Shown here one piece after another: positions 1 through 36,803 of a stretch of 36,803 nucleotides of DNA (positions within the stretch are counted from its first letter, which is position 1; the number at the start of each line of letters is the position of its first letter). A program made the translations under genes and the position numbers. The stretch comes from Tidjanibacter sp. (lineage in GTDB: Bacteria > Bacteroidota > Bacteroidia > Bacteroidales > Rikenellaceae): positions 1-36,803 of the forward strand of contig JAFVSJ010000003.1 in assembly GCA_017503805.1 (NCBI GenBank), in the 5' to 3' direction. The notes under the pieces were generated by a model that was not told the DNA's origin, searched no databases, and worked only from the letters and a program-made list of their open reading frames with translations.

Positions 1-276
1 CACCGGTTACGGCTTTCTCACGAAAGCCAAGCATTTACATTCCCCCTAAATCCCCCGTTAATCCGCTTTCAGCGTCTTTTCCTCCTCCTTGCAGGGCAGA
101 GTCAAAGTAAAAACTTTGACTCTGCTCCTGCTTCGTTCGTCGGTTGGAAAAGGGGGACTTGGTCGAAGAGCAGGCGCTCTTCGATAAATGGTTGCAAAGT
201 GTGGTTGTGGGTGATTAGAACATACCCCTCCGCCCTAAAGGGCACCTCCCCTGACTCAGGGGAGGATGTTTTTTTA
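1..276. repeat. Composite multi-hairpin intergenic repeat, copy 1
   Basis: This is a non-coding stretch and a near-copy of 4459-4656. It reads as a string of short hairpins: GGCTTTC/GAAAGCC at the left, a C5/G5 arm pair split by an 87-nt insert (57-143), GAAGAGC/GCTCTTC near 165-182, GCCCT/AGGGC at 232-243, and CCTCCCCT/AGGGGAGG at 245-265. The last hairpin is followed by seven T (269-275), so it would work as a plus-strand terminator. The copy may extend left of the window. Pairing is kept between copies although the sequence of the 232-243 stem differs. Confidence 0.75.
57..143. repeat. 87-nt insert inside composite repeat copy 1, with a perfect 13-bp hairpin
   Basis: Compared with the second copy, where the C5 arm runs straight into TTTGG, this copy carries 87 extra nucleotides between the C5 and G5 arms. 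The insert contains a perfect 13-bp stem, GCAGAGTCAAAGT at 96-108 with its complement at 113-125, around an AAAA loop. It has no coding potential. It may be a smaller nested element or a lineage-specific expansion of this hairpin. Confidence 0.6.
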
Positions 277-277
277 T

Positions 278-436
278 GGTGCGAAATTTAACCGCTCCAA
301 CTGAAACAAAAAAGCGTGTTTTGCGGAGGAAATTTTGTGCCAACAAGAAAGGGCAAGTCCGCAGCTTACTGAACGTAAATGAGGAACTTGCCCGTCGTAG
401 GTGGTGCAAAATTTACCCGCAAGGCACGTTTTTTTA
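278..436. repeat. Covarying palindromic element, cluster 1 (one unit)
   Basis: This is one unit of a family also seen at 4743-5017 and 23341-23752. The outer arm AAAAAAGCGTG (308-318), followed by TTTTGCGG and AAATTTTG, pairs with the right arm at about 406-435 (CAAAATTTACCCGC, then GGCACGTTTTTTT). The inner stem is GGGCAAGT (351-358) with ACTTGCCC (386-393). The right-end T-run contains the frr stop codon (TAA on the minus strand, 434-436). A fragment of another unit's right arm (about 278-296) precedes it. On the minus strand the unit ends in a hairpin plus T6, so it would terminate frr transcripts. Confidence 0.8.
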
Positions 437-997
437 TACGGTCATAATCTCCTTCTCCTTGGCCGCTACCAACTCGTCGAGCTTCTTGGTGTAACGGTCA
501 ATGAGCTTCTGGGCACTACCCTCGCCATCCTTGGCTACATCCTCGGGCATACCATCTTTCTGCGCCTTCTTGAAGGCCTCAACAGCATCGCGACGCGCAT
601 TGCGCAAGCTCACCTTGCCGGTCTCGGCATAGCTGCGCACCTGCTTCACAAGCTCCTTACGGCGCTCCTCGGTGAGGGCAGGAATGGTCAGACGGATGTG
701 CTCACCGTTGTTGGAGGGGGTGAGGCCGATATTGCTCACGAGAATAGCCTTCTCAATGGGGGCAATCATATTCCTGTCCCAAGGCTGAATAAGGATGGTC
801 TTGGCATCGGGTACGGTGACGCTGGAAACCTGTTCAATGGGGGTGGCAGCGCCGTAGTACTCTACCATAATGCCGCGCAAAACGTGCTGGCTGGCTTTAC
901 CTGCACGCACACCCAGCAGGGCCTCTTCGAGGTGGTGGATAGCCTTGGTCATCTTCTCCTCGGCCATCTCGAGAATCAATAAACTGTCGTCGTTCAT
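434..997 (-). CDS. frr: Ribosome recycling factor
   Basis: This 187-residue protein (family usual about 185) splits post-termination 70S ribosomes together with EF-G in the cytoplasm. The family signature appears in order: the L-x-G-V-R-A-G-K-A segment near residues 27-35, [26 protein letters not shown], and the C-terminal helical stretch [11 protein letters not shown] with KEKEIM at the very end. The ATG at 997 gives the expected N terminus. It is the last gene of a pyrH, thioredoxin, frr series; pyrH-frr adjacency is common in bacteria, though here another gene lies between them. Its stop codon sits in the T-run of a palindromic repeat, which probably acts as its terminator. Confidence 0.97.
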
Positions 998-1027
998 AGT
1001 CTTGGTTATAATTGGTTTGCGTTTATA

Positions 1028-1603
1028 TTATTGTCTTTCTGTCTCTTTGAGTGGGCCCGACTCGGCATCGCCTGCGCTCGATTCGTTGAGCAGCGACCCA
1101 ATCGCTGCCACAAGTGCCGAGAGCGACTTACTCGAGTAGCTGCTGCTGTGGTAGCGAACAATGCCCCGACTATCTATGAGGATGTTGCGGGGTATCTCCT
1201 GCTCGGCAAAGAGCGAATAGAGTTCCCTCTCGGGGTCGGCTGCGGAGCGAAAATTGTATCCCTTCTTGGTCATCCACGCCTCGACTGTGGCACTATTCTC
1301 TTCACGCGCAACGGGGAGGAAGAGAAACTGTGGGTTGTCGAGGAGGGCAGCAAACTCTTCGGAGCGGTGAAGCCACTTGAACTCCTTACGGCAGGAGGGG
1401 CACCAACTTGCCCAGAGGGTGAGGAGCACCACGCGGCCCTGCAGGTCGGCTGATGAGATGGTGGTACCATCGGTCATCGTGGCCTCAAACTGCGGCACCC
1501 TATCTCCCACACCAACCTTTGCCCACGGGTCTTCGGGTGTCTGCCCAAAGAGAGTGATGGTGGCAAGCAGAGAGGCCACAAGGGTGGCAAGGAGCGCTCT
1601 CAT
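1028..1603 (-). CDS. TlpA-like periplasmic thioredoxin-fold protein
   Basis: This 191-residue protein starts with a signal peptide (residues 1 to about 20, ending LFGQ), so it is probably exported. A thioredoxin/AhpC-TSA fold follows, with the active site W-A-S-W-C-P-S-C (Cys68 and Cys71) and the expected cis-proline region E-I-P-R-N near the C-terminal third, then ILIDSRGIV. Family members act as thiol-disulfide reductases in the periplasm; the substrate cannot be told from sequence. It starts 2 nt after the pyrH stop and ends 30 nt before frr, so it is probably co-transcribed with both. The low-complexity polar tail (SSAGDAESGPLKETERQ) is not part of the fold. Confidence 0.87.
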   Translation of the reverse strand: MRALLATLVASLLATITLFGQTPEDPWAKVGVGDRVPQFEATMTDGTTISSADLQGRVVLLTLWASWCPSCRKEFKWLHRSEEFAALLDNPQFLFLPVAREENSATVEAWMTKKGYNFRSAADPERELYSLFAEQEIPRNILIDSRGIVRYHSSSYSSKSLSALVAAIGSLLNESSAGDAESGPLKETERQ

Positions 1604-1605
1604 TG

Positions 1606-2313
1606 TTAGTTGTGCACGAGGGTACCGTTATTCTCACCTGCAAGTACTCGCGCAAGGTTGCCCTCGGTATCCATATCGAAGACGATGATGGGGAGGTTGT
1701 TCTCCTTGCAGAGGGTGAATGCAGTGAGATCCATAATCTTGAGTCCTCGGCTATAAACCTCGTCGAAGGTGATATCCTCAAACTTGGTTGCGGTGGGGTC
1801 CTTCTCGGGGTCGGCGGTGTAGATACCGTCTACTCGGGTACCCTTGAGAAGCACTTCGGCCTCAATCTCGATGCCGCGCAGTGCCGAGGCGCTATCGGTG
1901 GAGAAGTAGGGGTTGGAGGTGCCGCCGCCGATGATGACCACATATCCGGCCTCGAGGTATTCGAGCGCTTTGGCCTTGGAGAAATACTCTCCGATGGGCT
2001 CCATACGGATGGAGGTGAGCACCTTGGTGGGTACACCGATGCTCTCGAGGTGGCTGTGTAGTGCGAGTGAGTTGATGATGGTTGCGAGCATACCCATCTG
2101 GTCGCCCTTGACACGGTCGAAACCGCGGCCCACACCTTGGAGTCCGCGGAAGATGTTGCCGCCACCGATGACAATGCCAATCTGCACACCGCTCTCCACG
2201 GCGCTCTTAATCTGCTGTGCGTAGCTGTCGAGCACCTCGGTGGAGAGGCCGCGCTGGCTCTCACCTGCAAGCGACTCACCGCTGAGTTTGAGTAGGATAC
2301 GTTTGTATTTCAT
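1606..2313 (-). CDS. pyrH: Uridylate kinase (UMP kinase)
   Basis: This 235-residue bacterial UMP kinase of the amino-acid-kinase fold phosphorylates UMP to UDP with ATP in pyrimidine nucleotide synthesis. The nucleotide-binding KLSGE is at residues 9-13, GGGN at 50-53 with Arg56, and GDQMGMLAT near residue 70. The segment GGGTSNPYFSTDSA contacts UMP and is usually GTGNPFFTTD. TADPEKDP also matches the family. Length and start match the family. It heads a minus-strand operon with the thioredoxin gene and frr. It is divergent from dxs, with a leader that contains a short palindrome at 2343-2359. Confidence 0.97.
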   Translation of the reverse strand: MKYKRILLKLSGESLAGESQRGLSTEVLDSYAQQIKSAVESGVQIGIVIGGGNIFRGLQGVGRGFDRVKGDQMGMLATIINSLALHSHLESIGVPTKVLTSIRMEPIGEYFSKAKALEYLEAGYVVIIGGGTSNPYFSTDSASALRGIEIEAEVLLKGTRVDGIYTADPEKDPTATKFEDITFDEVYSRGLKIMDLTAFTLCKENNLPIIVFDMDTEGNLARVLAGENNGTLVHN

Positions 2314-2342
2314 AGGTTTATCCTTTTGAATGTCGTGTTTGG

Positions 2343-2359
2343 CCCTCGCAGTGCGAGGG
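2343..2359 (-). other. Short palindrome in the pyrH leader
   Basis: CCCTCGC (2343-2349) pairs with GCGAGGG (2353-2359) around a three-base loop. It lies about 30 nt upstream of the pyrH start, inside the predicted leader. It could be an RNA hairpin or a protein-binding palindrome; no T-run follows it. Confidence 0.45.
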
Positions 2360-2370
2360 TATATCGGTTA

Positions 2371-2378
2371 CGAAGATA
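2371..2378 (-). promoter_or_regulatory. Candidate pyrH operon -7 box
   Basis: On the minus strand this reads TATCTTCG, 7 of 8 matches to the Bacteroidetes -7 box TAnnTTTG, about 58 nt upstream of the pyrH ATG. No TTTG is found at the usual -33 spacing. Confidence 0.45.
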
Positions 2379-2420
2379 CAATTTTTTTGCGGATTTTCCA
2401 CGCCTTACGCAAATTCTTGG

Positions 2421-2428
2421 TATATTTG
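2421..2428 (+). promoter_or_regulatory. Candidate dxs promoter (-7 box TATATTTG)
   Basis: TATATTTG matches the Bacteroidetes -7 consensus exactly and lies 17 nt before the chosen dxs ATG. A second perfect match, TACCTTTG, lies at 2432-2439, too close to the ATG to leave a leader. No clear TTTG lies at the -33 position. Confidence 0.6.
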
Positions 2429-2445
2429 CCCTACCTTTGGAGAAG

Positions 2446-4317
2446 ATGAAAGAGAAAAACAGCACATACGACCTGCTCAACAAGGTAAATTCACCCGCAG
2501 AGCTCAAGCAACTCGACGTGGCTCAACTGCCCCAATATTGCGCCGAGCTGCGACGCTATATCGTGGAGTGCTGTGCCGTAAACCCCGGACACCTCTCCTC
2601 AAGCCTCGGTGCGGTGGAGATAACCGTGGCACTCCACTACGTATTCGACTTCCCCGAGGATCGCATCGTCTGGGATGTGGGTCATCAAGCCTATGCACAC
2701 AAAATCATCACCGGCCGCCGAGAGGCATTCGCCTCGCAACGCAAATCGGGAGGCATAGCCGGATTCCCCAAGATTGAGGAGGGCGACTCCTTCGGTGCAG
2801 GCCACTCATCGGTATCTATCTCGGCAGCCTACGGACTTGCCGAAGCTGCAGCCATCAAGGGCGAAAAAAGGAGTGTTGTGGCCATCATAGGCGACGGCGC
2901 AATGACAGGAGGTCTCGCCTTCGAGGGACTCAACAATGCGGGCGCTTCCAATGCCGACCTGCTCGTCATCCTCAACGACAACCGACAGAGCATCGACACC
3001 AACGTGGGAGCCCTGCGCAAGCACCTGCTACGCATAACCTCCTCGCGCAAGTACAACGCAATGAAACGCCGCATCTGGGGCCAGCTCAAAGTGGTACCCC
3101 GTCTGCGCCGACTCCTGCAACACACCACCCACACCATAAAGCGAGGTCTCCTGCGCCAGAGCAACCTCTTCGAGAGTATGAACTTCCGCTACTTCGGCCC
3201 CACCGACGGACACGATGTAGCCACGCTCGTGCGCACCCTCGCAGCACTGAAGAATATCGAGGGGCCCAAGCTCCTCCACGCAATGACCATCAAGGGCAAA
3301 GGCTATGAGCCCGCCGAGAAGGGCGACCCGGCAGTATGGCACTCGCCCGGTCGTTTCAACCCCACCACAGGTGAGCGCGAGCCCTCGGGTGCAGGCCCCG
3401 CCAAGTATCAGTATGTCTTTGGCCGCGCTCTGCTCGAACTCGCCGAGCAGGATAGCCGCATAGTAGGTGTTACGGCTGCAATGGCTACGGGTACCTCTAT
3501 GAACATACTCCAGAACGCCCTGCCCGAGAGGTGTTTCGATGTGGGCATAGCCGAGGGACACGCCGTGACCTTCGCCGCAGGCCTCGCCGCAGGAGGACTC
3601 ATCCCCTTCTGCGCCATCTACTCGTCGTTTATGCAGCGTGCCTACGACAACCTCATCCACGATGTGGCACTCCAAGGACTCCACGTGGTCTTCTGCCTCG
3701 ACCGAGCCGGCCTCGTGGGAGAAGACGGAGCCACGCACCACGGTGAGTTCGACATAGCCTACCTGCGTCCCATCCCCGGACTCCGCATAGCGGCCCCTCG
3801 TAATGAGCAGGAGCTGCGCAACCTTATGTACACCGCCTACAAGGGCGAAGGCCCCTTCGCCATCCGCTATCCACGCGGCAGAGCTGCAGGTGCGCCCGAA
3901 GGCCCGATGGTGGCACTACCCATTGGCAAGGCCGAAGTGCTGCGTGAGGGCAAGGATGTTGCACTCTTCACCCTCGGTCATACTGCACTCGCAGGTGGTC
4001 AGGCGGCCGAAGAGGCTGCCACAAAGGGTGTGTCGGTCTGCCACATAGACTTGCGCTGGGCCAAACCACTCGACGAGGAGATGTTGAGATGGGTTGCCGA
4101 GAGGTTTGAGAGGATTGTGACTGTGGAGGATGGCGTTGTAGATGGCGGCGTTGGCAGTGCCGTTGTAGAGTGGATGTCTGACCACCACTATAGCCCCCGC
4201 ATCACCCGCCTCGGCATCGACGATGAGTTCGTTGAGCACGCCTCTGTGGGCGAACTCCAACACCTCTGCGGCTACGACAAGGAGGGCATCCTCGCAGCCC
4301 TGCTGGCAGAGAGATAA
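2446..4317 (+). CDS. dxs: 1-deoxy-D-xylulose-5-phosphate synthase
   Basis: This 623-residue, thiamine-diphosphate-dependent enzyme condenses pyruvate with glyceraldehyde 3-phosphate. It is the first step of the MEP isoprenoid pathway and also supplies thiamine and pyridoxal synthesis. The N-terminal domain has the conserved His80 (DVGHQAYAHK), His120 (GAGHSS) and the cofactor motif GDGAMTGG (149-156) ending in NDN (177-179). The transketolase-like middle domain carries FDVGIAEGHAVTFAAGLA, and a C-terminal domain follows. I chose the ATG at 2446 because the reading frame further upstream is not family-like and crosses the predicted promoter. A hairpin terminator follows. Confidence 0.97.
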   Translation: MKEKNSTYDLLNKVNSPAELKQLDVAQLPQYCAELRRYIVECCAVNPGHLSSSLGAVEITVALHYVFDFPEDRIVWDVGHQAYAHKIITGRREAFASQRKSGGIAGFPKIEEGDSFGAGHSSVSISAAYGLAEAAAIKGEKRSVVAIIGDGAMTGGLAFEGLNNAGASNADLLVILNDNRQSIDTNVGALRKHLLRITSSRKYNAMKRRIWGQLKVVPRLRRLLQHTTHTIKRGLLRQSNLFESMNFRYFGPTDGHDVATLVRTLAALKNIEGPKLLHAMTIKGKGYEPAEKGDPAVWHSPGRFNPTTGEREPSGAGPAKYQYVFGRALLELAEQDSRIVGVTAAMATGTSMNILQNALPERCFDVGIAEGHAVTFAAGLAAGGLIPFCAIYSSFMQRAYDNLIHDVALQGLHVVFCLDRAGLVGEDGATHHGEFDIAYLRPIPGLRIAAPRNEQELRNLMYTAYKGEGPFAIRYPRGRAAGAPEGPMVALPIGKAEVLREGKDVALFTLGHTALAGGQAAEEAATKGVSVCHIDLRWAKPLDEEMLRWVAERFERIVTVEDGVVDGGVGSAVVEWMSDHHYSPRITRLGIDDEFVEHASVGELQHLCGYDKEGILAALLAER

Positions 4318-4339
4318 TTTGGAATAAATATAAAGGAGT

Positions 4340-4375
4340 ATCGGGTGGCCTTTGAGGGTCACCTGATATGTTTTA
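4340..4375 (+). terminator. dxs terminator
   Basis: ATCGGGTGGCC (4340-4350) pairs with GGTCACCTGAT (4356-4366) over 11 bp, with two G-T wobbles. ATGTTTTA follows, 22 nt after the dxs stop. Confidence 0.7.
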
Positions 4376-4458
4376 TCGGGAGGTGGATGCGATAGCAGAC
4401 GGTGGGGTGTGTTGGGGGGATGCGCTTATCCATCATTACCTTATCACAGCCTTGACAG
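4376..4458. other. Short unassigned intergenic stretch
   Basis: This lies between the dxs terminator and the second composite repeat. No gene, promoter box or clear structure was seen. Confidence 0.5.
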
Positions 4459-4656
4459 ACCCCTCCGCCCTTCGGGCACCGGTTACGGCTTTCTCGCGAA
4501 AGCCAAATATTTACATTCCCCTTAAATCCCCCTTTGGAAAAGGGGGACTTGGTCGAAGAGCAAACGCTCTTCGATAGGTGGTTGCAAAGTGTGGTTGGGC
4601 TTGATTAGGACATACCCCTCCGTCGCACAGCGACACCTCCCCTAACTCAGGGGAGG
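4459..4656. repeat. Composite multi-hairpin intergenic repeat, copy 2
   Basis: This is a near-copy of 1-265 without the 87-nt insert. The consecutive hairpins are GCCC/GGGC, GGCTTTC/GAAAGCC, CCCCCTTT/AAAGGGGG, GAAGAGC/GCTCTTC, GTCGC/GCGAC (4622-4634) and CCTCCCCT/AGGGGAGG (4636-4656). The GTCGC/GCGAC stem replaces GCCCT/AGGGC of copy 1 but still pairs. Nothing in it looks coding. Confidence 0.75.
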
Positions 4657-4687
4657 ATGATTATCATAAAGCCCTACTCAAAAAAGT

Positions 4688-4736
4688 CCTCCCCTAAGTT
4701 AGGGGAGGTGGCCGAAGGTCGGAAGGGTGTGTCAAA
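4688..4736. repeat. Inverted partial copy of the composite repeat's last module
   Basis: CCTCCCCT/AGGGGAGG (4688-4708) is followed by GTGGCCGAAGGTCGGAAGGG. Read on the minus strand, this is the same module as the right end of 4459-4656 (CCCTTCCG, a small stem, CACCTCCCCT). The two modules therefore face each other about 30 nt apart. Confidence 0.65.
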
Positions 4737-4742
4737 AAATCA

Positions 4743-5017
4743 CCCGCTCCAACTGAAACAAAAAAGCGTGGTTTGCGGAGGAAATTTCGCGATAAACAAA
4801 GTAGCCGGCCCGCAGTTTGCTGACGCAAATGAGAAGCCGGCTTATCGCAGTGCAACGCAGAAATCACCACACCGCTTTGGGGGAAAGCAAAAAAGCGTGA
4901 GTTGCGGAGGAAATTTCGCGATAAACAAAGTAGCCGGCCCGCAGTTTGCTGACGCAAATGAGGAGCCGGCTATCTGATGGGCAGCGCGAAATTTACCCGC
5001 AAGGCACGCTTTTTTTA
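4743..5017. repeat. Covarying palindromic element, cluster 2 (two units)
   Basis: Unit 1 runs from about 4743 to 4870 and unit 2 from about 4883 to 5017. Both have the GC-rich inner stem AGCCGGC/GCCGGCT around TTTGC-TGAC-GCAAA. Unit 2 is complete: its left arm AAAAAAGCGTG... AAATTTCGCG pairs with GCGCGAAATTT... GGCACGCTTTTTT at the right. Unit 1 lacks the matching right arm. The right-end T-run contains the dut stop codon (5015-5017). Together with the composite repeats this fills the 697-nt dxs-dut gap, where dxs and dut converge. Confidence 0.8.
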
Positions 5018-5446
5018 TTTGCCAGTACTACCAAACCCTCCCTCCCCTCGGGAAGTGTCACTCAAAACAGTGGCAGACTCCCACTCTACCTGAGAGTGCT
5101 GAGCCACAACAAGTTGAGCAATGCGCTCACCATCGTTGATGGTGAACTCCTCCGACGAAAGGTTGGCAAGAATAACCTTCACCTCGCCACGATAGTCGGC
5201 ATCTATCGTGCCGGGAGCATTGAGCACCGTAAGTCCATATTTGGCCGCAAGACCACTGCGAGGACGTACCTGCATCTCATAGCCGGCAGGAAGCTCCACA
5301 AAAAGGCCGGTGGGAATGAGCGCACGCGCAAGAGGGCGCAAAACTACAGGCTCGTCGAGGTTGGCTCGCACATCCATACCCGCCGACAGAGGGGTCTCAT
5401 AGCGGGGCAGATCGTGGTGGGATTTGTTTATTACTTTGACTTTCAT
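5015..5446 (-). CDS. dut: Deoxyuridine 5'-triphosphate nucleotidohydrolase (dUTPase)
   Basis: This 143-residue trimeric dUTPase hydrolyses dUTP to dUMP and pyrophosphate. It keeps uracil out of DNA and supplies dUMP for dTMP synthesis. All five family motifs are visible: AGMD (22-25), PRSGLA (62-67), [10 protein letters not shown] (79-88), GERIAQ (106-111) and the C-terminal [10 protein letters not shown] (133-142). Length and start are typical. It lies 44 nt downstream of the flippase gene and is probably the last gene of an rlmN-flippase-dut transcript. Its stop codon overlaps the T-run of the cluster 2 palindromic element. Confidence 0.97.
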
Positions 5447-5490
5447 AGCGATTTATCTGTTTAATTATAGGTTAGTTACATTGGAGGTTT

Positions 5491-6960
5491 TTATTTGCCG
5501 CGGCGCAAGATGGAGCGCAGCAGTCCTGCCACGTTAATGCGTTCGACGCGGATGGCCACTACCACAAAGAGTGCAACCATAACCGCATTGAGTCCATAGT
5601 GTGCCACGGCAGGCAGCTGGGCCGTAAGCAGCGACAGCCCCCAAAGTAGTGCCGCCACACCAACGTAGGCAAAGATGCGACGCAGGGGGTAGGGTGTGGG
5701 GTAGTGTTTCTGCATCAGTCGGTAGCTGACCACCACCATTGCCGCCTCGCAGATGAGGCGTGCGAGAGCCGCACCTGCATAGCCGAGCGAAGGAACCAGC
5801 AGGATGTTGAAAACAATCGTAAAGATGAGTCCTACACCCGTAATGCGTATTGCGAAGCGTGTGGCCCCCGTCTGCTTATACCAGAACGAGAGGTTGAGCA
5901 CCACGCCACTGAGCGCATTGCCCACAAGCACCACAGGAAGAATATAGATACCCTCCCTGAAAGCAGGGCCCACGATGAGGGCAAAAAGGTCGGCAAAGAG
6001 GGTGATAACCAAGAAGATGGCCAAGCTGACGATGACAAAATATTTCATCACCTCGGCGTTGGCATTCTTGAACTCGTCGCGCTTAAATTCGGCCAGGAAA
6101 TAGGGCTCGGCTGCGAGTCGATACATCTGCGTGAAGAGCATCATCACCACACCGATTTTGACCACCGCACCGTAGATGCCGAGCTGCGCAAGGCTCTCCC
6201 CGGCAGGAAGCAGAAACTTAATCATCTGGCGGTCGATGAACTCGTTGGCTGTACCGGCAATGCCACTAATGAGCAGCGGCAGCGAGTAGAGGAAGATGGT
6301 GCGCAGAAGCTTGCGGTCGGCCACCACCCTACCCTTGCGACAGCTCACAACAAGCAGCACAAACGTGATGGCACTCGCAACCAAGTTGGCCACAAATGCG
6401 TAGCCCGGGTCGGTGGGGGTGGCAAAGAGCTGAAGCCCTGCAGGTTGGGCCGTATAGAACAAGAGGCAGAGTCCGATGTTGACAATCACCGAGAGGAGTC
6501 GGATGGCCACGTAGCGTAGCGCACGTCCCTCCTGTCGCAGTCGGGCAAAGGGTATGGCACCTGCAACATCGAGGAATATAATCAGAGCTGTGATGGTAAC
6601 ATAGGGGGTGTCGGCATAGCCAAGTGCGGCCGAGATGGGGCTCTCGAAGAGCAACACCACACCCAAGAAGAGCGAGGCCGCAACAAGCACAGCCCCCCAA
6701 GTGGTGCCATAGACCTTGCTGCGCTCCTCATCGGAGCCGGCTCGGGCCGCAAAACGGAAGTAACCACTCTCCATACCGAGTGTGAGCACCACGAGAGCAA
6801 ATGGTATGAGGGCGTAGATGTCGGTGATGATGCCATACTCGGCAGGCGACATTATGCGCGTATAGTAGGGTACGAGCAGGTAGTTGAGCAGACGTGCCAC
6901 GACGCTGCTGATGCCGTAGATGGCCACCTGACCTGCAAGTTTTGTAAGATTGGCAGACAT
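5491..6960 (-). CDS. Polysaccharide (lipid-linked oligosaccharide) flippase, Wzx/MATE-like
   Basis: This 489-residue integral membrane protein has about 12-14 hydrophobic segments spread over its length. The N terminus (KLAGQVAIYGISSVVARLLNYLLVPYYTRIMSPAEYG) is characteristic of the polysaccharide biosynthesis/oligosaccharide flippase group of the MOP superfamily. Such proteins move lipid-linked sugars or related precursors across the inner membrane; the substrate here is unknown. The polar IRVERINVAGLLRSILRRGK tail is cytoplasmic by the positive-inside rule. No glycosyltransferase genes flank it, so it is not in a classical polysaccharide locus. It sits between rlmN and dut on the same strand. 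Confidence 0.85.
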   Translation of the reverse strand: MSANLTKLAGQVAIYGISSVVARLLNYLLVPYYTRIMSPAEYGIITDIYALIPFALVVLTLGMESGYFRFAARAGSDEERSKVYGTTWGAVLVAASLFLGVVLLFESPISAALGYADTPYVTITALIIFLDVAGAIPFARLRQEGRALRYVAIRLLSVIVNIGLCLLFYTAQPAGLQLFATPTDPGYAFVANLVASAITFVLLVVSCRKGRVVADRKLLRTIFLYSLPLLISGIAGTANEFIDRQMIKFLLPAGESLAQLGIYGAVVKIGVVMMLFTQMYRLAAEPYFLAEFKRDEFKNANAEVMKYFVIVSLAIFLVITLFADLFALIVGPAFREGIYILPVVLVGNALSGVVLNLSFWYKQTGATRFAIRITGVGLIFTIVFNILLVPSLGYAGAALARLICEAAMVVVSYRLMQKHYPTPYPLRRIFAYVGVAALLWGLSLLTAQLPAVAHYGLNAVMVALFVVVAIRVERINVAGLLRSILRRGK

Positions 6961-7048
6961 AGACTATCTCTCTGTGGGTTTAGTGTGGTTTTCGGGACGG
7001 AATACATTGGGCTCCAGACCTTCGGCACCCAAAGTCTTATCCACCCTG

Positions 7049-8065
7049 TTATTTGCGACCCGCCTCTCCCGAGAGCAAGCCGCAGGCAGCCTTGATATCC
7101 TCGCCCCTCGAGGCTCGGATGGTGGTCATAATGCCCTTCTTGGTGAGGGTATCGCGGAAGCGTATCATCTTCTCTCCATCGGGGCTTACATAGGGCGAAT
7201 CGGGAATGGCGTGGAAGCGGATGAGGTTGATGCGGCATTTGAGTCCGTCGAGCAGGCGACAGAGCTCCTTGATATGTTCGGGGGAGTCGTTCATATCCTT
7301 GAGCACGATGTACTCGAAGCTCACCCTGCGCTGGTGGGAGAAGTCATACTCCTTGAGCAGAGCCACCACATCCTTGATGGGGAAGGCCCTCTCGACGGGC
7401 ATAATCTCCTTGCGCTGCTCACCGAAGGGGTTGTGGAGCGAGACAGCCAAGTGTACCTGCGACTCCTCGAGGAAACGTCGGAGCGAGGGGATGACTCCCA
7501 CGGTGGAGAGTGTGATGCGTGTGGGACTCCAACCGAAACCCCACGTCGAGGTCATCACCTCGAGGGCACGCATAACATTGTCGGGGTTGTCGAGCGGTTC
7601 GCCCATACCCATAAGTACTACGTTTGTGATCTGTTCGCGCTCGGGTAGGGAGCATATTTGGTTGAGAATCTCGGCCACAGAGAGGTCGCCGTGGTAACCC
7701 CCACGCCCCGTGAAACAGAACTTGCAACCCATCTTGCAACCCGCCTGTGAGGAGATGCAGATGGTGGCACGGTCGCCATCGGGGATGTAGGCGCACTCAA
7801 CGCGCTGACCACCTGCCACGACAAAGATATACTTCTTGGTGCCGTCGGTGCTTTCGGCCACGCTTATGGGTGCGGAGAGTCCTATTTCGTAGCGTTCTGA
7901 AAGTGCTTTGCGCCCTGCGAGAGAGATGTTGGTCATCTGGTCGAATGAGGTGGCTCCACGCTTGTAGATCCACTCTGCCAACTGCGTAGCGGCAAAGGGC
8001 TTGAGCCCCACCTCTTGTGCCACGAGCTTCAGCTCGGCGATATTCTTACCTAATAATTGCTCCAT
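7049..8065 (-). CDS. rlmN: Dual-specificity 23S rRNA/tRNA adenine-C2 methyltransferase RlmN
   Basis: This 338-residue radical SAM enzyme methylates C2 of an adenine in 23S rRNA and of A37 in some tRNAs. The cluster motif C-x3-C-x2-C is at Cys110, Cys114 and Cys117 (GCKMGCKFCFTGR). The C-terminal catalytic Cys328 is in AACGLLSGE. GMGEPLDN and STVGVIP are also family motifs. I chose the ATG at 8065. A GTG 15 nt upstream is in frame but lies inside a perfect -7 promoter box (8070-8077), so it cannot be transcribed from that promoter. The message would then be almost leaderless. Confidence 0.95.
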   Translation of the reverse strand: MEQLLGKNIAELKLVAQEVGLKPFAATQLAEWIYKRGATSFDQMTNISLAGRKALSERYEIGLSAPISVAESTDGTKKYIFVVAGGQRVECAYIPDGDRATICISSQAGCKMGCKFCFTGRGGYHGDLSVAEILNQICSLPEREQITNVVLMGMGEPLDNPDNVMRALEVMTSTWGFGWSPTRITLSTVGVIPSLRRFLEESQVHLAVSLHNPFGEQRKEIMPVERAFPIKDVVALLKEYDFSHQRRVSFEYIVLKDMNDSPEHIKELCRLLDGLKCRINLIRFHAIPDSPYVSPDGEKMIRFRDTLTKKGIMTTIRASRGEDIKAACGLLSGEAGRK

Positions 8066-8069
8066 AGGG

Positions 8070-8077
8070 CAAAGATA
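8070..8077 (-). promoter_or_regulatory. rlmN promoter (-7 box TATCTTTG) abutting the start codon
   Basis: On the minus strand TATCTTTG is a perfect TAnnTTTG box. Only four bases separate it from the ATG of rlmN, so transcription would start at or next to the start codon. This also decides the rlmN start. Confidence 0.65.
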
Positions 8078-8211
8078 CACTTTTTTTCGACTACTTGTCT
8101 ACCAATCTGCGATTGAGGGGACAAACTTGCTATCCTCGGTTGCCGTAGGAGTGTTAGAGGGGTATAATAGCGGTGGCAAGATTGGATGATGATGGTGCAA
8201 ATAAATCGCAT

Positions 8212-8250
8212 CTCAAAACAAAAGGCTCGCCAACTGCGAGCCTTGTTTTG
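8212..8250 (-). terminator. tRNA-Cys terminator
   Basis: On the minus strand, directly after the tRNA 3' end, AAGGCTCGC pairs with GCGAGCCTT (8222-8244). TTGTTTT follows. Confidence 0.8.
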
Positions 8251-8321
8251 AGGTGCGAAGCGGAATCGAACCGCTGTAGAAGGTTTTGCAGACCTTTGCC
8301 TAGCCACTCGGCCATCGCACC
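8251..8321 (-). tRNA. tRNA-Cys (anticodon GCA)
   Basis: This 71-nt cloverleaf has the acceptor GGTGCGA/TCGCACC, the anticodon loop CTGCAAA with anticodon GCA, and the T-arm GCGGTTCGATTCCGC. The discriminator is U, as expected for cysteine tRNAs. The 3' CCA is not encoded. It has its own consensus promoter (8396-8426) and terminator (8212-8250). Confidence 0.96.
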
Positions 8322-8395
8322 ATTTTGTTGTATTTCAGCGACTTAACCCTCCGCCAGCCCTATGAGCAAGCAATGTGGGTGTCGCTTTCGGGGTA

Positions 8396-8426
8396 CAAAA
8401 GTAACTATTTTCTCGCAAACTCCAAA
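8396..8426 (-). promoter_or_regulatory. tRNA-Cys promoter (TTTG-N19-TACTTTTG)
   Basis: On the minus strand TTTG (8423-8426) is followed after exactly 19 nt by TACTTTTG (8396-8403). This is a full match to the Bacteroidetes housekeeping promoter, about 75 nt upstream of tRNA-Cys. It lies back to back with the start region of dprA. Confidence 0.75.
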
Positions 8427-8435
8427 TTTTTTTAA

Positions 8436-8443
8436 TACTTTTA
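8436..8443 (+). promoter_or_regulatory. Possible dprA -7 box
   Basis: TACTTTTA matches 7 of 8 positions of TAnnTTTG and lies 22 nt before the dprA ATG. There is no good -33 box. Confidence 0.35.
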
Positions 8444-8465
8444 CCTCTCCTAAACTCTCTTTCGG

Positions 8466-9584
8466 ATGAATATCTACGACCTCGCCCTACTTTTCACCCA
8501 CGGCATCGGCCCCAAAACCGCAGCTCACCTGATCGACACCTTCGGTTCGGCCGAACGCATATTCTCCGCCAACGAGGTGGAATTACACCAACGCGCATCC
8601 ATCGTCAACACAGACATCGTCGAGGCCATCATATCCAAATCGGCACTACGCAAGGCCGAGCAGGAGTTGAACTACTGCGAGAAGCACCACATCTACGCCG
8701 TAGCCGCCACCGACAGTATCTACCCTGCACTCCTCCGAGAGATTCCCGACCGACCTCACGTCATCTTTGTCCAAGGCTCACTCGAGGCACTCTCAAAGCC
8801 CTCGGTGGCATTTGTGGGCACACGCAACATCTCGACCTACGGGCAGGTTGCGGGACGCAAAATCATCGAACAGCTACACGACCTGCGGCCCGAGGCTGCA
8901 ATAGTCAGTGGTCTGGCCTTCGGCAACGACGAGAATGCACACAAGGCTGCCCTCGAGGTGGGCGCAACCACCGTTGCGGTCATTGCCAACGCCCTGCCCG
9001 AGGTGCAACCATCGAGTCAGTCACCCCTCGCAAAGCGCATCATAGAGGCTCAAGGAGCCATCGTAACCGAGGTCTCGTCGCAGCACAAGAATACGGGGCG
9101 TTTCTTCCCCTCGCGCAATCGTATCATTGCCGGCCTATCGAGCGGCACGGTGGTGGTAGAGTCCCCCTACGAGGGTGGCTCACTCATAACGGCCGAATAT
9201 GCGCTCGACTATGAGCGTGTGCTGATGGCAATGCCCGGCCGCATCTTCGACAAAAACTCCTTCGGCACCAACCTGCTTATCAAGCAAAACAAGGCCGCAA
9301 TGGTCTGCTCGGGCAGCGACATCGCCTACCAACTCGGATGGGAGACCTCGGCTACCGAGGAGCAAACCTTTGCCCCTACCGAGCAGCTTGGCGAGACGCT
9401 CAATGTCACACCCGACGAGCGAGTGCTACTCGATGCAATGCAGGTGGGCGAAGTGGTCGACTATGAGACACTCTTCGGCCGCACGTCGTTCACCCCACAG
9501 CGTGTTATGGCTCTGCTCACGGGGCTCGAGTTGTGCGATGCTGTGAGGTTGCTACCCGGCCGAAAATGCGAACGACTACTATAA
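8466..9584 (+). CDS. dprA: DNA processing protein DprA/Smf
   Basis: This 372-residue DprA protein loads RecA on incoming single-stranded DNA during natural transformation in well-studied species; it is also kept by many bacteria with no known competence. The N-terminal helix-hairpin-helix-like region (LLFTHGIGPKTAAHLIDTFGSAERIF) precedes the Rossmann-like core with VAFVGTRNISTYGQ near residue 115. The core also contains GGSLITAEYALDYERVLMAMPGRI, which matches the SGSLITA-x-A and PG motifs. A C-terminal winged-helix-like segment (about 300-372) ends the protein. tatD follows 37 nt downstream. Confidence 0.95.
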   Translation: MNIYDLALLFTHGIGPKTAAHLIDTFGSAERIFSANEVELHQRASIVNTDIVEAIISKSALRKAEQELNYCEKHHIYAVAATDSIYPALLREIPDRPHVIFVQGSLEALSKPSVAFVGTRNISTYGQVAGRKIIEQLHDLRPEAAIVSGLAFGNDENAHKAALEVGATTVAVIANALPEVQPSSQSPLAKRIIEAQGAIVTEVSSQHKNTGRFFPSRNRIIAGLSSGTVVVESPYEGGSLITAEYALDYERVLMAMPGRIFDKNSFGTNLLIKQNKAAMVCSGSDIAYQLGWETSATEEQTFAPTEQLGETLNVTPDERVLLDAMQVGEVVDYETLFGRTSFTPQRVMALLTGLELCDAVRLLPGRKCERLL

Positions 9585-9621
9585 CCTCGGGCCAGCCCAT
9601 CACCCACACAACAATCAGACT

Positions 9622-10464
9622 ATGAGATTTATAGACACCCATACACACATTTACGACACCGCCTTCGACGAGGACCGCAGCGATACTCTGCAACGTGCTC
9701 GCGAGGCAGGTGTGGAGGCTTTCATCTTCCCCGCCATCGACAGCGAGAGCCACGCAGCGCAGTTTGAGCTCACACGCACCCAACCCGACTGCTACTCGCT
9801 CATAGGGCTCCATCCCACGTCGGTCAATGATAACCCCCATTGGCGTGAGGCGCTTGCCGAGGTAGAACGTCTGCTTGTGGCCTGCAACGGTTCGGCAAAG
9901 GGCGACCACACCGACCACTCCACCGCACCCATCGGTAGCCCCGAACGCCCCGTGGACCACTTCTACGGCATCGGCGAGGTGGGGCTCGACTTCTATTGGA
10001 GCAACGACTTCCGCGAGGAGCAGACCGAGTGTTTCCGCCGTCAGGTGGAACTCTCCATAGCCCACGACCTTCCGCTCGTCATCCACACACGCAGTGCGTG
10101 GGATGAGATGCTCACCATCTTGGAGGAGTACAAGGGAGGCGCGCGCGGCATCCTCCACGCCTTTGGCGAGAGTGCAGAGGTCTATGAGCGCATCGAACAA
10201 CTCGGCGGATTTGTCGTCGGCATCGGCGGCGTGGTCACCTACAAGAAGAGCCCTCTGCTCGAGAGTGTCCCTCGGATTCCGCTCTCGGCTATGGTCATTG
10301 AGACCGATTCGCCCTATCTTTCGCCCGTTCCTTTTAGGGGAAAGCGCAACGAACCGAAAAATTTGGTGTATATTTGTGAGCAGATTGCACGCCTAAAGGG
10401 GTGTACACCCGAGGAGGTAGCCGAGGCATCGACTCGCAATGCACGCCGTATTTTCGGCATTTAA
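9622..10464 (+). CDS. tatD: TatD-family metal-dependent hydrolase/DNase
   Basis: This 280-residue TIM-barrel amidohydrolase is of the TatD type; characterised members are Mg-dependent 3'-5' exonucleases or DNases. Metal ligands are visible in THTH (residues 6-9), GIGEVGLDFYW (E119 region), VIHTRSA and ILHAF. The C-terminal ETDSPYLSPVPFRGKRNEP also fits. An extra loop of about 22 residues (about 87-112, Gly/Asp/His/Ser/Pro-rich) lies just before GIGEVGLDFYW and makes this copy slightly longer than most. It probably shares a transcript with dprA. Confidence 0.93.
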   Translation: MRFIDTHTHIYDTAFDEDRSDTLQRAREAGVEAFIFPAIDSESHAAQFELTRTQPDCYSLIGLHPTSVNDNPHWREALAEVERLLVACNGSAKGDHTDHSTAPIGSPERPVDHFYGIGEVGLDFYWSNDFREEQTECFRRQVELSIAHDLPLVIHTRSAWDEMLTILEEYKGGARGILHAFGESAEVYERIEQLGGFVVGIGGVVTYKKSPLLESVPRIPLSAMVIETDSPYLSPVPFRGKRNEPKNLVYICEQIARLKGCTPEEVAEASTRNARRIFGI

Positions 10465-10618
10465 GGCCGGGTGACAAGGTGTCGAGCAAGAAATATTGCA
10501 CATCACGCACTCCGCAGAAACAAGGGCCACGATGACCATATTTAGCCCCACTGAACGGGCTACCAAATGGCCCCGGCAAACAACGAAAAACAACCTAAAC
10601 CAAAGGCACCATAAGACT

Positions 10619-11641
10619 ATGAAAAGCTCCATACTACTCATCTACACGGGTGGCACCATCGGAATGCACACCGACCCCGAGAGTGGCGCGCTCGTACCCT
10701 TCGACTTCCGTCACATCTACGAGGAGATACCCTCATTGCGCAACCTCGATGCCGACATAGAGATTCTCCCCTTCACCCCCATCGACTCCTCCAATGCGTC
10801 GCCAGAGCTGTGGGTGAGGTTGGCCGAGAACATCCGCGACAACTACGACCGCTTCGACGGATTTGTAGTTCTTCACGGCACAGACACGATGTCGTATAGT
10901 GCAAGTGCTCTGAGCTTTATGCTCCACAATCTGGCCAAGCCGGTGGTCTTTACGGGTAGCCAACTCCCCATAGGTGTGCTGCGCACAGACGGCAGGGAGA
11001 ATCTCATCACTGCCGTAGAGCTCGCCGCCGCCAAAGACTCCAAGGGCCGTCCCGAAGTTCCCGGTGTGAGCCTCTACTTCCAGAACAGACTCTTCCGTGG
11101 CAACCGCACCACCAAGCAGAGTGCCGAGGAGATGAGCGCCTTTGCGTCGAACAATTTTCCACCCCTTGCGGAGGTGGGTGTGAGCATACAGTATAACCGC
11201 AACTACATCACCCGCCCCAAGGCAGGCGCACCCTTCGGCATCCGCACCGAATTGGAGCGCGATGTAGCCATCATAAAAATCTTCCCCGGACTCACCGAGA
11301 GGGTATTTCGTGCCATCCTATCGAGCGGCATCAAGGGTGTGGTTCTGGAGACCTATGGTGCTGGTAATGCCCCCACGGGCGAGTGGTTCATTGGAGCACT
11401 GAGGGAGGCCATCGTGAGGGGCATCAGCGTTGTGAACGTCACCCAATGTAGCAATGGCGAGGTCAATATGGACATCTACGAGACGGGCGTGGCGTTGCAA
11501 AAGATTGGAGTCATCAGTGGCAGGGATATGACCACCGAGGCTGCCGTGACGAAGATGATGTATGTTTTGGCCGCCGAGCAGAGTCCCTCGCGCAGGGCCA
11601 AGATGCTCAAGAGATCTATCTGTGGCGAGTTTGGCAAGTAG
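10619..11641 (+). CDS. ansA: Type I (cytoplasmic) L-asparaginase
   Basis: This 340-residue asparaginase converts L-asparagine to aspartate and ammonia. The two nucleophile-bearing motifs are present: TGGTIGM at residues 10-16 and HGTDTM at 86-91. There is no signal peptide, which fits the cytoplasmic type I class. The ATG at 10619 is preferred because the frame upstream is not family-like. It lies 154 nt downstream of tatD and is followed by a hairpin terminator. Confidence 0.94.
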   Translation: MKSSILLIYTGGTIGMHTDPESGALVPFDFRHIYEEIPSLRNLDADIEILPFTPIDSSNASPELWVRLAENIRDNYDRFDGFVVLHGTDTMSYSASALSFMLHNLAKPVVFTGSQLPIGVLRTDGRENLITAVELAAAKDSKGRPEVPGVSLYFQNRLFRGNRTTKQSAEEMSAFASNNFPPLAEVGVSIQYNRNYITRPKAGAPFGIRTELERDVAIIKIFPGLTERVFRAILSSGIKGVVLETYGAGNAPTGEWFIGALREAIVRGISVVNVTQCSNGEVNMDIYETGVALQKIGVISGRDMTTEAAVTKMMYVLAAEQSPSRRAKMLKRSICGEFGK

Positions 11642-11664
11642 TCCAACGACATATTGGATGAGCG

Positions 11665-11698
11665 AAAAGGTAGGCTGATTGGTCGGTCTACCTTTTTG
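11665..11698 (+). terminator. ansA terminator
   Basis: AAAAGGTAG (11665-11673) pairs with CTACCTTTT starting at 11688, 24 nt after the ansA stop. The stem runs into a T-run. Confidence 0.75.
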
Positions 11699-11790
11699 TT
11701 TTCGGGGTATTGGAGGTGCAAAAAGTGATGTTTAGAGGGGTGAAACAAAAATAAAAATGCACAAGTGGGGTGAAAAACAAAAATTATTCT

Positions 11791-11798
11791 TATCTTGC
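11791..11798 (+). promoter_or_regulatory. Possible tRNA-Ser -7 box
   Basis: TATCTTGC resembles TAnnTTTG (6 of 8) and lies about 52 nt before tRNA-Ser. There is no -33 box, so support is weak. Confidence 0.3.
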
Positions 11799-11850
11799 GC
11801 CCGCTTTTGTGCCGATAGCCCGACGGGAGGGTACGAAAGAGAGATATAAT

Positions 11851-11938
11851 GGAGAGGTGACCGAGTGGTTTAAGGAGCGCGCCTGGAAAGTGCGTACACC
11901 TCAAAAGGGTGTCGAGGGTTCGAATCCCTCTCTCTCCG
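11851..11938 (+). tRNA. tRNA-Ser (anticodon GGA)
   Basis: This 88-nt tRNA has the acceptor GGAGAGG/TCTCTCC, the anticodon loop CTGGAAA with anticodon GGA and a CGCGC/GTGCG stem. It has a long variable arm typical of serine tRNAs, the T-arm GAGGG-TTCGAAT-CCCTC and a G discriminator. CCA is not encoded. An exact hairpin terminator follows. Confidence 0.96.
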
Positions 11939-11951
11939 CAAACTAACAACG

Positions 11952-11985
11952 CAAGAAGGTGTCGAAGACATCTTCTTGTTTTTTT
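11952..11985 (+). terminator. tRNA-Ser terminator
   Basis: CAAGAAGGTGTC (11952-11963) pairs with GACATCTTCTTG (11967-11978) over 12 bp with one wobble. Seven T follow. Confidence 0.88.
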
Positions 11986-12025
11986 ATGCCTACAACGGCA
12001 AGCTGGCTTGTCTGTGGAGGTATGG

Positions 12026-12057
12026 AAAAACAAGAGAGGCCACGCAGTGGCTTCTTG
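12026..12057 (-). terminator. Terminator-like hairpin on the minus strand
   Basis: On the minus strand CAAGA and GCCAC pair with GTGGC and TCTTG around a three-base loop, with a small internal loop. Five T follow (12026-12030). No coding gene on this strand reads into it, so it may end an unannotated RNA or be a relic of an inverted duplication. Confidence 0.5.
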
Positions 12058-12071
12058 CGTTGTTGGTTTGC

Positions 12072-12200
12072 AAGGGCCCCCGCGGCGAGCGGAGGGGATG
12101 GGCGTGAGCGGAGCAGCCGCAGGGCTGCGTAGTAGCCAATCCCGCCGTAGGCGGTGCGGTAATCCCGCTTCACCCTTAGACACCCTAACCCAATCATAAA
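12072..12200. other. GC-rich hairpin-forming non-coding stretch
   Basis: This stretch is GC-rich and has several short self-complementary segments (for example GCAGCC/GGCTGC and CCGCC/GGCGG). No convincing gene was seen. Open frames here are short or run antisense through tRNA-Ser. Confidence 0.4.
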
Positions 12201-12230
12201 TGTGCATTATTTCCGCAATAATGCCACATA

Positions 12231-12239
12231 CCCCCCCCC
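12231..12239. repeat. C9 homopolymer upstream of the fimbrial operon
   Basis: Nine consecutive C lie about 240 nt upstream of the first fimbrial gene. Homopolymers of this length can slip during replication, but it is not inside a recognised promoter spacer. Confidence 0.6.
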
Positions 12240-12320
12240 GTTGGCCGACGCACAGAAAAGAAACAGCTGCAAAATGGAAATTTTGTACATTTTGTCGCAA
12301 CAACGTAAGCAAAAAAGTCC

Positions 12321-12328
12321 TAACTTTA
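12321..12328 (+). promoter_or_regulatory. Possible fimbrial operon -7 box
   Basis: TAACTTTA matches TAnnTTTG at 7 of 8 positions and lies about 150 nt before the first gene. There is no TTTG at the usual spacing. The predicted long leader contains two hairpins. Confidence 0.35.
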
Positions 12329-12340
12329 CATTCAAATTGT

Positions 12341-12394
12341 CATCCCTAAAGGGATGATGGTCACAGCTCGGTGGAGAAGAGACCGAAACCGAGC
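12341..12394 (+). other. Two hairpins in the fimbrial operon leader
   Basis: CATCCC/GGGATG (12341-12356) has a TAAA loop, and GCTCGGT (12366-12372) pairs with ACCGAGC (12388-12394). Neither has a T-run, so they look like leader structures rather than simple terminators. Confidence 0.45.
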
Positions 12395-12480
12395 CAGGAT
12401 AGGTTAAAATACCACACCAAAAGCAGTTCAACGAACACCTATGTTGGCGGCAAAAAATGCAATCCGCCACCCAAAAGTGA

Positions 12481-14265
12481 ATGATGAAGAATGGTAGGAA
12501 AATAGCAGTGCTCCTCGTGGCATTCCTCCTCGCGGCAGTTCAGCTTTTTGGCCAGAAAATTGTTGGCCACAAGGCAGAGGTGACGCTCTACTACCGTTTC
12601 GACAAGTCCAATCTCGACCCCAGCTACCTCTCCAACCGCACTACCTTCCGCACCCTCAATCAACTTATGGAGCAACACGCCGACAAGCTCGACAGCCTTG
12701 TCGTGATTGCCCACGCCTCGCCCGAGGGTAACGTGCAGTATAACCAAGCGCTCTCTGAAAGACGTGCCGCCACAATGCGTTCCTATCTGGTGGACCATTT
12801 TCCCCAAATCAACCCCGAGAATCTACACGTGTACGCGCGCGGTGAGGACTACGACGGTATGGTCCGTATGATCGAACAAGACCCCCGAGTGCCCCACAAA
12901 AAGGAGGTTCTGGCCATCCTCACCGAGAGCGGCGTTCACCCCGACGTAAGGGTGCGCCGACTCATCAAGCTGCGCGGTGGCTATCCATTCTCCTACGTTC
13001 GTCGCAACATCCTCCCCTATCTGCGTACTGCCTCGACCTGCATCCTCTACTACTCCGAGGTTGTGGAACAAGAGGTGGAGATGAGCCCCGTGGGCGAGTG
13101 GCTGGATATTCCGGACATCTGGCGTATGTTGCCGCAGGTGCAGTTGCGCCGTCCCACAGAGAAGGCCCCCAACTTCGCACCCGTAGTGGAGCCCCCACAA
13201 TACACCTACACCATCTCGCGCCGAGGTCACTATGTGCGTGGCGATGACGGCGAGATGCACCTCTCCGACACCACCACCCTCTTTGCCGTAACCGTGAGGG
13301 AGAAGGGTGACACCGTAGGTTACTACAAAGTCGTAGCCCCCGCCACAGCCACCAACCTCACAGGTCGCTACCGAATAAGTCCCGAGCCGAGCCGCTGCGG
13401 AGAGGCGCTCCACGGCACCCTCACCGAGGGGCCGACACCCGAGGGCAGCTGGGCCATCGTAGACGGCAAACGGGCTGCCATTGCTGCGGGTGAGTTCACA
13501 CTCTATCAAGACAAAGAGAACATCCTCGACGTGGAGTTCTTCACGGCAGAATTGCACTACCTCGACGGTACCGTTGTGACCAAACCCTTTGAACAGATGA
13601 GGGCTACGGGCGACGGACTCTATTGGGTACCCCCCTCGAAGGAGGTCACCCACGTCACCGACGAGGTAGACGTGCCCTACATAGACTACCTCGTGGCGGC
13701 CAAGACAAACCTGCTCTTCGATGCTATCGGCGCAATCAACATAGCACTCGAAATCCCCATTGGCAATCGCTTCTCGATAGATGCGAGCTGGACCTTCCCG
13801 TGGTATGTGCCCAACGATTGGGATTGGTGCTACCAGCTGCTGTGGGGCGACGTGGAGGCCCGTATGTGGTTGGGCGAGCGCAGGAGAGACAACCGTCTGC
13901 AGGGCCACTTTGTGGGCCTCTATGCGGGTGGCGGTCTCTATGACTTCCAATGGAGGAGCACGGATGGTTATCAGGGCGAGTTCTTCTTGGCTGCGGGCCT
14001 GAGCTATGGCTACGCTTGGAGGCTCAACGAAAATTGGAATATGGAGTTCGAGGTGGGCTTCGGCTACCTCCAGAGCAACTACCGCCACTACTTCCACATC
14101 ACCGAGCCGAATGGCAAGGAGACCCTTATCAGAGATAAGATGAGCGGCACATTTGGCTATTGGGGCCCGACGAAGGCGAAGCTCTCGTTGGTGGCTCCCA
14201 TAGAGTGGAAGGTGAACAAAAACAAGACTAAACGCATCGACTCGCTGCACGACAGTGTAGAGTAG
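12481..14265 (+). CDS. OmpA-like / DUF3575 outer-membrane protein of the fimbrial operon
   Basis: This 594-residue protein starts with a signal peptide (about 1-21, ending QLFGQ). An OmpA-like domain (about 25-150) follows, with the features VTLYYRFDKSNLD, VIAHASPEGN and NQALSERRAATMRSYL. A long beta-rich middle region occupies about 200-390. The C-terminal domain (about 400-590), starting AAKTNLLFDAIGAINIALEIP, resembles DUF3575 and is rich in alternating aromatic strands such as GHFVGLYAGGGLYDFQW, so an outer-membrane barrel is likely. Proteins of this type open fimbrial loci in Bacteroidales; the exact role is inferred. The next gene starts 15 nt after its stop. Confidence 0.82.
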   Translation: MMKNGRKIAVLLVAFLLAAVQLFGQKIVGHKAEVTLYYRFDKSNLDPSYLSNRTTFRTLNQLMEQHADKLDSLVVIAHASPEGNVQYNQALSERRAATMRSYLVDHFPQINPENLHVYARGEDYDGMVRMIEQDPRVPHKKEVLAILTESGVHPDVRVRRLIKLRGGYPFSYVRRNILPYLRTASTCILYYSEVVEQEVEMSPVGEWLDIPDIWRMLPQVQLRRPTEKAPNFAPVVEPPQYTYTISRRGHYVRGDDGEMHLSDTTTLFAVTVREKGDTVGYYKVVAPATATNLTGRYRISPEPSRCGEALHGTLTEGPTPEGSWAIVDGKRAAIAAGEFTLYQDKENILDVEFFTAELHYLDGTVVTKPFEQMRATGDGLYWVPPSKEVTHVTDEVDVPYIDYLVAAKTNLLFDAIGAINIALEIPIGNRFSIDASWTFPWYVPNDWDWCYQLLWGDVEARMWLGERRRDNRLQGHFVGLYAGGGLYDFQWRSTDGYQGEFFLAAGLSYGYAWRLNENWNMEFEVGFGYLQSNYRHYFHITEPNGKETLIRDKMSGTFGYWGPTKAKLSLVAPIEWKVNKNKTKRIDSLHDSVE

Positions 14266-14280
14266 AGAACAATCGAACGG

Positions 14281-15279
14281 ATGAAGATGAGGCGCTACAT
14301 AGTAGAGACAATGTGCTTGCTGATGGCAATATTGCTGTCGGCGGGTTGCCATCGTCGTCCCCTCGAGGAGATGAACGACAGCCTCTACCTCGACCTCACC
14401 CTCGACCTCGATGTGCTCAACCACCCGGGCCCGCTGCCCACGCCGGAGCTTATGAGGGTGGTCTTCTACGACGCTGTGAGTGGCGATTTCGTCTCCGACG
14501 ACTACGTGCTGGCCGAGGGCGGCTACATCAACGCACAGCCGGGCCACTACAATATGGTTGTCTACAACTTCGACACCGAATCTACACTTATCCGCAACGA
14601 CCGCAGCCAACATAGCATCGAGGCCTACACGAGTGAGATTCCCAATAGCACCCGCACCAACCTGCTGACCAAGCTCAACTCGGTGACCAAGCCTGCCGAC
14701 TACGTTGCTCCGGGCGAGGATGAGCTCATCGTCTATGAGCCCGACCACCTGCTTGTGGCGAGGAAGGATGTGGAGGTACTCCACCGTACGGGTGAGCAGA
14801 TTATCTATGCCGAGGGTGAGAGCATTGTGGAGACCTATTACCTCGGCGTGAAACTGCGCAATAAGGGCAACCTTGCGAGCGCACAGGCGTTGCTTTCGGG
14901 CCAGGCCAAGAGCAATAAGTTCGGCTTTGAGGGTGGCAGGAGCAATGAGCCTGTGATATTGTACTTCGAGATGGAGGCGGGCATCAACGACCGCACAGGC
15001 GAGGATGCGCTTCAGACCACCTTCAACACCTTTGGCAAGTTGCCGGGAGAGGTGTCGCGATTGTGGCTCACCATCGTGGTGACCAACACCAATGGCGAGA
15101 CCATCACTTGGCAGAAGGATATCACCGATGAGTTCCTCGACAACCCCGAGAAGTATATCTACATCGAAGAGGATGAGATTGTGGTGCCCGACCCGCCCAC
15201 GCCACCTCCCGGCTCGGGTGGCGGCTTCCACCCCGAGGTGGAGGATTGGAACGAGGAGCACTACGACATCACTATTTAG
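14281..15279 (+). CDS. Fimbrial anchor-like lipoprotein (FimB/Mfa2-like, DUF5119-type N terminus)
   Basis: This 332-residue lipoprotein has the lipobox L-S-A-G-C with Cys23. CHRRPLEE and an acidic, Leu-rich strand (YLDLTLDLDV) follow at once, as in DUF5119 and related anchor proteins of Bacteroidales fimbriae. Residues after about 290 are a Pro/Gly linker (PDPPTPPPGSGGG), then FHPEVEDW. That motif also closes three of the downstream fimbrillins. It probably holds the fimbria in the outer membrane. It is tightly linked to the DUF3575 gene. The family assignment is from memory of the motif, not from a search. Confidence 0.75.
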   Translation: MKMRRYIVETMCLLMAILLSAGCHRRPLEEMNDSLYLDLTLDLDVLNHPGPLPTPELMRVVFYDAVSGDFVSDDYVLAEGGYINAQPGHYNMVVYNFDTESTLIRNDRSQHSIEAYTSEIPNSTRTNLLTKLNSVTKPADYVAPGEDELIVYEPDHLLVARKDVEVLHRTGEQIIYAEGESIVETYYLGVKLRNKGNLASAQALLSGQAKSNKFGFEGGRSNEPVILYFEMEAGINDRTGEDALQTTFNTFGKLPGEVSRLWLTIVVTNTNGETITWQKDITDEFLDNPEKYIYIEEDEIVVPDPPTPPPGSGGGFHPEVEDWNEEHYDITI

Positions 15280-15392
15280 CCACCTTTTTGAGAATCTCAC
15301 TCGCGCGCAAGGGAGCTGCCCCGAGTGCGGCGAGCACAGATAACGACAAAACAAACAATAAACAATAAACCATTAACTAACACAAAAAACGT

Positions 15393-16337
15393 ATGAAAAA
15401 ACTTATGATTATTGCATTGGGTGCAGCCGTAGCGCTCACCTCGTGCCTGAAGAACAACTACGAGGACATCTCCGCACCCGAGGAGATTTCGTTCAAGAGC
15501 TTCAACCTCGGCGAGAACACTCGCGCAGATTTTACCCACGACTACTTTAGGGCCTACGCACAGTTTTCCAACAAAGGTGACGGCTCCGACTACAAGGATT
15601 TCTGGGGCGCAGCTGCCAAGAAGATTGTGAAAAAGAACGACGGCTCCGCTGATTATTGGGCTGCCGAGGATGGTACCTACTATTGGCCCAAGGCCGGTGC
15701 TATCTCGTTCTGGGGCTACTACTACCCCGAGGATCAGACCAGCGTAAACCTTTCGCTGGATACCAACGTTGGTATTAAAGGTACAGATGTAACTGCAGCA
15801 CAGGCAGCTCTCATTATGCTTGCCAAACCCGAGGAGTCGAGGCTCAAGACAGCGAATACCGTGAAGATGCTTTTCCGTCACGTGGGTTCGCAGGTTGTAT
15901 TCCGCTTTGCCAACGCCAGCATTGACAACAATTTTGCTCTGACCATCAATAAGGTTGAGATTACCGAGGCTATGAATAAGGGTAACTTCACCTACGCCGA
16001 TTGGAGCGACTACGAGGAGGAGACCACCTACCAGAGCACCCAGAGCTACGCTGTAAACAACAAGGAGATTGGTACCGACAACGCCTATACATTCAGCACT
16101 CTTCCCCAGGCACTCGCCGAGTCGGGCGCCAAGAAGTATATCAACGTCTACTACCGAGTTGCCGACAATAACGCAGGTTATGAGTACGAAGGTGTTTACA
16201 CCGCCGAGGCTACCGATTGGAAGATTAACACCATCCACTACTACAACATCACCTTCGACTTCACCAAAGGCGGGGAGATTAAGTTTGCACCCGAGGTTGA
16301 GGACTGGACACCCGAGTTCCAGACCTATGGTGCCTAA
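15393..16337 (+). CDS. Fimbrillin-family lipoprotein, subunit 1
   Basis: This 314-residue protein has a lipoprotein signal (LTSC, Cys18). A first strand EEISFKSFNLGEN leads to T-R-A (Arg44), in the position where type V pilins of the FimA/Mfa1 group are cut by an Arg-specific protease in Porphyromonas. The body contains the fimbrillin pattern YYWPKAGAISFWGYY and a central FRHVGSQVVFRF strand. The C terminus is FAPEVEDW plus nine residues, a candidate donor strand for subunit polymerisation. An A/C-rich leader without Shine-Dalgarno sequence precedes it. Confidence 0.85.
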   Translation: MKKLMIIALGAAVALTSCLKNNYEDISAPEEISFKSFNLGENTRADFTHDYFRAYAQFSNKGDGSDYKDFWGAAAKKIVKKNDGSADYWAAEDGTYYWPKAGAISFWGYYYPEDQTSVNLSLDTNVGIKGTDVTAAQAALIMLAKPEESRLKTANTVKMLFRHVGSQVVFRFANASIDNNFALTINKVEITEAMNKGNFTYADWSDYEEETTYQSTQSYAVNNKEIGTDNAYTFSTLPQALAESGAKKYINVYYRVADNNAGYEYEGVYTAEATDWKINTIHYYNITFDFTKGGEIKFAPEVEDWTPEFQTYGA

Positions 16338-16399
16338 TTTGGTTGCAATAATCAGTTAAGAGATATTAAGAGATATAAACGTCTAAAAACAAAGAGAAT

Positions 16400-17362
16400 A
16401 TGAAAAAGTTATTTGCACTTGCAGCCGTTGTAGCCGTAGCGCTCACAAGCTGTGTAACCACCACCGAGATTCCCGACCCCGCAGGCGAAATCGCATTTGA
16501 GGCATTCAACTTCAAGGCCCAGAGCCGTGCCCACTATGGCCCCATCGTAGGTTCTGCCTACCCTGCAGACGAGCACTTTGGTGCCTACGCATTCTTCACC
16601 GAATCGCCTAATACAGTTTATATGAACGACGTAGAGATTCAGAAAGACACCGATGGCGCCTGGAGAAACACCACCCAAAAATATTATTGGCCGAACGGTG
16701 GTACTCTGAAGTTCTGGTGCTATTCACCTTATGACACTGCTCACACCGTTACTCACGACAAAGGTTTTGCGTTTCCCGACTACACTACGACCGCTGACCT
16801 CACCAAACAGGTAGACCTTATGGCTACCAATGTCGTACCCGAGGCACGCCCCGCAGCAGTTGCAGCCGTATTCCACCATATGCTTGCACAGGTTGGTTTC
16901 ACAGCACAAGCTAATGGTACCGCAAAAGATGCCAATGCCGAAATCACTCTGAACAAAGTTCAGTTAAGCAATGTTCTACCCACAGGTGACTATGCCGAAG
17001 GTGCCTGGACCAACCTCGACGGCACTCCATTGGTATACGAATTTGTAGACACCCCTCAAGTGTTGACCACCACCGCACAGCCTGTTCTCCCCAGCGGTAA
17101 TGCTACCAACGCACTTGTTATTCCTCAGGATGGCACCGAAGGCAACGGCGACATCATTGCCACCATCGACTACACTATTAAATATACAGACACTACAGTG
17201 GATGTGGTTAAGGGTGTACAATATAAGATTCCCGCTCCCTGGGTGCAGGGTAAGAAATATATCTACGTTATCACCATAGGTATTGGCAACGAGATTACCT
17301 TCAACCCCACCGTTCACAACTGGGAAGCAGAGGGCAATGGCGGTACTATTACCGTAGGCTAA
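16400..17362 (+). CDS. Fimbrillin-family lipoprotein, subunit 2
   Basis: This 320-residue protein has the lipobox LTSC (Cys18) and a candidate Arg-specific processing site at Arg42 (QSRAHY). YYWPNGGTLKFWCYS matches the fimbrillin core pattern. FHHMLAQVGFTAQ corresponds to the FRHxxSxxxF strand of the neighbours. It ends with FNPTVHNW. Its signal peptide is almost identical to that of subunit 3, pointing to duplication or conversion. It is probably a structural or minor pilin. GC is a little lower than in the flanking genes. Confidence 0.85.
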   Translation: MKKLFALAAVVAVALTSCVTTTEIPDPAGEIAFEAFNFKAQSRAHYGPIVGSAYPADEHFGAYAFFTESPNTVYMNDVEIQKDTDGAWRNTTQKYYWPNGGTLKFWCYSPYDTAHTVTHDKGFAFPDYTTTADLTKQVDLMATNVVPEARPAAVAAVFHHMLAQVGFTAQANGTAKDANAEITLNKVQLSNVLPTGDYAEGAWTNLDGTPLVYEFVDTPQVLTTTAQPVLPSGNATNALVIPQDGTEGNGDIIATIDYTIKYTDTTVDVVKGVQYKIPAPWVQGKKYIYVITIGIGNEITFNPTVHNWEAEGNGGTITVG

Positions 17363-17419
17363 TGAGTTGAAACACAGACAAACACAGATAAACAAACAAA
17401 CCAAAAAACATCAAACACT

Positions 17420-18427
17420 ATGAAAAAACTTTTCGCTATTGCAGCAGTTGTAGCCGTTGCGCTCACCTCCTGCGTGAAAAACGAAGTCGTTGAGCCCAGC
17501 TCCAACGAAATCGCTTTCAAAAACTTCGCTCTCTCCGAGAACTCGCGTGCAGACTTCGAGACCGTAGCAGACAACTTCGAGTGCTTCGCCATCTACGAGG
17601 GCGAGGACGGCACCCGTCGTGAGTTCTGGAGCGGCGCAGAGACCATCAAACTCAATGGTGAAATCTGGTCCAACTCCGAGGGCACCTACTATTGGCCCAA
17701 AGATGGTAACCTCGATTTCTACGCTTGGTACAGCCCCAACAAGGCCGCTATCGATGCCAAAATCGCTGCCAGCACCACCGAGGCTACCGGTATGACCATC
17801 ACCAGCATCTCCATCGACGAGGCTCAGGGCCTCCTCGTGGCTGACCCCGCAAAGAACTACACCAAGATCGATGTGCCCATCATCTTCCGTCACACCACCT
17901 CGCGTCTCGGTTTCTACTTTGCTAACCTCAACGCACAGGATGCTACCGACCCCTTCAAGCTCACCATCAACAGCATCAATGTAGCACAGCTCAATCAGTA
18001 TGCAAGCTACAACGAGACCGACAAGTGGACCGCTATCACCCCCGCCGACAAGGAGGTTCTCAATGCTTCGACCGTAATCAACGCCACCAAGATTGAGTCC
18101 ACCACCCCCGCAACCGCAGAGGTAGAGCTCTTCCCCCAGGACGAGACCGTTATCACCATCAAGTACACCGTAGTTGACAACAACAACTTCTCCTACACCG
18201 GTACCTACGTAATCAACATCGCCGACACCGATTGGGCTACCGAGAAAGACAAGTGGCTTGCCAACAACGACTACCACTACAACCTCACCTTCAGCTTCAA
18301 GTGGAACGATGAGGATGGCGACGGTGAGAAAGATCCCGACGAGGAGGACTTCGAGATTCACTTCGATCCTACCGTTGAGGAGTGGACCGTTCAGCAGCAC
18401 GCCATCACCGACGAGCGTCAGAACTAA
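17420..18427 (+). CDS. Fimbrillin-family lipoprotein, subunit 3
   Basis: This 335-residue protein has the lipobox LTSC (Cys18) and SRAD with Arg43 as the likely cleavage site. YYWPKDGNLDFYAWYS and FRHTTSRLGFYFANL are the family strands. The acidic segment NDEDGDGEKDPDEEDFEIHF precedes the terminal FDPTVEEW. Codon use is strongly biased to C-ending codons, as expected for a highly expressed gene, so this may be the major pilin; that is inference. A 14-bp hairpin follows its stop codon, before the last gene of the operon. Confidence 0.85.
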   Translation: MKKLFAIAAVVAVALTSCVKNEVVEPSSNEIAFKNFALSENSRADFETVADNFECFAIYEGEDGTRREFWSGAETIKLNGEIWSNSEGTYYWPKDGNLDFYAWYSPNKAAIDAKIAASTTEATGMTITSISIDEAQGLLVADPAKNYTKIDVPIIFRHTTSRLGFYFANLNAQDATDPFKLTINSINVAQLNQYASYNETDKWTAITPADKEVLNASTVINATKIESTTPATAEVELFPQDETVITIKYTVVDNNNFSYTGTYVINIADTDWATEKDKWLANNDYHYNLTFSFKWNDEDGDGEKDPDEEDFEIHFDPTVEEWTVQQHAITDERQN

Positions 18428-18445
18428 TAGTCGCGCACCTCTACT

Positions 18446-18477
18446 CTTGGTCGGGTGAGCGCACTCATCCGACCGAG
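18446..18477 (+). other. Strong intercistronic hairpin after fimbrillin subunit 3
   Basis: CTTGGTCGGGTGAG (18446-18459) pairs with CTCATCCGACCGAG (18464-18477) over 14 bp with two wobbles and a CGCA loop. There is no T-run. It could protect the upstream message from 3' decay or reduce read-through. Confidence 0.65.
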
Positions 18478-18502
18478 AAACCACAGATTCATACGTTTGC
18501 CT

Positions 18503-18524
18503 TGGGGAGTCTGAACCCTCCCCA
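18503..18524 (+). other. Second hairpin before fimbrillin subunit 4
   Basis: TGGGGAG (18503-18509) pairs with CTCCCCA (18518-18524). No T-run follows. It lies in the 178-nt gap between subunits 3 and 4. Confidence 0.5.
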
Positions 18525-18605
18525 GGGCCCTAAACCTGCATTGGGAACATCTCCCAAAGCAGCCACATAGACGGGGCACACCCGCCACACAAACAGCACC
18601 CTAAA

Positions 18606-19550
18606 GTGAAGAAACTGACGCACATATTCGCAGCAATTGCGCTCTCCGCGGCGCTCACATCGTGTCTACTCACACACGATGTTGAGAACTCACAGCCCCT
18701 GCTCGTGCGTTGCAACCCCATTCTGCACCCCACAACCCGCACAGTAGCCGCCGAGCACGCCAAGTCGTTCCCCCTCGATGCCGACCTCGGTGTGAGGGCC
18801 TACTCCCTGCCGCGCGACCGCAAGTGGAGCAACTTCAGCCCCGCAGCGGCCACCCTGCTCGACAATGTGCAGCTCGTGGCCAACCCACAAGACTCGCTCT
18901 GGTATCCCCCCACCGACATCGTCTGGGACTACAACAAGTCGCTCTCCATAGTGGCCCACTCACCCCACTCGCTCCCGACAACCTATCACACCCACTACGG
19001 ACTCTCGATTGAGAACTACGACACCGAAGCGGCTCCCAACACCCCCGTACTCTACAGCAACATCATCGCCGACCTTCTCCCCGAGGAGAACAAACTCGGC
19101 ATCAACATCCCACTCCAGCACGCACTCTGCAAGGTGGATGTCAAGGTGCGCACCGTGCTCGTCGAGCCCCAATATATGGTCGTGCGAGAGATTGCACTCG
19201 AGCAAATCCACACCGAGGGAGCTTTCAACTCGCTCCCACATCCGACGTGGTATCCCACCTCCGACCTCGCTGATGTGGTGCTCTACAGCGACGAGCAGGG
19301 GGTCAAGCTCCCCGACAACAACGACCACACACTCGATGAGTCGGCCCGTCTACTCTTGCCTCAAATATCCACCACCCGTCTGCGCATCGTGGCCGACATT
19401 ATGCGTGGAGGACTCATCAACTCCGACACGGTGCTCTACTCCGACCCCTTTGCGGTGCAGTGGTTCCCCGGCAAGTACTACACCTACTCGCTCGAGCTCT
19501 CGGCCGACAAGGTGAAAATCTACACCCCGCAGACCGATAATTTCGAATAA
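18606..19550 (+). CDS. Fimbrillin-like lipoprotein, subunit 4 (possible tip or accessory subunit)
   Basis: This 314-residue protein starts at GTG (18606), not ATG. It has the lipobox LTSC (Cys20) and an Arg at 45 (HPTTRTV), matching the processing position of the other subunits. It differs from them in lacking the YYWP core pattern and the terminal F-x-P-x-V-x-x-W motif; it ends KVKIYTPQTDNFE. These differences, the last position in the operon and the weaker start codon fit a minor, tip or base subunit made in smaller amounts. A hairpin follows downstream. The family assignment is less certain than for subunits 1-3. Confidence 0.7.
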   Translation: MKKLTHIFAAIALSAALTSCLLTHDVENSQPLLVRCNPILHPTTRTVAAEHAKSFPLDADLGVRAYSLPRDRKWSNFSPAAATLLDNVQLVANPQDSLWYPPTDIVWDYNKSLSIVAHSPHSLPTTYHTHYGLSIENYDTEAAPNTPVLYSNIIADLLPEENKLGINIPLQHALCKVDVKVRTVLVEPQYMVVREIALEQIHTEGAFNSLPHPTWYPTSDLADVVLYSDEQGVKLPDNNDHTLDESARLLLPQISTTRLRIVADIMRGGLINSDTVLYSDPFAVQWFPGKYYTYSLELSADKVKIYTPQTDNFE

Positions 19551-19590
19551 CAATCCACAAGAGGGGTTATTCCTCACACATACGGACAAA

Positions 19591-19627
19591 AAAAGGCGTA
19601 GCCACTTGGGCTACGCCTAACTCTTTT
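19591..19627 (+). terminator. Fimbrial operon terminator
   Basis: GGCGTAGCC (19595-19603) pairs perfectly with GGCTACGCC (19609-19617). AAAA precedes the stem, and TAACTCTTTT follows. It lies between convergent genes and may act in both directions. Confidence 0.8.
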
Positions 19628-19664
19628 CCTGTTGCCGCCAACTGCGGCACTCTCCGTCACGTAT

Positions 19665-20573
19665 CTACTCGAAAATCTCCTCCACAGCCCTACCGCGCCA
19701 AGCCGAGTGGGGTTCCAAGCCCAAGATACGTGCAAGCGTGGGGGCCGTGTCGTAGCGCACCACAGAGGACTCTATCCTATGCCCCCTCTTGATGCCCTTG
19801 CCAAAGAAAAGAAGCGGTGCATCCATCTCGTCCGAGGTAGTGCCACCGTGCCCCTTACCTATGCCGCCGTGGTCCGACACTATCACAAAAATCGTATTCT
19901 CGTAGATGCCGCACTCCTTGGTCGCCTCCACAATGCGACCAATAAAGCGGTCCATCTCGGGCAGACGATTCATATACTCCTGCGAGCCCCATCCATATTG
20001 GTGCCCCTCCACGTCGGGCGAGTCATAGATGCAGATTGAGAGGTTGGGTCTATTGCTTTTGAGGTAATCTACAAAAGCCTCCGTGATGGCCTCGCTGCCG
20101 CTATCGCCCGTAGGGATATGGCAGTAGTAGTCCACAGCCACGCTATCGATCAGGCAGGCGTGGGTCTCCCACTCAAAGAATGCGCAGGTCGTCAGCTCGG
20201 GGGCCTCCTCGCTCACGAGGGTGAAGATGGTGGGGAAGATGCCATTGGGCCCAAGTTCAATCGACGGAAAGTCGGGCTCCCTGCTGCCCCAAGTGTTGTA
20301 GCCGTGCATCTCGGGGCCCACGCCCATATAGACCGAGGCCCAATTGCAAGCGCTCGATGAGGGCAAGATGCTACGCGCTTGGAGTGTCCACGCACCTTCG
20401 GCCATCATAGCTTTGAGGGTGGGCATATCGGCCTCGGCGACAGAGTTGCCTGCAAGACCGTCGAGTCCGATGAGCACAACGTGTTCTGCCACCCGAGAGC
20501 TTTCGGGAGCAGCGGTGCAAGCGGTCGATAGTGCCAATAGGGTTGCGAGTAGGGGCAAAAGCGAGTGTTTCAT
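19665..20573 (-). CDS. Alkaline phosphatase superfamily lipoprotein (nucleotide pyrophosphatase/phosphodiesterase-like)
   Basis: This 302-residue protein has a signal and lipobox LSTAC (Cys19). The metal-binding pattern of the alkaline phosphatase superfamily follows: IGLDGLAG (first Asp), SSSACNWASVYMG (candidate Ser nucleophile), DSPDVEGHQYGW (Asp and His ligands), VSDHGG, and GHGG near the C terminus. It is closest in layout to type I phosphodiesterase/nucleotide pyrophosphatases, but the substrate is unknown. It is probably anchored in a membrane facing the periplasm or cell surface. It stands alone on the minus strand between two terminators. Confidence 0.85.
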   Translation of the reverse strand: MKHSLLPLLATLLALSTACTAAPESSRVAEHVVLIGLDGLAGNSVAEADMPTLKAMMAEGAWTLQARSILPSSSACNWASVYMGVGPEMHGYNTWGSREPDFPSIELGPNGIFPTIFTLVSEEAPELTTCAFFEWETHACLIDSVAVDYYCHIPTGDSGSEAITEAFVDYLKSNRPNLSICIYDSPDVEGHQYGWGSQEYMNRLPEMDRFIGRIVEATKECGIYENTIFVIVSDHGGIGKGHGGTTSDEMDAPLLFFGKGIKRGHRIESSVVRYDTAPTLARILGLEPHSAWRGRAVEEIFE

Positions 20574-20661
20574 TGTCTTGTGGTTAGGTCATTGGGAAAT
20601 TGTGTATTGAAGCCCGTGTGGGCTCTCGTTGTTCGGCGACCGGCGTCAGGAGGCCACCTCC

Positions 20662-20698
20662 AAAAAGTTTTGGGGAGACACTCTCGCATCTCCCCAAA
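20662..20698 (-). terminator. exb operon terminator
   Basis: On the minus strand TTTGGGGAGA and TCTCCCCAAA (20669-20698) form a 10-bp stem around a 10-nt loop. CTTTTTGG follows. It lies 24 nt after the stop of the last exbD gene. Confidence 0.8.
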
Positions 20699-20721
20699 TC
20701 TCATAAGTTCTCTTGCTCGGA

Positions 20722-21198
20722 CTACTTCAGATTACCGGCTGCCTTGGAAGCAGCGTAGCTAATCTTATAAGCCTCGGCCTTACGCAACTCCTGTTTGATG
20801 TCGGTAATGATACCCATACGGGTGTCCTTGTCGGCCTTCAAACATACAGTCATCTTGTTGCGGTCTGCCTCGTTGAGAAGGTCACGCTCCGAAGCGATGA
20901 AGCGGCCAATCTCCTGAGGAGAGCTAAAGCTGTTGTTGAGCTGAATCTGGGGCGCACTACCGAACTTTGCCTGAAGCGACTCTACGGGAGGACCCACATA
21001 GATGTAGCTTGCAAGCGCCTTGTTCTCGAGTTTCTGAATCTCAGTGGCCTGAGGTGCTTTGAATTTCACCACAAGCTCGGTCTCCTTCATTGATGTAGAT
21101 ACCATAAAGAAGAAGAGAATCATAAAGACGATGTCGGGCAGAGAGCTGGTCGAAATCTGACCAATCTCTTTTTTCTCTTTTTTCCTGATTACTGGCAT
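20722..21198 (-). CDS. exbD: ExbD/TolR-family biopolymer transport protein (second copy)
   Basis: This 158-residue protein has a short cytoplasmic N terminus, one membrane helix (LPDIVFMILFFFMVSTSM) with the conserved Asp22 that carries protons, and a periplasmic domain. ExbD works with ExbB, and usually TonB, to couple the proton gradient to outer-membrane transport. It begins 1 nt after the first exbD. Its periplasmic part differs from the first copy, so the two may form a mixed dimer or serve different partners. No tonB gene is in the window. Confidence 0.9.
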   Translation of the reverse strand: MPVIRKKEKKEIGQISTSSLPDIVFMILFFFMVSTSMKETELVVKFKAPQATEIQKLENKALASYIYVGPPVESLQAKFGSAPQIQLNNSFSSPQEIGRFIASERDLLNEADRNKMTVCLKADKDTRMGIITDIKQELRKAEAYKISYAASKAAGNLK

Positions 21199-21199
21199 A

Positions 21200-21763
21200 C
21201 TACTTAATGTTTTGAGGTTCAGCCTCGGAGATCTTCATAGGCACAGCGTCTGCAATAGCATCCTGCTGCACTTTGTCGAGATCGGCAAAAGGCCTACCGA
21301 AATTAGCTCTACTCAACTCATCTCGAATCTCATTGAAGGCGCGAGTGAGCTCATTCTGCACTTTGATATACATCTCATAGCTGGTACCACGGTCATTCTG
21401 GAGCGAGATAACGCCCTGGCTGACGGGATACTCACCGATGAGGTCGATTTTCTCAGTCTTTTTCTCGGGGAGATTGGGGTCATCGGAGGTGTTGAGAACC
21501 CACTCTTTAGCCCTATCTTTGAGCTGACCGATGGTCAGCATCTCGCCCTGCACCGCAATCTGGTCATACTTATTAACGTGAACCAAAAGGAGGTTACGCT
21601 CTTTGATATCGGGAGCCTCGGTCTGCTTCTCGCTCCAAGGAGGAAGCACACGGTTCAGACCCGAATCGATGTCCATAGTTGTGGCAACAAGGAAGAAGAT
21701 AAGGAGCAGGAACGCAACATCCGCCATCGAGCTCGCATTAATCTCCGGTGTCTTTTTTGCCAT
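21200..21763 (-). CDS. exbD: ExbD/TolR-family biopolymer transport protein (first copy)
   Basis: This 187-residue protein has the N terminus PEINASSMADVAFLLLIFFLVATTM, holding the conserved membrane Asp (MADVAF), and a long periplasmic domain of about 150 residues. It is longer than the second copy. It shares the energising function with ExbB upstream. Two adjacent exbD genes after exbB is an arrangement I associate with Bacteroidetes. Confidence 0.92.
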   Translation of the reverse strand: MAKKTPEINASSMADVAFLLLIFFLVATTMDIDSGLNRVLPPWSEKQTEAPDIKERNLLLVHVNKYDQIAVQGEMLTIGQLKDRAKEWVLNTSDDPNLPEKKTEKIDLIGEYPVSQGVISLQNDRGTSYEMYIKVQNELTRAFNEIRDELSRANFGRPFADLDKVQQDAIADAVPMKISEAEPQNIK

Positions 21764-21796
21764 ATTACGAATTAGTTTTTAATATGGTACTACAAA

Positions 21797-22225
21797 CTAT
21801 TTGATAGCGTTACGAATCTCACCTACAAGGATCGAAAGGATGCTAACACCACCTACAAGGTAGGTAAGGTAGAGCATAGTATCGGTGAACTTGAGGTCGA
21901 AGGGGTTCTCGAAGAAACCACCAGCCGAGTTGGGCACGGGCTCTGCGCTCGAGAGAGCATAGCAACCACCTACAACTGCTGCAGCGATAACGAGGCCAAC
22001 GAGAGCTTTGAGAGCTGCCTTGGGGGAGGAGAACAGATTCTTAATCGGCGAGATCAAAGCGGCAACGATGCCGATGATCACGATTGCGTACATCCACCAC
22101 ATCATCCACTCGGGATTGGCGTGCATATCGCCCATATGCTGCACCTGAGGCAGGAAGAAGAGCGATGCGAACGCTACGATGGAGATGATGAAGAGTACGT
22201 ATTCTACGTATTTAACCCATTTCAT
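21797..22225 (-). CDS. Small integral membrane protein between exbB and exbD
   Basis: This 142-residue protein has four hydrophobic segments (about 8-27, 44-62, 70-92 and 115-135) and the short loop ISPIKNLFSSPKAALK between the second and third. I do not recognise a named family. Its fixed place between exbB (33 nt upstream) and exbD suggests it belongs to the same membrane complex or its assembly; this is inference from position only. Confidence 0.8.
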   Translation of the reverse strand: MKWVKYVEYVLFIISIVAFASLFFLPQVQHMGDMHANPEWMMWWMYAIVIIGIVAALISPIKNLFSSPKAALKALVGLVIAAAVVGGCYALSSAEPVPNSAGGFFENPFDLKFTDTMLYLTYLVGGVSILSILVGEIRNAIK

Positions 22226-22257
22226 ATTTTAATAGAGGTATATTAATTGGGTAAAAC

Positions 22258-23076
22258 TTATTTCTTGCTGTAAGCGGTCAGGATGTCAACCAAGGTGATG
22301 GAGCTGTCCTCAAGCTCTACAACAGCGTTGTCAATCTTGTTGAGGATATAGTTGTAGAAGAGCTGGAGAATAACAGCAGCGATAAGACCTGCAAGGGTAG
22401 TAAGCAGAGCCACTTTGATACCACCTGCTACGAGGGTTGCGGAAACCTCACCTGCAGCCTGGATCTGGTCAAATGCCTCGATCATACCTACTACGGTACC
22501 CATAAAGCCCAACGAAGGCGAAAGAGCGATGAAAAGGCTGATCCAGCTAAGACCGGTCTCCATAAGACCATTCTGTACCGAACCGTAGGAAGCAACAGCT
22601 TTCTCTACAACGTCGAGACCCTCGCCGTAGCGGAGAACGCCCTGGTAGTAGATGCTGGCTACGGGGCCTTTGGTGTTGCGAGCGAGCTCTTTAGCAGCCT
22701 CTACGCCACCGTTGTTGAGAGCATCCTCGAAAGCTGCGATGAACTTCTTGGTGTTGATTTTGGAGAACGAGAGGTAGAGAATACGCTCGATAGCTACTGC
22801 CATACCGATGATCAAGCAGAGCAATACGGGGGTCATCCAGAATACACCACCCTCGATAAATTTCTGTTTAATAGCCTGGTGGAAAGGAACGCCGGCAACC
22901 TCGGTCTCCTCGTCGATAGCGGGAGCAGCCTCCTCGGTGGCAGCCTCCTCAGCTACTGCATCCTCTGCAGCAACAACCTCTTCAGTAGCGGCAGCCTCGG
23001 GCTCCTGTGCGTAAACGTTAGCAGTCGCGAGGCTCATTACGCCTACAACCGACAAAATCATAAAAAGTTTTTTCAT
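22258..23076 (-). CDS. exbB: MotA/TolQ/ExbB proton channel protein with N-terminal signal-like extension
   Basis: This 272-residue protein starts with a signal-like helix (1-23, ending ANVYAQ) and then a Glu/Ala-rich low-complexity region (about 25-62). The ExbB/TolQ core follows: VLLCLIIGMAVAIERILYLS, a cytoplasmic loop, SLFIALSPSLGFMGTVVGMIEAF and VALLTTLAGLIAAVILQLF, matching the three-helix plan. The GTVVGM and T-T-x-A-G-L motifs are conserved pore-lining segments. It heads the four-gene exb operon, with a promoter box 144 nt upstream. The acidic extension is unusual beside Escherichia coli ExbB. Confidence 0.92.
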   Translation of the reverse strand: MKKLFMILSVVGVMSLATANVYAQEPEAAATEEVVAAEDAVAEEAATEEAAPAIDEETEVAGVPFHQAIKQKFIEGGVFWMTPVLLCLIIGMAVAIERILYLSFSKINTKKFIAAFEDALNNGGVEAAKELARNTKGPVASIYYQGVLRYGEGLDVVEKAVASYGSVQNGLMETGLSWISLFIALSPSLGFMGTVVGMIEAFDQIQAAGEVSATLVAGGIKVALLTTLAGLIAAVILQLFYNYILNKIDNAVVELEDSSITLVDILTAYSKK

Positions 23077-23219
23077 AACTTTGGATTTGTTTTGAAATTA
23101 ATTAAACGTGTTTTTAGTGTGTATTGTCCGGTAAAAGTGTTTTGTTGCACTGCTCCGTTTGGATTCCGAGGAGCCACAAGAGGCCGTAGTATCGGTTTGG
23201 CCAAAGCACAGCAACGCTA
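23077..23219 (-). other. Long exbB leader
   Basis: About 137 nt lie between the predicted transcription start and the exbB ATG. No clear riboswitch or hairpin was recognised; the last 40 nt are A/T-rich with no Shine-Dalgarno sequence. Confidence 0.4.
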
Positions 23220-23227
23220 CAAAGATA
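23220..23227 (-). promoter_or_regulatory. exb operon -7 box (TATCTTTG)
   Basis: On the minus strand this is a perfect TAnnTTTG box. No TTTG lies at the -33 position. It predicts a leader of about 137 nt for exbB. Confidence 0.55.
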
Positions 23228-23340
23228 TGTATATTTTTTGAAATTTGTTCAGTGTAGTGCAAAAAGATTTATTATTTGGTGCAAGAAAATAACAAGAGAA
23301 GGTCGCGCGCACGCACGGACAAGGCCACGAGTGGTCGCCT

Positions 23341-23752
23341 CCTGCATCAACTGAAACAAAAAAGTGGGTTTTGCAGAGGAAATTTTGTGCCAACAAGAAA
23401 GGGCAAGTCCGCAGTTTACTGAACGTAAATGAGGAACTTGCCCGCTGTAGGTGGTGCAAAATTGCCCGCTCCAACTGAAACAAAAAAGCGTGTTTTGCGG
23501 AGGAAATTTCGTGCCAACAAGAAAGGGCAAGTCCGCAGTTTACTGAACGTAAATGAGGAACTTGACCGTCATAGGTGGTGCGAAACTTACCCGCTCCAAC
23601 TGAAACAAAAAAGCGTGATTTGCGGAGGAAATTTCGCGATAAACAAAGTAGCCGGCCCGCAGTTTGCTGACGCAAATGAGGAGCCGGCTATCTGATGTGC
23701 AGCGCGAAATTTACCCGCAAGGCACGCTTTTCACCCGCAAGGCACGCTTTTT
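23341..23752. repeat. Covarying palindromic element, cluster 3 (three tandem units)
   Basis: Three units begin with CTGAAACAAAAAAG at 23351, 23475 and 23600, so the period is 124-125 nt. Units 1 and 2 carry the GGGCAAGT/ACTTG(C/A)CC inner stem; unit 3 carries AGCCGGC/GCCGGCT. The arm pairs are TTTTG/CAAAA (23383, 23457), TTTCG/CGAAA (23507, 23581) and TTTCGCG/CGCGAAA (23632, 23703). The right terminus ACCCGCAAGGCACGCTTTT is present twice in tandem (23713 and 23733). The last T-run overlaps the stop codon of the AraC-type gene. Confidence 0.82.
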
Positions 23753-24638
23753 AGAATGTAGTACTCATCCCCCTCCACGCCTGAGGAGCCATACCCGCAT
23801 ATCGCTTGAAATAACGACAGAAGAATGATGGTGTGGAGAAATTGAGCTTCTCCGAAATCTCGGCACTCGAGAGCTCGGTGCTGAGCAAGAGTCGTTTGGC
23901 ATTGCGAATCACTGCCGAGGCAATCAGATCCGATGGGGTGGTGCCCGTGATGCGTTTCACCTTGGCAGCAAAACGCTTGGGAGTGAGGCCATAGTACTCG
24001 GCGTAGTACTCCACGTCGCGATGCTCTATACTGCTGGAGGTGAGCATCATATTGAACTGCTTGACCATCTGCTCATCGGGAGTTGCTTCGCGCACAGCGA
24101 GGTTGCGGCGCAGGAAGATGTCGATGAGTTCGGAGCGGAGCAGTGCGAGTATATTGTTGTCTATATCGATGCGCGAGGGGCTTCGATGGTTCTGCGATGA
24201 GAGTTCCACATAGTGGTGAAGTGCAGTGAGGGTATTTTCCTCTTGTGGCAGCAGTGTCACCACAGGCATCTGTTGTACTCGAGGGAAGGTCGTGACGATG
24301 CTGTCCACCTGCGAGGAGTGGGAGATAAAGGACATAAATACCGAGGCGCTGAAGTCGCTCGAGAGGAGCGAGAATCGGCAGTGGGAGCCGGCCAAGACCA
24401 CGAGCAATTGATTTGCGCCGATGGTGTGGCTGGTGCCGTTGATGGAGGCCACAACGCTACCCGAGTGGCAGAGCCAGAGGATTACGGTGTCGGAGACCAT
24501 CACACTGCGGTCCATTATGCGGGGCATTAAAGGGGAGTCGGCAGTGACCTCAAAGGCGTAGTTGCTCACTTCGCTGTGGAGGTCGAGTTCTCGGGTAATG
24601 TACTGATAGTCTATCGTCTTGTGATGTTTGTCTTTCAA
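23751..24638 (-). CDS. AraC-family transcriptional regulator
   Basis: This 295-residue protein has an N-terminal cupin-like sensing region (about 15-170, for example VVASINGTSHTIGANQLLVVLAG). A C-terminal double helix-turn-helix of the AraC/XylS type (about 190-290) follows, with YYGLTPKRFAAKVKRITGTTP and the second helix pair ISEKLNFSTPSFFCRYFKRYAGMAPQAWR. The ligand and target are unknown. It stands alone on the minus strand, between the triple repeat and the atp operon. Its stop codon lies in the repeat's T-run, which probably terminates it ahead of the exb promoter. Confidence 0.92.
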   Translation of the reverse strand: MKDKHHKTIDYQYITRELDLHSEVSNYAFEVTADSPLMPRIMDRSVMVSDTVILWLCHSGSVVASINGTSHTIGANQLLVVLAGSHCRFSLLSSDFSASVFMSFISHSSQVDSIVTTFPRVQQMPVVTLLPQEENTLTALHHYVELSSQNHRSPSRIDIDNNILALLRSELIDIFLRRNLAVREATPDEQMVKQFNMMLTSSSIEHRDVEYYAEYYGLTPKRFAAKVKRITGTTPSDLIASAVIRNAKRLLLSTELSSAEISEKLNFSTPSFFCRYFKRYAGMAPQAWRGMSTTF

Positions 24639-24973
24639 TGCAAAAAAGATGTTATAGCCGAGCCATAAGAGGGTACTTGCGACGCGACAGTTAGTAAGTA
24701 AGGTAAATATTAGTTTGCGTTTCCGAAATCAAAAGTAGAAAAAACTGCGAGAAAAAACACGCAGGCGATAAATTTTTTCATTATTTCAATAGATTTTCGG
24801 GTGTTTTTTTGCAAATGAAACGCAAAAAGGAAATCTTGTTAGGAAAAATGTGAAATAGGTTTACTGCTATTCGTCTGTCAAAAATAGCGGTTCATCTCAG
24901 GCTCACACCCAACCGTCACTCGGCAGGGGTAAAATAGGCCACAAATAGAGAGGTCGTAAAAAGGACAAAAAGA
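24639..24973. other. AT-rich intergenic region between atpG and the AraC-type gene
   Basis: This 335-nt region is markedly more AT-rich than its surroundings and has several runs of A and T. It must hold the promoter of the AraC-type gene (minus strand) and the end of the atp transcript. A possible TTTG and a weak -7-like TAATATTT lie near 24705-24740 on the minus strand. GCTATT/AATAGC near 24867-24890 is a weak hairpin. No gene was seen. Confidence 0.5.
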
Positions 24974-25846
24974 CTATTCGCCTCCACGGCCGCCCATCAT
25001 ATCGAGCAACTCGGTGGTGATGGCCTGTTGACGCTGTTTGTTATACTCGAGCGATAGGGTTCCTATGAGTTCGTCGGCATTGTCGGTGGCCGACTGCATC
25101 GCCATCATACGAGCAGCGTGTTCGGATGCGGCGGCGGAGAGAGCCGCAGTGAAGAGTTTGAGGGCCACCTGGCGTGGTACAATGCTATCAATGAGCTCCT
25201 TGCGCGTGGGCTCAAGGATATAATCCTCGCCAGCCGAGGGGCTGTTTTCGGCCGCAGTGGGGAGTTCAATAGGCAGGAGGCGTTCGCAGACAAGTCGCTG
25301 CGTGCCGGCCGAGATAAACTTATAGTAGACGAGTTCCACCCTATCGGTTCGACCCTCGAGGAAAGCAGACATAAATTCCTCGGCCATAGTGCGATAGGCA
25401 GCGTAGTCGGGTTTTTCGGAGAGATCGTCGGAGGCGGCTGTGAAGGGGATGTTGCTACGTTTGAGTTCGACTCCGAGCCGGCTACCCACAACTCTCACAT
25501 CGAGCCTCTCGGCATCGAGCGAGCCATACTCCTCGGCAATGTGCTCAACGACCTTGCGCCCAACATTGCTGTTATAAGCACCACACAGGGTAGACGAGGA
25601 GGCAAAACCCACCACCGTAGCAGCCTTGACTTCGCGCTCCTCGGCCAGCGGCACCACGCCCACACCCTCACCCGTAGCAAGGTGGGCCACAATAGCTTGC
25701 AGTTCATCGGAATAGGGCACAAGTGCTCCTATCTCGCGCTGTGCACGGTGCAGTTTGGCAGCCGCGACCATCTTCATAGCCGAGGTAATCTTGCGGGTGG
25801 AGCGTACCGACCCGATGCGTTCTTTTATCTCCTTGAGCGAGCCCAC
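24974..25846 (-). CDS. atpG: ATP synthase F1 gamma subunit
   Basis: This 290-residue central rotor shaft of F1 begins with the conserved GSLKEIKERIGSVRSTRKITSAMKMVAA coil. It ends with the second half of the coiled coil, ATDNADELIGTLSLEYNKQRQQAITTELLDMM. It is the last gene of the atp operon, placed after atpA, from which it is separated by 61 nt. The C-terminal GGRGGE tail is short. Length and both helices match the family. Confidence 0.96.
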   Translation of the reverse strand: MGSLKEIKERIGSVRSTRKITSAMKMVAAAKLHRAQREIGALVPYSDELQAIVAHLATGEGVGVVPLAEEREVKAATVVGFASSSTLCGAYNSNVGRKVVEHIAEEYGSLDAERLDVRVVGSRLGVELKRSNIPFTAASDDLSEKPDYAAYRTMAEEFMSAFLEGRTDRVELVYYKFISAGTQRLVCERLLPIELPTAAENSPSAGEDYILEPTRKELIDSIVPRQVALKLFTAALSAAASEHAARMMAMQSATDNADELIGTLSLEYNKQRQQAITTELLDMMGGRGGE

Positions 25847-25907
25847 TTGTGAGTAGTGTTAAGATTTTGAAGATCCGTTACTTACCTATCAATTTACCAT
25901 TCGTCGT

Positions 25908-27485
25908 TCATAGCGCTGCGGCCACTTCGGAGGCAACCCTTTCGATGGTGGCAGTCACACCCTCATCAATTTTGCCTTCGGCCAGCGGTTGGAGCACATC
26001 GTTGCGATGGCTGCCTCGAAGTTGCTCGAGGAAGTTGCGCTCAAACTCCCTAACCCTATCAGCAGCAACCCCCTTGAGGAGTCCCTTCACACCGCAGTAG
26101 AGAACGGCAATCTGTTCCTCCACAGCCATTGGAGAATACTGCGGTTGGATGAGGAGTTGGGTATTCTTGCGGCCCTTATCGATGACGTAGGCGGTGACGG
26201 GATCGAGGTCGCCTCCAAATTTCGTAAAGGCCTCCAACTCACGGAATTGTGCTTGGTCAATCTTGAGCGTACCGGCCACCTTCTTCATCGACTTAATCTG
26301 CGCATTACCGCCCACCCTCGACACCGAGATGCCGACATTGATGGCGGGCCTGATGCCCTGATTGAAGAGGTCGGCTGCGAGGAAAATCTGACCATCGGTG
26401 ATGGAGATGACGTTGGTGGGGATGTAGGCCGACACGTCACCCGCCTGAGTTTCGATGATGGGCAGAGCGGTAAGCGAACCACCACCCTTGACCTTACCTC
26501 GGAGCGATGCGGGCAGGTCGTTCATCTTCTCGGCCACCTCATTGCGCGAGATAATCTTGGCTGCACGCTCGAGCAGGCGCGAGTGGAGATAGAAGATGTC
26601 GCCGGGGTAGGCCTCGCGGCCCGAGGGACGGCGCAGGATGAGCGACACCTCGCGGTAGGCCACAGCCTGCTTCGAGAGGTCGTCGTAGACCACCAACGCG
26701 TGGCGGCCCGTATCGCGGAAGAACTCGCCGATGGCGGCACCCGCAAAGGGTGCGTAATATTGGAGAGCGGCGGGGTCGGAGGCTGTGGCGGCCACCACGA
26801 TGGTGTAGTCCATAGCTCCTCGCTCGCGCAGTGTATTGACAATATTGGCAACAGTAGAACCCTTCTGTCCTACAGCAACATAGATGCAATAGACAGGCTC
26901 GCCACGGAGGAAACAGTCGCGCTGGTTGATGATGGTGTCTATGGCGATGGCTGTCTTACCTGTCTGGCGGTCGCCGATGATGAGCTCACGCTGTCCTCGG
27001 CCGATGGGAATCATTGCGTCGATGGCCTTGAGTCCCGTCTGCAGGGGTTGGCTCACGGGCTGACGGAACACCACTCCGGGGGCTTTGCGCTCGAGTGGCA
27101 TCTCATATTTCTCGCCACCAATCTCTCCTCGTCCATCGAGGGGTTGTCCGAGTGGGTTAATCACCCTGCCGACCATCTCTTCGCTCACCTCAACCGAGGC
27201 AATGCGATGGGTGCGGCGCACGCTGTAACCCTCTTTGATATGCTCAGTGGCACCGAGCAATACGGCACCCACATTATCCTCTTCGAGGTTCATCACCACG
27301 CCGCTCACGCCCCCCTCAAAGAGGAGCAATTCTCCGGCCTCGGCACCTTCGAGTCCATAGATGCGAGCCACACCGTCGCTCACCTGCAATACGGTGCCGA
27401 CCTCCTCAAATTGGAGCGAGGTATCCACTCCTGCGAGTTGCTGTTTCAGTATATCCGACACTTCGTCGGGTCTAATCTCTGCCAT
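25908..27485 (-). CDS. atpA: ATP synthase F1 alpha subunit
   Basis: This 525-residue protein has the Walker A motif GDRQTGKT (171-178). The N-terminal beta barrel begins after the crown helix [16 protein letters not shown], and [29 protein letters not shown] lies in the central domain. [10 protein letters not shown] marks the conserved arginine region. I chose the ATG at 27485 because the residues further upstream do not resemble the family. Alpha subunits bind nucleotide without hydrolysing it and alternate with beta in the F1 head. Confidence 0.97.
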
Positions 27486-27566
27486 AATATATGGTTGTTT
27501 TTGTCTATTCGTTTTTTCTTCGAATGAGGCGCTATGCCCCAATATATTGGCACACCTGCCGTAGGG

Positions 27567-28124
27567 CTAAACAATGCTGCGATTGCGCTCCGAGAGATGC
27601 TGACGTATGCGCTCTAACTCTCCTGCGACAGATGCGTCGAGCCTCTTGCCGTCTACCGTCACTACAAACCCTCCTACGAGCTGGCTCTCGACCTTCACCT
27701 CGAGTTCCACTTTGCCCTGCTTGTGCGCAGCTATGAGGCGCTCTATCTTCCCCTTGGCCTCTTGGCTCAACGGGTGGGCACACCTCACCTCGGCAACCAC
27801 GATGCCCCGACTCTGGCGATAGAGTTGCAAATAGGCAAGTGCCATAGGCCCAAAGAGGTATTCGCGGTTGTGGTCGAAAACAAGTCGCACAAACCTACGC
27901 AGGCTCTCCGGCACGGGCTCCACCCCTGCGAGTGCCTCCACAAAGCGACCTCTCAACTCCTCCGAGAGGGTGGGATTGTCAACCACTTCGCTCTCCCGCG
28001 AGGCGTGCCTGAGGGTGCGACCGAGGTGCCTCATCACAGGATAGAGCAGGTCGGCCTCACCCAGCTCTTCGGCATAGGCGAGGAGTGCTTTGGCATAGCG
28101 TCGTGCAAGCAGGCTCTCGTTCAT
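27567..28124 (-). CDS. atpH: ATP synthase F1 delta subunit
   Basis: This 185-residue subunit of the peripheral stalk begins with the typical LLARRYAKALLAYAEELGE helix. It keeps the C-terminal pattern VEVKVESQLVGGFVVTVDGKRLDASVAGELERIRQHL. It joins the top of F1 alpha to the b subunits. It lies between atpF and atpA, as expected. Confidence 0.94.
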   Translation of the reverse strand: MNESLLARRYAKALLAYAEELGEADLLYPVMRHLGRTLRHASRESEVVDNPTLSEELRGRFVEALAGVEPVPESLRRFVRLVFDHNREYLFGPMALAYLQLYRQSRGIVVAEVRCAHPLSQEAKGKIERLIAAHKQGKVELEVKVESQLVGGFVVTVDGKRLDASVAGELERIRQHLSERNRSIV

Positions 28125-28218
28125 AGGTCGCTCTCTTTATTGTGGTGTCTAATCATTTGTTTCTCTGGGCATTGCAGCTCACTCTGTGGCTGTGGTGCGA
28201 GGTCTGTGGGCATACTCG

Positions 28219-28722
28219 CTACCTTTCGGCTCTCTTTTCGGCCTCCTCCACGAGTCGGTCGATGAGCGCCTTGTCGCCCTCCTCCGTGGAGAGTTTGGAG
28301 CGCAAAATCTTCTCGGCCACATCGACCGAGAGCGTAGCCACCGTAGCCCTCATCTCGCCCAAAGCCTTCTCCTTCTCGATGGCAATGCGACTCTTGGCCG
28401 CCTCAATGCGCGCGGCTGCGTCGGCATCGGCCCTCTCGCGTGCGGAGTCCACAATCTGTTGGCTCTCTGCCACGGCAGCCGAGAGAATCTCACTCGAACG
28501 CCTTGTGGCCTCATCCATCATCTTGCGTGCCTCCTGTTCCACATTCTCGATACGCTCGCGTGCTTTGTCGGCCTCGGCGAGTGCGGAACTGATGTGCTCA
28601 CGTCGCTTGTCGACCATCCCCGTGATGATGGGGAAGCCGAACTTGGCCAGCGCACCAAAGACCAACAAAAACGAGAGGAGCATCCAAAAGAGGAGGCCCA
28701 AATCGGGTGTAAGTAGGGACAT
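28219..28722 (-). CDS. atpF: ATP synthase Fo b subunit
   Basis: This 167-residue protein has one N-terminal membrane helix (about 8-27, LLFWMLLSFLLVFGALAKFGFP). A long charged coiled coil with Ala/Glu/Arg-rich heptads runs to the C terminus. It forms the peripheral stalk that holds F1 still. It follows atpE after a 119-nt gap that contains a strong hairpin. Confidence 0.94.
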   Translation of the reverse strand: MSLLTPDLGLLFWMLLSFLLVFGALAKFGFPIITGMVDKRREHISSALAEADKARERIENVEQEARKMMDEATRRSSEILSAAVAESQQIVDSARERADADAAARIEAAKSRIAIEKEKALGEMRATVATLSVDVAEKILRSKLSTEEGDKALIDRLVEEAEKRAER

Positions 28723-28784
28723 AATAGGTTGTTTGTCTGTGTGTTTACTCTGTTATCGCCTCGGGGCGGCAAGCCCCTCCACAC

Positions 28785-28821
28785 CCACCTCTGCAACCAC
28801 TCTCGCAGTGTGCAGAGGCGG
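28785..28821 (-). other. Intercistronic hairpin between atpE and atpF
   Basis: CCACCTCTGCA (28785-28795) pairs with TGCAGAGGCGG (28811-28821) with one mismatch, and an inner CACT/AGTG adds to the stem. There is no T-run on the minus strand. Its place just after atpE fits a role in differential message stability or translation of the c subunit, which is needed in many copies. Confidence 0.6.
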
Positions 28822-28841
28822 TGTTGGGTGAGGACTCTTGT

Positions 28842-29084
28842 TTAGATTGCCATCAGGCAGACCACAATGGCAAAGAGGGTTGCACCCTCAATCAGTGCGG
28901 CCGAAACAATCATAGCGGTCTGCAACGAGCCTGCAGCCTCGGGCTGACGAGCCATAGCCTCCAGAGCGTTGGAGCCGATTTTGCCGATGCCCCAAGCGGC
29001 ACCGAGTACAGCGAGGGCGGCGGCCAGAGGAGCCACAGCGGCTCCGAGGTTTACGGCCTGCAGAAGGGATACGAATGTGAACAT
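28842..29084 (-). CDS. atpE: ATP synthase Fo c subunit
   Basis: This 80-residue hairpin of two membrane helices has the polar loop ARQPE. The ion-binding Glu66 lies in the second helix (AALIEGATLF). The helix 1 position that is Gln in Na+-coupled enzymes is Ile here, and the residue after the Glu is Gly rather than Ser or Thr, so proton coupling is likely. It forms the rotor ring. Confidence 0.95.
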   Translation of the reverse strand: MFTFVSLLQAVNLGAAVAPLAAALAVLGAAWGIGKIGSNALEAMARQPEAAGSLQTAMIVSAALIEGATLFAIVVCLMAI

Positions 29085-29136
29085 AGTCTTTTGGTTTTTA
29101 GTGGGTTAATTATGCTTTATTATCTTGTTGTTACGA

Positions 29137-30294
29137 TTAATGTTTCTTGTGAGCAGCGTGATGTTCCTTGCGCGAAAGGCCGATGAACACAGAGGAGAGC
29201 ATCGTGAATACATAGGCCTGAATGTAGGCCACCAATATCTCGAGCACCAACATAAATACCGAGAGCAGCACCGAGAAGATGGTCATCACAATGTTCATCG
29301 TCGTGCCCATACTCACCGATATGAATACCAGGCAGGTGAGTGCGAGGATGACGGTATGGCCCGCCAAGATGTTGGCAAAGAGCCTGACTGTGAGTGCAAA
29401 GGGTTTGGAGATGACACCAAACAACTCGATGACCGGCATCAGTGGGATGGGGAACTTCATCCACACCGGCACATCGGGCCAGAGAATCTCCTTCCAATAC
29501 TCCTTGTTGCCAAAGACATTGACGGCAAACATTGTGGCCAGCGCCATCACGAGCGTCACTGCGATGTTGCCCGTAGTGTTGGCTCCACCGGGGAATATGG
29601 GGACAAGGCCCATAAGGTTGTTGGTGAAGATGAAGAAAAAGGCGGTCAGCAGGTAGGGCGAATAGCGTTTGTAGTCCTTGCCTACCGAGGGGCGGATGAT
29701 GTCGTCCTCGAGGCTCATAACGAGCATCTCGACAGCCCCCACAAAGCCACGTGGAATGGCGTGAATGGAGTAGTTGCGGCGGCGGTACCACCCTGCCACT
29801 CCGAGGATTATGGTCACCAATAGCAGTGAGTTGATGAGCAGTCCCGCAGCGTTTTTCGTAATCGAGAGGTCTATGGGGCGATAGGTCGTACCATCGGCAG
29901 CGGAGCCCACAATCTTACCCTCCCACTTGGCACCCTCGGGGGCTATGGAGAAACCCTCATAGGTATGGCCGTGAGCAAGATGTGCCGAAGAGAAGGCGTG
30001 CCACTTGCCCTCGGCGCTGCGCACGATGCAGAGAAGCGGAATCTCTATGTGGTGACCGTTGACTGTGGCAATGTGCCACGAGTAGCTGTCGTTTATGTGG
30101 TCGAAGATGAGCCCCACAACATCGAGTTTCTCCTCGGCCTCGGCCACCTCTGAAGCCTCCGAATCGGCACTCTCAACCACCGCAACACTCCCACCCGTAG
30201 GCTCCTCGGCACGCACATCGGCCCACACCACTCCCAAGAGGAGCAGAAGCAGTGTGCAGAGCACTCGTGGCAGGTATTGCACTCGATTGGTCAT
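29137..30294 (-). CDS. atpB: ATP synthase Fo a subunit with long N-terminal extension
   Basis: This 385-residue protein is well over the about 270 usual in Escherichia coli. The extra N terminus starts with a signal-like segment (about 7-29, VLCTLLLLLLGVVWADVRAE). An acidic stretch and about 100 soluble residues follow before the membrane domain begins near residue 145. The proton-channel helix FALTVRLFANILAGH contains the essential Arg, and the last helices resemble the family. The His/Lys-rich tail SRKEHHAAHKKH is cytoplasmic or unstructured. I recall such extensions from other Bacteroidetes a subunits. Confidence 0.94.
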   Translation of the reverse strand: MTNRVQYLPRVLCTLLLLLLGVVWADVRAEEPTGGSVAVVESADSEASEVAEAEEKLDVVGLIFDHINDSYSWHIATVNGHHIEIPLLCIVRSAEGKWHAFSSAHLAHGHTYEGFSIAPEGAKWEGKIVGSAADGTTYRPIDLSITKNAAGLLINSLLLVTIILGVAGWYRRRNYSIHAIPRGFVGAVEMLVMSLEDDIIRPSVGKDYKRYSPYLLTAFFFIFTNNLMGLVPIFPGGANTTGNIAVTLVMALATMFAVNVFGNKEYWKEILWPDVPVWMKFPIPLMPVIELFGVISKPFALTVRLFANILAGHTVILALTCLVFISVSMGTTMNIVMTIFSVLLSVFMLVLEILVAYIQAYVFTMLSSVFIGLSRKEHHAAHKKH

Positions 30295-30366
30295 AGGTTT
30301 TTGTTGCGAGTAGGTTATCTGGTCGTGTTGTTGTAAGATTTTTTGGTGGACTTGTTATTGTGTGAG

Positions 30367-30777
30367 CTATTTCTTGGGCTCGGGAGTCGACTCTCCGCCT
30401 GCAGGGTGCTGCTTGTGATAGGCGGTCACCAGCCACCCCTCAAAGAGTGAGGAGAGGAGGTAGAATCCGAGCGTATAGAGCAGCAGGGCATTCTTCTCGG
30501 GGAGCGAGAGCCACACCCAGCAGAGCATCAGCACAGCCACACCCAAGAACTTCACGCCCCTGATTATCATCGACGTAAGCACCACACTCTGGGGTTTCAT
30601 CTTGGAGTAACGTCCCATAAGCCACAGGAACACCCACTCGTATATCACAAAGAAGGCGGGAGCAATCCAACCGAGCGGCAGGAGCGCGGGTGCCCAGAGG
30701 TGATCTACGAGCAGTATGGCCGCTGCATAGAGCAGTGTGGCGGTTTCGGTGAGGGTTTTGAGGCTGTTATATTTCAT
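30367..30777 (-). CDS. Small membrane protein in the atpI position
   Basis: This 136-residue protein has four hydrophobic segments (about 11-30, 33-54, 66-90 and 97-115). The charged tail KQHPAGGESTPEPKK lies after the last helix. It sits between atpC and atpB, where AtpI-like proteins occur in other operons; those help assemble the c-ring or move ions. I see no clear AtpI motif, so the function is inferred only from position. Confidence 0.8.
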   Translation of the reverse strand: MKYNSLKTLTETATLLYAAAILLVDHLWAPALLPLGWIAPAFFVIYEWVFLWLMGRYSKMKPQSVVLTSMIIRGVKFLGVAVLMLCWVWLSLPEKNALLLYTLGFYLLSSLFEGWLVTAYHKQHPAGGESTPEPKK

Positions 30778-30873
30778 AGGTTTTGGTTTCGGTTATAGTA
30801 TGCAACACTTTGGTTCAACGGCGGATTCTAATCGGACCAAACAACATCTCTCGGTCGGACAATCCACCTTGGA

Positions 30874-31110
30874 CTACTCCACGCAGACGACAATCTTATC
30901 TCGGCAGACCTCCACGAAGCCCCCCTCAATCCCTATGGAGGCCTCCGCTCCCGCGGCATCCGTATAGACTATCTCGCCCGCCGTGAGCGACGAGATGAGG
31001 GGTGCGTGGGAACGCAATACCACAAATGGTGCCTTCGTGCCGGGGAGCGACACTCGCTGCACTTCGCCCTCGAAGCGCACACCCGTAGGAGATATGATTC
31101 GTAGCTGCAT
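30874..31110 (-). CDS. atpC: ATP synthase F1 epsilon subunit, short form
   Basis: This protein has only 78 residues; most bacterial epsilon subunits have about 130. It keeps the N-terminal beta sandwich (MQLRIISPTGVRFEGEVQRVSLPG, then FVVLRSHAPLISSLTAGEI). It stops just where the C-terminal two-helix domain, which inhibits ATP hydrolysis in other species, would begin. The stop is clean and the neighbouring genes are intact, so I read this as a natural short form. Confidence 0.93.
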   Translation of the reverse strand: MQLRIISPTGVRFEGEVQRVSLPGTKAPFVVLRSHAPLISSLTAGEIVYTDAAGAEASIGIEGGFVEVCRDKIVVCVE

Positions 31111-31168
31111 CTTGTTGCGGTCTGATGGTTTGACGTAGAATTATTGCCCCCACAGAGGAGTTGCGCGG

Positions 31169-32803
<1,635 letters not shown>

Positions 32804-33781
32804 TCAGACTTTGGTGAAGACCTCGAGGAGCTTTCCGTGGCCCGCAATGACCACATCACCCACCTCCGCAGGCAACAACAGAGTCTGCAACTTACGGAGA
32901 CTACAGCTCTCGCCGAGCGTCTTGATCTCCACCTCGCCCTCTACGCACATATAGGCCACATAGCTATCCAGCGGTGCGTAATCGAGTGTGATGGCACCCG
33001 CCACCTCTATAAGATTCACGACAAAGTGTTCGCAGGCTGCAATCTCCACAGCCCCTCCCCTCTTGGGCTCGCGCGTAACGTTGAGTCCCTCCTTGGGGGT
33101 GAGGCATACCACCTCGGCCGCCAGAGCGGTGTGGAGTTCTCTCGGATGTCCCTTCTCGTCGAGGCGATCCCAATCGTAGATGCGATAGGTGATGTCCGAG
33201 GGCTCCTGCACCTCGGCAAGCAGCACACCACCACCTATGGAGTGAATCGTGCCGGCAGGTATGAGGAAGGCCTCGCCCTTGTGTACCAAGCGACGACGTA
33301 TGAAACTCTCGAGCGTGCCGTTCTCCACCGCAGCATCATACTCCTCCTCACTGAGTGTGCGAGCGAGGTCGAGATAAATGGCCCCGTCGGGCTCGGCATC
33401 TACCACATACCAAAGCTCGGTCTTGCCACGCGCACCGTGCATCTCGAGGGCAAACTCATCGGAGGGGTGTACCTGCACCGAAAGCCTGTCGCGCGCATCG
33501 AGGAACTTGAGCAAGACGGGGAATTCGGTGCCATATTTCTCATAGACACCATCGCCCACAAGTTCGCCCATATAGACCTCCGTAAGCTCGGAGAGTGTAT
33601 TGTCGGCCAATTCGCCTTCGGCAACCACCGACTCACTACCCTCCATACCCGAAAGCTCCCAGCTCTCGCCTATGCGGTGGGCATTGACACCTCGGGCAAC
33701 CTTCTTGCCCGATTCGGCGAGCCTACTGCCGCCCCAAACGACCTCTTTCATCAGAGGAATAAACCTGAGTGGATACAACAT
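32804..33781 (-). CDS. manA: Mannose-6-phosphate isomerase, class I
   Basis: This 325-residue zinc enzyme interconverts mannose 6-phosphate and fructose 6-phosphate. It supplies GDP-mannose for surface sugars or feeds mannose into glycolysis. The short Bacteroidetes/Firmicutes form is recognisable: FIPLMKEVVWGGSRL, KFLDARDRLSVQVHPSDEFA (Gln and His zinc ligands), KTELWYVVDAEP (Glu) and FLIPAGTIHSIG (His). The start at 33781 gives the expected N terminus. It stands alone upstream of the atp promoter. Confidence 0.94.
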   Translation of the reverse strand: MLYPLRFIPLMKEVVWGGSRLAESGKKVARGVNAHRIGESWELSGMEGSESVVAEGELADNTLSELTEVYMGELVGDGVYEKYGTEFPVLLKFLDARDRLSVQVHPSDEFALEMHGARGKTELWYVVDAEPDGAIYLDLARTLSEEEYDAAVENGTLESFIRRRLVHKGEAFLIPAGTIHSIGGGVLLAEVQEPSDITYRIYDWDRLDEKGHPRELHTALAAEVVCLTPKEGLNVTREPKRGGAVEIAACEHFVVNLIEVAGAITLDYAPLDSYVAYMCVEGEVEIKTLGESCSLRKLQTLLLPAEVGDVVIAGHGKLLEVFTKV

Positions 33782-33810
33782 CTTTATCTTTGTCTACGTT
33801 ATTCTGCAGC

Positions 33811-33818
33811 CAAAAATA
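33811..33818 (-). promoter_or_regulatory. Candidate manA -7 box
   Basis: On the minus strand TATTTTTG matches TAnnTTTG exactly, about 30 nt upstream of the manA start. No good -33 box is seen. Confidence 0.45.
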
Positions 33819-33862
33819 GTCAAAAAACTGCGAATCGAAATTCCAACCCGCCAAATTATCAC

Positions 33863-33870
33863 TATCTTTG
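33863..33870 (+). promoter_or_regulatory. natA -7 box (TATCTTTG)
   Basis: This is a perfect TAnnTTTG box 26 nt before the natA ATG. Another TATCTTTG lies at 33785-33792, next to the manA start codon. Confidence 0.6.
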
Positions 33871-33896
33871 TCACTATAAAACATTTTTTTCGCGAT

Positions 33897-34844
33897 ATGA
33901 ACGAACTTATCAGAGTAGAAAACGTCACCAAACAGTTCGCCGGGCACACCGCACTCGACAACGTGTCGCTCGAAATCCCACGAGGCTCCGTCTACGGACT
34001 GCTCGGCCCCAATGGAGCAGGCAAAACAACCCTCATCCGAATCATCAACCGCATCACCGCACCCGACAAAGGTCAGGTCTGGTTCAACGGACACCTCCTC
34101 TCGCCCGAGGATGTACCACATATAGGCTACCTCCCCGAAGAGAGGGGCCTCTACAAAACTATGAAGGTGGGCGAACAGGCCCTCTACTTCGCACGTCTGA
34201 AAGGACTCTCGCGTGCCGAAGCTACCGCACGACTCAAAAAGTGGTTCGTCAAGTTCGGCATCGAGAGCTGGTGGAACAAAAAGGTGAGCGAACTCTCCAA
34301 GGGTATGGCCCAGAAGGTTCAATTTATCGTCACCGTGCTCCACGAGCCCGAGCTTCTCATCTTTGATGAGCCCTTCAGTGGTTTCGACCCCATCAATGCC
34401 AACCTCCTCAAGCAAGAGATTCTCTCGCTGCGCGACAAGGGTGCCACCGTCATCTTCTCTACCCACAATATGTCCTCGGTGGAGGAGGTCTGCGACCACA
34501 TCACCCTCATCAACAAGTCGCACAACATCCTCAGTGGCTCACTCTCCGACATCCGACGTTCACACGGCGGCAACATCTTCGAGGTCGACTTCCGAGGCTC
34601 ACGCGAAGCGCTCACCGCAGCCCTCGCAGCAGCACCTTGCACCCTGCTCGACACCTCCGCATCCGATGACGAAGCCCTCCAAGCCTCGGCCGGCTACGAT
34701 GCACTGAAGATTCACATCCCCAACGATGAAGATATCCGCAGCGTCGTGGCACTCATCAACGACAACGCCAGCCTGCGCTCCTTCCGAGAGATCATCCCCT
34801 CGATGAACGACATCTTCATCCGCGCCGTCGCAGGCAACCTCTAA
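33897..34844 (+). CDS. natA: ABC transporter ATP-binding protein, NatA-like
   Basis: This 315-residue ATPase has Walker A GPNGAGKTT (37-45), signature LSKGM (133-137), Walker B LLIFDEPFSGFDP (Asp157) and H-loop STHNM. A C-terminal extension of about 90 residues follows. The LSKGMAQK form of the signature and the partner permease resemble NatA of the NatAB Na+ exporter, but the substrate is not fixed by sequence. I chose the ATG at 33897 because it follows a promoter box and begins the ABC fold. Confidence 0.9.
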   Translation: MNELIRVENVTKQFAGHTALDNVSLEIPRGSVYGLLGPNGAGKTTLIRIINRITAPDKGQVWFNGHLLSPEDVPHIGYLPEERGLYKTMKVGEQALYFARLKGLSRAEATARLKKWFVKFGIESWWNKKVSELSKGMAQKVQFIVTVLHEPELLIFDEPFSGFDPINANLLKQEILSLRDKGATVIFSTHNMSSVEEVCDHITLINKSHNILSGSLSDIRRSHGGNIFEVDFRGSREALTAALAAAPCTLLDTSASDDEALQASAGYDALKIHIPNDEDIRSVVALINDNASLRSFREIIPSMNDIFIRAVAGNL

Positions 34845-34943
34845 ATCCTCGCCTCGGGCCCCTCGGGTACAAAACCCTCTGGCAACCCGCGCGTACAGAC
34901 ACATATTATATAATATAAGGTAACAAGGAACACTTTTTTCACT

Positions 34944-36269
34944 ATGGGAAAAATTGCAATCATAGCAGGACGCGAATTCAATGAGCGCGTACGCAAGAAG
35001 AGCTTCATCATCACCACAATTTTGATGCCGATAGCCTTCGTGGCACTGATGTTTGTCCCCGCACTGATGATGAACATCTCGGGCGACGACAAAAAAGAGA
35101 TAGTCGTGGTAGACCAAAGCGGCATCGTGGCCGAGCATCTCCAACCCTCGGCTACCATAGAGTATCGCCTCTCCGACGATCCCGTTGAGAAGATTGCCGC
35201 CGAGAATCAATCCATCTTCGGCATCCTCCTGATCGGTAGCGACGTGGAGACCAACCCCACAGCCGTACAACTGCTCACCTACGAGTCGTCGACCATCAAT
35301 ATCGAGAGCGAAATCAGCGACCAGATATCCTCCATCATCGAGTCGCAGAAACTCAAAGCCTACAACATCGAGGATATAGACTCCATACTCAAGGCCATAG
35401 AAACCCCCATCTCGCTGAGGGTTAAGCAGCTCGACCAGAGCGGTGAGACCAAGGAGAGCTCCTCGATACTCAACATTGCGCTGGCCTACATATTCGGCTT
35501 CCTGATCTATATGTTCGTATTCCTCTACGGCAATATGGTGATGCAGGGTGTCATCGAGGAGAAGAGCAACAAGGTTATGGAGGTTATGGTTTCGAGTGTC
35601 AAACCCTTCGAGCTGATGATGGGAAAGATTCTCGGCATCGCCTCGGTGGCCGTAACCCAATTTGTCATCTGGGTGGTATTCATACTTGTTGTCGGAGGTG
35701 CGGCTATGAGCCTCTTTGGAGTGAACGATATGGTTGCCGCAGCCTCGAGTGCTGCCGCAATGGACCCCGCTGCAATGATGGGCACCGAGATGCCTGCGAT
35801 GGATCAGGAGCTCTTGTCGGTCATCAAGACCGTCACCGACCCCGCCTACCTCTTCCGCATCCTCGGCGGCTTCCTCGTATATTTCATCGGTGGCTATCTC
35901 CTCTATGCTGCGATGTTTGCAGCTGTGGGTAGCGCTGTTGACAATGAGAAGGATACCAACAACCTCCAACTGCCCATCACGCTGCCACTGATGATTGCGC
36001 TGTTTGTGATGCTGAGTGCGATGCAGGATCCCCACGGCCCGCTGGCATTCTGGTGTAGCCTGATACCCTTCACCTCGCCTATTGTGATGATGGTGCGCCT
36101 TCCCTATGGTGTTCCGGGCTGGGAGTTGGGCTTGTCGATTGGCCTGCTGATAGTGACATTCGTAGCGACTGTCTTCCTTGCGGGTAAGATTTACCGCGTG
36201 GGAGTATTTATGTACGGCAAGAAACCCACCCTCGGAGAGCTTATCAAGTGGTCGCGCTATAAATACTAA
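34944..36269 (+). CDS. natB: ABC-2 type transporter permease, NatB-like
   Basis: This 441-residue membrane protein has one N-terminal helix (about 21-45), a soluble extracytoplasmic domain of about 120 residues, and five or six C-terminal helices. The start GKIAIIAGREFNERVRKKSFIITTILMPI and the motif GNMVMQGVIEEKSNKVMEVMVSSVKPFELMMGKILG identify the NatB/ABC-2 export family. A Met/Ala-rich loop (about 255-280) lies between helices. It pairs with natA, 99 nt upstream, as an exporter; Na+ is only one possible substrate. Confidence 0.9.
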   Translation: MGKIAIIAGREFNERVRKKSFIITTILMPIAFVALMFVPALMMNISGDDKKEIVVVDQSGIVAEHLQPSATIEYRLSDDPVEKIAAENQSIFGILLIGSDVETNPTAVQLLTYESSTINIESEISDQISSIIESQKLKAYNIEDIDSILKAIETPISLRVKQLDQSGETKESSSILNIALAYIFGFLIYMFVFLYGNMVMQGVIEEKSNKVMEVMVSSVKPFELMMGKILGIASVAVTQFVIWVVFILVVGGAAMSLFGVNDMVAAASSAAAMDPAAMMGTEMPAMDQELLSVIKTVTDPAYLFRILGGFLVYFIGGYLLYAAMFAAVGSAVDNEKDTNNLQLPITLPLMIALFVMLSAMQDPHGPLAFWCSLIPFTSPIVMMVRLPYGVPGWELGLSIGLLIVTFVATVFLAGKIYRVGVFMYGKKPTLGELIKWSRYKY

Positions 36270-36291
36270 ACCGACCACCACGGATAGAAAC

Positions 36292-36322
36292 AAAAAAGGA
36301 GAGGCCAAAACCTCTCCTTTTC
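36292..36322 (+). terminator. natAB terminator
   Basis: GGAGAGG (36298-36304) pairs with CCTCTCC (36311-36317), flanked by A6 and T4, 23 nt after the natB stop. Confidence 0.85.
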
Positions 36323-36329
36323 TTGTACC

Positions 36330-36444
36330 CTATGATATTCTATTCTCGAACAAGTACCTGCGTGACTTGGGGCGCATTTGGGAGTTGAGGGAGATTGTTC
36401 CCGACCCCAATAATATGCCGTGGATTGAAAAAATCGACAAATAA
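36330..36444 (+). other. Possible gene remnant upstream of the nucleotidyltransferase
   Basis: An open frame without a start reads YDILFSNKYLRDLGRIWELR, then EIVPDPNNMPWIEKIDK and a stop. The amino-acid composition is protein-like, but it is short and has no proper start after the terminator. It could be the tail of a lost gene at an insertion boundary. Base composition turns AT-rich from about 36420. Confidence 0.3.
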
Positions 36445-36525
36445 TGGGAAAAAAGTATTTACTATGTATTGCCACTATATTATTCAAATAATTTATATAT
36501 CTTTACACCGATAAATCGGAATTTT

Positions 36526-36803
36526 ATGGTAACTTGTTTTGATGTATGTGAGATTCTTGAAATGCTGTCTGAAGCATCTGTAAAGGTGTTTCTGGACGGC
36601 GGTTGGGGCATTGACGCACTTATAGGCAGGGAAACAAGAATTCACAATGATATCGATCTGTTCGTTGAGAAGAAAGACTACGGTAAGGCCATATCCGTGA
36701 TTACCTGGAAGGGATACAGAGAAGTTGTAATGGACTATACGACCGATAGCCATACTGTCTGGAAAGATGACAACGGAAGAATAATCGATCTGCATTGTTT
36801 CGA
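36526..36803 (+). CDS. Nucleotidyltransferase, lincosamide/aminoglycoside-modifying type (partial, runs off the window)
   Basis: At least 92 residues are visible, and the gene is cut by the right edge. The segment VFLDGGWGIDALIGRETRIH (21-40), then NDIDLFV, carries the G-G-W and D-x-D (Asp42, Asp44) metal-binding pattern of small antibiotic nucleotidyltransferases such as the LnuA/LinA type. These add AMP to lincosamides, and relatives act on aminoglycosides. The substrate cannot be decided. AT content is higher than in the neighbours, and arginine codons are AGA/AGG rather than CGN, which suggests transfer. It need not be active or confer resistance. Confidence 0.75.
   Translation, partial: MVTCFDVCEILEMLSEASVKVFLDGGWGIDALIGRETRIHNDIDLFVEKKDYGKAISVITWKGYREVVMDYTTDSHTVWKDDNGRIIDLHCF

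Follow-up and report, generated by a model that had tools for sequence, protein, structure and literature searches.

ERIC sequences (IRU, RU-1; 127 bp) are among the described repeats closest to the palindromic units reported here, which they resemble in length, in forming an imperfect palindrome and in their chromosomal, intergenic location; we know of no transposase dedicated to them. Integron attC sites are imperfect palindromes that lie directly behind stop codons in a fixed orientation. The units are like them in position only; they stand behind housekeeping genes, where attC sites have cassettes. A likeness in sequence to Correia elements is presumed. ERIC is described with TA at its termini or a TA duplication, and Yersinia ERIC with an orientation-dependent effect on upstream mRNA, for which ribosome-exposed cleavage by RNase E was argued (PMC2229807). 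According to the same source, Correia/NEMIS, RUP, YPAL and other MITEs are, like the units, small, non-coding and gene-adjacent, with end repeats and a stable RNA fold, and they have a target duplication, as do elements with the same centre as the units in other genomes (PMC2229807). REP elements, the partners of RAYT, are also extragenic palindromes often found behind genes but are hairpins of 20–40 bp with a GTAG or CGTC tag, unlike the units (PMC3733652).

The window, by which we mean the whole 36,803-nucleotide stretch analysed, comes from a Tidjanibacter sp. assembly (GCA_017503805.1; genome G000). An earlier note, made from its sequence alone, had proposed six palindromic units in three places with a period of 124–125 nt. 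All six were recovered there by nhmmer, with a size of about 110–128 nt, and the centres of the three tandem units are 124 nt apart (starts 23409, 23533 and 23657). The note had overlooked that the informative strand of the units is the reverse complement. The units are listed below with the genes that precede them on that strand; bit scores refer to R1, a model of the family described further on.

306..433, minus strand: unit 1, centre 359-385 (nhmmer; R1 44.6 bits)
434..997, minus strand: frr (ribosome recycling factor; Pfam PF01765, RRF), the gene preceding unit 1
4758..4867, minus strand: unit 2, centre 4810-4835, TTCTCA variant (nhmmer; R1 47.0 bits)
4887..5013, minus strand: unit 3, centre 4939-4964 (nhmmer; R1 49.9 bits)
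5015..5446, minus strand: dut (dUTPase; Pfam PF00692, dUTPase), the gene preceding unit 3
23356..23469, minus strand: unit 4, centre 23409-23435, outermost in the tandem array (nhmmer; R1 49.1 bits)
23480..23594, minus strand: unit 5, centre 23533-23559, middle of the tandem array (nhmmer; R1 49.3 bits)
23605..23731, minus strand: unit 6, centre 23657-23682, adjoining the AraC-type gene (nhmmer; R1 51.4 bits)
23732..23750, minus strand: extra end-repeat fragment between unit 6 and the stop codon of the AraC-type gene (23751-23753), read from the sequence
23751..24638, minus strand: AraC-type regulator gene (Pfam PF12833, HTH_18) preceding the tandem array

The T-run end of unit 1 directly abuts the frr stop codon at 434-436 (offset 0), and unit 3 abuts that of dut at 5015-5017. 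The tandem array is offset by 19 nt from the stop of the AraC-type gene, and the end-repeat fragment occupies this interval. Three of the window units have AAAAAAGCGTG / CACGCTTTTTT, or a closely similar pair, as their ends. The units starting at 306, 4887 and 23605 each form one long hairpin (RNA z -8.65, -7.77 and -6.14 against shuffles), and the three without the 3' end repeat fold more weakly (RNA z -2.51, -4.86 and -2.57); the DNA folding energies agree with these scores. Linkers such as CTCCAACTGAAAC connect the inner units in the arrays of the window's genome. The model finds 45 units in this genome, whose assembly of 1.25 Mb is 59% complete. Three of its contigs (L011, L012 and L015) end in near-identical units, so the assembly probably breaks at the repeats and the counts are lower bounds. 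A second palindromic repeat, CACCTCCCCTGACTCAGGGGAGGA with its variants, is present at window positions 243-266, 4634-4657 and 4687-4710; repeats of this type adjoin two of the three window arrays and several other arrays of the genome.

On the minus strand, the centre of the window units reads TCCTCA (once TTCTCA), TTTAC or TTTGC, 4–5 nt, GTAAA, GTAAG or GCAAA, and finally CTGCGG. Its general form is a hairpin YTTRC/GYAAR between TCCTCA and CTGCGG, flanked by variable stems, and in other bacteria it usually also has CGTT before it and GCCTTG after it. To obtain the model, 206 units were reduced to 92 by removing near-duplicates, and 30 of the 92, picked by record title so that none was titled Rikenellaceae, Alistipes or Tidjanibacter, were aligned with MAFFT (alignment A1). 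One row of A1, L114, is from a cave MAG titled Borreliella garinii; this title is probably misassigned and is no evidence for that genus. In A1, GTT about 20 nt before the centre and GCCT about 17 nt after it are each conserved at 90% or more, neither having been demanded by the search pattern. R1 matches all six window units (44.6–51.4 bits, E 3e-9 to 4e-11). The flanks have drifted: CGTT is found in one of the six (unit 2, which is without the end repeat) and GCCTTG in none, and across the window's genome they occur in 12/35 and 4/35. The centre is one family across Bacteroidota and Pseudomonadota.

ERIC has letters in the same order as the units (TGCGTT..TCA-CTTAC-n4-GTAAG-CT..CGCCTT), but is without the three letters that stand on either side of the inner loop in the units (TCC.. 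and ..CGG). On ERIC, R1 scored 9.9–11.1 bits (E 0.35–0.71) in a search over 8.8 kb, and E ranged over 0.15–0.71 in all, which is not significant, on the right strand and in the right register; in the 8.8-kb search, the five ERIC sites took the first five places, each on the expected strand. These five distinct E. coli sites (11 regions) include three that lie 44–49 nt behind a same-sense stop (ybhI, cusC and narK), one 208 nt behind ardC and one antisense at pgk-fbaA. We liken the units to ERIC in the way they work and leave membership of ERIC unproven. A 56-nt unit searched in E. coli gave no match. The earlier note did not recognise a named family, and in an Rfam search no family reaches its gathering score on the units, the only matches above threshold being a tRNA of the window and the end of an rRNA in L052. 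No description of the centre turned up in a literature search by sequence strings and keywords, which covered titles, the starts of abstracts and few subscription papers. In L052, positions 137-293 gave a sub-threshold match to the Bacteroides sRNA BTnc231 (29.7 bits, gathering score 80.4) and a weak one to FopS (22.2, gathering score 56), running from upstream sequence into a unit; a small RNA may here use a unit as its end.

Stem swaps on both sides with pairing kept are present as the earlier note described, and a covariation analysis bears this out: both in the window's genome and in other bacteria, the helices covary around fixed loop letters. We fitted 39 units of the window's genome (38 distinct) to R1, a procedure that leans towards structure. 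In this set 95.1% of cells are paired, against 71.9% in shuffles, and 125 cells carry double changes, against 37.2±6.0; the covariation score is 0.674 against 0.243, a value reached by none of 500 shuffles, with slid controls at 0.182 or below. Two measures are weak: the number of further pair types is 25 against 23.0, a value reached by 69 of 500 shuffles, and that of pairs showing a double change is 12 against 9.4, reached by 13 of 500. The 30 units of A1 have 61 double-change cells against 19.2±3.3 when shuffled (slid controls 7–26) and a covariation score of 0.400 against 0.130 (slid controls at most 0.163), with 23 further pair types against 21.8 (180 of 500 shuffles as high). The internal-loop letters that the note had called constant are fixed, except that its TGAGGA reads TGAGAA in the unit at 4758-4867. 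In G009, the orthologous unit behind tmk has diverged to TGCTCA and CTGCGC, a C–G pair being kept by a double change (by eye), and RNAalifold places this pair inside otherwise invariant loops. Of the note's claim of selection on an RNA or single-stranded DNA fold, the covariation stands; these data do not separate RNA from single-stranded DNA, nor selection from arm copying. Arm-to-arm copying within the palindrome could keep the pairing without selection or function, and it is fitted by the swapping of stem blocks between copies.

The exact centre pattern was found in at least 114 stretches of the named genome collection. Among the matches listed, which are a sample, are many ruminant-gut Bacteroidales MAGs (titled Alistipes, Tidjanibacter, Rikenellaceae or Bacteroidaceae), other Bacteroidota including Cryomorpha ignava, one MAG titled Pseudobacteriovorax and, from the Pseudomonadota, Pseudoalteromonas, Marinobacterium rhizophilum DSM 18822, Kangiella, Alteromonadaceae, Gallionellaceae and Zetaproteobacteria. 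The exact pattern is nonetheless rare. It occurs in 11 of 295 drawn genomes of the window's order (G000 included) and in 3 of 369 drawn from the class of G331 (G331 included), and a reversed control pattern had no match in any genome of either draw. With blastn, matches were obtained in 15 of 23 genomes of the window's genus (G000 included) and in none of 37 from other genera; with R1, scoring at most 150 candidates per genome, the same number of genus genomes, 15, have 10–81 units and eight have none. A phage or plasmid origin was considered and rejected, as the viral_contigs set holds no exact match to the pattern and one Alteromonadaceae unit had no plasmid match; a plasmid search with a gut unit returned a single 27-nt match (E 0.3).

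Many unrelated genes of the window's genus and of similar gut MAGs have the hairpin beginning at their stop codon, in sense. Among single units of this gut group, the palindrome starts within 8 nt of an upstream stop codon in sense in 60 of 94 cases, and in the antisense mirror arrangement in 1 of 94. Excluded from this count are units that have a second core within 260 nt, those close to the end of a locus and those with a weak palindrome (9/103 in the gut group and 24/90 elsewhere). A separate count, without cores within 430 nt of a locus end, gave 35/51 in sense against 2/51. Of the 25 arrays in the window's genome, 13 are no more than 1 nt from the stop of a convergent reading frame and four others 15–20 nt from one; the arrays of the window (behind frr, dut and the AraC-type gene) all belong to these 17. 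No significant orientation bias is seen outside the gut group (11/66 against 4/66, P 0.12; 12/49 against 7/49, P 0.36); clean cases there stand behind NDK in a Kangiella, an LptF/LptG permease in a Pseudoalteromonas, a pantoate ligase and an HPPD-like gene. The division of L043-L156 into gut and other was made from record titles. Gene ends are reading-frame ends, and Pfam was run on 12 genes, of which a rimP-like fragment had no match and the NusA and thymidylate-kinase fragments fell just under the curated cut-off; the names rimP, lptG, ftsZ and secA are presumptive or motif-based.

The reading that we prefer, at a probability of roughly 0.45, is that the units are non-autonomous, MITE-derived hairpins with a fixed folded centre, which lie at mRNA 3' ends and work like ERIC. 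They would be transcribed as the 3' end or an intercistronic part of the mRNAs of upstream genes. A hairpin 0–3 nt behind a stop codon would be reached by the terminating ribosome, so that it would affect the upstream message in one orientation only, and this effect may consist in holding or channelling the decay of that message. Roughly half of the units, those with an A-run and a T-run, would also terminate transcription, and the fixed loop letters would be read by a host protein. Elsewhere, the elements would be moved through their outer ends, by transposases of different families; within the Rikenellaceae group, copies would persist at stop codons and swap stems by recombination.

Position and strand might instead reflect an enzyme. 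A mobility system that recognises the folded centre might insert it one way at or just behind stop codons, in the manner of attC sites and group IIC introns and with no benefit to the gene. The closeness of the palindrome edge to the stop, mostly a few nt, and the 60 to 1 division by strand would follow from such a system, as would the gut-group arms, which mostly measure 46–52 nt on each side whatever their letters, and the high turnover of units between species. TGA stops are also under-used at units (4/60) relative to long reading frames at the same loci (72/339; P 0.007). On the other side, there is no candidate enzyme; a Y1 transposase is present in 0 of the 15 unit-bearing genus genomes; the right edge has no consistent duplication (by eye); and the bias is weak outside the gut group. 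We consider directed insertion unlikely.

In other genomes the family is a mobile element. In genomes picked for having the pattern, and with at most 150 candidates scored in each, R1 counts 144 units (G105), 73 (G120), 37 (G337), 25 (G333), 23 (G335) and 15 (G329). Within G120, G337 and G105, all Bacteroidota and the second a Flavobacteriales MAG, the copies have common terminal inverted repeats around an element of about 125 nt, and these ends are unrelated between genomes (GGGGACTTCTAAAAATG in G120, GAGACYGTTGATGCG in G337 and GGCATTTTTCATAAATG in G105). Target duplications are 5 bp in 8 of 10 cases in G337 and 8 bp in 5 of 9 in G105, with none in mismatched pairs. In G120 they are less clean (4 bp in 5/16 and 5 bp in 4/16, controls 0.054 and 0.013), but 14 of 17 have a duplication of at least 4 bp when the edges are left free (mismatched pairs, 0.30). 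Since the transposase determines how long the duplication is, centre-bearing elements are moved by at least two systems: one module has apparently been taken up by different transposition systems. A search for an autonomous partner in G337 yielded 85 matches to the terminal repeat (at most 1 mismatch) and no facing pair 0.3–5 kb apart. In the window's genus the arms and linkers vary and no constant or evident target duplication is seen at the unit edges (by eye), so that the MITE nature of its units rests on the shared centre. Because this centre is common to high-copy elements with end repeats and duplications, the family counts as MITE-like and is more than an RNA family.

Units also turn over. 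Among 187 records with a stop codon 25–85 nt upstream, 20 clusters share the upstream gene. Behind the same gene, other arms that still pair are found for NusA (L405, L431 and L121), a SEC-C protein (L415 and L430) and frr (L006 and L228); behind tmk (L391 and L395), the outer arms are alike and the inner stem has been exchanged as a block. In a tmk panel of 22 genomes, two have an intact unit and one a diverged unit, and this coming and going speaks against a gene-specific role. Together with the block-wise movement of stems, it means that arm-to-arm copying has to be reckoned with as a cause of the pairing. Insertion into the loop of a pre-existing terminator was rejected for tmk, the only gene inspected for it: none of the 19 unit-less genomes of the panel shows a hairpin with the same arms (by eye).

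High copy number, end repeats with duplications, stems exchanged in blocks and patchy presence could all be accounted for by a selfish MITE and nothing more, which inserts at random, is lost where harmful, has its arms paired by palindrome correction and has no host function. However, a symmetric palindrome gives no reason for a strand bias of 60 to 1, the loop letters are fixed between changing stems, and the exact pattern is absent from the viral contigs; we hold this explanation to be rather unlikely.

It is improbable that the units are nothing but long intrinsic terminators whose efficient termination has made them spread. Among 123 gut-group units with the stop 25–85 nt upstream, a T-run (TTTT) is present at the far end of 67 and an A-run together with a T-run in 58, and ordinary terminator-like hairpins stand at frr in species that have no unit at this gene (by eye). 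About half of the units, though, are without the run, and a separate terminator-like hairpin follows those in L402, L408, L411, L420 and L422 (by eye). In L121, units lie between the tandem rimP-like and nusA genes as well as behind nusA. Moreover, a terminator works on either strand, and the units do not. A REP nature, with mobilisation by a RAYT (Y1) transposase, is hardly credible, and is refuted for the window's genus by the absence of Y1_Tnp from all 15 unit-bearing genomes: the units are palindromic, extragenic and repeated, and 17 of 20 centre-carrying genomes outside the genus have Y1_Tnp, but so do 5 of 14 controls, the sole genus genome with Y1_Tnp has no units, and elements of about 125 nt with end repeats differ from tagged hairpins of 20–40 bp (PMC3733652).

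MITE-derived hairpins acting like ERIC at mRNA 3' ends remain our preferred reading, and a wider one can be put forward only tentatively, as doubtful: that two or three transposition systems carry a folded module common to Bacteroidota and Pseudomonadota, and that this module is now fixed at stop codons in one gut lineage, counts ERIC as a distant member and is read as RNA or single-stranded DNA by common host machinery. Were this so, there would be one answer to what ERIC-like repeats do. Small palindromic repeats have so far been listed one genus at a time, in most cases with no enzyme assigned to them and with scant knowledge of their function. A centre that crosses phyla in independent, covarying copies provides a model for annotation and a defined sequence for protein pull-downs, and its stop-codon-locked form makes it possible to test directly if such repeats influence the message of the preceding gene.
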